Origin: Peribolospora baueri
Taxonomy: Eukaryota; Basidiomycota; Peribolosporomycetes; Peribolosporales; Peribolosporaceae
DNA length: 64,000 nucleotides
Direction: 5' to 3'
Assembly (NCBI GenBank): GCA_029717555.1
Contig: JAMDHS010000027.1
Coordinates: 124,001 to 188,000, forward strand
The notes beneath the pieces were generated by a model, which saw nothing but the letters and a program-made list of their open reading frames with translations, did no database searches and was not told the DNA's origin. This document shows positions 1-64,000 of the stretch, piece by piece; positions within the stretch are counted from its first letter, which is position 1, and each line of letters opens with the position of its first letter. The translations under genes were made by a program, and so were the position numbers.

Positions 1-565
1 GGCGCGCCATGGGCGGTGCTCTGAGTGGACGTCGGGGGCGAGAGAGAGGAGGTAGAGTCGTCCGGTGCCGTCCGAGACGAGCCACAAGCGGGGGTCGATG
101 GCATGCGCGGAGGGTGGCTCGGAGCTTGTGTCGGACGAAAACGACGAAATGGGGGAGGGGAGGGTGAGGAGCGTGGTCAAGGAGGGAGTGGTAGAACGCT
201 GGTGAGGGGAGAGGGATGAGCAGCGTCAGGAACGGTCGGGTCGCTCAGGCGGAAGGGCCTCTGTGTGGCCTCGGCGAGGGAATGCGCACCCCTGTAAAGT
301 AGACGAGCACGACGTTGAGCTCTTGGTCGACGTACATCGCCTGCCCGGGCGCGCCAACGCCGAGATGGTTGTGTAGCAGGGTGCTCTGCACCTGCTTGAA
401 GCCGATGGTCTGTGCGGTGCGGCCGAATGCGAGGCCAGGAGGGGGGAGCGGGTGGGCAGCGACGACATGGTCCTGGTCAAGCGCGGCGTCGAGCCTGTAC
501 GCCTCGAAGTGCGGATTGAGGAGCGTACGATTGCGCCGCATCGGGTCGACGTGAGCGGCCGCCAT
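1..565 (-). CDS. NudC domain-containing protein 1 (NUDCD1-like), 5' part, cut by window edge
   Basis: Partial gene: complement(join(<1..198,290..565)). The ATG at 565 opens a 92-codon first exon ending in YFTG; the intron 199-289 (GTGCGC...CACCAG) is phase 0 and the second exon stays open to base 1. The N-terminus carries RTLLNPHFEAYRL and exon 2 carries LWLVSDGTGRLYLLSL. From memory these resemble the start (LLNPKFEGYKL) and the first beta-propeller blades (LSDGTGRLYV) of vertebrate NUDCD1/CML66, a HSP90-associated co-chaperone-like protein with a C-terminal CS domain. That CS domain would lie left of the window, so it cannot be checked here. A Ser/Pro/Thr-rich stretch separates the two conserved pieces. 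It faces away from the bZIP gene. Alternative: another beta-propeller protein. Confidence 0.6.
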
Positions 566-1363
566 GATGGATAGAGGGAGGTGAGTGGAAGCTTGGTCAC
601 GCACACACGCACGAACCGCACGAACGTCGCTCGCTCGGACGCTCCCTTGCTCGCGCGCACGTGATCGGATCGCCGTTGCGCCTGCCGCAGTCGGCGACAT
701 TCATCGATCACCGGCGGCCCATTTGTCTTCACGTGGCGCGCGGGCTGCTGACAAACCGGGCGGGTAGATTGAAATGGTGGTTTGAATTGGCGAATAGAGG
801 GATTGAAAAGGGAGGTTAAGATTATGTCATGGTTGAAACGGTCTGACGCCGTCCGGCTCGCCTCCTTCGCTCCTCTCCTCCTGGCGGTGACCGGACGGTG
901 ACGACCGTCGTCTCTTTCCTCTCTCCTCTTCTCGACGCTCACATCTCGTCCCCCTCCTACTCCCTTCCTCCTCCTCCTCCTCCTTCTCGCCTCTCGGACC
1001 GCCGCCACGCTCCTTCCATCTCACTCGTCGCCCACACGCAGCCCGTCCTCGCCGCCTTCGCTGCGCCGAACCACACGCCGTCTTCGACCGCATCTTGCGT
1101 GCATCGCTGCCGCCTCCTCCATCCATCCATCCCATCCCCCTCCCTCCAGCCCATCGTCCGTCTTCCTTCCTCCGCCCCCCATATTCACTACCATCGGATC
1201 GCCCACGGAAAGACAGAAGAGAAAGCTCACGAGCGCCCGCCCCATCGTCCACGCCAGCAACCACCCTGCCATCCGCCGGGGCAACTACCCTGTCCCAGCC
1301 TGGCCGTAGGACACCCTTCGCTTGCGGATACAGACCTGCTCGCTGCCGGGGCCCCTCCGAGAG
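566..1363. other. Divergent intergenic region, strongly pyrimidine-rich on + strand
   Basis: About 800 bp between two divergent starts. From about 900 to 1360 the + strand is rich in C/T tracts (CCTCCTCCTCCTCC-type runs), as expected for a 5' leader/promoter in such fungi. Open frames here have low-complexity translations and no conserved motif. No clear TATA box seen. Confidence 0.5.
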
Positions 1364-3788
1364 ATGCCCGATCATCTCCCCCTGCCCCGCCAGCTCTCTC
1401 GTATCGTCTCCCCCTCGCCTCCTCTCTCCCACTCTCGGTCCGCCGTCGACCACCACCTTCACCCCTCAGACGCCTCCGCTTCTTCTTCCCTCTCTGCCGC
1501 CGGCCCCGCCGTTAGTGGATCTGCCGCAGGACCCTCCAGTTCCGCCTCTCATCTGCCCCCAGGCATGTCCGCTCCCGGTGCAAGCGCTTCTGCCGGCCCC
1601 GGAGATCAGAGAAGTCCGAGATACCCCGGGCCGGGAATGGCGTATCCCAGTGTGCCTTACGGTGAGCTCTCGCCCTCTTTCGTCTTCGATCATTCCACCC
1701 ATCCTTCGCCTCTGCCCCATTGCCTCTCCCGTTTCAGAGGGTTTTTTTTCTTCTTTCGTGAATGTTCGTTCAATGGTAGAGCAACGCCTAGCCGTTCACC
1801 ATGTCCGCCCGCCAGTGACTGGAGGGGGATCATGGCTGGGGCGTTCTACGGCGTGCCGGGCAGCGGACAAGCTCGTCCGACGGTATTGATTGGTCGTTGT
1901 TCATACCGACTGCCTAGACGAATACCCTCTCACACCTCTTCTTTTTCTTTTTCCTTCTCGCGCGATCCTTTGTTTACGTCACGGGATGCGACCTCGGCTC
2001 CCAACGTGAACAGGTATGCCTTCTTTTCTTTACTCTCATTTGCTCTATCGTAGCCTTGGCTCAGCAAACCATTCTTCTCCCCGTATACCCCATTCTTCTC
2101 GCCGGACCTCTAGGCACCTCCTACCCACCCCACTCTCTGCCCAGTCCAGGCATCTCGAACCTCGGCCGCTCCAGTAGTCCTTATGTCCCCGGCCATGGTA
2201 GCTTTGCACCCTTTCCTCCCTATCCTCCATACCCGCCCCAGGAAGGCTACTCCCACTCGGAGAATGCAGCAGCGGCAGCAGCCATAGCCGCCGCGCAAGC
2301 GGCTGCCGCCGCAGAACGTTCCTCGGATGCGCCGCCAGCCAAGAAACCTCGAACCAGACGTGGTGTCGCTTCTAAAGCCCGCGATGCCGGCCTCGAGGCT
2401 GGCGAGAACGAGTCGGATGCATCGCCAACACGAGGAACCGGCGGCAAGGCCAAAAACCGACGTGCGAGCACGACCAGCGCAGCTAGCCTCCCGATGGGCG
2501 CCAGCTGGAGCGGCGATTCGGACGGACAGCAGCAGCTCCAGCCGCAACCGTTCCCGTCGGCGGAGAGCGGCGCCAGCGTCGCGCCCGGTGAAGGTAGTGC
2601 GGCGGCGACATCCACGACGACGAGGACGGGGAGCACGAGGGTGCTCAGCACGAGCAAGAGGGCCGCCCAGAACCGTGCCGCTCAGAGGGCTTTTCGGGAG
2701 AGACGCGATCGGTGAGTGTCGGTGTAAGCACGCTGTGTGCGGCATCTCCGGGCCTCGCCGCAGGTTGGACGGACGATCAAGATGAAGGAGGAATGTGTTT
2801 CCTCACTCCGCTTCGTTCCTCCCATCCTCTCATCCCTTCGCGTGCGCCGGCGTACGCGTCCCCTTTTTCTTCATCCGGATGAACCTGTCGCAGATACGTT
2901 AAAGAGCTAGAGGAGAAAGCGAAGCAATTGGCCGAAGCCCTCCTGTCGGCTGAGCAACACCAGAAGCGCTACGCCGAAGCGCTCGTCACTATCGAAGGCT
3001 TGCGCTCCGAGAACGCCGCGTTGAGGACCGCGCTCGCTGCGGTGGGCGTGCCTTGGAACGCCCCTCCCGTTGGCGGTAGCAATGGAGGCCCGGGTGCGAG
3101 CGGCTCCGCGCAGGGAGGACCGACGTTGCCGCCCATCCACGGCCAACATGCCTCCATGTGGCGTCCTCCTGGGAGTCAGCCGGGAGGCGGTCCGGATACG
3201 ACGACGACCAGTGGCGCGCCTCCGGGCAGCGCGGGCGGTCAAGCCGGCTTCGACTCGTCCGCCACCGCCGTCGATCCTTTGCTCCCTCCTGCCGCCAGCC
3301 GCGCCCCGCCGTCAGCCGCCCCCGGAGGAGGAGGCCAAACAGGATCTACCTACCTCTCCCCTCTCTCCGCTTCCCACCACGGCGGCGTAGCGGCGTTCGT
3401 CGGGGGAGCGGGAGGAGCCGGCGGTCCGGCAGCGGGGATGGAGAGGAGCCCGAGCTTGGCGAGCTTGAGCGCCGCCGCCGCCGCCGCCGCTGAGGCTGCA
3501 GAGGCTGAAGAAAGGGAGGAGAGGGAGAGGGAGGAGAGGGAGAGAGAGAGGGAGGAGAGGGAGAAGGAAAAGGAAAAGGAAAAGGAAAAGGAAAAAGAGG
3601 AGGAGACGGAGAAAGAGAGAGATCGGGAGAGTGGTAGCGGTGATGGCGGTCAAGTGGCGGAAAAGGAGAAAGACGGAAACGTCATGGTGAAAGATGATGG
3701 CCGTAGCGGGGGCCGAGGAGGAGGAGGAGGAGAAGGAGCAGCGGAGGGCGGAGAGACCCAGCAGGAGCGGGACGGCGTCAGTCGATGA
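1364..3788 (+). CDS. bZIP transcription factor (Yap/Pap1-type basic region) with charged C-terminal tail
   Basis: Model join(1364..1661,2054..2711,2894..3788), 616 aa. Exon 2 ends inside the basic region: SKRAAQNRAAQRAFRERRDR, then YVKELEEKAKQLAEA after a phase-2 intron (182 bp). NRAAQRAFRERR is the fungal AP-1-like (Yap1/Pap1) DNA-contact signature, and heptad leucines follow to about residue 360. Before the bZIP lie Pro/Ser/Ala-rich sequence and two basic patches (PAKKPRTRRG, KAKNRR) that could serve in nuclear import. After it come Gly/Pro-rich sequence and a long Glu/Arg/Lys repeat near residues 515-570. The Cys-rich redox domains typical of Yap1 are not visible, so an oxidative-stress role should not be assumed. 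The start could be Met1 (1364) or Met68 (1565). The 392-bp first intron is in phase (1) but long, and a small exon ending near 2013 could be hidden in it. Confidence 0.8.
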
Positions 3789-5261
3789 CCGGCTCCGTCC
3801 GAGTCGTGGCGTTCCTGCCGTTCGTCCGTCCCGTCGGTTGGTCCGAGCTCGACTCGTGCGCGCGTGTGATGGAAGGTGAGTTGGGAGGTTCGTGTTCGGT
3901 CTGCGTGGACCGATCAGTGACCTCACATATTGCCTTTGTCTCTTTTTACCGTTCAAGGGGCCGTACACGCTCCCACGTCTGTCCCGCTTGCAACGTGGTT
4001 CGGCTCGGAATCCTCTCTTCTCTTACCGCGTCTGGCTTGCCTTTTTTCAGTCGTCTTCCGACCCCTCCCCTCGCGGAGCGCTGCAGTCGCATGTTCCTGC
4101 CCAGCGTAGTTTACATCCCTGCCCGCTCTGATCCCTCTTCGACCGTCCGGCTTGTCTAGAGACGTGCGTATGTATGCCTTCAGGGCGATCGAAAGAGTGG
4201 TCACGGATCCCTCCGACGAGACCCACTCCTTTTCCTCGCCCCCTTCCTCCTCCTCCTCCTCCTCTAATTCTTCTTTCCTTCTACCAGCAGATCAGCAATC
4301 GTCCTGCATATCCCCGCGTCGTCTGTCGTCTCTCGGCCCGGCCTTGTACCGCTTGTACTTAAAGAAAGATATGTCCCCCCGCTTCGCGCGCGATGTTTCG
4401 TTTCTTGCTTCATCATGGAATTAGCAGAAAAACAAGAAGGCTAGCTCGCAGCTCGAGGTTTCGCCTTGGGCCAAGCTTGGCCTTGGCCTTGTCTTTCCAT
4501 GTCCGTTCAAAGTCTAGTGGCTTTGCATGCACACCTCTATCTGGTATGGAGTAGACGGAGCCCCTCCTCGCATTCGTGACCGAGCCCTACGGAGCAGCGC
4601 GCGTACGGTACGGTACGGTACGGTACGGCCATCGGCGTGACAGACGCCGCCGTTCCACTCCTTCTAGTCTAGCCGTCGTCCTTTCCGTCCGTACCTAGTA
4701 CATACTCGCATGCAGGCCGTGTCCTTCAGAGCGCGCGGCACGGGCGTCTGTCAAGGTCGAGCAACGGATGTGGAATCGATCGCGGACGGCTTCGAAGTCC
4801 CCCCTTCCCCCCCCACCCCCATGGCGCTCTCCTCCCCGTTTGTCTGCCTCGCTTTGGAGAGAGGACTGTGTGTGGTAGGCGAGGTTTGACACGAGAGAGC
4901 AGATCCCACGCGGATGACGGTCGAGACAACGCACGTTCGTTTCGTTCATAGGATGGTATGCTCGATGCTTGCATGTGTGTGGTCTATTACAAATTCATGG
5001 TCAAGATGGGGAGCGTGCCGTTGCTTGGCGGACGGCGCGAGGACGGGCATAGCGTTCGTCGCCGAGCAAAAGGGAAACTATCAGAAAAGCGACCAAAAAA
5101 TAGCGGCGAGCATAAAGGTGAAGTAAGGCAGGGAAGCAGAAAAGGACGAAGAAGAGGCAGAAACAAACATAAAAGTAATAGACAAGAAGGCTGCGCACAG
5201 TCCGATCCGACGTGAGGCGACGTTGGCTGGGGGTCGAACCCGGCTTCGAAGCCCGCTGCCT
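3789..5261. other. Convergent intergenic region between bZIP and DHHC genes
   Basis: About 1.5 kb holding both 3' ends. Frames are short, with no conserved motif. It contains a five-copy ACGGT tandem (4603-4628), a T/C-rich part near 4225-4280 and a poly-C patch at about 4806-4820. No gene supported. Confidence 0.5.
4603..4628. repeat. ACGGT pentamer microsatellite
   Basis: Five perfect copies of a TACGG/ACGGT unit in tandem in the convergent intergenic space. One of several 4-5-base arrays confined to intergenic DNA in this window. Confidence 0.85.
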
Positions 5262-8200
5262 CTAGCGGTACGCCTCGGGCCAATCGTGCCTCCTCCTCCA
5301 CTCGCCGTAGGGACCGAAGCGAGGGTTCATCGGGAAGGATAAGCCGTCGCCTGGTGACTTTCCGATGGGAACTACAAAATGACATGGGTGCAAGACACTC
5401 AAAGGCGTATGAGTAATGGGAAATCGGGTGCGGCGACCGATGGCCTCGGGGCAGAACCAAAAGCGACTCACGCATCCATCCAACAACGCTGGGGCCCATG
5501 ATTTGCTCGAAGTTGACCCTCCAAGCGCTCCTGCTTCCACTCACTCCAGGCGTCCCCTCTTGCTGTTCCCCGGCGGCGGTGCGTATCTCCCCGTTCGCCT
5601 CCTTGTCCCCATCGAGCCACCAAGGATGTCCCTCATGCTCCAGCCTGCCCCACTCGGCATCCCAGGCCTTTCGCATCTTCCTCTGAGCCCTAAGCTTCGC
5701 TCCCAGATTCGTCGCAGCCTTCCCCACCATCCTTTCTTTCTCTTTCTCGCCCTTGTCCCCATCCTTCGGAACTCCTGCGGCGAACTCCCAGTCCGCGCCA
5801 GACCTCACCCAATCCTTCCACCCTCCCTTCACTTCGAACCACTTTCCGACGAGGAAATTCTCCCGACTCCGAGTGCGATTGACGTTCAGGTGCTCGATCG
5901 TCGTGAGGTTCAGGCTGGCAAGTCGGATGTGCACGGCGCTGAGAGAGCATGTGAAGAGCGTGAACACGAAGCCGCTTCGACAGGTAGACAAGGTTGGGGG
6001 ATGTCACAAGTGAGCTCAAAACGATGCACGACCGATCTTTCCAAATGCGACAGAGACTGAACAACACTCACAGCGGAATGAGGCTGATGACCGTTCCATC
6101 CAGCTTTGCATGCCGGACATTCCTCCTGGCCAGCGGCACGAGGACGGAGAGGAAGATATATGAAGTGAAGACGGTGGACCAGATCACAAAGTTGACAAAG
6201 AACTTGTAGTTGTGGTGACCTACGCAACCCCCCACCCAGGGCTTTCATTGTGCGTTCATCCAAAGGGCATTCATATGGAGTCGAATGCGAGTCCAAAAAG
6301 TTCGACGAAATGGCGAAACCGATGTCGAATGTAAGTTCGGCAAATAACGATACGGAAGGGACGATTCAGCGCAAAGGCGCAATAAAATAGAACGAGAGGT
6401 AGAAAGCGATTACGACAGGAAACAGAACTCACGCAGTGATGATCCATCCTCAGGACGCACTTCCCGCAGTGCTTGCAATGATGGGCCCTAGGAGGCTTCT
6501 GAAGGCCTTCCTTGAAGCAATACCTGTTCTCCGGTGCCAAAGGTGAGGTTCCTGGATCTTGTGGCCTTCTGAACGGCGGTGGAAAGAGCGCCTGGGAAGG
6601 TCGAGCGGGAGCGGTGGGAGGGGCCGACGCCGTCGGGGGCGCAGGAGAAGGGGACGAAACTGCGTTGGTCCCCGAATCGACCTCGGGATCGGAGCGTGGA
6701 TGGCTTGAGGCCATCCGGTCCACTTCTTCGCCTACCATGGCTCCAGTAGTATGAGACCCTACAACGGTAGGCAGAGTAGAATTCATTTCATCTTCTTCCT
6801 CGTCCTCCTCGACCCGTTGCCCGATGCCTAAAACGGCCTCGCTGCTTGCGTTTTTCATCGCCCCACCCCCATCCCCGGTGCCAGTCCCAGTCCCACCTCC
6901 CTCGCTCTGCTCCTCCGCCGTCAGTTGCGCCAGACTTGTGCTCCGTGGAACGTGTTGTAAAGGAAGTGAGTCTTGAGATCCGGATGGGATGGGAGATCTC
7001 GATGCTAACGTGGGAGATTGCGGTTGACCAGTGCTGGAGCGATCAAGACGAGTCGGAGAATCATCGTTGCCGGATATGCTCCTAGCCCCAAGTGAGTTGG
7101 GTGTCCAGCCATTCGCGGCTTGAGGCGAAGAGGCAGGAGCGGTATCGATCTTTCCTAGGTCTGTTTCGGTGCTCTGGCCTCGAAACGCGGACGTTGTGCT
7201 AAGACATTGAGCTGACGATTTCGGGGACGGGGGGAGTGGAGCCGTGGAGCTCCAGCTCGGATAACGCATATGGGAAGCTTCGGGGATTGCAAGAGCGGTA
7301 AGAGCAGACTGTGACCGGTCCTCCACCGCCTCTGATGTGTGTAGGCTGGGCCATCCGTGTCCAACGCTGGAGTCGGCCACCTGAGTGGACATTGCCTTTT
7401 CTTCGTCGGCTGTCCCAGGTCCAGGATGTGCGCCATTCCCAGGGGCCGAGGAAAAATGCGACGCGGAAGGGAGGGGAGGATCCGAGTGAGGGATGTGCTG
7501 CACATACGACATAAAAATGGGCCTTTAGTGCAGCACTCAAAGAAGCGCAAATCCAACATCAGGAACTCACGTCGCTGGCGTACCCTGGCCCGGTGCTAAT
7601 TACTTTGAGGTACGTCCACATGACTGTAGAAAGGAGGCGTCAGATTAAAAAGGCAGATTGCACTCTCTCATCAGCGGTTGGAAGAACCCTGACTGTGCTC
7701 CGCCGGTGAGCGTACTCACACATCAGCCAAAAAACGTTGAAGAAAACGAGGAGAACGACTGCAGAGGAGAAATCATCGGTATCAGCTTAGGAGGTCCATT
7801 CCTCACATGCACAACACGCAAGCTATGCTCACTTCCAAGCTTAGGACTGCCCAACGCTTGCGGTGTTTGGTGGAACATGGCCGTCGCAAATCGATAGGTG
7901 TACACTGCGGCGCAGCCGTGAGATTGATGGAGCGGGCGTTAGCGAGACGTAGAGCTCGAGAGATCCGCCATCGTGGCCGGCTTCCGAGGAGAGCTATCCC
8001 GTCCGCCCATGTATAGAGCAGTCTATCTGCTCGATCGCGCAGAACAGCTCACTTACCGATATAAACATAAATCACGATGGCGAACACGACTCCCACGACT
8101 AGCTTGCGTTGGAACCAGCCGTCGGGACGGTTCAGCCTCTCCGCCTTCTTCGTCTCCACTCGCTCGTTGAAACCGGCGATGTTGTCCGAGCAGCGGTCCA

Positions 8201-8420
8201 TGCAGTTGATGTACCCTGCTATGCAGGACGGCATATCGGCCATCGCCTCTGGGGAGCGTCGTCGGGCCCGTCGTTGCGAGTGCTTAGTGCCAGCCTGCGC
8301 GGGGGCACTGGCAGTCCCCTGAACGCCGGGCTGTCCCGGGGCTTGCTGCGCGGATCCAGGAGGAGCAGGGGTCGCCGCACCGTCCACCTTCACAGAACCG
8401 CCCTTCTCCTCATCAACCAT
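5262..8420 (-). CDS. DHHC-type protein S-palmitoyltransferase (PFA3-like)
   Basis: Eight-exon model complement(join(5262..5371,5472..5974,6072..6241,6433..7497,7571..7623,7720..7758,7833..7904,8057..8420)), 791 aa, all phases consistent. It transfers palmitate to cysteines of membrane-associated proteins. Visible parts: TM1 (KLVVGVVFAIVIYVYI), TM2 (VLLVFFNVFWLMF), the TGPGYA element, then the Cys-rich domain with HHCKHCGKCVLRMDHHC and PWVGGCVGHHNYKFF, TM3 (FVNFVIWSTVFTSYIF), TM4 and the post-TM4 LTTIEH motif. The catalytic Cys of DHHC is about residue 531. Between TM2 and the Cys-rich domain sits an unusually long disordered Ser/Pro/Gly insertion of about 320 residues. The usual NNCVG is GGCVG. 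The ATG at 8420 has a good context (GCGCCATGG). PFA3 rather than PFA4 is suggested by RYC...HHC spacing and FxxF after NYK, with moderate certainty. It diverges from the Trp-Gly-rich gene, 271 bp away. Confidence 0.9.
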
Positions 8421-8691
8421 GGCGCTCGTGAAGACGTGGACGTCGTCGTCGTCGTCGTCGACGAATGCGTTCAGGCCGTTGTGAACGATGTCTCTTAGCA
8501 ACTCACTGAGTTATCCCCGTCCGATCGCGCCTAACGCCGTCGACAAGCGAGGCGAGGCGTCGGATTTCATGTTGGAAGCGATCTGACGTCGGCGGACATG
8601 CTTTCTCCATCTCTCCCATCCATGCTCGCAACTTGCTGACTGCTGCGACTGCTGAATCCGCGCTCTGGGAGACGCGGAGTGCCAAGCGATC

Positions 8692-11600
8692 ATGGAGGAC
8701 GTATGGGTCAACGCATGGTTTTCGACGGACGACTCGTCCTCCTCCTCCCCCTCCACCGCCAAGCCGTCCAGCTCGCCTACCCGCTCTTTCGCAGCCGCCG
8801 ATCTTGCGCCTAGCTGGGGAGCCGATGATGGAAGCAACGTTTGGGGAAGTAGCGCGGACACTCTGGGGAATGGGGAGGCAGAGGTGACCCCGATGGAGAG
8901 GCCAGCGCAGGCTCGAGCGGCAGATGAGGAGGACGAAGAGAATCCGTACGGACTGACTTCACCAGCGCGATCGGATCGAGGTGCAAGTGCGGACCACGTC
9001 CTGGACGGAGGATGGGGCTCATCTCTAGATGATTCCCCTCTGCCGGCGGAGCATCTCCCAGACCCTTCTCGAAAAGTAGACGATTTGCAAGCCAGCGTGA
9101 CCGGTCTATCGATGGCCTCGGTCGACTTTGCGTGGTCACAGTCGTATTCATCTCCTGCTTCGCCTGTCAAGCTCCGGGACGAGCAATCGTCTTTGTCTAC
9201 GGGCACGGAAGCTGCTACGGAGCCGTATGTCAGCGCAAAACGCTCTACGACGGATTTGGGCGGCTGGGCGAGCCTCGGTGCAGCAGGGCCGTCTGTTTGG
9301 GGTGGTGCTCCTTCCAGCCCAGGAATGGCTAAAACAGCAGACCTCTCCACCCCTTCTGGTACCGATGACACTACCATAGGAGAGGACAAAGAGGTGGCTT
9401 CCAAGCCTACAGCCGTGACCGTCGCTTCGCCTCAAGGAGAGACCAGTCCTACTATCAGCCGAACTCTGGCGATCGCGTCTCTCCCGGTGCCAGCTGCTCT
9501 CGGATCTTCCAGTGCAGGCGCATGGGGCGGAACGAGCTCTGAAGACGGCGGGTGGGGATCTGTGTCGGCTGTAGGAGCTCCTTTAGGGGATGCCGGTTTC
9601 GCTGAAGTCGACGGTGGTGTCGGCGTTTCGACCTGGGACGGCGCAGAGACGAGCGAAAGGAACGAAATGGTGGAAGAGGAGGCAGGAAATGCTGGCGATG
9701 CGTGGGCGCAAGAGAGTCAGGCAAGGGCGTTCAACAGGAAGCCGTTGGTAAGTATCTCGCACTAGGCAACTCGCTGCTTCGATGAGCTGACGCATTGCTC
9801 GGATCGCGCTGTCCTTCATCCTCTTCACGGTCACCTCGCAGCCACATGACTTTCTCGACACCATGTATGCGAAATCTCGCGAGTTTATCCGAGTCGATCT
9901 TCCCGCCCCTCAGATCTCCTCTTTCCGACAAGCGGGAATGGACGAGTCCTCGGCCATTGCCGATATGTTTTCCCCCGCCGCCTCTTCAACATCGGAGGAT
10001 GAGGAAAAGCTCCGCACCATCTACGCCTTGTTTTCTCGCCCGCCGCCGAAACTCCTCAACGAATCGGGACTGGTCGTTTCGGCCTCTGCGCTTTGGACGG
10101 AGAACATGTCGCCCGCTACATATTCGCATGTCCAAGAGGCGATGAAACGGACGGAGCTACAGGGCAAAGTGTGGGGCGCGCCGCTCGCCACTGCCACGGC
10201 TAGCGTGGCCTCGGGTGCGGCGTCCAGGAAGGCAGGAGCGGGCTGGAAGATGATGGGGGTTGCAGCCGGTAGAATGGGTGCCCACGGTCGGCACGGGTCC
10301 GGATCGTCGTGGACGTACGACAGCCAGGGTGCCCCGGCCTCGGTCGACCTGCAAACGGACCGAAAAGCACTTCAGCGTCAGAGCTTCGATATTAGCAGCC
10401 TCAACCCTGCCGAACGGATGCAGGCTACTGGGAAGGCCTTGTTGGGCATGTTGGGTGGCATTGCGGGGCCGAGGCCCATGGAGATTGTGGACGGGAGTCT
10501 GGGAGAGGATGATCCCGACCTCTTCGACGATACCTCCAATGGCACACGGGCAACACAGGCCGGACCATCCACGGCAACCAAAGCTCGTCCTCTCTCCGCT
10601 GGCGAAACACCCGCGAGGAGTCCATTCCCGTCCCTCTTCTCTACCTTCTCGTCTTCCTCGTCCTCAGTGGCTCCTTCCGTCCAACCCCCAGATCTCATCT
10701 CCACAGTGCCGCAACCCACAACGTCGGCCGCTCCAGCGTCTCAGCAGAGCGGATCTGCCGTCTCCCGCTTCCTCGGAAGACTGCGAAAGCCGACCGCCAA
10801 CAAGGCAGATGGTAACGTGACTTTCTCGGAGGGCGATCTCGACTTTCTGGACACTACGTCGCCGAGCGATTCCAGTGCCGGGTTCGATGGGAATGCTGGT
10901 GCTGCGGATGCGGGACAAGACTGGGAGGAGTTCTTCTCCGCCGCGAGTCCGGGAATGGGCGTCGCCAACGCCAACGCAGTCTCGACGACTTCGACAGCCG
11001 TACCTCGAGCAATGACCAAGGATCATCCGCGCGCTGCGCCGGTCGTACCCGTTCTCGCCCCGCCACCGTCTTCGAGTGCGAGTACCGTGCCGCCGAGGAT
11101 AGCCAGCCCACAGGCTACGTCTCGGTCAACATCGGTGCCGACCGGTTCGCAGAAGATGACAGGTAATGGCGGGGCGGGGCTAGGTTTGGATGATTTGGAC
11201 GACTTGCTTTCGGATGGAAAGGCGCCTGCGTTTGCGTCGTCTGCGGCGACGACGTCTCGACCTTCATCTCAGATCCTTTCCTTCGGGGCGCTCCGATCTC
11301 AGCCAACCTCTACGGGCGAAGCGCCGCGAGCAGACGGCTCGACATACGCCGGGCTCAGTATACCGCGCGCAGGCGAGAGAGATGCTGCGTCGTCTCCTCT
11401 CCACTCCGCCACCGATGAGTTCTTCCCCATCGCTTCGATCTACAATCCTGCTCAGCCGCCGATGAGCGACGCGCCGGGGATGTCATTGACAGATTCAAGG
11501 AATGTGGTGGTCACCGGCGGAAGAGAACAGCGGCGCGGCGGGCATTCACGCCAGGACAGCCTGATCAAGGGTCGGTATCGCGGGAGGACGAGCCTGGATG

Positions 11601-12601
11601 CGGAGTCAGTGACGCAGCCCACCTTGGGTCCTCGCGGCATTCTTGCTCCCAACAACATGTCCAGTTATGGCTCGAGCCCGTTGGGACGACGGTACGACGG
11701 CTTGGACGGATCAACAGAAACGGGCGTCTCGGACGAAGAACGGGAAGGGGATGGATTTGGAGGATACAAGAGCAATCGAACGAGCCCCATGGTGCAAAAC
11801 TTCGCGAACATAGGAAACTTGCTCCCTCATCTGGGGATCGCCGGTGGTGGGTCGAAGAACTACGTCGGAGCCAAGGATAACTTGTTCATCGGACGTGGAC
11901 GGGAGGAGCAAGACGACGGATGGGGTGGATTCGAGGATGCGAGTACGGCTCTGGGCGTGGGAGGAGGCAGTGGTCAAAGTGGCGGCCAAGGCGGCACGGG
12001 GAAGAGGGATGAGGGTGGGGAAGAGGAGGACGAGTACGACTGGGGATGGAGCGCCGTGCCGTCGCACCGCCAGTCGGCGTCTGTGGGCCCGGCTGGGAGT
12101 TCTTCCAGTTCACAGGACTTTCGCTTTGCGCCTCCCCCCCTTTCCGCATCTCCGTCGCCCAAGAGACCAACCGCGAAGGCGACGGTGTCCGCAAAACGCT
12201 TATCCGCCCATTTGCCTCCCCCGCCTACGAGCTCGCCTTCGACCGCGACGGTACCGACGACGCGACCTCCTCCATCACAGCCCGTCATCCCGCTCGTGCC
12301 CCCACCGCCAGGGCCAAGCTCTACTACCATCCGACCTCTTTCTCCCCCCGCCGCATCGTCCGCCCGCTCCGCGTCCCTATCGCCAGCGCCACCACCACCT
12401 GTGGCTGACGACCTGAACGCTCTCTTCGGCGACTTTGCTTTCGCCTCTCCGGCCGCCTCGGCGACTGGTTCGGCCGTGCAGCGCAAGCCAGTAGTGACCT
12501 CACCGGCGCCTGCGAGCTCGTCGACGCAGACCGTCGGCGGGAAGGCGACAGGGGGGGGCGGCTTATCGGCGGCCGACCTGAGCTTTTTCGACAGCTTGTG
12601 A
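8692..12601 (+). CDS. Long disordered Trp-Gly-motif protein, possible clathrin adaptor (AP-1/GGA ear) ligand
   Basis: join(8692..9747,9842..12601), 1271 aa, one 94-bp phase-0 intron. No enzyme domain recognised. The N-terminal 350 residues are acidic and carry many spaced Trp motifs (SWGADDG, NVWGSS, DGGWGSSLDD, SVWGGAP, GAWGGTSS, DGGWGSV). A more ordered-looking block follows the intron (PHDFLDTMYAKSREFIRVDL to LNPAERMQATGKALLGML, roughly residues 353-555). Later come DDGWGGFED (about 1043), YDWGWS and, near the C-terminus, DLNALFGDFAF. Acidic WxxF/WGGF and FGDF match the known gamma-ear-binding consensus (aromatic-G-[PDE]-aromatic/L/M) seen in aftiphilin-type proteins. That is the basis for the functional suggestion, which is inference. 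Alternative: the WG repeats could bind another aromatic-pocket protein such as Argonaute. Confidence 0.75.
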
Positions 12602-14184
12602 GCGCGCGGCGGATGAAAGGCGCGGGCCGAGCAGAGCGATGGCGAATGAATGAGTTTTGTTTGGCTTTTGCTTGGCGTTGGTGGGTCGTCCGTTCGTCCG
12701 TTTGTTCGGCCGGCGGCTCTTGTTCTGCTCTTTCCTGATTCTCCCGCCTATCTATCTATCTATGTATCTGCTCCGTCCCACCACCACCACCTGCGTGCTC
12801 ATCTTTCTTTTCGTTTCTCTGGTGCGTGTATGGAAGGAGTGCATCAATACCCATCTATTATCTTTCTTTCGCTCCATGGAGCTCTGTTCAGGCGTGGCAT
12901 CCGTCCTTCGGCGATTCAGATTCGCATCCCTGACGACATCGGGGCATCGTCGTTGAGTGGCCGCCATGTCGTCGTCAGACGTCACTCGTCCTAACCGCTT
13001 CCGAGACGGTGAAACAGATGGTGTGCAGCGTCGATCATGATATCATCGTGTCGCGAAGGTCGACCGACGTCCATTCGCTCGCTCTGCCCGGCCGGAACGC
13101 GGGGCCAGCAAAGGAGGGGCAAGGAAAGACGAACGAGTGATTTGAGACCGGCGGGGACGGCGTCCTGAACAACACAACCAACGGCGTTCCTCAAGACGAC
13201 TCCTCTTCCGCTTTCCCACTCTAACCACTGCCGGCCCGAAAGCGGAGCGCGGCTGGTTTATGCTGCGGCGCGCTACGCAAGACGCCCAGCACTGCACGAC
13301 CGCTCGGCTCGGCGAGGTGGAAGGAAAGGAAAGAAAGAGGAAAGGGAAGGAAAAGCGAGGACGGGCATTATTTGTCTAGCGGCCAGCGCCCAAGCCAAGT
13401 GAGCCATTCCTTCTTAGATCTACTACAACGCATGCACGCCAGTTACAGTGTTGGAAGACTCGGTTTGGTTCATGTCTACGCCCCGCGCCCTGCCCTGCCC
13501 TGCCCGCCTCTTGGCCCGCTCGCCGTTGATATGGTCTACGAAAGATACGCGACTAGAATCTACATGAGCTCATAGGATGCGCTACTTACATAAGTCCTCG
13601 TTGGCCGTTCGCGAGAGGACGCCAAGCCCGTGGGGGGACGCCTACGTGGCTCGACTGGCTAGCGACGGGAGAGAATGGCTAGAAAGAGTGCAGTCGTGGT
13701 GGAGCAAAGGAGAGCGGGCGTCGTCCCGGTGAGTGGCGACTCCACCTGGTCACTGCCGACTAGCAAATTGCTTGCCCTTGGCCTGCGACCGACCTGACCG
13801 TGTGTTGTGCGTTGGTGGAGGAGAGGAAGAAGGGAAAGAGGAAAGAGGAAGGGCGGTCCTGCTTAGAGCGTGTCTAATAAGCTGGTTTCCGGAAGCGGTC
13901 GATTTTTCGCGCCCCTGCCGCCGGCGATATATATGCGTCCTCCGCCGGTCGTATATAAGCAGGGCCGTGCCCGCCGCTCGCCTCTTTGTTTCACCCCCTC
14001 AGATCTTCTCGCCCAACACCATCTTTTACTCGTCCTCTCCTTCCGTCCTCCACGTCGCTCCGTGCATCGTTTCGATACTGGTATCGCTTGTTTTGCTCCA
14101 CTTGCTTTAATATCGCTTTTTTTTTCTTGCGCCTTCTCTTGTCCCCCTTGCCCCACCTCATCCCTCACCTTTAACCTGCCCACC
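12602..14184. other. Tandem intergenic region (3' end of Trp-Gly gene; promoter of small secreted gene)
   Basis: About 1.6 kb without a convincing gene. Short frames with biased composition only; a purine-rich stretch lies near 13318-13356. The last 270 bp hold two TATA-like elements for the downstream gene. Confidence 0.5.
13925..13958 (+). promoter_or_regulatory. Two TATA-like boxes upstream of the small secreted protein gene
   Basis: GATATATATG near 13926 and GTATATAAGC near 13950 lie about 230-260 bp before the ATG at 14185, followed by a pyrimidine-rich leader. TATA boxes are rare in this window, so this promoter may drive strong or regulated expression (inference). Confidence 0.5.
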
Positions 14185-14905
14185 ATGATGACCACCCGCG
14201 CTTTCTCGCTTTTCTTCGTCGCCCTCGCCGCCCTCCTCGTCTCGCTCGTCTCCGCCGCGCCCATCCCGCGCGACCTCGTCGAGCGCATCGTCTTCAATCC
14301 CACCATCACGAGCCCCAACGCCAGCGCCGTCTGGCACCCTGGCCAGGTGAGCCGCCAGTCATAAACGGGAATAAGGACCTCTCTTGTCCAGCTTCGCTGA
14401 CCTCTCATCCTGCCATTCCTTTTGCCTTCGCACCTCCGTGTAGAACGCTACCGTGACGTGGAAGACGGACAACTTCCCTGAGGGCTTCGCCAACAGGACC
14501 GGCATGGTCCAGCTCGGCTACAAGGACAAGGGCTCCCTCAACGAGCACCTTTGTGAGTCTTCTTTGTCCAACGCTGCTTTCGTTTTCGGCTCGCACGCCA
14601 TGCTCACCCAACCCCTCTCTTCTCGTCTCCCTGCTGCCTTGCGCACAGCCACGATTCTCGCTCAGGACTTCCCCCTCAGCGACGGCCAGGTCACGTTCGA
14701 AGTGCCCCAGGACGCCACGAAGAGGACTAGTGCGTGTCTTCTGTGTTCCCGCGCCCCTCGATGGCGAACACGGTGGTCGTGTGTTCATGTGCGTTCCGGC
14801 ACTGACCCTTGCTTCCCTGATATATGCCTTTTTCCCTTACCAGATGCCATCATCATCCTTTTCGGCGACTCTGGCAACGCCAGCCCCGAGTTCACCATCG
14901 CCTAA
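14185..14905 (+). CDS. Small secreted protein, Kre9/Knh1-like N-terminal domain type
   Basis: Four exons join(14185..14346,14444..14552,14649..14729,14844..14905), 137 aa. A clear signal peptide (FSLFFVALAALLVSLVSA, cleavage after APIP or SAA) is followed by VFNPTITSPNASAVWHPGQNATVTW-type sequence split by an intron. This 'P.I..P..G..W..G....V.W' layout, with a later beta-rich FPLSDGQVTFEVP and ASPEFTI end, is the pattern of fungal Ser/Thr-rich GPI-anchored or Knh-like cell-wall proteins. Here no Ser/Thr-rich tail and no GPI site are present, so it is probably soluble and secreted. Two N-glycosylation sequons (NAS, NAT) are visible. Start could be Met1 or Met2. Exact role unknown; cell-surface glucan assembly is only a family-level suggestion. 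Confidence 0.8.
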
Positions 14906-15639
14906 GCCTCTCGTCCATCCATTCCCTTCTTTTTCTTTTGCCTGAGCTTGCACTCCCAAGTACGAGCGCATCATCCATTTGTTTTTCGGTACTCTCTTGC
15001 CTTCGCCAAATAACCAGTATCAGCAAAGAAAACGATCAGCACGCAAGCCAACCTTCGCCTTCACGACTTCGACTGCCTCTTCTTACGACAATTGACACTT
15101 TTAGCGCCTCTACCCTCCCCTCCCTGACATGTCAGCCGTCCTGTACTCAAGCTCATCCACCTGTCGTCGCCAGCAACTTCATACTTGGCAGCATCCCGAG
15201 CTGACGGACTCTCCGAACATACTCCTTCCCGATCCCTGCCCGATTCGCCGTATCCGGCTATCTATCTTCCTTGTGTGTAAATATGTGCATACATTGTCGA
15301 TAGATAGTTCTTCTACTTCTTGCTTTGCCGTCAATGGACACTATTCAATGTGCGACGCGTGCTTATTTTATACGAGGACCTGTGTTTGCCCACGACTTCG
15401 CACGACTTCGCTTGAATGAAAGCACGTGCACCGTCGTCATCGAATTCTTCGTCAAGCCGTCGTAGATGCCCTCCGTCGGCCTCAACTAATCTCCTTTTCT
15501 CATTTTCTTCACGACCATTTCCCGCCTACGTGCCCTTTTTCCTCTGAACGGAGGACACAACACATAACCCTTAGTGGCGAATCAATCCGCCAGGTAACAG
15601 CATCGACGTCGACCGAGCTCGACAGACACAGACAGGTAC
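14906..15639. other. Intergenic region, 3' flank of secreted gene and 5' flank of rhomboid gene
   Basis: About 730 bp. AT-richer near 15270-15330 (probable 3' end and polyadenylation zone), with a short direct repeat GCACGACTTC at about 15390-15410. No coding motif found. Confidence 0.5.
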
Positions 15640-17590
15640 ATGCTCCCTCGAACCGCCTTGCTGGACACGGCCGGTCAGCTCCGACTCCGGCTCGTCGAGC
15701 TTCTTCCCATCGCCGCCAATGTCCCCGCGGCACGGACACGGACACGAACACGGACGGTGGCCTCGACCAGGGTCGCCGTGCCGTCGCCGCCGCCGCTGTT
15801 TCGACTCGGAGCTGACCAACGTGGGATGACGACGGCGTCGACGCCGACGCCGACTGGGTGCGGCCGCGACGAACGGCAGACGCTTGCAGCCACCCTTTTG
15901 TCGCTGACGTCCTGGAGGAACAACGCCGGCGCAACTGCAGCACGGAATGGACGCTCGGGCGAAAGCGCGGTCGGCCTCGGTCTCGCCCCGAGATGGGCTA
16001 GGTCGAAGTCCTCTCTGGCCGCCTTCGTTTTTGGCTCGTGGCGAGCTTACTTCACGTCCACCTTCGCCGCCAACCGCGCCACTTCATCTCTTCGCTCCCC
16101 CCTTCCCTCTCCTTTTACCTCACCGTTCGTCTTCTCCCGCTTCAGGGGCGGCTCCACCCGCTCCCCACCGCCACCGCCACCTCGCTCATCACTTTCAGCG
16201 CGCCAAGCCTCGGACAACAAACTGTTCAATCGGCTCCGGAGACGAAGCTTTAATCCAGACTACGTGCTTTACGCTCTCATCGGCCTCAACGTCGCTGTGT
16301 GGCTCATCTGGCAATATGCCCATAACAGCTGGCAAAGGTTTGGCGATCCTCGTCCGTTTCAATTCAGTGAGTCTGTCGAGACGCAGAGCCGAAAGGGACC
16401 GCCGGATGACGGGTCGCTTCCGCTTGGGTTCTCTTAGGCGCTCGAAGGCTTCCGGCAGATCGGGTCGAATGAACACGCTTCCTTCTCTCTCTCTCTTCTC
16501 TCACCCATCCAGTGGTCAAAAACTTCTTGTCCGGAGAGCCGAACCTGAGGGAAGGAAGAATGTGAGCTGTTCTGCCCCGTTCTCGAGCTGTCCCTCCGCC
16601 CGGACGGTCGCCCCGGCCGCCTAGGCAAGCTTGGCTCTGTGTTCCACGGCTGAATTTGTCCCTCGGTCCTGGTGGCGCACGCCCAGATGGACCCTTTTGA
16701 CCAGCTGCATATCCCACGACTCGACCGGGCATCTCTTCGTCAATCTCTTGGTGAGCCCCTCCTCTTCCCCTCCCCTCCTTCCTTCCTTCTCTCATCCTGG
16801 CCGTCCACTCCTCCTCCTCCTCCAGGGCCTCTTCTTCATGGGCCAGCCTGTGATCCACCTCCTGGGGTCGGCGCGCTTCCTCGCCCTCTACTTCGGAGCA
16901 GGCACATTCTCGAGCCTCGTCAGCCTCACCTGGCACAGGCTCTTCGATCGCGGAAGCGGTCGCAGCGCCAATCTGAGGGAGTACAGTCACGGCGCGAGCG
17001 GTGAGTCTCGGGGGTGTGCGAAGGGCAGAGCCCGGTTTTCAGCTTTGAGATTCCGGACGTGGAGATGGACTGACTCGTCTTTCGGCTTGTTTACCTTCCG
17101 CTCTCTCTCTCTATGACCAGGCGCGATCTACGCGGTGATGACCACCTTTGCAGCAATGTACCCCAACGCCACCTTTCTCATTTTCTTCGTGAGCCTTTTC
17201 AGGTTCTCCTCGCGTAGGCATGCAAGGACGAGCGCTGATGGATCGCTGTGGCCTGCGACGTCGTTCCGTTTTCGTCGCTTTCTTCTCCGCCCGCGTCGCC
17301 CTCGACTGACTGACTGTATCCACAGGTCATCCCCGCTCCCGCTTGGGCATGTGTCGGCGGCCTCTTCGCCTGGGACCTGTACAGCGCTTGGCGCCGTCCG
17401 GTGAGCGATCTTGGGAGGCGTTGGCGGAACCAGGAGCGGAGGCCAGCGAGGTCGACTCGATGTTGACGTTCTTTTTCTTTGCCATCCGCAGGGCTCCCAA
17501 AAGGACTCTGCCGGTCACCTAGGAGGCATCCTGGCCGGTTTGTTGTTCTACCGCTTCCGTATTCGCGGCGGCGGCGTCGGTCAGTGGTGA
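15640..17590 (+). CDS. PCP1: Mitochondrial rhomboid protease (PCP1/PARL type)
   Basis: Seven exons join(15640..16366,16513..16561,16687..16750,16826..17000,17121..17188,17326..17400,17492..17590), 418 aa. Intramembrane serine protease of the inner mitochondrial membrane; in yeast Pcp1 processes Mgm1 and Ccp1. Visible: Arg-rich, acid-poor N-terminus fitting a presequence; TM YVLYALIGLNVAVWLIW; GRIWTLLTSCISHDSTGHLF (rhomboid loop-1/TM2 region); catalytic GASG with Ser338; catalytic DSAGHLGG with His395 at the last TM. The 16687 acceptor was chosen because it restores REGRIWTLLTS; a closer AG would insert about 20 odd residues. The codon for GASG is split by an intron. The N-terminal 200 residues are low complexity, so the start is less certain than the catalytic part. 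Confidence 0.9.
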
Positions 17591-17697
17591 GCTATCTAAC
17601 GTCGCGTGAGCCGCCCGGGCGGGCTTGGTCGATTCGGTTGTGCAATGAACGAATGGGGCTATCATGTCATATCACCACTGCTCGCTCGGCTGGAGGA

Positions 17698-17750
17698 AAA
17701 AATAAAAAAAATAAAAAAAATAAAAAAAAAGAATAAAAAAATAAAAAAAG
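17698..17750. repeat. A-rich imperfect repeat (AAAAAAAT units)
   Basis: Over 50 bp of runs of A separated by single T or G, in an otherwise GC-rich chromosome, about 110 bp after the rhomboid stop. It could contain the poly(A)-site region of that gene. Confidence 0.8.
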
Positions 17751-17965
17751 TTGGCCAGTGCGGTGGAGTCTCCGTCATGGTTTTCTTTCGCACTGAGGCT
17801 GACCGACTGAGACTGGGAAGCTGAAGCCGAGTTGAATGAGTGCAATGAGGCGGACCACGCCGCGCCGTCCGGCCCAGTGGGCACGGCACGACCTTCCCAT
17901 AAGCAGGGATCGATCCACCCTCCGGAGGAGTCAAGGTCGACCACGTCGACCTTTGCGGTCGAGAG

Positions 17966-17990
17966 AACGAACGAACGAACGAACGAACGG
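17966..17990. repeat. CGAA/ACGA tetranucleotide microsatellite
   Basis: Six tandem copies of the ACGA unit, intergenic. Confidence 0.8.
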
Positions 17991-18866
17991 ACGAGTGTGG
18001 TAGCATGAAATCCCCGCCACCGCGCTCATCGTCTTCCTCCGCTTGACCCCGTCTCTTCTTCCGTCCCCACTAGCCTCAGTGACCCTACCCCGTCCTCTTC
18101 TGACCCCGTCCTGGGCGAGGGCGGACGGTGACGGCGGCGGCTCAACATGGCTGGCGGGCCACTCAAAGACAGACAGGCGGGACGCCGTGTACGCGGCGCA
18201 GCGCAGCGTAGAGGAAGGACGGGAGCGAGCGATATGGACGAGTGCGGATGCGGGACGGCGCATGGACCTTCGACGGAGACGAGAGGAGGGACAAACGACG
18301 AACGTCCGAGTGAATGTAAACCGAATCGAATCGTCCAAACCCAATGAAATCACATTCCATCCACAATACATGTAACCCCCTCGCCCCCGCCCCCGCCCCC
18401 GCCCCCCTTAGCTCATCCGTCCATCATGCCCTCCCCTCTTCCTTTCGTCCCCTTGTCCGAAGGAAAGCGGAAAGGGAAAGAGGAGACGAAGGGCGTTGAG
18501 GGCGTTGCGGCCAGGGGAAAGAAGAGAGGAAAAGAAGGAAAGATGATAGGAAAGTGATACATTCAGCGTCCGTAGCTGGTCTGGTCGACGAGATCGTCCG
18601 CGGAAAAAGAAGAAGACGGAAGGACGTCCGGGGTGGGCGGGGCGAGGAACGCAAGCGAGTAAGATGCGGGCGGGAGGAAGCGAGAAGCGGAAAGGGATGA
18701 GAGGAGAGGAGCAAGAAAGGGTTTGATAGGGTCGGAGGAGGATGGGCTCATCGGCAGAGGGATCGGTTATAAACGAAGACGACGTGAGCAAGACGAGATG
18801 AGATGTTGAGAGAGGCAAGGCGAAGATGGGGAACGGAGGACTATCGGCGGCAGTAGTAGCGTCCCT

Positions 18867-21062
18867 CTATTCGCCTGGGTTGGCGACCTGGAAAGCCAAC
18901 GAACGCATCAAAAGTCAGCGGCCAGCCCGACTCGATGGATGGCGCGCCGCGCACGACCCACCGTCAAGATCTTCCTCGAGTAATCCTGATCGTCCTTGAG
19001 GCTGTGCGAGCTCCCGTTCTCGTGCGTCCTCTGCATCGCCGCCATCGGGTCTAGCCGCGCGTCCGGCCCGGTCCCTTCAGGTCCCGCGGGAGGCGCGCCA
19101 ACGGCGCCGGCGCCGGCGCCGTCGCCGTCGAAAGGAGATGGCTGTCCGCTGTGCGGGTTGCTTCCCGCGAACCACGTCGCAGGCGCGTACTCCGCACCGC
19201 CGCCGGCGGCGGCGGCGGCGGCGCCTCCTTGGTCGACTTCAGGATGACCGTACGCCATCGCGGCGTCGTACGGGCTAGAGTCGTAGGCGATTCCTCCCAT
19301 GCCGCCGGCATAGCCTGGCGAGTTCATGAGGTAAGCCGTGGGCCCCTGCTGCGAACCGCCAGAGCCACCGGAACCAGCCTCGGCGCTGTTGCCGTTGCCA
19401 CTGCCGCCCGGTCCGCCGGCGCCGTAGTAGTGGTTCTCGCTCGAGCTCGGGTTGCGTCCCAAGTTGACCGGCTGCTGCTCCGGGCTGTTTCCTCGCTGCT
19501 GCTGGCCCGCCGCGTAGTAGCCCGCGGCGGCGGCCGGGCCGTACGCGCCCATGCCGGCCATACCAGGTCCAGATGCCGAGTACTGGCTCGGCTCGTAGCC
19601 CTCGGCGCCGTAGCCGGCGTAATAGTTGGCCGGGTAGCCGCCGCCTACGACAGGACCGGCGCTGTAGCCAGCGTCGGCGTACTCTCCGGCGCCATAACCA
19701 CCGGCAGCGGGGCCCGGGTGAACAGGGGCGGGACTGGCCTGCATCATGTTGAACTCGGGGTCGTCGTCATCGAACGGCGTCCGGTGGCTCGCCGCGGCGG
19801 CCGAAGCGGCGGCGGCCACGTCGGCGTCCATCTGCGAACGCTTACGCTTCCTGTACAGGAAGTAGGCAGCGCCGATGATGAGCGCGGCAGCGGCAATTCC
19901 CACGACGGCGAAGACGCCAGCGACGGCTCCCTTGTTGTTGAAAAAGCCAGAGCCGCTACTGCCGCCACGGCCGCCGTTCAGGTTGGGGCTACTGCTCGGG
20001 GTCTGAGTCGAGGTCAAGGTCTGCCCATTGTCGGTGATGGTCACGACCGAGACGTTCTCCGTCTGCGTCGAGGTTCCCACGGCCGTCGTGCTATCATCGC
20101 GACCGGAAGAGAAGTCGGAAGATGAGGAATAATTAGAAGAGAGGGAATGGGAGGCAGAACTGCTGTAAGACACGCGGTTTTAAAAGACACATGCGCCAGT
20201 GAGGTAAAAACGGGTCGCAATCGGCGGGACGGAGAAGAAGTGCGTCGACAGGCACCGACGATCGTATAAGCGAATAGAGGAGTCACGACTCACCTCGTCG
20301 GCTGTGTAGACGACGTGGTGCTGGTCGTCGTTCTGGTGGAAGAGGTTGTGGACGAGGTCGTCGCTGACGAGGTGGAGGTGGTGCTGCTGCTGGTCGTAGT
20401 CACCGGCGTTGACGAAGTAGTCCTTTGCGGTGGTGATGGGGATGAATCGGAAGAGGTGAGGGGAGGAGAGGAAGAGGAGGACGACAGCGGCGGGCGGGGA
20501 GAAGAGGAGGTAGGGGAGGTAAAGGAGGAAGAGGAGGAGGGGGAGGAGGATGAAGGTGAGGAGGAGGCGCTTCAAGGAAGGTGCAAAAGGGGCGGAGGCG
20601 CCCGCAGCGGGGCAGCACGGTCACGAACGAAAAAAAAGTGACCAACGAGACCTCAGGGGTCCGAGAGCAGGCAAAGAGCCACTGCAAGAGGTAGCGGGAC
20701 GAAGAGCATATAGAAATGACTTACGATGTGCTGGTGGTCGAGGTAGTGGAGGTAGTGGAGGTAGTAGGATCAGGCGAGGAAGAGGTGGTTGACGGGCTCG
20801 GCGAGGAATTCGGACTGGAGATAGTAAAGGGGTCTAGGAAAGAGGGGGAAAGGGACAAAGGATGAGGCTACGTTTCACGGGAGACGATAGGCCAGACGAC
20901 GAGTCCAGGCGAGTCCTTCCGCCGCGCTGTCGGACGGCTGACGGGCACGCCATGCGAGGTCGTCGCACGCATGAAGGCAGAGAAGACGGCGGGATGGATC
21001 GTTCACTCACTCGTCGACTGGTCGGTCGAGGCGCCAGCCCGGCCAACGGTGAAGGAGGACAT
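18867..21062 (-). CDS. Mucin-like single-pass plasma-membrane protein with conserved cytoplasmic tail
   Basis: Five exons complement(join(18867..18887,18962..20162,20294..20422,20725..20833,21011..21062)), 503 aa, every junction in phase. Residues about 18-175 are Ser/Thr-rich (strings of TSTTSTTS type), fitting an O-glycosylated ectodomain. One TM segment (GAVAGVFAVVGIAAAALIIG, about 176-200) is followed by a basic stop-transfer RKRKR. The cytoplasmic part is Gly/Ala/Tyr-rich, low complexity, and ends in LKDDQDYSRKILTVANPGE; the last six residues sit on a separate 21-nt exon. A DDQDYSR[KR][IV]L-VAN ending recurs, as I recall, in basidiomycete membrane proteins of the Skg6/Axl2/Wsc-like kind. 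No cleavable signal peptide is present in this model, so either it inserts by its TM alone or a 5' exon is missed. A cell-wall sensor role is inference. Confidence 0.75.
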
Positions 21063-22740
21063 GATGCGAACGGGTCACTGCGGGGGCGATGACGATGGGT
21101 GGAGAGGAAAAGACGGGGAGGATGGTAAGAAAGGAGGGCCTTGCTGGGGGCACACGATTAGGTCACTGGCGACGACGCCGACGCCGACGCCGACGCGGGG
21201 TACGGGAACGGCTGGACAAGGTACGAGGGGGCCGGACGAGTGGCTTGGCGGGCGACGTCGACGCGGCGCGGCACGATGACGGCGGCGTCGGCGCTCACCT
21301 GGACAAAGACGAGAGAATGAAGGGGGGAGGAGACGAGGTAGGAGGGACGACGCAGGGTATCGAACGTCGGCCGTTGCTTCTGCCTCTTTTAATTTTTTCT
21401 GTCCCTACGAAACGATGCCGGCGCGGTGTCTCGCGTGTCTCTTTTTTTGTCCCACCTCTTGCGGGGGAAGGCTGCGTCGAGGGAGAAGGGCGAAGGAGGG
21501 AATGAATGAGCAGCGGGGGACGTCGGGTGGCGGTCGCAGTCGGTGCGAGTGGAGGGGGGACGGGGGGCAGAGAAGGAGTGGATGGAAAGAGAGAAAGACT
21601 AAACTGGGGCGATGGCGGTGAAGGGAAGGGCGGGGCTGGGGCTGGGCTGGGGCTGGGGCTGGCGCTTGAGGGGGAGCAGAGCAGGGGGCGGCGAAGAAGA
21701 AGGAGGAGGAGGTGGTGGTGGTGATGGTGATGGTGGTGGTGGTGGTGGTGGTGGTGGTGATGACGATGGCGGGTGTCAGGTGAGGAGGAGGAGGAGGACG
21801 GGTCTGAGGTGAACTGACTGATGGGCGATGACGGCGGACGATGATGACGATGATGATGTGGGCGCCTTAGGCCCGGTTAACGGCCCATAGCTGCGACTAC
21901 AAGTGATATTACAAGTGTGATTACAACGGCGACGGCCGCCAATACAAACGCCCAACCCAACCCAGGCCCAGGCCGCCGGACTCCGTGGTCCGCCTTTCGT
22001 CCCGCCGGCGGCGTCGCTTGGCGTTGCAGAAGTAGCAGAAGCAGAAAGACCTACGACGAGAGCAGACAGAGCACACAGCATAGCCCAGCAGATCACACCT
22101 GTCTACGACGCCGCTGACGGCGCCCTTGACGGACAAGGTGCTCCATAAAGGCCATCCAGTGTCTTGGCCAAGCGAGCCAGCCGGTGCGCAATCCGTCGAA
22201 CCACCGTCCACCGTCCACCAACCGCCCTTGCCCCATGACGCATCTGCGATGCCGCCGTAGGCCGCCGCGCCGGTGAGCCAAGCCCTTCCTTCCTTCTTTC
22301 CTGCTCGACTTCGAAAAAAAAAAAAAAAATTCCCCGTACGTCCGCCCCTTTCGATGCCCTTCGATTCGATTCGCAACATCGCCCCGCGCGCGTCCTTCCT
22401 CACCCTCGCCCCCGGTGGTCCGCCCGGAGAACGGCTGGCTGTTTTCGTCGCTCCCCTCCCCCTTTCCCTCGAGTTTCCCTTTTCGGACGAACGCGACCGA
22501 CGACGGAGGAAGGCGTATCGACCACGGCTGCGGTGGGGGGGAGGGGATGGGATTACATAAGCGGCACGCTCGCGATCTCTCTTGGCCACGCTTCCTTTCT
22601 TGCGCACTTCTTCGTGTCGGCCGCGAGCGATCGACTGCGGCGTCGCGTTTCTTCCTGGCCGACGTCCCGACGTCGCTGTCCGAGCCGAGTGGAAGGAAGG
22701 AGGGAAGGAACGTCGCTGGCTCGTTCCACGATCACACGCA
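21063..22740. other. Divergent intergenic region with GGT and G-rich low complexity
   Basis: About 1.7 kb between two divergent genes, unusually long here. The + strand is purine/G-rich from about 21500 to 21800, with a (GGT)n/(GAT)n array at 21712-21765 and repeated GGGGCT units at about 21634-21662. A run of about 16 A lies at about 22314-22329. Frames are repetitive; no gene supported. Confidence 0.5.
21712..21765. repeat. GGT/GAT trinucleotide repeat
   Basis: About 18 near-perfect GGT/GAT triplets in the long divergent promoter region. Confidence 0.85.
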
Positions 22741-23721
22741 ATGCCTCTTCGACAGCCGAGTCTCCCATCTCCTTCCACCGTCGCACGCCTGCCCTTGCCT
22801 TTGTTCGCCGGCGCCCGCGCACGGCCGGGCCCTTCGTTCTTCTGGACCACCGGCCATCGAGCCCTCGCCGCACGACCACGACCGCCGTCGACGACGACGG
22901 CGACGGCGACGACGACGGCGACGGGCGTGTTTCTCCTGCCTTTCGCCAACTTCCGCTTGCCGTCCTCGTCGACCGGGATCGTTGACGACCGTTTGCGAGC
23001 GAGCCGACGGAGATGGACGACGGGTCATTCTACCTTGCGCGCCTTTTCCTCCTCTTCCTCCTCCGTCCGCCGCGACGCTGACGGCATCGTCGTCTACGAA
23101 GGCCCGCTCGCGAGCACCTTCCGCCGTCTCAAGCTATTCTCCCTCTCCTCACTCGGCCTCTGCACGCTCTTCTCTCCATTCCTCCTCTTCATCGACTCCA
23201 CCCTCCCCTTCTCCGCCCGCCTCTTCCTCATGTCCACCGCCCTCCTCACGAGCGTCACTAGCACGGCGCTCATCGGATGGGTGGGAAAGCCGTACGTCAA
23301 CTCGATGTGCGAAGTAGACGAAGACGTAGACGGCGGCGCTGCTGGGAAAAAAGTGCTGGACGTCTATACGACCGACGTCTTCCTCCGCCCCCTCCGCACC
23401 ACCATCGTCGAGCCCCACTTCCTCCGCCGACACACCAACCGTCCTTTCGCCACATGGGAGCTCGACGTCACCTCCCCCTCTCCCTTCCACGGTGAGACGA
23501 CGGCGACGCTCGTGAGCGAGACACGCAACCTCAAGACCGGCAAAATCGTCGGACGGATCTGGATGCATGCCGACGCCGACGCCGACGGGGGTGAAGGAAA
23601 AGTCGAGGTCAAGGTGGAAGGAAAGCCGGTGAGGCACTTTAACGTGCATGAGGAGGTGTTGCGCCAGTGGCAGGCGGAGGAGGGGGAGGGGGAGGGGGAG
23701 GATGTGCGCAAGGAGAAGTGA
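22741..23721 (+). CDS. TMEM70/TMEM186-family mitochondrial inner-membrane protein
   Basis: Single exon, 326 aa, from the ATG at 22741. After an Arg/Pro/Ser-rich presequence-like N-terminus (to about residue 120) comes IVVYEGPLASTFRRLKLFS, then two hydrophobic segments (LGLCTLFSPFLLFI and LFLMSTALLTSVTSTALIGW), GKPYV, and a C-terminal domain with TWELDVTSP and ETRNLKTGKIVGR. The 'VYEGPL...LKxFS' opening and the 'TALxGWVGKPYV' end of the second TM are the layout of the TMEM70-like family, whose animal members help assemble ATP synthase or complex I. The fungal role is not firmly known. The C-terminus is Glu-rich. It lacks introns, unusual among its neighbours. Confidence 0.7.
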   Translation: MPLRQPSLPSPSTVARLPLPLFAGARARPGPSFFWTTGHRALAARPRPPSTTTATATTTATGVFLLPFANFRLPSSSTGIVDDRLRASRRRWTTGHSTLRAFSSSSSSVRRDADGIVVYEGPLASTFRRLKLFSLSSLGLCTLFSPFLLFIDSTLPFSARLFLMSTALLTSVTSTALIGWVGKPYVNSMCEVDEDVDGGAAGKKVLDVYTTDVFLRPLRTTIVEPHFLRRHTNRPFATWELDVTSPSPFHGETTATLVSETRNLKTGKIVGRIWMHADADADGGEGKVEVKVEGKPVRHFNVHEEVLRQWQAEEGEGEGEDVRKEK

Positions 23722-25069
23722 CAGCGGTGGGGTGGCTTCCCTCCTTCGTTCGTCTGCTCTTTTCAAGAGGGTCCCCGGTCGCTGATATCATATAGACTTA
23801 TAAGCCATTCATCAGCCGGCGCGCTTTAAAGGGGGTTTTGGCTCCCATGAACGACGACGACGAGGTTCACACCAGTACCAGTGACCGACACGAGGTCGGA
23901 ACACGCTTCGAACGAACGATCGATCGATCGATCGAACGAGATGGTGTGAAAAGAGTACGAAGTGCGAGGGTTGGACCAGGGGTACGTTGATTCTAGAGGG
24001 TACCTGAACGTGACCTGACGGACGGACGGACAGAGGGACGGGAGACGACGGTGAAGACAGGTGTGAAACCCAGGGGAGAGAGAAAAAGCCGACCGACAAG
24101 ACAACCACCCAAACCAAGCCAAGATCAAGCCAACACCAAGCCAAGCGAGCCCGAAGATGAACGAAAAGAGGGGGAAACGAAGGAGAAGGAGAAGGGTCTT
24201 GTGGCAATAGGAGGAAATAGAGAGAAGAGAGAATGATGAGAGCCCGACGGAAAAGAGGTGAAGACCCGGATATGAGCGGAGAGGAGGCCCAAAGACGGAG
24301 GGAAGATGAGACGAGACGAGATGACGACGGTGGAGGAGAGACGAGAGGAAACTGCGGGGGAGACGTACGACCCGAGAGCGTTCCTGAGCCGAGGTGGAGC
24401 GAGATGACGAGACGGGAGACGACGACGCGAGGCGACGGCGACGCGACACGATGCGACCCAACATGAGGACGAGGAGGAGGAAAGATGTACCGAGAAGGGA
24501 AGACAGCACGGGAGAGAGGAGGGAGGCGAGCGGAGGACGAGCGAGCGAGCGAACGAGCGTGCGAGCGGGAACGCTGGCAAGACGGAGTGCGGACGGGCGG
24601 AGGATGACTGGATTGTGTGAGTATGGATGGATGGACGGATGGATGAAAGTACGAGGGAACGGAGCGGGGACATGGAATCCGTTAAGAATCGAATGGAACA
24701 TGACGGAATAGAATAGAATGGAATAGAGTAAAATAAAATAAAAAAAAATGCCCGACGCCTGGACGACCGTAGAATACCGACAGAGACGGGATGACCGGAG
24801 CGGGGAGAGAGGAGGCATGAGGCCGAGATAAAGAAAGGGAATAAATCGAAGACAAAGGCGAGGAAGGGGTGAGGTGGCCAATACGTCTTCCGTCAGCGCG
24901 GAGACGCGGCCGATCCTCTTTTGGAGAGCGCCGTCCAACGCGGCCCACCCGGGCGAACGAACGAGCGAACAGTGGATGCGACGTATGACGGTCGGCGCGT
25001 CTAAGAGAAAACGCCAAGTCGGTCGGGAGAGATCGACGGAAAGAAAGCGCGGCGGCAGTGGATGTGGAA
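23722..25069. other. Convergent intergenic region rich in tetranucleotide repeats
   Basis: About 1.35 kb. Contains GATC repeats (about 23918-23936), GAGC/GAGA runs (about 24535-24570), GGAT repeats (about 24621-24645) and an A/T-rich stretch (about 24700-24750). A long frame on the - strand translates to Ser/Leu/Arg simple sequence and is judged noncoding. Confidence 0.5.
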
Positions 25070-26401
25070 TCATTGGCGGCCGAGGAAGGGGTCCCAGGCG
25101 TAAGCCTTGTAGGCACCCCTGTCGAGCGAGCGCAGCGCCACAGCCTTGTCCGTCTCGATGTCGGCGATGAGCGCCTCTGCGGTGCGGGTCAACCGTCAGC
25201 GAAACCCGCGCCGCCTGACCGAGATGAAGAAAAAGGGCACAGCTCACCTCGACTGACGTAATTGAACTCTGGCCGGATGTAGCCCAAGACGACGACGCGG
25301 ACCTCCATGTCGTAAAAGTCGCCGGAAAAGCGGTGCATGATGTGGACCTCCTGGAGAAACGGCAGGGCGAGAATAATAAAAAAAGGAAGCGCTTCGGATG
25401 AGCTGATCGCGCGCCGCCAACTCCTTGGGGGTCGTGCCCACGACGAAGCGCTCTCGCTCACCGCCGTCTTGGTCTTGTTCTTGTAGAACGGGTTCCACCC
25501 GACGCTCATGACCATGGGCCACACTCGATAATCGTCCTCTGCGAGCCGCGAGCGCTTGGTGGGTGCGTCGCTGAGCACTTCGTCGTCGGCGTCGTCATCA
25601 TCGTCGTCGTCATCGACCTTGTCGTGGTTGTCGCCCTTCTTACCGTCCTTGCTGTCCGTCGCATCCGTCGCGCAAGCGCGCTGCCGCGCTCCCGTTCCCC
25701 TGGCGCTGATGGCCCGTCGAAGGCTGGCGCCGACGAGACGACCGGCGGAGCCGGAAAGAGAGGAGCCGGATTCGTCGGCCTCCTCTTGCGGGAGGACGCG
25801 CGCCCAGCCGAAGTAGACGCCGGTGCGCAGCGCGGGGTCTCGGTTTTGGAGGACGCGATCTGGGAGGTTGGCTGAGCGGGAAAAAGAAGGAAAGAAAGCA
25901 TGGATGAGAAAAAGGGGCGGGAAGATGGAAAGGAGATGGAGATCCTCGCCTGACTGGGGACTCACCGGTAGGACAGCCGAGCTCCTTGCCTCCCCTGCCA
26001 AAGCCCCTCTGGACCTTGCCCCTGAGGTAGATGGGGTAAGGCCTCTCGGGATGGTCTCCTCCGCAGATGCTCTTCCTCCTGCTCCTCGGACTGCCAGGCA
26101 TCGAGTTGGGCCGGGAGGAGTGGAGACTAGAGGTCGTCGCGGCTGGCGACGTGGAGGCAACGCTGGCGTTGGCGTTGGTGTTGGTGTCGGCGTCGGCGTT
26201 GTTGCCGCCGGTCGTGCTCCCGCTGGCGCTGGAGCCGGCGGTGGCGGTGGTGGAGACGTTGGAGGAGGAGACCGAGGCCGGTTGGGCTTGGTATGGGGAG
26301 TAGTTTGCTGGAGGAGCAGCGGCTGCGGAGGTGGCAGAAAGGGGCGAGGAAGGGTGGGCGCCGAGACCAGTCGAGCCGATGGGCTCGTGGCCGCTGCTCA
26401 T
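25070..26401 (-). CDS. FMN1: Riboflavin kinase (flavokinase), EC 2.7.1.26
   Basis: Four exons complement(join(25070..25176,25248..25350,25462..25871,25966..26401)), 351 aa. It phosphorylates riboflavin to FMN with ATP. Visible: PYPIYLRGKVQRGFGRGGKELG (interrupted here only by reading order), PTAN (about residues 144-147, the nucleotide/Mg site, split by an intron), GVYFGWARV, WPMVMSVGWNPFYKNK, then EVHIMHRF..DFYD and LGYIRPEFNYVS, all flavokinase hallmarks including the conserved Glu of EVH. Yeast Fmn1 is about 218 aa. The extra length is a Ser/Thr/Asn-rich N-terminus (about 115 aa) and an internal insertion (about residues 172-258) with a run of eight Asp. The C-terminus (LRSLDRGAYKAYAWDPFLGR) is normal. 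Confidence 0.93.
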
Positions 26402-27000
26402 GGTCGGTTTTGTCTATGATATGCGTGTGTGCGTGTGAGCGGATCGACTGGCCTGGTCTGGTCGTTCGACCGAACGCCAAGGGTTTGCCAAGCTCTCTTT
26501 CTCGAATGCGAGACGGTGTCGGCCGGGCGAGAGTGGGTGGGATAAGGGCGAGTGGGGGTTGGGTGTCGGTCGGCCGACGTCGGTCGGAGCCTTGGGAGAC
26601 GGTGTGCGGCGGCGGTGGAGGTGAGGGGAAAGAAGGTGGGAGGGAGGAGAGGGCGTGGCGGAGCGAGGCGAGCGGCGAGTGGGTGGGGTAATAAAAGATG
26701 GGGGACGGTGGGATAGATATGGATGGTGGTGGGAAGGAGTGAAAGATGGAGTGGTCGGCGGTGATCGAGAGGGGAAAGGAAAGAAAGGGAAACGCAAGAA
26801 GGGTCCGCCGACGGCGAGGAGCGGAAGAAAGTGGGCCGTGCAAAGGGCAGGGCAGGTGGAGGCGGTGAAGGTGGTCGTTGGTCGTTGGTCGTTGGCGGTG
26901 GTCGTCGACGTCGTGGTGGTGATGATGATGGTGATGGTGGTGGTGGTCGTTGTCGCCCTCCTCGTCCTCCTCCGTCGTCGTCGTCTGTCTACGTCTTCTG

Positions 27001-27031
<31 letters not shown>

Positions 27032-27275
27032 GTCTGTCGCCGGACTCGTAAGTCGTCTCGTCGGACTCCGGGTCCGAGGCCGGGTCCGGCTGGGGCGGCG
27101 TGGTGGAGCGAAGAGGGGGAGAGGAAAAAGGGTGGCCACCCTCGTTCGCTGAAAGCGAGGAGGAGAAGAATACAAGCTGGAGGAAAGAAAGAATGAAAGA
27201 AAGTTGTCTGAGACGAACTTGCCCCATCACCAGATCAACCCCCTCCCCTCTCCGCGCCCGCGACAGGCCCATCAG

Positions 27276-27332
27276 CAAAGCAAGCAAGCAATCAAGCAAG
27301 CGATCAATCAAGCAATCAATCAATCAAGCAAG
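27276..27332. repeat. CAAG/CAAT tetranucleotide array
   Basis: About fourteen tandem AGCA/ATCA units in mixed order. Confidence 0.85.
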
Positions 27333-27717
27333 CGTCCTCTCGCCCCGTCTCCCTTCCTTCCTTCCTTGCCCTCGTCGCCGTCCGCGGCTCGTTCGCTCGT
27401 CCCTCTCGGACACATACGTACGTCCGTACGACCGTCTGCAGACGCCCCGGAGCGCCCGTCCATTCGGTTACAGTTGCCACATGAATCAAGCATCTCCCCA
27501 TTCGCCCGCACGCCACACCACGCCACGCCTTTTGCCAAAAGCCAGACAACGACCTTCTCTCTATTATTTTCCTCGACTCGTCGTCCAACGCAACGCAACG
27601 GGAGCGAGCGGAGAGAAATAGAAATTGGATTTCATGGCTCTGCATCCCATCCAAGCCAAGCCAGATCAGGTAAGGTCAGGTCAGGCCAAATGGTGGAGTA
27701 CTGTACGGTACAGGGAC

Positions 27718-27738
27718 AGACAGACAGACAGACAGACG
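27718..27738. repeat. GACA microsatellite
   Basis: Five tandem GACA units, intergenic. Confidence 0.85.
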
Positions 27739-28849
27739 GCACCATGGACAACCCTGCGCACAGGCATCGGTCGGTCGGGTCGGGTCAGGTCGATCCATCT
27801 ATGCGCGCGTCGAATCGCAATCGCAGCCATCTTTCTTTCTTTCGGTTTTCCATCCGCGTCCATCTTGCCAACAAACTTGCCCCGCCCCCGCCCGCCTGCC
27901 TGCCTGCCGCCCGTTCCGCCTTGGCTCGCTTGTGCGGCGCAGAGCGAAGAAAGAAGAGCAGTCGCATCCGATTGCGCGAGCGAAGAAGGATAGCTGCCTG
28001 CCGCGTTTCATCCGAGCGGGTAATAAGCAAGAGAAGAGCGACACGCTCGTGTGCGCTTGCTTGCTTGCTTGATCACTCGCTCGCTCTTGCCTGCGTGTGT
28101 GTATATGGCAAGACAAGGCAAGGCAAGCACATGCACATTCGCTCGACTAGTCATGCCGAGCCGAGGCGCCCTCGGCCGTCGGCGCGGACGCCCGACGCGT
28201 TCACCGTTCGCCAAGTAACCAACCAAGTGTAGGTTTCCATCCTTTCCTTTCCTTCCATCCCCATACCCCTTTTCCCGGCCGAGCCGCCCGTCCCACTCGT
28301 CGCTTCGCCTAGCAGTCCTGACCTGACCTGACCTAGCCAGGGCCGCACAATACATACGTACATGCACACACACGCACCCCACCTTCCGCCCCTTTTTTTG
28401 CCGGCGGCGACCGCACGGAAACGCGCGTCCGTACATGCCGTACATGCCCGTCGTTCGTCCGCACGGCAACGACAAGCGGGAGAAGAGAACAAGAAAAAAG
28501 GGACAACGGTCTCCTTTGACGTGACCTGACCTGACATATCCCCCTATCCGCCCGTCGGGCCCAGCCAAGCCGAGCTGGCCTCACCGTGCCTGACCCTCGC
28601 CGGATCCAAACTTGACCCGACCTAAGAACGTCCGACCGAACGAACAAACGGACGCCGTCCTCGGTTTTTTTTTCTTTTATTTCAACGCCCACCTCGCTTT
28701 TCTTCCTTCCATACGTCTACCACCGTCCGCATTTTCTTTTTTCTTTTTTCTTTTACTTTCGGCTCAGATTGCTCGCCAGTCAAGTCGCGATGCGATCCCC
28801 CACGGACGCGATAATCGACAAGGACAACTGGCCAAGCAGACAAAGACGG

Positions 28850-29970
28850 ACACGATTGATACTCATCATCCTCCACCGGACGTAGTAGATCCCCCAGGTG
28901 GCCTGGATGCCTAGCCAGCCCGACGTCGCCTTCTTCCCTCCTCCCGCCGCCCGATGTACGGACAAGGCCGTCATATGACGAACGGGTGCGCTCGTAGACT
29001 CACGATGGCGTACCAGAACGAGACGTGGCGTCGCCGGACGAGCCTTTATTGAAAACGTGGGCGGGATAGGACTTAAGGTCGCGGCGCAGCGCAGCGCAAA
29101 GGCCGGCGTCCCCAACAGTTTCGTGCTCGACCACGCTCGGACCCCAAGGCACCTCTCGGGTCACGCCAGCTTGTCCGACCGCGACGACGGCTACGATGGT
29201 TGCCCAGCGCCGAGACGGCAACCAGAGCGGGGAGGGGAGGACGCCTGGCTCCGGCGTCGTCTCCGAAGACGTGCGTTGAAGAACAGCGCGCCCGCCGATG
29301 GCTAGGGTGATGGGCGACCAGAGTCGGAGCGAGCGTCTTGACCGGGCGGGGGGTTTCTCGTTGACGACGTCGTTGCCGTTGTTCCAGCCCGTGAATGAAA
29401 ATACAATCTTCACCAGCGACGTGGGCCCATGCGTTCCCGTTCCCGCTCGTCCCTTTGAGAGCGTCTCGAAAGTGGGCGTAAGGATCCTCGACGTGGAAAG
29501 ACCATGTGGTGGACGTGGCGATGAGCAAGCGCCCTCTTTCTCTCCACTCGGTCACCTCGGCGCCGCCGGCGGTGAGGATGTGACGAAAACGATGCGGTTC
29601 GAGCTGCTGAATGACAGCGAGACCGCCTGTAAGGCGAACGTGACTGAAAAAAAGGAGGTACAGAGGCCGAGGATTTCGAGGTACACCACCTCTGCTCCCG
29701 CCCAGTTCGGATAACAAATAGGTCGCAAACTCGGTGTACACCGCCCAAGCCAGACAAGCTGATCACGGTGCGGAGGACAGGACGGAGATCATGAGCGAAG
29801 CGCCGACCGAGCCGAGCGACTCGTTGACCGATCGGGGAGTGCTGAAGATGCTTGTTCCGGAGCCACCACGCTCGCCCATCCATCCCATCTGCTTGCCAAA
29901 CGGACCTTTTGCCCTTCCCTGCAAGAGCTCCTCCGGCGACGATAGGCTCTTGAAATCGTCGTCCACTCCC
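28850..29970 (-). pseudogene. Decayed amino-acid permease (APC superfamily, methionine-permease/LAT-like)
   Basis: Reading the - strand downwards, recognisable permease pieces appear in order but in changing frames: GTSIFSTPRSVNESLGSVGAS (TM1 region, about 29830), AVYTEFATYL (TM3, about 29715), an exon starting near 29622 with DPYAHF..ALKGTSGNG, LVKIVFSFTGWNNGNDVVNE (about 29400), RPVKTL and LRLWSPITLAI (about 29330), HVFGDDAGA and ALVAVSALGN (about 29250-29190), TIVAVV and TREV, GTPAFALRC (about 29110), and a final WGIYYVRWRM (about 28880). An in-frame TGA lies just before AVYTEF, and at least five frame changes are needed between the other pieces with no plausible introns. Splice sites (acceptor near 29623) are still recognisable. 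The real gene would have had about 12 TMs. Decay looks fairly recent, since the motifs are crisp. Confidence 0.8.
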
Positions 29971-30538
29971 ATTTTCTTCCAGCCCCGTTCTTGTTCTTGT
30001 TTTCCCGTCGAGCTGACCGTGGCTTGGAAAGAAACCGGCTCGTCGAGGTGGGCCGGCGCTCTGACGAGATCGAACTGGAGATGATATTACTGATAGGCTA
30101 GACTGCGCTCCTTCCCTCACGTACCGGGGCATGTGAGACGCAGACGGGGGCTGTTAGAAGGGTCGTCTGTCGTATTTGACGAACGATGATTTGCCATTTC
30201 GCGGGCTCGCTCCACGCAGCCGCTTCTCTTGTCCGTTGCCATAGGCAGCTGGGGCAGCGTTATATCGTGGCCATCATGGCACGATTCGTGTAAGCGTGGA
30301 AACGGGAAAAGAAAAGGCCAACAAGGGATGGTGTGAGCGAGAGCGAAAGGACGCGACCCTCGACGGCGGCGCCACGGAGCGAGCGAGCCGATAAGATAAC
30401 GAACGAACGGCCAGAAAAGCCGCCGGACACGACTGAGCCCCGTCACGTACCATGGTTGCTTCTCGATTCGCATCGGCTCGGCTTGGCTTCGATGGTACCT
30501 ACACACAACATACACTCCGATGCGCTCCCCCCGCTTAC

Positions 30539-30860
30539 CTGCCTCCTGCTTCCAACGCAGCCCCATGCCCTCCTCGTCAAAGACCTTCTCTCTTATGAAC
30601 ACCGGTGTCATCGGCGGAGATGCGCAGCCGTCTTGTCGTCATTAGTGTAGTGGAATCAGCGGCCGACGTGGCAGCTCCGTTTGGGACGACGACTGGATGA
30701 GGCGGCGTGGCTCACCTCATCATACGCTCCATCCTTCTTACGCCGCCGCAAGAATGTCACCCGCCGCCCCTCTGCTTCTCGGTGCCCGCATCGACCCTCT
30801 TCCAGCGAGTAGAATACGTGGACGTGCAGCGTGACTTCACATCGCCAGATCGTCCCTGTT
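30539..30860 (-). CDS. Unassigned coding exons (low-confidence gene fragment)
   Basis: Two adjacent stretches on the - strand look like exons: about 30716-30860 (acceptor AAAAACAG, donor GTGAGC) encoding TIWRCEVTLHVHVFYSLEEG...VTFLRRRKKDGAYDE, and about 30539-30630 (donor GTAAGC) encoding REKVFDEEGMGLRWKQEAG. Composition (balanced, with Trp, Tyr, Val and few repeats) is that of real protein, unlike neighbouring spurious frames. A possible upstream exon near 31020-31090 encodes LEDRIDVKLTKK, but its phase does not join cleanly. No start, end or family was recognised. It may be a small gene with several introns or a relic. Confidence 0.3.
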
Positions 30861-31090
30861 TTTGACAAACTTTTTCCTTTGTCAGAAGGCCAACCTCTGT
30901 CGGAAAGGAGAGGGGGGACATCTGTCGAAGCACGTAACGAACCTTCCGAGGAAAAACCGACTGTCTCCTGAGCAGTGGTGAAAAAAGGGGAGCTGGAGAG
31001 GGGGTGGTCAGACGCACCGTACCTTCTTTGTAAGTTTGACGTCGATCCTGTCCTCAAGAGAGCGAGCGGCCTGAGCTGGAGGGGAAGAAA

Positions 31091-31649
31091 GCTTGGAGCA
31101 AGTCAGTGGATGGTGGACGAATAGGAAATGCGAGAGAAAACGGCCGAGCAATTTCCCATTCCGCCTCCTATGCCCCGTCTTAGGCTCTGCAGGGTTCTCT
31201 CGCTTCGCTCTGCACACCACACTGAATGCTTTCGGATCGGGCGACGCACCCACGGTGAACCACCGCGGTTCACCTATCCCGCAAAGCTCGACCGACTCGA
31301 AAGAAAAGAAGAGCAAAACAATAAGATTTATCAATTACGAGACCGCACCGCCGCAGAATAAGAGGAAGAGGCAAGCGACCGGAAGAAGCTTTTCCAAGGG
31401 GGAGGAGAGGAGGGTATAGCTTAGTGTACATGCGGGTGTAGGTGGGCATGCACGCTGTGCCCTAGGCACACCGAGGTGGGCCCTCGCTGCGTGAAAAGGG
31501 GCGCGGGGGCGGGGGCGGGGTCGGGGAAAGCAAAGCCACGAGCAGGTAGGAGGCTCAGGAAACAGCGGTCGTTTGAGCTGGAACACCCGGGTCGGTGGGC
31601 AGTCAAGTCAGCCGGCCACCGTCAACGGTGTGGTCATACGAAAAACCGA
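31091..31649. other. Intergenic region before the secreted Pro-rich protein 3' end
   Basis: About 560 bp with no supported gene apart from the possible upstream exon noted at about 31020-31090. GC-rich with a GGGGGC cluster near 31502-31526. Confidence 0.4.
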
Positions 31650-33206
31650 TCACTGAGCCAGCATGGCGATGCTCTGAGGCATGTCGGCCTTGTTCTTCTT
31701 CAGCACGCCCAGAATGTTTTGGGTCGTCCGCACGAGGGGCTGGATCGACGGCGCGTCCTGGGCCGAAGGGTAGGCGAAGGCGGCCTTGGGAGGCGCCTTG
31801 GCAGCCTGCTGGGCGGCCCTCTCCCGGTGGTGGTGGCTACGGCGGCGCTCGAAACGGACGGACTCGTGCCTCTTCTTCTGCTCGGGGCTCTGGACGGGAA
31901 TGCCGATGCGAGTGGATGGGCGCTCGATGGAGACCTCGTCGTCACGGGGGTGCAAGTGGTTCACGTTGTTAATGTGGCCGTAGAGACCCTGGAGGAAAGT
32001 GTAGAAGGAGGCCCAAGGACCGCTGAACTCGGTCGACGGGTCGCCGTTCGGAGAGCCGACGGAGGAACGGAGGCCAAGGCCCGAGAGGGCGCCGAGAGGA
32101 CCGGCGGGCTTGACGGAGGGCTTGCCAGAGCCAGAAGGCTTGGCGGAAGAAGAGGAAGAGGTGGGCGAAGGTGCGGGGGTCGAAGCCGAGGTCGGCGGCA
32201 AGGGAAGAGCATTGGCGACCTCGTTCGGGCCGTGGCCCATGTTCGCCTCGATGATGAACCTCTGGAGCGAGTAGTCGAAGTCTGCGTACGCCTGGGTCGG
32301 GTCCGACGCCTTGGGGAAGAGGGAGCTGGCGAACTTCTGTCCCTCAGTCGAAAGGGTTGCGGTGTTCGAGTTCTGACGCTTGCCGTGCAGCGCATTAGTG
32401 AGGCTGCTCAAGGGGCCGCCGCCCTGCTGGCTCGGACGAATGGTATAGGCGGCGTTGATGGTGTCCTGGAGTGCCTGGGTGTAAGCGTTGACGCTCTTGC
32501 GACTGTAATCTGCGGGCGGGGGGGGAAGGGAAAGGCCGGTGACCTCTTTCTTCACCAGTCCGCCCACGTAGGTGAAGTCATCCAACACGCTCTTCTTGTC
32601 GGGAGACGCGTTGCCGATGGCCTCCTTCCAGGAATGCACGTAGTCCAGGGCGCTTCCCGCGCTAAGCCTTTGGGGCACCGGCGGAAGGGAAATACCGGTG
32701 TTCTGCATCGGAGCGTCCTGAGGAGTCGCGGGGTTCTGCACCGGAGCGTTCTGTGCCGGAGTGACGACCTCGTTCGGAGTGTCCTGACGCCGCAAGGGGA
32801 CGCCGAGGTTCCTAATCGCGTCCATGTTCGACTTGCCGAGGCCGCCGTCGAAGGCCTTGCCGATGCCCTGCATGTACTGGTTGGAGCCCTTCTGGGTGAG
32901 CATCGACGGGGGGTCCGGGAGGGGCAAGCCGGCCAACGTCGCCTCGCGTCGAAGACCGGCGGGAAGGAGGCCGTGAGGTTGCTCGGTGTGCGCCTGCTGC
33001 TGGCCCTTCTTGAGACCCTTGAGGGCCGAGAGGTCGGGCGTCATCTGGTTCGCGGAGATGCCGGGCGTAATCGAGCTGCCGGAGGGAAGGTTCTGGAGCG
33101 ACGGTCCCGACTCGGGCAGTCCCTGCATCGCCGGTCCCGGGCCGCCGGCCTGAGCGCTGACGGAGGCTGCACAGAAGGCGGCAAAGAGAGCGGTGGAGAG
33201 CAACAT
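31650..33206 (-). CDS. Secreted Pro-rich protein with repeated LPLPP motifs and dibasic (Kex2-type) sites
   Basis: Single exon, 518 aa from the ATG at 33206 (upstream in-frame codons lack an ATG and read as leader sequence). Signal peptide MLLSTALFAAFCAASVSAQA. No known domain. Four copies of a short motif occur at spaced positions: GLPLPDPP (93-100), GISLPPVP (171-178), GLSLPPPP (224-231), ALPLPPTS (333-340). The latter two each follow a 40-50-residue helical-looking segment (SWKEAIGNASPDKK..., KASDPTQAYADFDYSL...), suggesting diverged duplicated modules. Dibasic sites at RR86-87, RR139-140, KR276-277, KKR444-446 and RRR454-456 could be cut by Kex2. A Ser/Pro linker lies at 335-370 and a His/Arg-rich patch (RRRSHHHRER) near 454. 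A TATA-like TATAATAA lies about 200 bp upstream. Function unknown. Confidence 0.75.
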   Translation of the reverse strand: MLLSTALFAAFCAASVSAQAGGPGPAMQGLPESGPSLQNLPSGSSITPGISANQMTPDLSALKGLKKGQQQAHTEQPHGLLPAGLRREATLAGLPLPDPPSMLTQKGSNQYMQGIGKAFDGGLGKSNMDAIRNLGVPLRRQDTPNEVVTPAQNAPVQNPATPQDAPMQNTGISLPPVPQRLSAGSALDYVHSWKEAIGNASPDKKSVLDDFTYVGGLVKKEVTGLSLPPPPADYSRKSVNAYTQALQDTINAAYTIRPSQQGGGPLSSLTNALHGKRQNSNTATLSTEGQKFASSLFPKASDPTQAYADFDYSLQRFIIEANMGHGPNEVANALPLPPTSASTPAPSPTSSSSSAKPSGSGKPSVKPAGPLGALSGLGLRSSVGSPNGDPSTEFSGPWASFYTFLQGLYGHINNVNHLHPRDDEVSIERPSTRIGIPVQSPEQKKRHESVRFERRRSHHHRERAAQQAAKAPPKAAFAYPSAQDAPSIQPLVRTTQNILGVLKKNKADMPQSIAMLAQ

Positions 33207-34514
33207 GGCGAAGCCGACTGACTGAAGCGAGAGAGCAGTCGGTCTAGCGAAAGCTGTAAAAGAGGGAAAGAAAAGGAGAGAGGGGTAAGGAGCGTGGATA
33301 TGAAAAGGGAAGGTGAGTTTTGAGGGGGGGGGTCCGGGCGAGGGAAATGACGGAAAGATGAGGAAAAGCAAGAAGAAGGGAACCCGGTCGAGAGCATGGC
33401 CTTATTATACTGGCGAGCTGTTACGTGCGCTCGGGAGGGGACGCCGTGACGTTCCCTGTCTTGCGGTCTCTGTAAGGAGCGCGCCGGTCAAGGCATGCAA
33501 ATTCACATTTCCGCCGTCGGCGAGGCACACGGCCCGCGACGGGCTTGAAGTGCGGCTATGTGGAGCCGATCCGCACAAACGACATGTGTGGAGGAGGAAA
33601 AAAACAAAACCATAGGACGGTGCAACCGGCGGGAAGAAGGCTGGACGGGCTACGTGACAGGTGGCCTTTCCAGAAGGACGGACGGACGGCTTGGTCGGAC
33701 GCGACGCAAGGCGGGAGGGAGACCGCCGGAGTAGAGAACGGAGGTGTGAGGTGTGGACCTGCTTGCTAACTGCCCGGGGAGCGACGACGTACTCGATTTG
33801 ATGTCGAGGAATGAGAATGAGAGGACTGGAGCGAGCCGGCGGTCCGTCGAGGTGGTGGTGAAGGGAAGAAAGAGGTGATCGATCGGCACGCATAAGTCAC
33901 ATACCTCACAGGGGAGGGGGAGGGGGAGGGGGCGGGCTCACGACCGTCGCGCCAGCCTCGTTGCGTGTTCGTCTACTTGTCTCGTATCGCGTGTGTCGAG
34001 GAGGGGGTATCATATCATGTAAGCTATCTGATCTCGGAGAGAAATGACGTGCACAGCGACATGCCTGCCGGTGGTCTATCCTGGCTCGGAAGCAACACAA
34101 GGGTGGAAGAGCGAGATGGAAGCCTTGCGCGCCTTTTTTACGATAAACCTCATGAGAAGACTCGTCGTCGTCGACGGCCGTTCAAACGATGTGGACAGAG
34201 TTCATACCTCCGAACAACATTCACCGAGCTACAGAAAATTCACGGAAGAGGTACACATAGGGAGGCTTACTTTACAACACCGACTACGAGAGGGGAGCCT
34301 GGCGGGACGCTGCGGAGAGATTACAAGCATGAAGGGAGTCTTAAAGGAGTCTTAAATGAGGAGAAAGGAAAAGAAGAAGCCAGCGAGGAGGATCACGGCG
34401 ACGCCAGTGGGTGGACCGTCGAGTGGCCGGTGGCTCGTAGGGTAGGTACGGCGAACCCGAACGGAGCGCACACTCACAACTGCGTCGAGCCGAGCACGTC
34501 CATCAAGACCGTCG
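33207..34514. other. Intergenic region, promoter of secreted gene and 3' flank of REEP-like gene
   Basis: About 1.3 kb. On the - strand, a TATAATAAGG element (about 33400-33410) lies about 200 bp before the secreted-protein ATG. A GGGAGG array lies at about 33908-33932. AT content rises at 34200-34370. No gene supported. Confidence 0.45.
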
Positions 34515-36003
34515 TCAGTCGGCCTTCTGCTTGCCGCCTCCAGATTCCGCGGGAGGCGCGCCGGGAGTAGCGGCGACGCCTCCCCAAAGCCAAGAGAATT
34601 TACTGCTGCTCGGAGAGTCGCTTGAGCCGGCAGCTGCAGCGGCAGCGTCGCCCTTGCCTTTATCCGCTTGTGTCCCGGCGGCTGCGACGATCTCCTCGTT
34701 CTCCAAGCCGTCTCCTTTCTCCACGCCGTCCCCTTTCTCCACGACATCATACCCAGCATCGCTGCTCCTCGCGCTCACAGACTCGCTGTGGTCGGAGGCA
34801 AAGGAAACGTCCAAGTTGAGAGTGTTGAGCTCGGCCAGCTCGCGCTCTAGTGCTTCCTTTCGAGCCCGCGCTGCCGCCCTCGTGGATGAGGTTGATGCCG
34901 TACGGGAGGAGCCGGCCTTGCTCTGCGAACGGGAGCTCGGCTGACGGGCAACGTCTGGATCAAGCGAGCTCGTCGCCTCCATGTCTTTCTCTGGGGGGCT
35001 GGCTGCGGCGGCAGCGGCGGCGGCGGAGGCAGCTCGCTGGTAGAGAGCGCTGGCCGTCGCGGCAGCCGCTGGTCCGTACTGGCGCAAGAAACCTCCAGCC
35101 AGGTTGAGGAGTTGGGACGTGGGCGCCGCCGCCGGTTGCTCGGTAGTTGGGGGATCGGCGGCAGGAGGGGGTATGCCCTGGTTCTGTTAGCGGGGCGACA
35201 CACAAGACAAAGGCGATACACACGAGGATCGATGAGCGACGCTTGTTCTGCTTCCGATGAGGTCATCACAAATGTTTCTCACCGCCATGGCTGCGCCAAA
35301 CACCGTCTCACGGACGAGACCCCAAGCTCGTCGTGACATGTCCATGAAAACTCCCTTGACGCGATCCTGGAGAGCTTCAGTGAATTGGCGGACGTCGTCC
35401 GCGTGCGCGGCTAGGAAGGGCATGATGTAGTTGATGTATAGCCAGGTTGACCCCTGCAAGAGGTGGTCGATATAACGGAGGAGCTCGATCAGAACGACTG
35501 ACTGCATTCTGGGGCGAAGATGGTCAATGCGGGCGGTCCCGAGCATCCACTCGCCTGAGTCTGAGGCGCTGCGAGCCAGATGATGAATGCCGCTTTGATC
35601 TCGGGGAAAAATGGAAACCTGTGGGGCGTGAGGACCAACTTGCGATCAGTGTGCTCTTGGTTCATCAACTCTATCGAGATTGCGCTCGAGGACGTCGGTC
35701 GCCCAGTCCGCCCACGGCGATCGGCTCGAGCGCTAGACGTACTCACCAGAAGAACAGCCAACCGACCAAGGCATCCAGCGTCCAAACGCAAGCCATACAG
35801 CTCCAGTACATCGCCCAGCGCTCCAAATCGCCCATCTGCGCCGCCACCTTGTCCTTGGCGCGGTCCCTCTCCTCTTGAGAGGCGCCGCGGCGGAGACGCG
35901 GGCGGTTTGAGTCGTCCGAATCGACGACGGCCGCGAAGGAGGCGAATAGGGGATATATATAGCCGAAGAGAACGACAACGACCGTGGTCAGTGGGCCAAA
36001 CAT
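34515..36003 (-). CDS. REEP/DP1/Yop1 (TB2/HVA22) family ER-membrane-shaping protein
   Basis: Four exons complement(join(34515..35183,35283..35453,35555..35618,35747..36003)), 386 aa. Reticulon-like hairpin proteins of this family bend ER tubules. Visible: N-terminal TM pair (TTVVVVLFGYIYPLFASF and YWSCMACVWTLDALVGWLFF), then WFPFFPEIKAAFIIWLAAPQTQ joined to GSTWLYINYIMPFL, the diagnostic TB2/DP1 signature (E-I-K-..F..WL..PQT-G...Y). It differs from Yop1 in an inserted charged loop between TM1 and TM2 (DSDDSNRPRLRRGASQEERD) and a long Ala/Ser-rich C-terminal tail with a helix (ARARKEALERELAELNTLNL), so it is nearer the larger HVA22/REEP1-4-like group. The junction PQTQ-GSTW requires a GC-AG intron (35454-35554). 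Confidence 0.87.
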
Positions 36004-36929
36004 GGTGACGGGCACGATGTGGCGAGAGAGAAAGGAAGAAAGGAGATGGAGATTGGAGATGGAGGCGGATGGGGGCGTTTGGGTCTGTCAAAGCCGAGAG
36101 CGATAGGAGATAGACGAGTCCGATCACGTTGTTACCAAGGCTGGCGGCGCCCAGCAACGGCGAAGCGGTCGATGGAGAGGGCCTAGCGTAGCTGAACGAG
36201 AACGGCGGCAAAAGAGAGAGCGTAAGAACAGGATCGAGGACGACGACGGCCTATGGGCGAGAGCAAGACGAGGGGTTGGATGGTGTGGGGAGGATAGGAG
36301 ACGTCGGGCGGGAGCAGTCGCAGGTGGTATTTCACTCGATCACGCCCGCCTAGACAGACAGACAGACCTCCACGCCACCACTGGTCACGGACAGGGGGCG
36401 TACACATCATCCTCGGCGTCAGCCCTTCACAGCCGCATTTTACAAAGTACCACGTCAGCAAAGCGATAGGAAAACCCTACACGTCGACGAGCCCCGTCGT
36501 CGTCAGACCCAACACCACCACCCGGGACAAGCAGACAGACGATCGCGCGTCAAATCAGGCGAAACATGCAATGGCAAACAGGTCAGGTCACACGAGACGG
36601 TGGACGCATGCCTATCTGATGTATGGAATGCCCTCCCATCCGTTCGTCGGCTACTGCACGAAGAACATTTTCTTCGGACGGCTCTGTCCGCCCTGTCCGC
36701 CCGCGGTCAAGACGGCAAAGATGGTAGAAGCACAAGGGAGGTTCATGTGTATTGCACAAGTCATGAGGATGACTACCCGAGGTAGAAGACGGGTCCGAGG
36801 AACGAGGCCTCGGGTCCGCGAACGCCGTCAAACCGAACCAGGCGTACCGCGAACGGGTTTTGAAATACGATGAGGGGCATGGAGCGTAAAGAAAAGAGGA
36901 GCGAAAGGAAACCAATGCCAGACATGGGT
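36004..36929. other. Intergenic region between REEP-like 5' end and RPS1 3' end
   Basis: About 930 bp. GACA triplicate at about 36355-36367; otherwise no repeats or coding signal of note. It should contain the promoter of the REEP-like gene and the RPS1 3' UTR. Confidence 0.45.
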
Positions 36930-37899
36930 TTACACCTGTTGTCGTGCGGCACGCCAGCAGACGGAGGAGACGAGGTTGAATAAGAGAAGAGCGCTTGGAA
37001 AGGGCGACGACGCGGCCGAGGAGCGAAAGTCATGGCACTCACCGTCTCCAGAGGAGCGTGCTCCTTGAACGTCTCCGCCGCACCGACCTTCTTGCCCTTG
37101 TCGTCCACAGCCGTCTCACCGTGGAGCTGGAGGAGCGCGCTGACGTCGTACTTGGGCGCCTTAAGGATCTTGACCTTGCGCACGTATACGTTCGTCAACG
37201 GGTAGATGCCCTGGCACGCCTTCTCGATCTCACGGCCAATGACCTCCGGGATGAGCTTCTGGACGAGCTCCTTGAGGTCGCAAGACGAAGCCTCGCGCGT
37301 CATGATGTCGAACATCTTCTTGCGGATCTCGCGCACCTGCGACGACTTGGCGTACGTCGTCTTCTTCACCTGGTTCGGGCGACGCTTGGTGAAGCCGATG
37401 GCGAAGAGGCGGAGAACGTAGCCGTCGGTGGTCTTGACGTCGACGAACGCCTCGATGAGCGTTTGCCACTTGCGGACGAGCGAGCGGATCTTGTCAGAGG
37501 TGAAGTCCATGCCGTGGAAGTTGGTCAGGCAGTTCTTGCCCTGAACCTCGTCGATCCGGAGCTGGAACTTGCGGAACGCCTGCTCGTCATCCTTGTTCAG
37601 GTCTGCGAGCGAAGCCTCGAGAATCCGACCCTTCAAGGAGTCGTTGGCGTTCTTCATACCCTGCGAGCGGTTCACAAGGGTCTTGCCGAGGTTGCGGTTC
37701 TCGAAGAAGGAGGGGGCCTTCAGGTCGTACCAGTCTGCAGAGAAGGGAAATCGCCGCGTCAGCAGCGCTACCTTGCTCGTTCCAGGGTGCCTCCCATCCG
37801 CTGAGGATCACTCCACTTACCCTTCCTGGAGAAGGGGTCGACCTGCTTCCTCTTGCCGCCCTTGCCCTTTCCAAGCTTCTTGTTCTTGCCGACAGCCAT
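36930..37899 (-). CDS. RPS1: Small-subunit ribosomal protein eS1 (Rps1/S3Ae)
   Basis: Three exons complement(join(36930..36935,37043..37734,37821..37899)), 258 aa, matching the about 255 aa of yeast Rps1. Starts [18 protein letters not shown], with [20 protein letters not shown] across the first intron, then [52 protein letters not shown] and [19 protein letters not shown], all family hallmarks. The normal C-terminus is ...LETV; here LET ends exon 2 at a GTGAGT donor, and the third exon contributes only GTG TAA after ACAACAG. Lies 366 bp from the divergent ATG10 start. Structural component of the 40S head/platform near the mRNA exit. Confidence 0.95.
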
Positions 37900-38265
37900 A
37901 CTGAAGAGCGGGGGAGAGCGACGAATGGATAGATGCAAAAGACCTATCAGCAGCCGTCTCTACTACGTCGAGCAAAGACGAAGAAGAGAGCTCACTTGTG
38001 ATGTTGAGTGAGCTTGAAGACGTCGAGGAAAGAGTTGGCGATGCGAGCGCGCGGGCCAGACGACGATCCGCCGACTGGATTGCTGATTCCCACCGGGCGC
38101 CGACTGCGGCAAGACGAAGGGGCTCGAATACTACACGCCCCGCAGCACGACGGCTATACAGTTTCTCTCGATCACCTGCTGGGCTGGGTCCGTGCGTGTC
38201 TCAGGTTTCGGCCGCTGGCCGTACGTCCGCCAGTTTCGCTTATCGTCGTCCGCGTCCATGCGAAG
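37900..38265. promoter_or_regulatory. Shared divergent promoter of RPS1 and ATG10
   Basis: 366 bp separates the two ATGs. No TATA box seen. It must carry the ribosomal-protein-gene promoter, so ATG10 transcription could be influenced by it (inference). Confidence 0.5.
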
Positions 38266-39408
38266 ATGACCACTCCATTCGTTGACGGTCGCCTCTCTCG
38301 TCACCAGTTCGAGCTCGCTTGTCAGGCGTACGTGGCCAAATATGCCGCTGCCCAAAGAGCGAAGGAGGATGATCGACCAGGCCCGAAAAGGATAGCGGAG
38401 GGATGGGGATGGAAGAAAGAGTCGCGAAGCAAGGTGCTTGCTCTCGTCACTATATTCTTCCCTTCCTCCTTCGCCTCTTCGCAGCCGCGCGTTCGAATTT
38501 CGTTTCCGATGCTACAAGCACGGACAGCGTAACTGAGTGTTCCCGCGCTCCCACCTCCCCTGTCTGTTGTCGGATTCGCAGTACATCGAAGGCAATGGCC
38601 ATCTGTCCCGTCGGTTGGACTACCACCTCTCGCGAACGTCTGTGCCTCAGCCAACGCCTGGCCCGTCGGATGCCGAAGTGGCTGCGTTGGAAAGTGATTT
38701 AGTAGAGGCGGTGGTGGACGGAGAAGATCTGGCTGCTGCAGACGCTGGACCAGGCGTAGACGCTTCGCCCTCTCGGCTTGCCCCTCCCATGCCAGCGTGG
38801 ATTACGTCCGAACAGAGCGTGGTATACTCGTCCACCTACCGGACGCCCGTGTTCTGTTTCACCGCACAGGACTCTTGTGAGCACCGATACACACAAAGGA
38901 AATCGAGAGCAGCGTGGGAAGCACCAAAATTGGAATACTGACGAGGGCGCCCTTTTGTCCCTTCCATCTCTCGCCTTCAGCTGGCTCGTCCCTTCCTCTG
39001 TCCGCTCTACTCTCCTCTCCCCTCTTTCACGCCGCCTCCTCTTCCTTCCGTCCTCCTCGGGACGGTCCGGACGGCGACGCGTGCGGCGAGGCGACGACGC
39101 TGTCCGAAGGTCGACCACGAGCCGTCGCCGATGATGACGCCGTGGGCACTCGATTGCCGCTGCTCTCCCAAGGCGAGCACCCAGAGACCGGCGTTCCCTG
39201 CTGGTCCCTCCACCCGTGCGAAACGGCGGGCGCGTTGTCCGAGGTGATGCGCGCCGAAGCTAACGGCGGCGACGGTCGAGAGGGATCGGTGCGCGTGGAC
39301 GGCGATCGGCCTCCCGTGACGACGACGACGGACGACGGCACGGAAGCGGCAGTTCACTATCTGGAGACGTGGTTCATGCTCGTGAGCAACGTTGTCGCGT
39401 TGTGGTAG
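38266..39408 (+). CDS. ATG10: Autophagy E2-like conjugating enzyme ATG10
   Basis: Three exons join(38266..38433,38582..38876,38981..39408), 296 aa. Atg10 receives Atg12 from Atg7 and passes it to Atg5. Visible: LSRHQFELACQAYVAKY near the start, WGWKKESRSKYIEGNGHLSR across intron 1, YRTPVFCFTAQDS, then SQGEHPETGVPCWSLHPCET with the catalytic Cys234 in the HPC motif typical of Atg3/Atg10, and the C-terminal YLETWFMLVSNVVALW, the family end. Loops are longer than in yeast Atg10 (167 aa), with Asp/Ala-rich insertions around residues 90-115, 155-210 and 245-275. The intron-1 donor (GTGCTT) is weak but in phase. Atg3 is less likely, as the protein is shorter and lacks the Atg3 flexible region pattern. 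Confidence 0.88.
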
Positions 39409-40375
39409 TGGGCGGACGGGACGATGAATGAACGAAGGAACGAAGAACGAAATGAATGTACGGCGAACTAGGGATACCCGTCGGCCGAAACGCAACGCAA
39501 TCGAACGTCTGGCAGCCGTCCAGCGCGTCCCTTTTTTCATGTCCTATCCTATCCTATCCTCAAAGACCGGACACACGAGCACGAAGTTATAAAGGAATAG
39601 CCTGCTGCCCGACGGACGACGGAAAGAGGGGGACGGGTACGAGATGAGGCGAACGGGAAACGGGGGGGTGAGCGAAAAAAAAAATGAAAAATAGGAAGCG
39701 GGAGGCGGGAAGCGGGCTCGAGGAGGAGAGTGGGAAGGTTTTGCGATTGCGAGATGGGAACGGGACGGGAAGTGGAAGGGGGGAGGGAGGTGGACGAATT
39801 GAATGCCCAGGAGCGAAGGGGGTGAGGGGGGCCAAGGAAAGGAACGAAGAAGGAATGAAAAAGGAAACAAAGAAGCAAGGCGAGCAAAGGAAGAAAAAGC
39901 GGGGCGAGGCGGAGGCGTCAACTTCGAGCTTACGAGGTGACGGGGCGACGTATCGTATCGTATCGTATGGGATGGGATAGGATGGGATAGGATTGGGCAC
40001 GCATGGGGGACGGGGACGGGGACAAGTTGGCACGGCGTTTTCGCGAAGGAGAGAACCGACCGGACAAGTTGGACGGGACGGAGGAGGGGAGGAGCGGGGT
40101 AATCGATCGACGTAGCCTACAATTCAACAAAGCCCAAAGGGACACATCTGAACGAATCCGGCACGCCCTCATGCTGATATGCTGGGGCGGAAAGGGATCG
40201 GACGCGCAAAAGGCAGGGAAGGGAGGGAGGTATGGCACACAGAGAGGGAGGAGATGGGAGGACAAGGCAAGAAGACGGGAGGAAGGGCCGCGTGCGATCA
40301 CGCCCGCGCGTAGGACCATCTGCGGTCCAAAAAGGAGGAAACAAATGCGAGAGATCAGAAGCACGTCCGACGACA
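39409..40375. other. Convergent intergenic region with pentamer repeats
   Basis: About 970 bp between ATG10 and TUP1 3' ends. Strongly purine-rich on + strand (39600-39930), with TATCC copies at 39542-39560 and TATCG/GGGAT copies at 39950-39996. No gene supported. Confidence 0.5.
39950..39996. repeat. TATCG / GGGAT pentanucleotide repeats
   Basis: Four TATCG-type units followed by five GGGATA/GGGATG-type units; a related TATCC array lies at 39542-39560. Confidence 0.75.
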
Positions 40376-43022
40376 TTAAGAGGAAAAAAGAACTCCGACA
40401 TACACTCTCGCCGTAAAGTCACCCGAGCCCGTAGCGAGCATGCCTCCCGCTGGGCTGAGGTTGATGGCGATGACTGTACGGCCGGGGCCGGGGCCAGGGG
40501 AAGAGATTAGCAAAAGGCTCGAGAGACTGCGCAAGAGGGAGACAAACTCACCGGAATTTTTGTGCCCCTGGAGGACGAACTGAACCTGGGCGGTCTGCGG
40601 GTCCCAGAACTGTACCCCTCGGTCCTTGGAGCCTGAGGCAACCCACTTGCCGTCCGGGGAGCAGGACACCGAGAGGACGTAATCCTGTGAGGAGAGATAA
40701 TTGAAACGAGTCCGGCGTCAGTCTTTGCTCGCGATCACAAGCTTCGAAGGAATCGCTGCCAACGCACCCTGTGCCCGACAAAGGTGGTGGAGCAAGTGGC
40801 GTGGCCGACCTTGTCCGCCGCGTCATCCGTTTCGTCCGTCTCGAGTGCCTTTGCAGTCGCCGTGAGGTCCCACGTCTTGAGCGTCTTGTCGAGGCTGCCG
40901 CTGACGAGCGACTTTCCGTCGGGCGCAAAGGCGACCGAGTAGATCGAGTCCTTGTGGCTCCGCAGACGCTCCAGGAGCTGACCCGTTTTCATGTCCCATA
41001 CGCGGACGAGTGTGTCGAGCGCACCCGCGGCGACCAGCCGGTTGTCCGAGCTGATCGAGATGGACGTGACGCCGGCCTCACACGGGCCGTGCTCCATGCC
41101 GGCCGAGGTGTACAACGTGTGCAGGCATTGCCCCGTCTCGGTGTCCCAAATGCGCACCGTCTTGTCCCCGCTACCAGAGGCGATGATCCGCCCGTCCCGA
41201 GAGTAGTCGAGCGAGTAGATCTCTTGTTTGTGCCCTTGGAACAGATGGCGAACCCGCTTCTTGGCAATGTCCCAGACCTGCAGGGTCGTCATCATCAGTG
41301 GATCAGTATTGTCAGCGTCAAACAGAGATCTACGTTGTCAGTAAATGCAGAGAGTAGTGACGATGCTCACCCGAATCTGCTTGTCCTCCGCGCCGGTAGC
41401 GAGGTACTTTCCATCCGGGCTGAAGCAAACACTGCGAATGTACAGATCGCCCTTGAAGCTGGGTGGCTGGTCCGACAAGACGCTGTAGAGGGAGAAGAAA
41501 CAAGCGCGAGAGTGAGAAAGGGGAGGACAAGCACAGCGAACGGCACAATGACTGTCGCTGCAAGGAATAGACGCGACGATACTAATGTACGACTGCCGAC
41601 ACCCACCAAGTCTTTCCGCCCGTCTTAGTGTCAAAGATCTGCGCGCTCTTATTGCACCCCGTGGCGAGGAATTTTCCATCGGGAGAGAAGCGGACGCAGC
41701 AGACGACGCTGTGTAATTGTTTGCAAAGCGAGCGGGGAGAATAGTCAGCGCTCCGTCGCGTCGGCCCGAAGGAAGCACGCTCACCTCTCGTGCACAAACG
41801 TATGCACCAAGTTGACGTCCAACTGCCTCTCAACCTTTGGATTGAAGATGATCATCCAATCGCTGCCCTCCTTCTTGAGCTCGCGCGGCACGTCGTCCGG
41901 ATCGAGGTCGATAAGGCTGTTCAGCGTCCCGCCCGGTGCGGGGAGTGCGCCGGGTGCTGGGTGGGAGGGGACAGGCGAGTCGTGATGAAGGGGGGGCGGC
42001 TTGGCGGCGGCGTGGGAGGCGTAAGGAGAGACATGAGACGAGCCTGGATGGGAGGAAGAGGATGGGCTGGTGGTGAGGGTGCCGGCCGCTGGCCAGTTAC
42101 GAAACCCATCGATCCATCGATCGCCAAACTGGGCGGCGCTCACCGTGCTCCGCGCCGTTGCGTTTCGGCTTGATATCTGGCCGGCCGTGCATCGGCGGAG
42201 GCGGCGGGGTCGCGCCGCCGTACATGCCCGGCCCGCCAGGGGGATTCGGTCCGGGATCGCCGGTGCGCATCCTCTTGCTGGGGTGATCCGCTCCGCCCAG
42301 TGGCATACCGGACCTTTCTCGTTCCCTGTCTCCGGGGCCGCCGTTCTGAGCGTCACTGGAGGGCAGAGGTTGCCCTGCACCACCCATGATGCCTCCAAAC
42401 AGACTTGCGCCGCTGTGTCCGACGTTAGGCGGCGTGGGGCCGCCAGGGTGTGGGCCGGCGGGCTGCTGAGAAGGGGGCGGGCCGTGGTGGGCCGAAGCGG
42501 GAGGGGGAAGGCCGGCGACGGCGGCTGCGGGAGGGGGACCGGGATGAACGCCTCGTGCCTCGAGCTCGCGTCGAAGGCGATCGACCTCGTCCTTGTACCT
42601 GGAGAGAGGGAGGGCGGCGGCGGGTGGGTTGATGCGACGCGCTCGCCTTTTTCTATTCCGGATCGATCGATCGAGCGGCTCGGTCACTCACCCTTTGGCC
42701 ATCTCACGGTGTCGGGCCTCGAGCTCGTAGAGACTCTGCTGGATGGCGGCGATTTCGGAGATCTGTGCGGTGACTGAGGAAAGGAAGGGGAGGGGGTTCA
42801 GGAGGGGAAGGAAGGAGGGAAGGAGAGGGAAAGCGCACCTCGGTGCTCGAACTCGTCCCTCTGGCCCTTGAGCTGGGCGGCGTCATTGCCGATGACCTCG
42901 AACTCTTGCTTGACAAAGTCGAGCAGGTCTGCGAGGCGGGCAGAGGAGGCGGTCTGGGAGGGTGCGGCGACGGGTGCGGCCTGGGGGACGAGGGCGCGGT
43001 GGTTGTAGATATTGGAGGACAT
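40376..43022 (-). CDS. TUP1: General transcriptional corepressor TUP1
   Basis: Nine exons complement(join(40376..40473,40552..40684,40768..41277,41371..41482,41607..41708,41785..42043,42144..42598,42692..42773,42839..43022)), 644 aa. Scaffold of the Tup1-Ssn6 corepressor. N-terminus ([19 protein letters not shown], then [19 protein letters not shown]) is the Tup1 tetramerisation/Ssn6-binding coiled coil. A Pro/Gly-rich linker (about 95-240) is followed by the conserved [20 protein letters not shown] block and seven WD40 blades ([134 protein letters not shown]). All phases agree. Divergent from the mitochondrial TFB-like gene. Confidence 0.95.
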
Positions 43023-44194
43023 GGCGTGGGCAGGCGAGCTCGAGCTGGGTGGTTGCGGTGGGCGGGGTAGGAGGAAGAAGGGAGAAGCCCAAAAGGGCGC
43101 GGGGGGGATCGTAGACGGCGCGGACGGGCGATGGAGGGAGGGGGAGGGGAAGGCGATGGGATGGGATGGGGACGGCGATCGGGTGGCTGGCGGTGCGGTG
43201 GGCGGAGGGAAGGCGGCAGGAGCAGGCACGGGCAGGGACGAGCGGGGAGGAGGGATGGATGGAGGGAAGGATGGATGGATGTTGCGAAGATGGAACGGGG
43301 GATGGCTCGGAGGTGATGGAGGTGATGGAAGTCGGAGATGGAGAGATGGATGGTGACGGCGATGGTCGATGGAAAGAGAGAGTTGAGTGAATGCAGGCCG
43401 CCGAGGCGGACGACGGCGCGCCGGTCAGTCACAGGCGGTGAGCGAGTGCGATGCGGTGCGGTGCCGTCGGTGCGAGCGAGCGGCGAGCGCGGCTAAGGCG
43501 GGACGGATGGACGACGACGGCGGACAGACGGACGGAAGGACCGACTGCGGCAGCCTCCGTCGGTGCTGCTTACTCCTCCCTCCTCCGTCGACGGGTTATC
43601 TCGGCCGTGCAATAATAAGTAGGTTTAGGGCACTCGCCCCGACTGCCCGCACTAGCGCACCGCTCCCACGTCCGCCCTTCAGTCGCAAATAACTAACATC
43701 CCCTAGCCCGACCCGGGCCCAGCCTAGACCGAGTCGCTCCAGCCAGCAGACAGACAGACACAAACCACCTCGGACGGCTCGGAGTCCAGTCGCATGTCGT
43801 CGCCGCAGCACGCCGCAGTCGCATACCGCCGCAGTCGTCGTCGCCCACTCCTTCGGCTCCGACGTCGAACCGCCCCTTGAAGTTCCCTGCTCGACTCGCC
43901 CTCTCCGTCCGCCGCAGCTGCCGCAGCACTTTTCGGACGACCCGACGCCGGGCACGGCCTGTCCAGCGCAGAGTTCGTCAGTGCACGGACGACAGACATC
44001 CTACACCGCCAGGTCGAAGCCGAAGTCGAAGAGCAAGCCAGCCAAAGCCAAGCCAGAGCAGAACCAGAGGCAGAACCAGAACCATAACCAGAACCTCGCC
44101 TCCCACACGCGACACGACGCGACGACGCGAGCACGTCTCTTCGCGCGCGCCGGCCTCCCTTCTCCTCTTTGCTCTCCGACGCCCGCTGACCACC
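43023..44194. other. Divergent promoter region of TUP1 and the mtTFB-like gene
   Basis: About 1.2 kb. On the TUP1 side it is GGAT/GATGGA-rich (43240-43350), consistent with a long C/T-rich TUP1 leader on the - strand. Contains GACA copies near 43748. Frames are repetitive; no extra gene supported. Confidence 0.5.
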
Positions 44195-46167
44195 ATGGCT
44201 GCCGCCGCCCACCTCTTCCGACGGCGCACCGCCGCCGCCCTCGCTCCCACCGTCGCGCTGAGCTTGCCCTTGCCTCGACCCGCTCTCCTTCGCGCGTCCG
44301 ATAGCCTCCTCCACCAAGCCTCGCTCGCCCCCCTCCATCGCCACCTCTCCACCACCGCCCCGCTCCGAGGACGCCCGCGCAAGGGCGTCAGGCTCAACAG
44401 ACGCACCTGGAGCAAACGCTCCACCTCCGACTCTGCCGTCATCTCCGCCTCCTACGGCGACACCGCTCACATGCAAAACCCCGAAGCTGGCCTACCTTGG
44501 CAACCCGTCGAAGAAGCCGTCCTACCCAAAGATCCGGCAGAGTGGGTCAATCACTTTCCTACTTCTACTAAAGGTACCTCCAATAGGTACTGGTTTAAGA
44601 GCGAACGCGATATGGACATCTTTCTTGAAGGCGTTGGCTTTTATGAGCATGCTGAGGCTGCCTTGAAGAACGGAAAGGGCCTCACCGTCATTGAGGCGTA
44701 TCCTGGTGAGTGGCCCTTGCCGCCTTGTTCCTTCTCCATCCCCGCTCATTGCCTTTTTTTTTTTTTTTTTTTTTTTTTTCTCTTTCTCTTCCTTCTTCCC
44801 TCCAGGTCCCGGCGCCCTGACAAGAAAGATCTTGGAAACGCCTGGCGTGGAACGGGTGATCGCGCTCGAAGGCGAGGTGTCCTACATTCCCTATCTTCAG
44901 GTCAGTCCGTGTCTGTGTCTGGTCGAAGCATATCCCCCGCTCATCTCACCCCCGCCCTCGCCACAGAACGCAGCTCTTGCCGACCCGCGCCTACATGTCA
45001 TCCCCGACTCGGCGTACAGATGGGAGGCGTACGACACCCTGGGAACCTCTGGTCTTCTCGATCATCTACCCACTTCCGAAACGCCCAAGACCGAGGAGAG
45101 TGGTATGAACGCTAGGGGTGTCCTTCACAGGCCAAATGAGAAGGGCAAGGAGGTGGAGACGACCGGCGGAGCCATGGGCCGCGGCTGGGAAGGTGCGCCG
45201 ATCCTCTACCGTCTTAGCGTTTCGTCTCCATACCTCCACCGGCTAAACAGCTCCCCATTGCCACGCATCCCGCTCCCACACAGAAACGCCACCGGTCTTC
45301 TTCATCGCCCAACTACCAGACACCGTACATGCCGAACAACTGTTCGCCCAACTCGTCGCCCTCGTCCCGACGCGCAACTGGCTGTGGAAGTATGGAAGGA
45401 TGCCGATGGGTCTTATGTGCTCTCGGGACCTTTGGATGGTGTGTACCGTTCTGTTGTGTTTTGTTGTGGGTTGGTCTGGCGGGTGTGCTCATTGCTCTTT
45501 CTTCTTCTCTTCTCTTCTCTTCTCTTCTTTTTCTTTTCTTCTTCTTCTTCTTCTCTTTTCTTCTTCTTCTTTCCAGCGCATGTCGGCCCTTCCCAGGACA
45601 ACCGAAAGGTGCAAGCTCGGGGTCATCACCCAGACCCTCATGGACAGCCGACTCGCCATCCCCGAAGACACCTTTGAGCCCCGCACCAAGCACTTCTGGC
45701 CGAGTATCGGCAAAAACGGCAAGCGCACCCTCGTCGGCGTCCGGCTCCAGCCCAGACGGGATACGCTCATCCGCAGGGAAGGCCTCGACTCGTTACAATT
45801 CTGCCTCCGCCACCTCTTCGTCACCCGTAAAACCGTGCTCGAAAGGACGGTCGGAGGCCTCGCACCCAACGCCCAGATCATCCTTGACAAGGTTGATGCG
45901 GCCAAGAACCCGGGTTTGCCGCCGGAGCGCGCCATCACGCGTCGCATGTGTGCCAGCGACCTTACGGTCGCGCAGTGGGTCTCCCTTGCGGACGCGTTTG
46001 ATCGGTGGCCCTTCAGACCTCAGGTGGGTTCGACGAGGAGCACGCGCGTCGACGGTTGCACCCGCTTGCTCTCCGCTCATCCCATTCCCCGGTCGCCCTC
46101 TCGTCCCTTCGCGCAGGTCCTTTTCCAAGAAGACCTCATGTCCATTCACGACGGTAAGCTCTTCTGA
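44195..46167 (+). CDS. Mitochondrial transcription factor B / rRNA adenine dimethyltransferase-fold protein (Mtf1-like)
   Basis: Six exons join(44195..44705,44806..44900,44967..45192,45284..45438,45577..46023,46117..46167), 494 aa. N-terminus is Arg/Ala/Leu-rich with LHRHLSTTAP, a good presequence. The SAM-binding region reads LTVIEAYPGPGALTRKIL (motif I, split by an intron), then ERVIALEGE. PPVFFIAQLPDTVHAEQLF corresponds to the central methyltransferase strand, and NWLWKYGRMPMGLM follows, as in fungal mtTFB/Mtf1. The catalytic NLPY-type motif is not seen, which fits a transcription factor rather than an active dimethylase (inference). The end HDGKLF overlaps a possible donor (GTAAGC at 46154), so an alternative C-terminus from a downstream exon is possible. 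The first intron holds 26 T in a row; the fourth has a long CT tract. Confidence 0.75.
44754..44779 (+). repeat. Poly(T) tract in intron 1 of the mtTFB-like gene
   Basis: 26 consecutive T on the coding strand, about 25 bp before the 3' splice site; acts as an extreme polypyrimidine tract and is likely length-variable. Confidence 0.9.
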
Positions 46168-46964
46168 GCGTCCCCGTCAAGCCATAGATTCGTACGAGCG
46201 AGCGTCCCTTTCTCCGCCCGTCCTCGCCTCTCCGTCTCCCCACCTCTTTCCGCCTCCTCCATCCCTCTTCCCTTCCGCGCTCGCCACTCCTCCCTCTCTC
46301 CGTTCTTCCTTCCCGGAATCTCCCCTCGCGTCCCCAGTGACGTCCGCACCGCCGATCTGTGATGTCATCTCGATGGATTTTTCAGTTCGGTTATCGTTAG
46401 CCACGGCTGGCTCAGAGTCCCCCCGGGACGCGTCACCTCCCATTGCTTCCTTCCGGCTTTGGTTCTAAAGACGGAAAGATGTCCGAACCGGGCCCGGCGG
46501 GCCTGAATTGTGCGAGTCGTGTGTGTTCGCCAACAAGGAAGCCGTCCCACCACCCAGGAAACCGACTAGATGCTCGTTCTGCATCATACGTAGCACTCGC
46601 CCATCCCTAGAGCACTCACTTCCGCCGGTCGCGCTCGGCCCAACAGAGGAAGCTCGGCTCGACCGCAGCCGGTTGCGCCGATCTCTCGCCGCTGGGCCCG
46701 ACAGCATTCGTTCCCTACTATCTGTCCATCATCGTCTCTCCTTGAACCCGTTCGAGAGCGCGAATGCTCGCAGCTTGGCTTGGCTTGGCTTGTCAGCGAG
46801 CGACCTTCGTCATTGTGACTCTGTCGTCGACATTTAGATTGGCAAGTCGTTATTTGTGTCTCGGCTCATCCCGTCGTTTTGCGAGTCTGCACGTAGAATA
46901 GGTCCCGAGCTCGCACTCGCACTCGCAGCTCCGAGGCACCACTCACACTCGCACCTCCCACGCC
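46168..46964. other. Intergenic region between two + genes
   Basis: About 800 bp: 3' flank of the mtTFB-like gene and promoter of the J-protein gene. A frame at about 46332-46468 could be an alternative last exon of the upstream gene. GGCTT copies near 46775-46792. Nothing else noted. Confidence 0.4.
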
Positions 46965-48348
46965 ATGGACGCGCACCTGGTTCATCCTCACTCTCTCTCC
47001 ATCGTCCTCGCCTTCGCCCGCCGGCCGTGTACGACCTGCCTCTCGGCCGCCTTCACTTGCCCTTCTCGTCGCCGCAAGTTGCACGCTTCCCCTTCTCGAT
47101 CCGCCGCGGCGGCGGCGGCGGCGGCGTCCGACCCAGCCGCCGACCGGGGCAGCAGCAGCTCTTCCCGACCTCGAACCCCTGCCTCTCCGCCACATCGTCG
47201 CCGTGGCAGTCATCGACCGGACGTGGATCTCTCTTTCCCTTCTCATCTCCTCCACCCCACCCCCTTCGACATCTTTCACCTCCCTCGAGGCCATCACCCG
47301 CCGTCGGTCATCAAAGGCAGATACTACGACTTGGTCAGGGCCCTCCACCCTGACGTCCTTCGCGGCCGGCAGATGCAGCAGCAGCAAGAGCGATTCGAGC
47401 AGGAGACCGCTAACAGCGGGGACGATCAAGGAAAGGGCAAGGGAAAGGCTCGCGACGATGGCGACGCGGCGAACGAAGAAGACGTCGCGCGGAAGAGGGA
47501 GGAGCAGTTCAAGCTCGTCATCGCCGCGTTCGATCTCCTCTCCGACCCGGCCCGCCGCGACCTCTACCTCCGCTCCGGCTATGGGTGGGGCGACAAGCCA
47601 CCGTCTTCGTCTCCCTCCCCTTACCCGCCACGCCGACCGGGCGCACCGAGAGCGGGGTGGGAGTACCGCGGCGACGTCCGTCCCAACGCCGGCTTTGGCT
47701 CCTGGTCGCAGTTCAAGACCCACGATGGTTTTGGCTGGCAGCGCGCCGCCGCCGCCGGGGAAGGAGGGTGGGGCCAAGGGGGCGTTGGCGACGATGGCAG
47801 GTTCTACGGGTTCTATGACGCTCATTATTATCAGAACGGGGGACAGCGCGGTGGTGGCGATGGCCCGGAGCTGTATGCGAGCAACAGCACGTTCATCGGA
47901 TGGGTCGCCGTCGCGGTGAGTCGACGATACAGTTCCTACTCCCGATTCTCTCGTCGCAACGCGGTGATCAGCCCAGGCTCTAAACCTCCCCTCCCTCTGT
48001 TGTCTGCCCCGCCCGCAGACCTTCATCCTCGCCATCGGCCAAGCCTTGCGTCTCCAATCAGCCGCAACGATGGTGCACGACGCGGCAGACCGTGCGCACT
48101 TGGACGCGGCGCTGAACCTGGAAAAAGCGCGGAACGAGGCAAAGCGGACGGGGAGGGAGAGACGGGAGATGATACGGAGGAGGGTTAGGGAGGGAAAGGT
48201 GATCGGCGAGCTTGATGATCTTCACGTCCACCATGTCCATCATGTCCACGGCCACGGCCGCGGTAGCGCCGGTCATCTGGGTTTGCCGGGCGTGGAGGAG
48301 GACGATGGAGAGGCCGCCGGTCGTCGTCGGCCTTCAGTAGATCGGTAG
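46965..48348 (+). CDS. J-domain (DnaJ-like) protein with C-terminal membrane segment, probably mitochondrial
   Basis: join(46965..47915,48019..48348), 426 aa. J-domain pieces: PFDIFHLP, IKGRYYDLVRALHPD (HPD at 128-130), and, after an insertion, FKLVIAAFDLLSDPARRDLYLRSGYGWG. Between HPD and helix III lies a Gln/Glu/Lys-rich insertion of about 45 residues. The N-terminus has cleavable-presequence features (RRPC, RRRKLHASPS). A Gly/Trp/Tyr-rich middle follows, then a hydrophobic stretch spanning the intron (FIGWVAVATFILAIGQALRL) and a long basic helix (LEKARNEAKRTGRERREMIR) ending in His-rich VHHVHHVHGHGRG. J-proteins stimulate Hsp70; partner unknown. It resembles small fungal mitochondrial J-proteins with a single TM. 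Confidence 0.8.
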
Positions 48349-48567
48349 TGAGCGCGCGCGCGAGAGCTTGACAAAGGTTCCGCCGAGAGCGACGACGGCG
48401 CCATTGCCTCGTTTCCGCGGGGATCGGAGCGGTGTTGCTGTCCGTATGTTCCCTTGCAAATGCGGCGGACGTGAAACTGTCGTTCTACTCCTCCGTCATC
48501 ACTACAGCCTGAGTGGGGAGCTACATACAGCACAGACGAGTTGGCGGCGTCGCCACATGGTCCCCTG

Positions 48568-48581
48568 CCCCCCCCCCCCCC
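48568..48581. repeat. Poly(C) tract
   Basis: About 14 C in a row just past the 3' end of the RGG-protein gene, in the short convergent gap (48349-48624) after the J-protein. Confidence 0.8.
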
Positions 48582-48624
48582 GCGCACCGCGAACTTCTAA
48601 AACACCCCTCCCACCGGATCGGCT

Positions 48625-49887
48625 TCACTTCGCAACAGAAGCCTGCTTGGCTCCCGCGGCGGACGGAGCCTGACCGACGCCCTTGGCGATCACGGCCAAC
48701 ACGAATTTCCTATCCCGGGGGAAGACGCTCGGGTTTTGGCTCAGGGCCACGTCGGCGGTCTGCACGACTTCGTGGTCGTCCTGCCGTTCTCCGCGATGGT
48801 TGGCGGCCTGGTAGACGGAGTAGTCCCCTCCGCGCCGTTCCGCCAGGTCTTGCAGACGCTCTTCCGTCCCAGCGTCGGCGTGAAGGGGTGCGAGACGAGG
48901 GTGGGGCCACCAGCTGATCATGGAAGACGCCGAAGGCCAGGGCGTCGAGGTGGTGATGTCCGGCAGTTTCGACGCATCCACCGGCTCGGTTGGCTCGACC
49001 TTTCGGAGGCCTGGCAGCATGTCGTCCGAAGGAGCGTCGCGGAACCGACGCGGCTGGGACTGAGGCCGACCGCCCCTTCCGCCTCGCGGTCCGCCTGCGC
49101 TGGCGCCGCCGCGGCCGGGACCGTTTCGCTGTGCGCCGCGGCCGTAACCGTCTCGTCGAACAGGCGAGTTCGCACGGGCGCCACCACCACCGCGGGCGAA
49201 AGCACCTCGCGATCTTGGTCCGCCTCCGCCGATGATAGGGGTGTCCATCTGGATGAGATCGGCGTACGCCGTCTCGTCTCCTTCAGCCCCCGTCAAGCGA
49301 GAAGACAAGCGGCTCCGCCTGCCTTTAGGCTTTTGCCCCTTCGCGCCGTCCGTCGTCGTCGTCGTCTCCGCCGGATTTCGGTTGTCCCCTTCGATGGCGT
49401 CATCAAACTGGCCTCGCGCCAAAGCGGCCGAAAGGGAGCCCTCTTCCTTGGCCTTGTCCCGCCTCGGCGGCCTTCGGTGGCCATTGCGCACTCCCCCACG
49501 GCTGCGATTGTTGTAAGACGAAGAGTCGGGAGCGACGTTGCCGGATGCCGCCGCCCTGGCGTTGGCGTTGCCCACGTCGCCGAGGCGCCCTTGTCGTCGC
49601 AGTTCGGCCATATCGAGGCTTCGTCTAGTGAGCTCGACAATGTCGACGGTGGCCCCTCCGATCGTCAACGGGCCCTTACCGCGTCCGCGGCCTGCCCCTG
49701 CCCTTGCGGGCGGAGATGGCGAAGAGGGAGAGGCGGAAGAAGGCTCGGGCGCGGAGGCCGTGGACGAAGAGGCCGACGGGCCATCCGGAGGGGCGGCCGC
49801 GTTGGACAGCACCGGCGTGGCGCTGGAGAGCTGCCTGCGAAGGGTGTGCGGCCCCAGGCGGGCGTGTGCGACGGTCCTGCAGTACAT
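48625..49887 (-). CDS. RGG-box protein with mitochondrial presequence, family not recognised
   Basis: Single exon, 420 aa from the ATG at 49887. N-terminus MYCRTVAHARLGPHTLRRQL then SSATPVL is a strong presequence. Residues about 65-110 are Ser/Pro/Ala-rich, a helix LTRRSLDMAELRRQGRLGDV follows, and a central RGG-type RNA-binding region (RGAFARGGGGAR, GRGGASAGGPRGGRGG) lies near residues 240-300. The C-terminal third is less repetitive (WPSASSMISWWPHPRL, RLQDLAERRGGDYSVYQAAN, FPRDRKFVLAVIAKGV). The conserved-looking C-terminus could belong to a mitochondrial ribosomal or RNA-processing protein, but I cannot name a family. Convergent with the J-protein gene, 276 bp away. Confidence 0.65.
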   Translation of the reverse strand: MYCRTVAHARLGPHTLRRQLSSATPVLSNAAAPPDGPSASSSTASAPEPSSASPSSPSPPARAGAGRGRGKGPLTIGGATVDIVELTRRSLDMAELRRQGRLGDVGNANARAAASGNVAPDSSSYNNRSRGGVRNGHRRPPRRDKAKEEGSLSAALARGQFDDAIEGDNRNPAETTTTTDGAKGQKPKGRRSRLSSRLTGAEGDETAYADLIQMDTPIIGGGGPRSRGAFARGGGGARANSPVRRDGYGRGAQRNGPGRGGASAGGPRGGRGGRPQSQPRRFRDAPSDDMLPGLRKVEPTEPVDASKLPDITTSTPWPSASSMISWWPHPRLAPLHADAGTEERLQDLAERRGGDYSVYQAANHRGERQDDHEVVQTADVALSQNPSVFPRDRKFVLAVIAKGVGQAPSAAGAKQASVAK

Positions 49888-50923
49888 GGATGGGCGTGCG
49901 GTGGAGCGTCGACTTGACGGTGATGGAAGACGATGTGGACCGTCGAAGGAAGACGGACGGGCGGGTTCGGGCTGCGGCGACGGAAGGCCCGGAGTTAGGG
50001 TTACCGGCGCACGCACACGGAAAAGGAGGGATGAAGGAACGACGCGGGCGGGTCGCCGTGTCTGTCTTGCTTGCTTGTCTGTCGTCCGTGGGACGCTCCC
50101 TCTTTCAGCTTCAGCTTCAGCTCCAGCTCCAGCTTCTGCTTCTGCTTCAGCTTCTGCTCAGCTCGCCATCTCACGTCGGCAAAGCCTGCCAACGGCTCCA
50201 GCCAGCCCCAATCCAGCGAAGCGTAGCCTAGCGGCCTCGCCAGCGCCCGCAAACAAGCCCAGCGATACCGAGTCTCGTCGTCGATCTGGTCGTCGTCGTT
50301 ATCGTCGTTCACGCTCCGGTCGCACCCTTCCCTTCTCTCCCAGCCCAGCCCGCTGCGCTGGCTCCCCGTCGTCTTGTGATTCTCCAACATGCGCTGAGAC
50401 GGCCATTGGTGCACGGACATACACGGACGCAGTGCTGAGTGAGTGCGAAGCGAGCGAGCAACGGAGGGACGAAGCAGGACACGACGTAGTCACTAGCCCA
50501 GGTCGCGGAGTGGCTACCTCGTCACAGTCAAGTCGACTCCGTATGTCTCGCCCACCTTCCACCATTCCACCACGGCTTGGAGTGAAGGGGCGACGAGTGG
50601 AGTGGACGCGACAAAGGTCGCGCCTCGTCGTGTATCGTCGTGTCGTGCATCGCTCTCTCTGTCCGACGTGACTTAGACACGACGTGCTGATCACCTCGCC
50701 TTGCTTTCCGCAGCGACCGACGTTCTCTCCTTTATCGGCCCCGCCTTGCTTCTCCAGGTGAGCCCCTTCGCCGTCGTCGTCACCATCACCATCACCTTCA
50801 CCTTCCATCGCTGCTGTCCCGCGCCCTTTTACTTATTCAACCTTTTCCTACTTTCTCGCTCTCCCAAGAGTTACCCCCTTCCTCCCCGTTTGCCTCATTT
50901 GCCGCCTTTGCTCTGAACCCAAC
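49888..50923. other. Divergent intergenic region with probable 5'-UTR exon of the pseudo-helicase gene
   Basis: About 1 kb. A CAGCTT/CTGCTT repeat lies at 50105-50160. At 50714-50758 a segment bounded by CTTTCCGCAG and CTCCAG/GTGAGC looks like a noncoding leader exon, with a 5'-UTR intron running toward the ATG at 50924. No coding gene supported. Confidence 0.4.
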
Positions 50924-53900
50924 ATGAGCAGTCTCGCTCTCGGAAGCGGCGCCGACGAACCCGTCAACGTCTCCCACAATTCTCCCAGACTTCATGGCTC
51001 TCACCACAACTTTGGCACCATCGGCGACTCGCGCCGCTCCTCCGTCTCCCGCGACGCCGCCGCTTCACCCGTCCCGTCACCCTTCTCCAACCGCCTCCTC
51101 GACGGCCCACGCGTCTTCACCGACCTCATCGGCAATGACCAGCCGCGCCAGCAGCCCGGCATCTCCCAGCGCCCCGGCCTCAGCAGGGGCTCCTGCGTTC
51201 GAGCAAAGTCTCCCTTGCCGATGCATCAGATCGTCGCCAGCGAGGACTCGGCTGGCGCAGTAGATTTCCATCGCGCGAAAGAGGGGAGCGACGGCGAAGA
51301 CAAAGCCGACGCGCAGTCGCCCAATAAGGCCGCCTCTCCCTCCGCTCCTGGCCCTGGGCCCGGTGTCATTGGCAGCGGGCTCAGTGCTAACCAGGGCGCG
51401 TCGCCCGTCGCGACCGCTCCGCCGATCGCGAGCATGAGCGGCGGTGGCATGCCGCAGATGTCCGAGTTTGACAAGCAGGCCAGGCAGAGTCCCTTTGTCA
51501 ATGATCTTCTCGACAGACTGATTCGCGTCGAGTTGGGCATGAAGTGAGTCTTTTCTGTGACGGATGGACGTCTTCGTGCCCGATCCCATCACTGCCGACA
51601 GACTCGCTGACCCTGGACTCGCTCGCTTTTCTCCTACGCACCCCCATTCACACCACACAGGGACATGTCTCGGCAACTCTCTACCCTTAACCGCAACGTG
51701 TCCACTCTCCTCGACCGCATGCAGCCTGGCGCGGCAGGAAAGGAGGCGACTCTGTCCAAGGCCCCGGGAGGTCCAGCGCCGTCCACTTACGCGCCCACGC
51801 TGTCCGGTTTCTCTGCCACCGGAGGAAGTGCGGCGCCCGCCGGTATGAATGCGCTGTCCGCCAACCTTGCCAATATGGGTCTGTCGTCCGTCCCCGGTGC
51901 CGCCCAGCCAAGCAGTATGACTTCATCGCAGCCTCCGCAGGCTGAGGGCGATTTCCGCTCCCTCTCTCAGCAGCTCTCGAGTCTCAGCAGCAGTGTGGCT
52001 CAGCTCCTCAGTATGCAAACCGGCACCCAAGCCGCATCGTCCGCCGTGCAGCCTGGCGGTCAGTTCGGTCTCGGTCTCGCCGGCTCGCTGGCTGGTCCCA
52101 ACCTCGTGCACCCTAACGACGCGTCCAGTCCTCTCCTCGGCGGCCTCAGTGCCTTTACCGCCGGCGGTCAGTCTCACCTGCTCAGTCCGAACCCGGAAAG
52201 GATGAGCAGTCCGCGCCCCGGTGCTGGCCCTATGCGCCCTTCCTGGAGCAACACTTCGCACGACAGCGGTCACGGAGGCTCTAGGGACCGGCGGTACAGC
52301 ACCTTGCCGCCTCAGGGTCGAAGGGAGAGCATGCCGGTTAGTGCCACCCCTTCTTCTACGCATTCGTTCGTCCCCTCGTTCGCGGCTCGAGCGCACATCT
52401 GCAGTGACCATCGTGTCTGACGCGCTTGCCTTTAAACAGAACACCGACGATAGTCGCTCGTACAGCATGGATTCGACGCCTACGGCGACCAAGTGGGAAC
52501 AGCTTAGTCTGCCTAACGACCTCCTTCGCGCTATCCAAAAGTATGGCTTGGGTCCGCCGAACAAGATTCAGCAGCGCGCCTTGCCTTTCCTCCTTCGAGG
52601 TGCCGACATCATTGCCCAGGCGCCGCCGACGCAAGAGAGGATCGCAGCGTACGTCATTCCGGCTCTGAACACGGTCCTGACGACGCTGCGCGACCCGGCA
52701 CACATGTCATCCGATCGCCCTCTCGGGCGCGGTCCGCTGGTCTTAGTCATTTGCACCACCGTTGATCAAGCGACGCAGGCTCAGCGTATGGCTCTCGGTC
52801 TCGGAGCCAACCTCGGCGTACGTGTCGGCACTGTCGCCGCCGTCGGCGTGGACGCGGCCACCGAAGCTCAGAACGTTCTCCAGATGGCTCCCCACATACT
52901 CGTGGGAACGCCGCAAAAGATGCATGACCTGTTCACATACGTCACTCCGCGCGGCGGCGTGCCCACCAACGACATCCGGCTCGTCATCCTCGACGAAGTC
53001 GACCAACTCATCGCTCGCAACATGTCCGACTTTGTTTCCAGCCTCCTCCGCCTGCTCCCCATCCCCCGAGCGGTCCCGCGCACTTCTTCTGCCGCCGGAA
53101 CGGCCACCCCTCCCGTTTTGAGCCCCGGAATTCCTTCATCCAGCGCATTCGCACCGTTCGATCCCAACGCCGTGTCTGGGTATCCCAACTCTGGAGGTCG
53201 TGGCCCCCAGGCGGTGCTCGAGTCGGATCGTCAGACGGCCATCTTCTCTAACACGGTCCCGCAGGACGTCTTGAACTTCGCGTCGAGCATCAACCTCCGC
53301 GAGCCTGTTCGCGTGCTTGTTCGCCGTGAAGGCGCCAACAGGGGTCTCGATAGCGCGTCTGAGCGGCCCATGTCCGGCAGCAGCACCAGTTCGAGCATCT
53401 TCGGCGGTGGAGGTGGAGCGACCACCGCTGACGCCCTCCTGCGCGGATTGAGGCACTACTATCTCTACGTAGCCGTCGGCAGCGCGGCAGCGGGCATGAC
53501 CTCGCCTGGCATGGGCGCCGCCTGGGGCCGGATGGGGATGGACAGCAGCATCATGCACGCCAAAGAGATGAAGCTCGACGTCATCACTGACCTCCTCGAG
53601 GATATTGAGTTCGGTCAAGCCGTCATCTACACTGCCAACGCGCAGACGCTTGAGGCGGTCACGTACAAGCTAGCAAGCAAGAACATGGAGGCGCTGGCGC
53701 TGGTGAGTGCTCCACCAGAAGTCGTAACGCGGACTTCTCCCCCCTTCCCCTCTTTGAACGCATCCATGAATGCTGATCGTCGCCGTCGTTTGCATCTTCC
53801 TTCGCCTTGTCCAGCATCAAGACCTACCGCTGACGACGCGCCAGACGGTCCTTTCCAAGTTCCGTGCGCCGGGCAGCAGCCTCATGCTCGGCGGCGGCAT

Positions 53901-54291
53901 GAGCCGTCCGGCGAAGAAGGCTTTGGTGGTGTGTGACCTCTTGGTCAAGCCTTCGGACGTGCATCAGGTTCCCTTGGTCGTTATGTACGACATGCCCCGC
54001 ACGGTGGAGGAGTACGTGCAAAAAGTCGCCTGCGCCGCTTCCACCGGCCTCGCTCGTCCTGGCGTGTGCATCAACGTCGTTACCGCTTCCGGCGGCAACG
54101 GTGGCGATGTGGACATGCTCAGGACCATCGAGAGTCACACCCGTATCAAAATGAGTGAGTATAGATCGTCGTCGTCGTCGTCGAAGTCGGACGGGTGTCT
54201 GGTCGTCCAAGCGACGTGCTGACAGACGTTGAGGGCCTCCGTCGTTTTGCCAGCCGAACTTCCCATGGACGCCAAGGCCCTCGTCGCTTGA
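50924..54291 (+). CDS. Pseudo-DEAD-box protein: eIF4A-like fold with degenerate helicase motifs and long disordered N-terminus
   Basis: Five exons join(50924..51543,51661..52336,52440..53702,53815..54154,54254..54291), 978 aa, phases consistent. Residues 433-978 follow eIF4A in order: Q-motif-like LRAIQKYGLGPPNKIQQRA, motif I AQAPPTQER (491-499; AxxGxGKT expected), Ib VGTPQK, motif II DEVD (617-620), motif III IFSNTVPQDVL (FSATxP expected), IVf LEDIEFGQAVIYTANAQ, V LVVCDLLVKPSDVHQVPLVV (TDxxARGID expected), VI YVQKVACAASTGLARPG (HRIGRxGRxGRxG expected) and the end TELPMDAKALVA. The P-loop Lys, SAT and motif VI arginines are gone, so ATP hydrolysis and unwinding are unlikely. The 430-residue N-terminus is Ser/Pro/Gln-rich, with two related helical segments (LSTLNRNVSTLLDRM; LSQQLSSLSSSVAQLLSMQ). 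The frame is clean, so this is a working gene, not a pseudogene. A translation or mRNP scaffold is inference. Confidence 0.85.
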
Positions 54292-55242
54292 GAACGATGG
54301 GTTTCGGCGCCCGCTGCCACTTCGCTCGTGGAGAATTTCCCCCATTTGTCTAACGATATTTGCACGGAGGCTTGAGGTTGCTCCCATCTCGATCCCCGTT
54401 TCCGTCTTCGCATTCGTCGACCGCCCGCCCTTCGTCATCATTCCGCCTTTGCCTACCTTGACTTCGTCTCCATGATCGTCCGTCGTCGTCAACAACAACA
54501 ACAACAACAACATCCTCTTCCCCTCACTCGCCGGACCCCTCGCAAAGACTCCCGTGTTTACTCGGCCCCTTTTCCCGGAACGCGCACAAGCTATTCTTCT
54601 CCTTCTCACATCCGTCCTCCATGCTCTCTCAGCAACGTCCCCGTTCTATTATACCCTCGGGTAACCTCCCGGTTGTGTTTCTAGTCGCCGTTTCCCTTCC
54701 CTCCTCCGCCTTGTCGTCGTCGTTCCGCCGTCGTGTGCGACTGCGTCATGTCCTCCAGAGTTCCCCTCTTTCCTCCTATTTTCTGCCATCGTGTCCCTGT
54801 GCAGCAGCCGGAAATTCCTACTTCTTGGCAGCAGAATCTCTCGTTTGCTCTCTCGTGAGTGAGTGAGTTCGTCGTTCGTCGTCCGTCGCCCGTCCCCTCC
54901 GCTCTCGTCTACGCTCTGCCTCGCCAGCGAGGCGATCGATCGATCTTTGGACTCCTCCCCCCCTATGTTCACTGTATGTAGCTATGCTCGTCCCGAAGGT
55001 CTCGGCAGCATGCTGTGGTCGTACCTTTGGCCTTTCCTCCTGGAATGTTAAGAAGCTCGAGTTCCCCCCTTCAGCCCCTGCCATCCGAGGCTCGACTCGG
55101 CGCGGGTGGTTAGGCCGGACGGTCGGAACGAAGGTGTGCTGCGGCATTCCCTGGTACGCACGGGCCCCTGTCACAGGTGAGCGCCGCGTCGCTTTCTCTC
55201 TCGTCTTCCCTCTCTCTTGCTTCTCAAGAGAAAGCGACGAGA
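54292..55242. other. Intergenic region between two + genes
   Basis: About 950 bp. CAA repeats at about 54492-54512 and GATC copies near 54933-54946. AG/GTGAGC at about 55177 followed by CTTCTCAAG just before the next ATG may be a 5'-UTR intron. No other gene seen. Confidence 0.4.
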
Positions 55243-57695
55243 ATGTGGTCCGACGAGCCCTCGTACCTCTCCGCCGCCGCCCTGGACGCGCTTGGCCGTC
55301 AGGACCCGCTCAAGTTTGTCGACACCTACGTTCGCCTGCAGGCTGTCCTCGCATCTCGCCGGTGCGCTTCACCCCCGTTCGCGGATCTGCCTCCATTCGA
55401 GGGCCTCTCCTCCGCGCCCGCCTCACCACGGCGATGGAGGGATGGGGATAGCGGCCGCGGCCGGGGAGGTAGGCGGGACCGTGGAGGTGGAGAGGGAGGC
55501 TCGTCTAGCCGCGACGGATCGGGCGATTCGAGCGTTCGTCGACGGAGGTGCACCGATGACCACGATCACGATCCTCCCGACAGCGGACGGGATGGAGAAG
55601 TCGCCGACGTCGACGCCGACGCCGGACGGATGGAGCGGGGGGAGAAGAGCATCGGACCGACGTCGAGGCGGCGGCCATCTCGTGCGAAGAAGACGTCACG
55701 CCAGGAGCGGGAGCGGGAGCGAAAGGGGAAGCGAAAGAAAGGAGAGGGAGGAGGGCATGAAAAAGAAGCGGGGGCTGGCGACGTCGTCGATAGACGCCAA
55801 GGTGGGTGCCGTGTGATCGCATCTCCTTCCGCCCCTTGAAATGGCCAAGGTGTTCTCGCGGACCGATCGGCTATAACCATCGCTTTCTCCCTTCCCTTAC
55901 TCCACTTCTCGCAACGCAGTGCTCGAAAGACGCAGAGACGCGCGTCGCGCCAAAGCCTTCATCGTCCAGGATCGCTCCAAGTCCGCCATCGCCCGGGCCC
56001 GTCACATGTCCGAGGGACGCGCCGCTGCGTCGAAATGTAGGCCGCGTGAAGGGGAGGGCTCGGACGGCGATGGCGGCTCGACAGCGTCCGAAGACGAGAG
56101 AAAGCGAAATCGATCCGACGGCGACAACAGGCACGCCAAAGCTCTTTCACGGGCTCAGAATCGCAACGAAGGTCTCTTGAGGCTCGCGCGGGAAGTCGAG
56201 AGGAGCAAGAATGTCGGCAAAACCTCAAGACTCACGGTGAGTGGCGGTCCGCTGGCTGTATGCGCGTGCCAAGGACGCCGAAGGTCGCTCATGGCCACGC
56301 CGTTCTCCCTCTGATGACTCGTCCGTCCTCCCCATACCCATGTGCCATGTACAACCTGGCCTCTAGCTCAAGGAACCTCGACTCGGCGTCTTCAACAAAG
56401 GCGTGGCGTCCAAATCTGTCAAGACGTTTGATTTCAGAGGCAGGAGACATGGTGGCGTATCCGACCTCGTCTTTAACGAGCTGACCTTCCTCAAACCGAG
56501 AGCGAGGCACCATGGTTCTTGGGCACGAGACGAGAGCTTGGGGAGCAAAGGAGGACCTTCAAAGAGCCGGGGAAAGGAGAAAGCGAAGGAAAAGGACCCT
56601 GCTTCGCTTCATCGCGCCGAAGGCAGAGAGCAGAAGCGCAAGAGGGGCGCGAATGAGGGCGAGGCTGGGGCGACCAGCAGGTTTTTCGACCGCCAGCCTC
56701 GAACCGTCCTGTCCTTGGCCAGTTCCGACGACGAGAACCCGCCGACGGAGGACGATCGTCCCGGCTCGTCTTCTTCTAAGTGTCCGGAGATTTCGGTCGA
56801 CGACGATAGCGACGGATTGACGGAGCCTCTAGAGCGCTGCCGGTTACTCAAAGAGAAGCGGACCCGGCATGCGGACGGAGCGCTTCATCCCAGAGATGTC
56901 AATTTGGCTTCGAACTCTCCTGGTCATCGTCTTATCGGTCACCATCTCACGGACACACGCTCTCGACACTTTGACAACGAACCTCGAGCTAAACGGCGCA
57001 GGACCTACCCTAACGCCTCGAGGTCTTCTAACTCGCGTACCGACGCAGCGGCACGGCGTTCGATCAGCCCTACGGAGCGTCTTATCAAGGCCTGCGAGCG
57101 CGGCGCTTTCTCCGAGGAAGACGTCGAGGCGGACACGCTTGGTAATTTAAAAGCACGCTTTGCGATCACGGAAGAGCGGCGGTCGTCCCCAGTCAGGTCC
57201 CCATACGGCGTTTCGCACTTTCTCGCCAGCCCAGGACCTCCACCGGAACGCATTGACTCGTTCACAAAGGCTATTTTAGGGCTCGCAGATTCTCAAGATG
57301 GAGAGGGTGGAGAGAGGCTCGACGGCGCTGAGCAGGAGCTGCCTGAAGATTGTCGGGATGCACACCCCGATCCTGCGTGCGAAGTACCCGTCTCGGCGGA
57401 GAATCGTCAAGACGAAGGCAACATGTTCGTGGACGGCGAGTACCCAGGCGGGCAGTTTTACGTCCCGACGTTTGCGCAGACCGGCGGCGTTCCAATTTCC
57501 CAGGGAGCATATTTTCATGCTCCGCCGCTTCGGGACGATGCGCCTCAGCCAGAAAATCGCCTTTTGGACAATGAAAGCGCGCTCGCGCGCTATTCTCCAA
57601 CGCTAGCGCAGTTGGAGGGCGGGACTCGAACGTTTGAGGGTCCGCGGCTGGAGAGCGAGGAATTGAGAGGTTTCTGGCGGCCTTTCAGGCCGTAA
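55243..57695 (+). CDS. Orphan basic, probably nuclear protein
   Basis: Three exons join(55243..55801,55920..56236,56367..57695), 734 aa. No known domain. A compact N-terminus (MWSDEPSYLSAAALDALGRQ, DPLKFVDTYVRLQAVLASRR, residues 1-44) looks ordered and helical. It is followed by Arg/Gly/Asp/Ser low complexity and a Lys/Arg-rich segment (ERERERKGKRKKGEGG). Exon 2 starts VLERRRDARRAKAFIVQDRS. Exon 3 has KEPRLGVFNKGVASKSVKTF and SDLVFNELTFLKP, then NLS-like PRAKRRRTYP, SPTERLIKACERGAFSEEDV, SPYGVSHFLASPGP and a C-terminus FEGPRLESEELRGFWRPFR. The short conserved-looking blocks spaced by disorder resemble a chromatin or DNA-repair scaffold, but this is a guess. Junctions are in phase with good splice sites. 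Confidence 0.7.
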
Positions 57696-58199
57696 CGCAT
57701 CCTTCCATAGAGATCGAGCAGGCATGAGTTGCGCCTAGACCTATGTCGGGGACGTTCTTTTTCTTTCGCCTTTTTCGACGACTCTTGGAGGGGGTAATAC
57801 GATCCGCCGACCAGTGTCTCGCAGCGGACACCGATTGCGCCCTCTCCGCCCCAGCAGACCCTCTCACTCTCCAAATACGCCCTCCCTGTCCTGCTCGTGG
57901 CGTTCTTGGCCGCCTCCTATCGGCGCCTCTCGTCGAGCGCCTAGTCATGTTGATATCTACCTCGACTTCCGATCAGGGATCTTGGGCTTTCTTGTTCGCT
58001 TACTCGTCGTGCGTACGCGGCCATCGCGATCTGTTACGATCGTCTCGGTTTGCTCGGGATCGTTCCCACCGTGCCGATCACAGCGTCAGATCTGAACGGA
58101 AGAGCGGAAGGTTGGCGGGCAGGCGAGGAGCTCAGATAGAGAAACTGTTTTGGAGAGCCGCGGGATCAAGGCATGTCCGTCCGGATGGGGACATGCACG
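57696..58199. other. Intergenic region between the orphan gene and the ALDH relic
   Basis: About 500 bp. The + strand is open for several hundred bases but shows no conserved motif. It lies where exon 8 and the anchor exon of the truncated ALDH copy would be expected on the - strand, yet nothing recognisable remains. Confidence 0.4.
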
Positions 58200-58785
58200 G
58201 GACGCACCTTGGATGTCCTTCCCTCTTTGAGCGGGTTCCCGTACGGGACTTTTGTCCCGGCTCCCTTCTCGTAGCGTTACACAACACCGCGCCGGAACGC
58301 GTTTTCCCAAAGACTGGAGCAATTCCCCAACCATGGGAGAGAGGCGTTCGGTCATTCAGCACCTGTTGATCAACGCATCTCATTCCGATCGCCCGCGGGC
58401 GGAGGGAACTGAGGGCTGCACTCACTGAACTCGCGGGTATTGACATTTTTGGTGAATACGTAGATGGCGAGGGGCTCGAGTCTAATGGAGTCAGCGAGAA
58501 AACAGAACACAAAAGCGATACAAAAAAGAGCAGCAAGACGCCCTTGAGCTGCCCAGTTTCCGCAGTGAAGCGTCTCCAAACAGAGCCATTGAAGGGAATG
58601 ACCCACTGGGAGTGGACAACGTCGACAGCTTCAACCATGCTCTATGAAGACGAGGTGCGGATCAACTGATTAGGACCTGCGAAGAATGTCGGAGCCGTGC
58701 ACGCGAAAGGGAGGACCAACCCACCTTGACGGCGCCCGGCGGCGATGTCGGCGACGGGCGTGCACTGAAGTTGGGGCGTAGCCAT
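58200..58785 (-). pseudogene. Exon-deleted duplicate of the neighbouring fatty-aldehyde dehydrogenase
   Basis: On the - strand, upstream and in the same direction as HFD1's own end. ATG at 58785 opens MATPQLQCTPVADIAAGRR (compare [12 protein letters not shown] of HFD1 exon 1). At 58607-58641 is a 35-nt exon (SMVEAVDVVHSQ) matching the 35-nt HFD1 exon EEPVNYINS. At 58426-58481 is a 56-nt exon (LEPLAIYVFTKNVNTREF) matching the 56-nt HFD1 exon [17 protein letters not shown], with the same phases and GTGAGT donor. From 58313 the next exon begins IFGKTRSGAV (HFD1: [11 protein letters not shown]) but loses similarity within about 15 codons. The exons for the NAD-binding core and catalytic Cys are absent. 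A TATA-like TATATATA (about 58849-58858) still lies upstream. A non-functional copy; a short spliced transcript is possible. Confidence 0.8.
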
Positions 58786-59366
58786 GTTGGATGGTGGTAG
58801 AAAAAGCGAAGGCGTCCGCCCGCGGCGCTGTTCCGGCGGTGCTACATGTATATATATGGACCGGGCCGACCTTGAGGTGCAGTTCAGCAACCGACAAAAG
58901 TGAAGAAAACGGAGGCGAAAAGGTGAAAACGCCGATACATATCTCAGAAATTCGTGCATTCGGAAGAGCCGGCGAGGCGGATGCGCTTCACGTCAGACAC
59001 GGATCGCAACCTGCGATGGCGCACAGATCAATTAATGACGAACCTCGCCGGATATACGGATATACGGCCGGAATGGGAAAACGTGGACGATCAAGTTCAC
59101 ACCGCAATGTGTGATCATCTCATTCATGATCGAAAGGTGTCGTCGATGCGGCGAACAGTGCGGCCTCACGGTCGCCACGTGCATTTGGGAGAGGAAAAGC
59201 TTCACATTAAGTGCGGGAGGGAGTGACGATTAAATACATGGCACGAACGAGTAAAATGAACGAACGAAATGGCTCGGCGCGGTCGACGCAGGCATCAACG
59301 TAATCACGAGCGGAGCGGAACGGGGCACATGGGTGAACAAAGCTCGAACCGAGCACGGCAGGTATA
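58786..59366. other. Intergenic region upstream of the ALDH relic, downstream of HFD1
   Basis: About 580 bp, with the TATA-like element for the relic on the - strand at about 58849-58858. AT-richer than average around 58920-59110. No other gene seen. Confidence 0.4.
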
Positions 59367-60213
59367 TCAAAAGGATATCAGCCCACGCCGTCGGGCGAAG
59401 TAGAGGGCGAGGAGGATGGGCAGGAGTAGGCGGAGGAGGAGGCGCCTGATTCCCGGAGCACGGCTCACTGACTCTTGTGCGGACGAAGAGAAGCGAGAAG
59501 GATCAGTGTCCAGCATGTAGCCCCGACGAGTCAGGTGGGGGAGGAGCGAATGTGGGAAAATGGAGAGGGGGGAGAAGGAAGACGAAAGGTTAGATGGCAC
59601 GTCCGAGAAAAAAAAATGGCACGTCCGATTTCGCCCCTATAAAGCGCCCCCCAGATCACCCGCCACCCGCGCGAAAAGATTCAGTCGACGCACCTTTGCG
59701 TATCTGGTGGCCATCGCCTTCGAGTCGTTCGTCCCGTTGGGCTTGCTGAAGGGCAGGTTGGGTGCGACGCCGACGACGCGGAGCGCCATGCCGACCTTCG
59801 CGAACGTGTACGGCGGGTACCGCACGGAGAGGGCCTTCTCGACGAGCGACAGCGTGGGCGCGATGACAGTCGAGCGGTGGTGGCTGAAGAGCTCGAAGGT
59901 ATGCTTGCCGTGGTAGCCAAAGTTGCCCGATGGGCCCGTGCCGCCGAAGGGGAGCGAGGGGATAGTGAAGTGGACGAGCGTGTCGTTGGCTACAGCGCCC
60001 CCGGAGCGGGTGTTGTTGAACACTGATGGCAGAGCAGTGGCGGAGGGATCAGACGACGGTGGGGCAAGGCAGGGAGAATGGGCGCCCAGACCAGATGGGA
60101 CTCACCAAAGTCCCTGTTCTTGGAGTTGTTGGTGAAGACGTAGATGACGAGCGGCTGGTCGCTGGGCAGCGAAAAGGGAAGGAAGAGGAGACACATGGAT
60201 TACGGGTGAGTTT

Positions 60214-60247
<34 letters not shown>

Positions 60248-62078
60248 CACAAGCGGCCAGGCTGAGAAAAACCCTTTGTCACGCTCACTTGCTGTTGATG
60301 TAGTTGACGGGCTCTTCAATGTTCTGCGACAAGGGAACGAGGGGCACGGGTGTCGGTCGTCGGCACCATTTTTGTGAGCGTTCGCGGACACGTTACATGC
60401 CGGCGTTGTCGCCCAGCAGAACGAGAGAGCACTCACGTCAAAAGTCATGATGGGGAAGAGGGGCCCGAACAGCTCTCCCTTCATCAAACTGTCATCCTTG
60501 TTAACGTTCTTGATGACTGTGGGGCTAAAGTACTTGGTCTCCGGGTCCACGTCGCCGCCGAACACGATCTCGCCCTTGGTGTCATCCAGGATCTGCTTGA
60601 GCCGGTTGAAGTGGTTCCCGTTAATGATCCGACCGTAGCTTTCGCTCGCCTTGATGTCGCCTTTGACATCCCCGTAGTACTCCTCCTCGAGGACGGCTCG
60701 GAACTCCTTGATGAAGCTGTCCTGGACGGAGCGATGGACGTAGATGTAATCCGGCGCGACGCAAGTCTGGCCGACGTTCATCACCTTGCCCCACGCGATG
60801 CGACGAGCGACCAGGCGCATGTTCGTCACGGTCGAGTCGATGATGCAGGGCGACTTTCCACCGAGCTGCGTCGGACCGTATATATAGATAGGCGAAGAAG
60901 ACGTTAGATACGCTGGGGACGAGGTCGCTCTGCCGCCGAGGATCGGACGCTCACCTCGAGGGTGCAGATACCCAACCACTTGGCCGCCTTCTCTGCGACG
61001 ATCTTTCCGACAGTCTGATTGCCGGTGAAGAAGTAATGCTCGAAGCGCTGGTCGAGGAGCTCGGTAGTCTCTTTGACGGCGCCATTGACGATGGCGAAGG
61101 CGTCCGGGTCGAGGTACTTGGGGAAGAGCTCGGACAAGATCTTTGAGGTGTTTGCAGACACTTCAGACGGCTTCAAGATGGCCGTGTTGCCCGCTGCAAT
61201 GGCTCCGATGAGGGGAGTGATGGACAATCCGAGCTGTGAGAAAGGGAGAGGAGCGAGAGAGGAACGGGAGGTCGAGTGGAAGGAGAAGGGCAGGCGAGAG
61301 GGGGAAGGCGAATGCAAAGGAGGGAGAAGAACGATGGCCAGGGGATGTCAGCTTTGCAATCCTAACGTAGCTATGGGATCGTGGAACCCCTGTAGCCGTT
61401 TTACTTACGGGGTAGTTCCAGGGGCTGGGTGAGAAGTCGGTGAAGATGGGCTTGGTCAGCCGTCCGTCCGTCCGTTCTTTGCGGCCGCGTCGGAGGCGTT
61501 GCGGAACTCACGAGATGATCAAGACCGTTCCCTGGGGATCCTTCCTGATGTGCGGCCGGTGCAAGACCCAGGCCATTCCGGGCCACGGCCTGTCAGGCTT
61601 GGCCCAAGAGTCGAGGGAGCTGATGGTGTGCAGCAGCTCGCCCTTGACAAGGCCGAGCTCGGAGAGGATCGCCTCGGGGCCGGGCTTGCCGAGGTCTGCC
61701 TTGATGGCGGCGCAGATGGCGTCCTTGTTCTCATCGAGCAAGTACGCGAGCGCCTTGAGCTGGTCCTTGCGGTAGGTGAGCGGGCGCGTGCGGCCGGAGT
61801 GGAAAGTGGCGCGGAGTCGACGGACGAGCTGGCGGAGAGAGGAGACGGCGAGTGCGGAGGGCGTAGTCAGCATGTGCGCCTTCACCTCGCATATCTCCAT
61901 CGCCCTCATTGGTAATCGTCCGATGGTGTTTTTCTCTATGCCTCATTCTTTCATCCATCCTTTCCTCCATCCCTTCTTTCTCTTTCCCCGCACTGGAGTC
62001 GGATCAGACGACGGGCTGGCTCACCGGAGCGATCTCGTCGACCGGGGTGTAAACCAGAGTGCTGTCTTGGGAAGACAT
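59367..62078 (-). CDS. HFD1: Fatty aldehyde dehydrogenase, membrane-anchored (Hfd1/ALDH3A2-like)
   Basis: Nine exons complement(join(59367..59471,59694..60022,60106..60161,60289..60323,60437..60865,60955..61233,61409..61424,61512..61828,62025..62078)), 539 aa. Oxidises long-chain aldehydes from sphingolipid breakdown (and 4-hydroxybenzaldehyde in ubiquinone synthesis in yeast). Visible: LIISPWNYP (over a 16-nt exon), [46 protein letters not shown] with catalytic Glu222, [11 protein letters not shown] with catalytic Cys257, [32 protein letters not shown], and [18 protein letters not shown] followed by FELFSHHRS, typical of class-3 ALDH. The last exon adds [20 protein letters not shown], a C-terminal membrane anchor as in FALDH; its acceptor (CAAGAG) is weaker than the rest. 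If it is not used, the protein ends soon after at 59637. Confidence 0.92.
60217..60246 (-). repeat. Poly(T) tract (coding strand) in an HFD1 intron
   Basis: 30 consecutive A on the + strand, i.e. T30 on the HFD1 sense strand, in the intron between the 35-nt and 56-nt exons. Confidence 0.9.
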
Positions 62079-62998
62079 GGCGAGAAATGGGTGCAGGGAC
62101 GTGGAGAGGAGGATGAGTGGGTAGCGGCGAGTGGTGGTGAGGTGAAAGTGAGTGTGAGGGGAGGCAGCGTCGGAGAAGGAAGGGGAAGGGAAGTAGACGG
62201 ACGAGTGCGGGGCCGTGACGGACCGGGCTTACGCGACGCTTTCCAAGCTGAGCCTCGAGCGGAGATGGGATTTGCACCTGAAAGACGCTGGGCACGTGAT
62301 CAGGGGTTCTTTCTCTTCGGAACCCGCTCGCCGCCTTGGCCGCGTCGCCAGGCCGACCTTGGCAACGACTTGCTCTAAGTAGCTACGTGGTCGCCCCACG
62401 CACTTATTATTTTCTATCTACTTACGCACTTGTTTGCTTAGTCTACTTGACCCCACCCGGCCGTCCTACTTGCCACTGTGCCGATCCGACGACGGCCTTC
62501 CCCACAAACCTCTCCTCGCGCCGTCACGCGCTTCTTGACCGACCCCACCCACCGAGGGTGCGGTACGTACATATACATACATACATACAGTATTCTGGTG
62601 TATGTACGTACGGTAGAGCAAGGGGTCGGACGACTAGTGCAACCGACGATCCGAGCGCATACGTCCTCGTTTTGTCCTGTGTAGGTCAATCCAGGTCGTT
62701 ACCACAGATCACACACACATACAAAGCCTGTAGAGTGCAGAGCCACGGAGACAAGCAGGGCGGGAAGGAGACGGTGGGGTATGTATGGACTCGTAAGTAT
62801 TCCGACCTATGGAAACGGATATGCACCTGTTGTAAATAGCAATGTGGTTGGACGGGACGCAGTAGTACCAAGTAGCAGTAGTAGTCATGACGTTATGACG
62901 CCGAGTTCCTGCCGCCTTTGGTGACGCAACATGAGGACGAATGGGTTGTCCTTCACGCCTCTCACCGGCCGCCGGACCCGGACCCCTAACATCCTCTC
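62079..62998. other. Intergenic region: HFD1 promoter side and GPC1-like 3' flank
   Basis: About 920 bp. ACAT/TACA repeat copies at 62568-62605. No coding motif supported. Confidence 0.45.
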
Positions 62999-63944
62999 TC
63001 AACCCGACGTCGCTCCCTTCACGCAGTCTTGCTCCCCCTCTCTCTTCTTCTCCACCTCTGACGATCCCGACGAGCCCTCCGCCTGCCCACCTTCATCCCC
63101 TCCGTCCTCGTACACCTCCCTCCTCACCTCCGTCGGACTTTCCGTCAGCGCCCCACCACCTGCCCTGTCCCCCGCCTCCCTCGCAGAAGCCGCCGCCATC
63201 TCCGCACGCAGCGCGTTCAGCTCCTTCTCGAAGCGGGTGGCGAAGACCTGTCCAGTACGAGTGAAGTGCGATGCGAAACATCATCAGAAAGATCGATATC
63301 GCCCGTTCCAGTAGAGGAGGGTGAGGCACTGAACGACGCCATCGGAACTCACATCCACGTAAAAAGTCGCCCCGTTCCACACGCTCAGAGTGAAAATCCC
63401 GACCAGGAAGCAGGCCGTGGCGACCGACGAGTCGTAGAACACACAGAACGCCGGAAGCTTTTGCCGTACGAGCATAACGAGCGCGACGTAGCCACCACTG
63501 GTTAGACGGATCCGCGACGACACCTGCGGGAGGAGAGACCGAAGGGACTCACCATCGTCAAGATAGTATAAATAAATTGCATCGCTGGTTCACCGGGCAC
63601 GAAACGTCAATCCAGCTTTAGTTCTCGGTTGGGACGTCGGAAGAGACGTCCACCAGAACTCAATTTTCTCTCACCCATGAAGGTGAACTCGCGGTAATTC
63701 TCTGGAACTTTGCCGAGCACCTTGCCGATGGACGACTTATGGTCGCTCGCCTGCGTGTACATGCGCCCGGTATAGCCTGTCAGTGGGCGGAACTCCCACA
63801 CCACACGGGTAGCTTTATCGTGCAAGAGGGACCGATGAGCCCCTCACCAGGAAACTGAAACTCGTCATCCTCTGACCACGCTTGATCTTTTGTGCCTGGC
63901 GAACGCTCAGCATGCGCCAGTATCCGAGCTGCCATATCGAGTAC
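62999..63944 (-). CDS. GPC1: Glycerophosphocholine acyltransferase (GPC1/DUF2838-like), 3' part, cut by window edge
   Basis: Partial: complement(join(62999..63247,63353..63457,63553..63584,63675..about 63776,63848..63944)), continuing past 64000. Reading order: YSIWQLGYWRMLSVRQAQKI and KRGQRMTSFSFL, then SIGKVLGKVPENYREFTFMA, MQFIYTILTM, LPAFCVFYDSSVATACFLVG, SVWNGATFYVDVFATRFEKE and LNALRAEM. The Y.(L/I)WQ..Y, TSF, Q(F/Y).Y..LT..P, SxWNGA(T/S)(Y/F)Y(V/I)(D/E)VF..RF..EL pattern is that of the C-terminal half of fungal Gpc1, a multi-pass ER enzyme that acylates glycerophosphocholine. The tail is Glu/Gly/Ser-rich. Uncertain points: the exon starting near 63776 needs either the CTGACAG acceptor in a different phase or a GGGAG acceptor about 15 bp upstream (FRPLTGYTG...), and the exon at 63457 could instead start near 63522. 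Confidence 0.75.
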
Positions 63945-64000
63945 CTAAACGAAGCAAGCATTGACGCGAGACGTCAGCCGATTTGCCATTTATTTCGCGC

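Follow-up and report, generated by a model that had tools for sequence, protein, structure and literature searches.

A catalytically altered eIF4A relative retained across basidiomycete fungi: a predicted pseudohelicase with a conserved former active face

What keeps a gene of helicase shape intact when most of the residues that define a helicase have been replaced? The question is posed by a gene of Peribolospora baueri in the window analysed here, a stretch of 64,000 nucleotides of contig JAMDHS010000027.1 (positions 124,001 to 188,000 of the forward strand; assembly GCA_029717555.1). The gene occupies positions 50924-54291 of the + strand in five exons, all with GT-AG borders, which join into 978 uninterrupted codons and a stop. 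Its relatives were gathered by three protein searches at E<=0.001, which contributed the best 120 each of 347, 356 and 373 matches, or 302 distinct proteins; adding the window protein makes an alignment of 303 sequences.

The gene divides as follows (all features on the + strand). Exon 1 (50924..51543), which rests on the gene model and its open frame, carries the start codon, the leader and the first half of a coiled coil, the remainder of which is found in exon 2 (51661..52336) together with a second coiled coil and the leader up to residue 432. Exon 3 (52440..53702; residues 433-853) encodes the RecA1 domain and the start of RecA2, as identified by Pfam and PDB matches. Exons 4 and 5, placed by the gene model and by motif positions, encode RecA2 with its altered motifs V and VI (53815..54154) and the eIF4A-like C-terminus (TELPMDAKALVA) with the stop (54254..54291). 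Joins 1, 3 and 4 are supported, being crossed without insertion or deletion by 116, 118 and 99 of 120 homologues, respectively; join 2 lies within disordered sequence, where only 7 of the 120 are continuous, and gains no support from that comparison. The exons had been proposed to be joined in phase: the frame is indeed open, but the introns are of phases 2, 0, 0 and 1 rather than all of phase 0. When the 22.1-Mb genome is searched with exon 3, the gene itself is followed by ordinary helicases, the strongest of them at E 1.9e-14; the gene is thus present in a single copy. The neighbouring long open frames, at 48628-50157 (-), 55153-55836 (+) and 56367-57692 (+), have no Pfam match at E<=0.01.

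The protein consists of a leader with two coiled-coil helices followed by a RecA1-RecA2 core of the eIF4A type. Two Pfam matches rise above cut-off, DEAD at residues 473-657 (2.3e-16) and Helicase_C at 810-924 (1.3e-8); at E<=1 there is nothing further except a weak LPP coiled-coil match, and no Utp25 family. The closest solved structures in the PDB ranking are chains of eIF4A-I (1.3e-33). Coiled coil 1 (residues 188-226; 51485..51718, split by intron 1 at 51544-51660) shows conserved a/d heptads; its region is covered in 120 of 121 sequences, and 8 of 5000 permutations do as well. Coiled coil 2 (residues 303-328; 51947..52024) is likewise marked by its heptads, in a region that 119 of 121 sequences cover; here 11 of 5000 permutations reach the same quality. 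Both are helices in a predicted structure, which is that of the homologue P0056 and not of the window protein, and whose scores are modest (mean pLDDT 64.1, pTM 0.48). When folds are compared, many DEAD-box proteins (Dbp10, UAP56, DDX6 and others) lie at most 1 Z unit apart, and eIF4A is not singled out. The original prediction of an eIF4A scaffold is thus borne out by the two Pfam matches, the eIF4A-I structures and the LPMD at residue 969, and the two helical leader segments that it noted are present as conserved coiled coils.

What has become of the helicase motifs? In the window protein the relevant strings start at residues 491 (AQAPPTQER), 617 (DEVD), 701 (FSNT), 893 (CDLLVKPSD), 921 (VQKVACAASTGLARPG) and 969 (LPMD). 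The former Walker A element or motif I (residues 491-500, AQAPPTQERI; 52614..52643) has been rebuilt. AxxGxGKT is absent; AP..QER stands in its place in 302 of the 302 listed relatives, the exact string APPTQER in 268 of them, and the family pattern can be written AP[PAS][TI]QER-I. A493, P494, Q497, E498, R499 and I500 of the aligned motif are identical in 303 of 303 sequences, and the positions of the P-loop Lys, Thr and second Gly are accordingly occupied by R, I and E without exception. The former motif Ia (residues 538-543, TTVDQA where eIF4A has PTRELA; 52755..52772) is equally uniform: T539, V540, D541 and Q542 are found in all 303, so that its Arg is Val throughout. Motif II (residues 617-620, DEVD; 52992..53003) has been retained as DExD, with D617, E618 and D620 invariant and the third letter V in 267, C in 30, T in 4 and A in 2 of the 303. 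The former motif III (residues 702-704, SNT; 53247..53255) reads SNT in 269 of 303 and SCT in the other 34, never SAT, and S702 and T704 are invariant. Matches to a loose SAT pattern (in 16 of 238 proteins) lie elsewhere, because the aligned motif III is SNT or SCT in every sequence. The Q motif is kept too, in the window protein and in the family at large, its glutamine being present in 298 of the 300 aligned.

In RecA2 the situation is different in kind. The former motif V (residues 892-901; 53929..53958) varies across the family, and so does the former motif VI (residues 921-928; 54016..54039), where HR[IV]GR occurs in 0 of the 302 listed relatives; the position of its first Arg holds R in 180 or K in 47 of 231 aligned, and that of its second holds R in 1 of 229. 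Intact versions of motifs I, III and VI (a P-loop in place, [LF].SAT[MLF]P and HR[IV]GR) were each sought in the 302 listed relatives, and each was found in none; the three GK[ST] strings that do occur among them are hundreds of residues away from motif I. Orthologues with intact GKT, SAT and HRIGR had been named in advance as what would undo the case for a pseudohelicase. The claimed alteration of motifs I, III, V and VI and survival of DEVD are confirmed in outline, with two amendments: the loss of motif III is incomplete, its Ser and Thr being retained, and the Q motif is to be added to what survives. The protein combines a homologous fold, lost catalytic residues and conservation of that loss, which together define a pseudohelicase, the loss of activity being predicted from sequence.

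The family is widely distributed. Among the matches listed, the relatives that carry a species name (many of the 302 rows do not) belong to Ustilaginomycotina, to Agaricomycotina, Calocera among them, and to Pucciniomycotina such as Sporobolomyces, Rhodotorula and Microbotryum, with one exception; no Tremellomycetes appear among the named rows of these matches. The exception, P0019, is filed under the fern Adiantum nelumboides; it is probably fungal contamination and has been kept in all counts. The usual database names are hypothetical protein, P-loop NTPase, RNA helicase and translation initiation factor. Some entries are annotated with additional domains. P0118 (Pleurotus djamor) is credited with a cytochrome P450 domain, probably through a gene-merge error. 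Five annotated Agaricomycete relatives (P0042, P0043, P0083, P0103 and P0289) show an N-terminal RRM, ahead of the helicase core. The pieces fall into two sets of mutually similar sequences, the two from Tulasnella and the remaining three; across the sets no more than about 50-170 residues align, at 26-37% identity. Comparing the RRM pieces with the window yielded nothing convincing (best E 0.22). They are probably neighbouring genes merged in annotation and no part of the family, although a real fusion may be involved.

There is also variation in how far the motifs have departed from the helicase pattern. Among the Pucciniomycotina relatives (P0178 and P0239-P0270), many keep HRI before AC or SC, more of motif VI than the window protein has, and motif II is mostly DECD; their state may be a less degraded one that records in what order the motifs were lost. 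The most divergent in appearance are P0269 and P0270, with DETD and DEAD as motif II. The Agaricomycetes, for their part, often keep HRV in motif VI. These partial motifs in two groups suggest that the changes in RecA2 came later and separately in the different lineages.

Where, then, does selection act on such a protein? The borders of the motifs, which we take to be those of the DEAD-box literature, were mapped through the alignment with eIF4A-I. In RecA1 the columns of motifs Q, I, Ia, Ib, II and III have a mean weighted conservation of 0.89 versus 0.65 in the rest of the domain, and when the mask of motif columns is slid along the domain this contrast is reached at 1 of 225 placements, namely the true one. 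In RecA2 the corresponding figures are 0.52 and 0.62, and 149 of 163 placements do as well. Positions conserved at 0.95 or above number 59 of 225 in RecA1 and 12 of 163 in RecA2. Residues retained from eIF4A (the Q motif, DExD, and the Ser and Thr of motif III) account for part of the RecA1 signal, yet the replaced positions E498, R499, I500 and V540 are as fixed as the retained ones. The alignment thus points to the former ATP/RNA face as the most constrained part of RecA1, and to its RecA2 counterpart as having been released.

The same genome encodes an intact eIF4A (L002, E 3.9e-133 to eIF4A-I) and an intact eIF4AIII/FAL1 (L004, E 1.2e-150 to eIF4A-III), both judged intact by their P-loop, DEAD and SAT motifs; the window gene is therefore an extra member of the class. 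In a tree of RecA1 built from 23 representatives of the 303 (<70% identity) and seven of the genome's own helicases, which provide few outgroups, the family separates from the helicases with a UFBoot value of 100 on a very long stem. Its internal groups track the three subphyla as far as the sequences are named, and the window protein adjoins the group of smut fungi. Mean identities to the family are 0.30 for FAL1, 0.29 for eIF4A and 0.27 for DHH1, with lower values for the other four of these helicases; RecA1 of the window protein, over the aligned part, is 31% identical to its own FAL1 (marginally the nearest) and 28% to its own eIF4A. Sequence and tree thus both place the family nearest to eIF4A/FAL1. 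The exact parent within the class is uncertain because the stem is long, the outgroups are few, and in a single-protein search of the genome DHH1, like FAL1, outscores eIF4A. The simplest reading of these sequences would be a single origin before the split of the subphyla, with vertical descent since.

The likeness to eIF4A (TIF1/TIF2, DDX2) extends to the two RecA domains, the Q motif, DExD, the linker REPVRVLVRR and the C-terminus; the differences are the altered Walker A, Ia, III, V and VI elements, the long insertions and the coiled-coil leader. The window protein and its own genome's FAL1 (eIF4AIII, DDX48) share an Asn at the position of D296 in eIF4A1, where the family mostly has Gly, but the catalytic motifs are lost from the former.

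The replaced residues are ones with which eIF4A holds the phosphates of ATP and the RNA, and which it needs for ATP hydrolysis and unwinding. We favour, at a probability of roughly 0.6, the reading that the gene encodes a paralogue of the eIF4A/eIF4AIII class, dead in catalysis, passed on vertically and of early basidiomycete origin, that would serve mRNP or translation-initiation work as an ATP-independent oligomeric scaffold. Arg 499, at the position of the Walker A Lys and beside the kept DExD and SxT, would close the old nucleotide pocket; the former ATP/RNA face of RecA1 would have become a fixed structural lock or a binding surface; and the two coiled coils of the leader would form an oligomer or tether the protein to a partner. 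Such an oligomer would present several dead eIF4A-like cores side by side, in the context of an mRNP or of translation initiation. A more specific version, which we put forward only tentatively, holds that a single rebuilding of the RecA1 face, early in Basidiomycota, produced a new invariant pocket (QER, TVDQ, DExDQ, SxTVPQD) in which one particular conserved partner or ligand binds, and that multimerisation through the leader makes the protein a regulator of translation initiation or mRNP assembly found throughout the phylum and lacking in other fungi.

Decay and faulty assembly are the explanations that come to mind when the window is read alone, and the motifs do look broken. They have next to nothing to recommend them once the relatives are consulted: identical replacements are found in 302 of 302 listed, the frame is open, three of four joins are continuous and the gene is single-copy. 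Decay, misassembly and lineage-specific loss have accordingly been rejected, and the same family-wide replacements uphold the original prediction of a pseudo-helicase under constraint. That the protein is an active, basidiomycete-specific DEAD-box RNA helicase is highly improbable for a similar reason, Walker A and HRxGR being missing from all 302 listed relatives. It does match Pfam DEAD and Helicase_C, and activity is what a survey of Ustilago maydis assumes for its two lineage-specific proteins, UMAG_05873 and UMAG_00835, which the available part of that survey credits with several canonical motifs (data not shown; PMC12511879). Loss of catalysis need not mean loss of ligand. The kept Q, DExD and SxT speak against a pocket that is altogether dead and leave room for some nucleotide or metal binding; the protein might still bind adenine nucleotide, metal or RNA without hydrolysing ATP, in the role of nucleotide sensor or passive RNA clamp. 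The near-universal glutamine of the Q motif (298 of 300), the DExD and motif III Ser/Thr present in 303 of 303 and the strong selection on the RecA1 face are what one would then look for. We nevertheless consider this unlikely, given that the P-loop Lys, Thr and second Gly and the motif Ia Arg (to Val) are replaced in all 303 and that the nucleotide and RNA motifs of RecA2 enjoy no special conservation.

A somewhat better case, though still a doubtful one, can be made for competition: as a decoy or regulator, the protein would rival eIF4A or eIF4AIII in binding an MIF4G protein (eIF4G, CWC22 or similar) through an acidic patch on RecA2. Residues are numbered here as in eIF4A1, counted from the eIF4A-I alignment, and agree with the letters in the available part of PMC7470955. 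There, the mutant D265R/E268K/D296A/T298K is impaired in binding eIF4G, and the corresponding excerpt of PMC4482076 has eIF4A3 D270K/D273K failing to bind CWC22. The equivalents of D265 and E268 are acidic in 302 and 291 of the 302 listed relatives, respectively, that of T298 (residue 849) is acidic in all 302, and that of R45 is Arg in 216 of 260 aligned. Candidate partners exist as well: MIF4G-domain matches are found at three places in the genome (G000:C116:90902-91672, C44:47215-47634 and C88:113337-113594). However, 31 of 65 charged positions of eIF4A keep their charge in at least 95% of the relatives, so that keeping two acidic contacts is unremarkable; the equivalent of D296 (residue 847) is Gly in 274 of the 302; and the most conserved face is that of RecA1, not the RecA2 patch. 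The earlier suggestion of an eIF4G or mRNP decoy survives to the extent that the two acidic contacts are kept, which is uninformative against this baseline, and it suffers from the loss of D296.

Has the family been met before under another name? The survey already cited dates from 2025 and, as far as its available text goes, lists UMAG_05873 and UMAG_00835 as two uncharacterised basidiomycete-specific DEAD-box helicases; in its tree neither has a close orthologue outside Basidiomycota, and UMAG_05873 is tabulated after eIF4A, FAL1, DHH1, DBP5 and SUB2, with a link to translation predicted by STRING (PMC12511879). UMAG_05873 probably belongs to the family of the window protein, matched through the survey's description rather than by sequence, with the difference that both UMAG proteins are there described as a helicase core with several canonical motifs (PMC12511879, in part). 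Only if UMAG_05873 is a member would the same partial text imply that the family is absent from Ascomycota (S. cerevisiae, S. pombe, N. crassa; PMC12511879). In the available portion of PMC11941951, UMAG_00835 is the only one of the two to be mentioned. The literature search turned up no other paper naming UMAG_05873, and one for a fungal pseudo-eIF4A returned, among the matches listed, none describing an eIF4A-type pseudohelicase.

The gene appears, from the nearly identical alterations in its relatives, to be kept for a different job than that of eIF4A. Dead enzymes, pseudokinases among them, are known to act as regulators. Among proteins of helicase fold one looks to Utp25, which is pan-eukaryotic and nucleolar, whereas the window family is found in basidiomycetes and carries coiled coils, and the window protein has no Utp25 match in Pfam at E<=1. 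Utp25/Def is nevertheless the nearest concept: a component of the SSU processome, it shares a eukaryotic eIF4A fold with lost helicase motifs, and the accessible part of its description calls it only the second proposed pseudohelicase (PMC9539457).

A dead catalytic face that is the best-conserved part of RecA1 across three basidiomycete subphyla makes this family a good place to ask what function a helicase scaffold has when ATP plays no part, and it puts in question the names RNA helicase and translation initiation factor under which the databases carry these proteins. If the favoured reading is true, basidiomycetes would differ genuinely from the yeast models in having a component of their own close to eIF4A or the exon junction complex.
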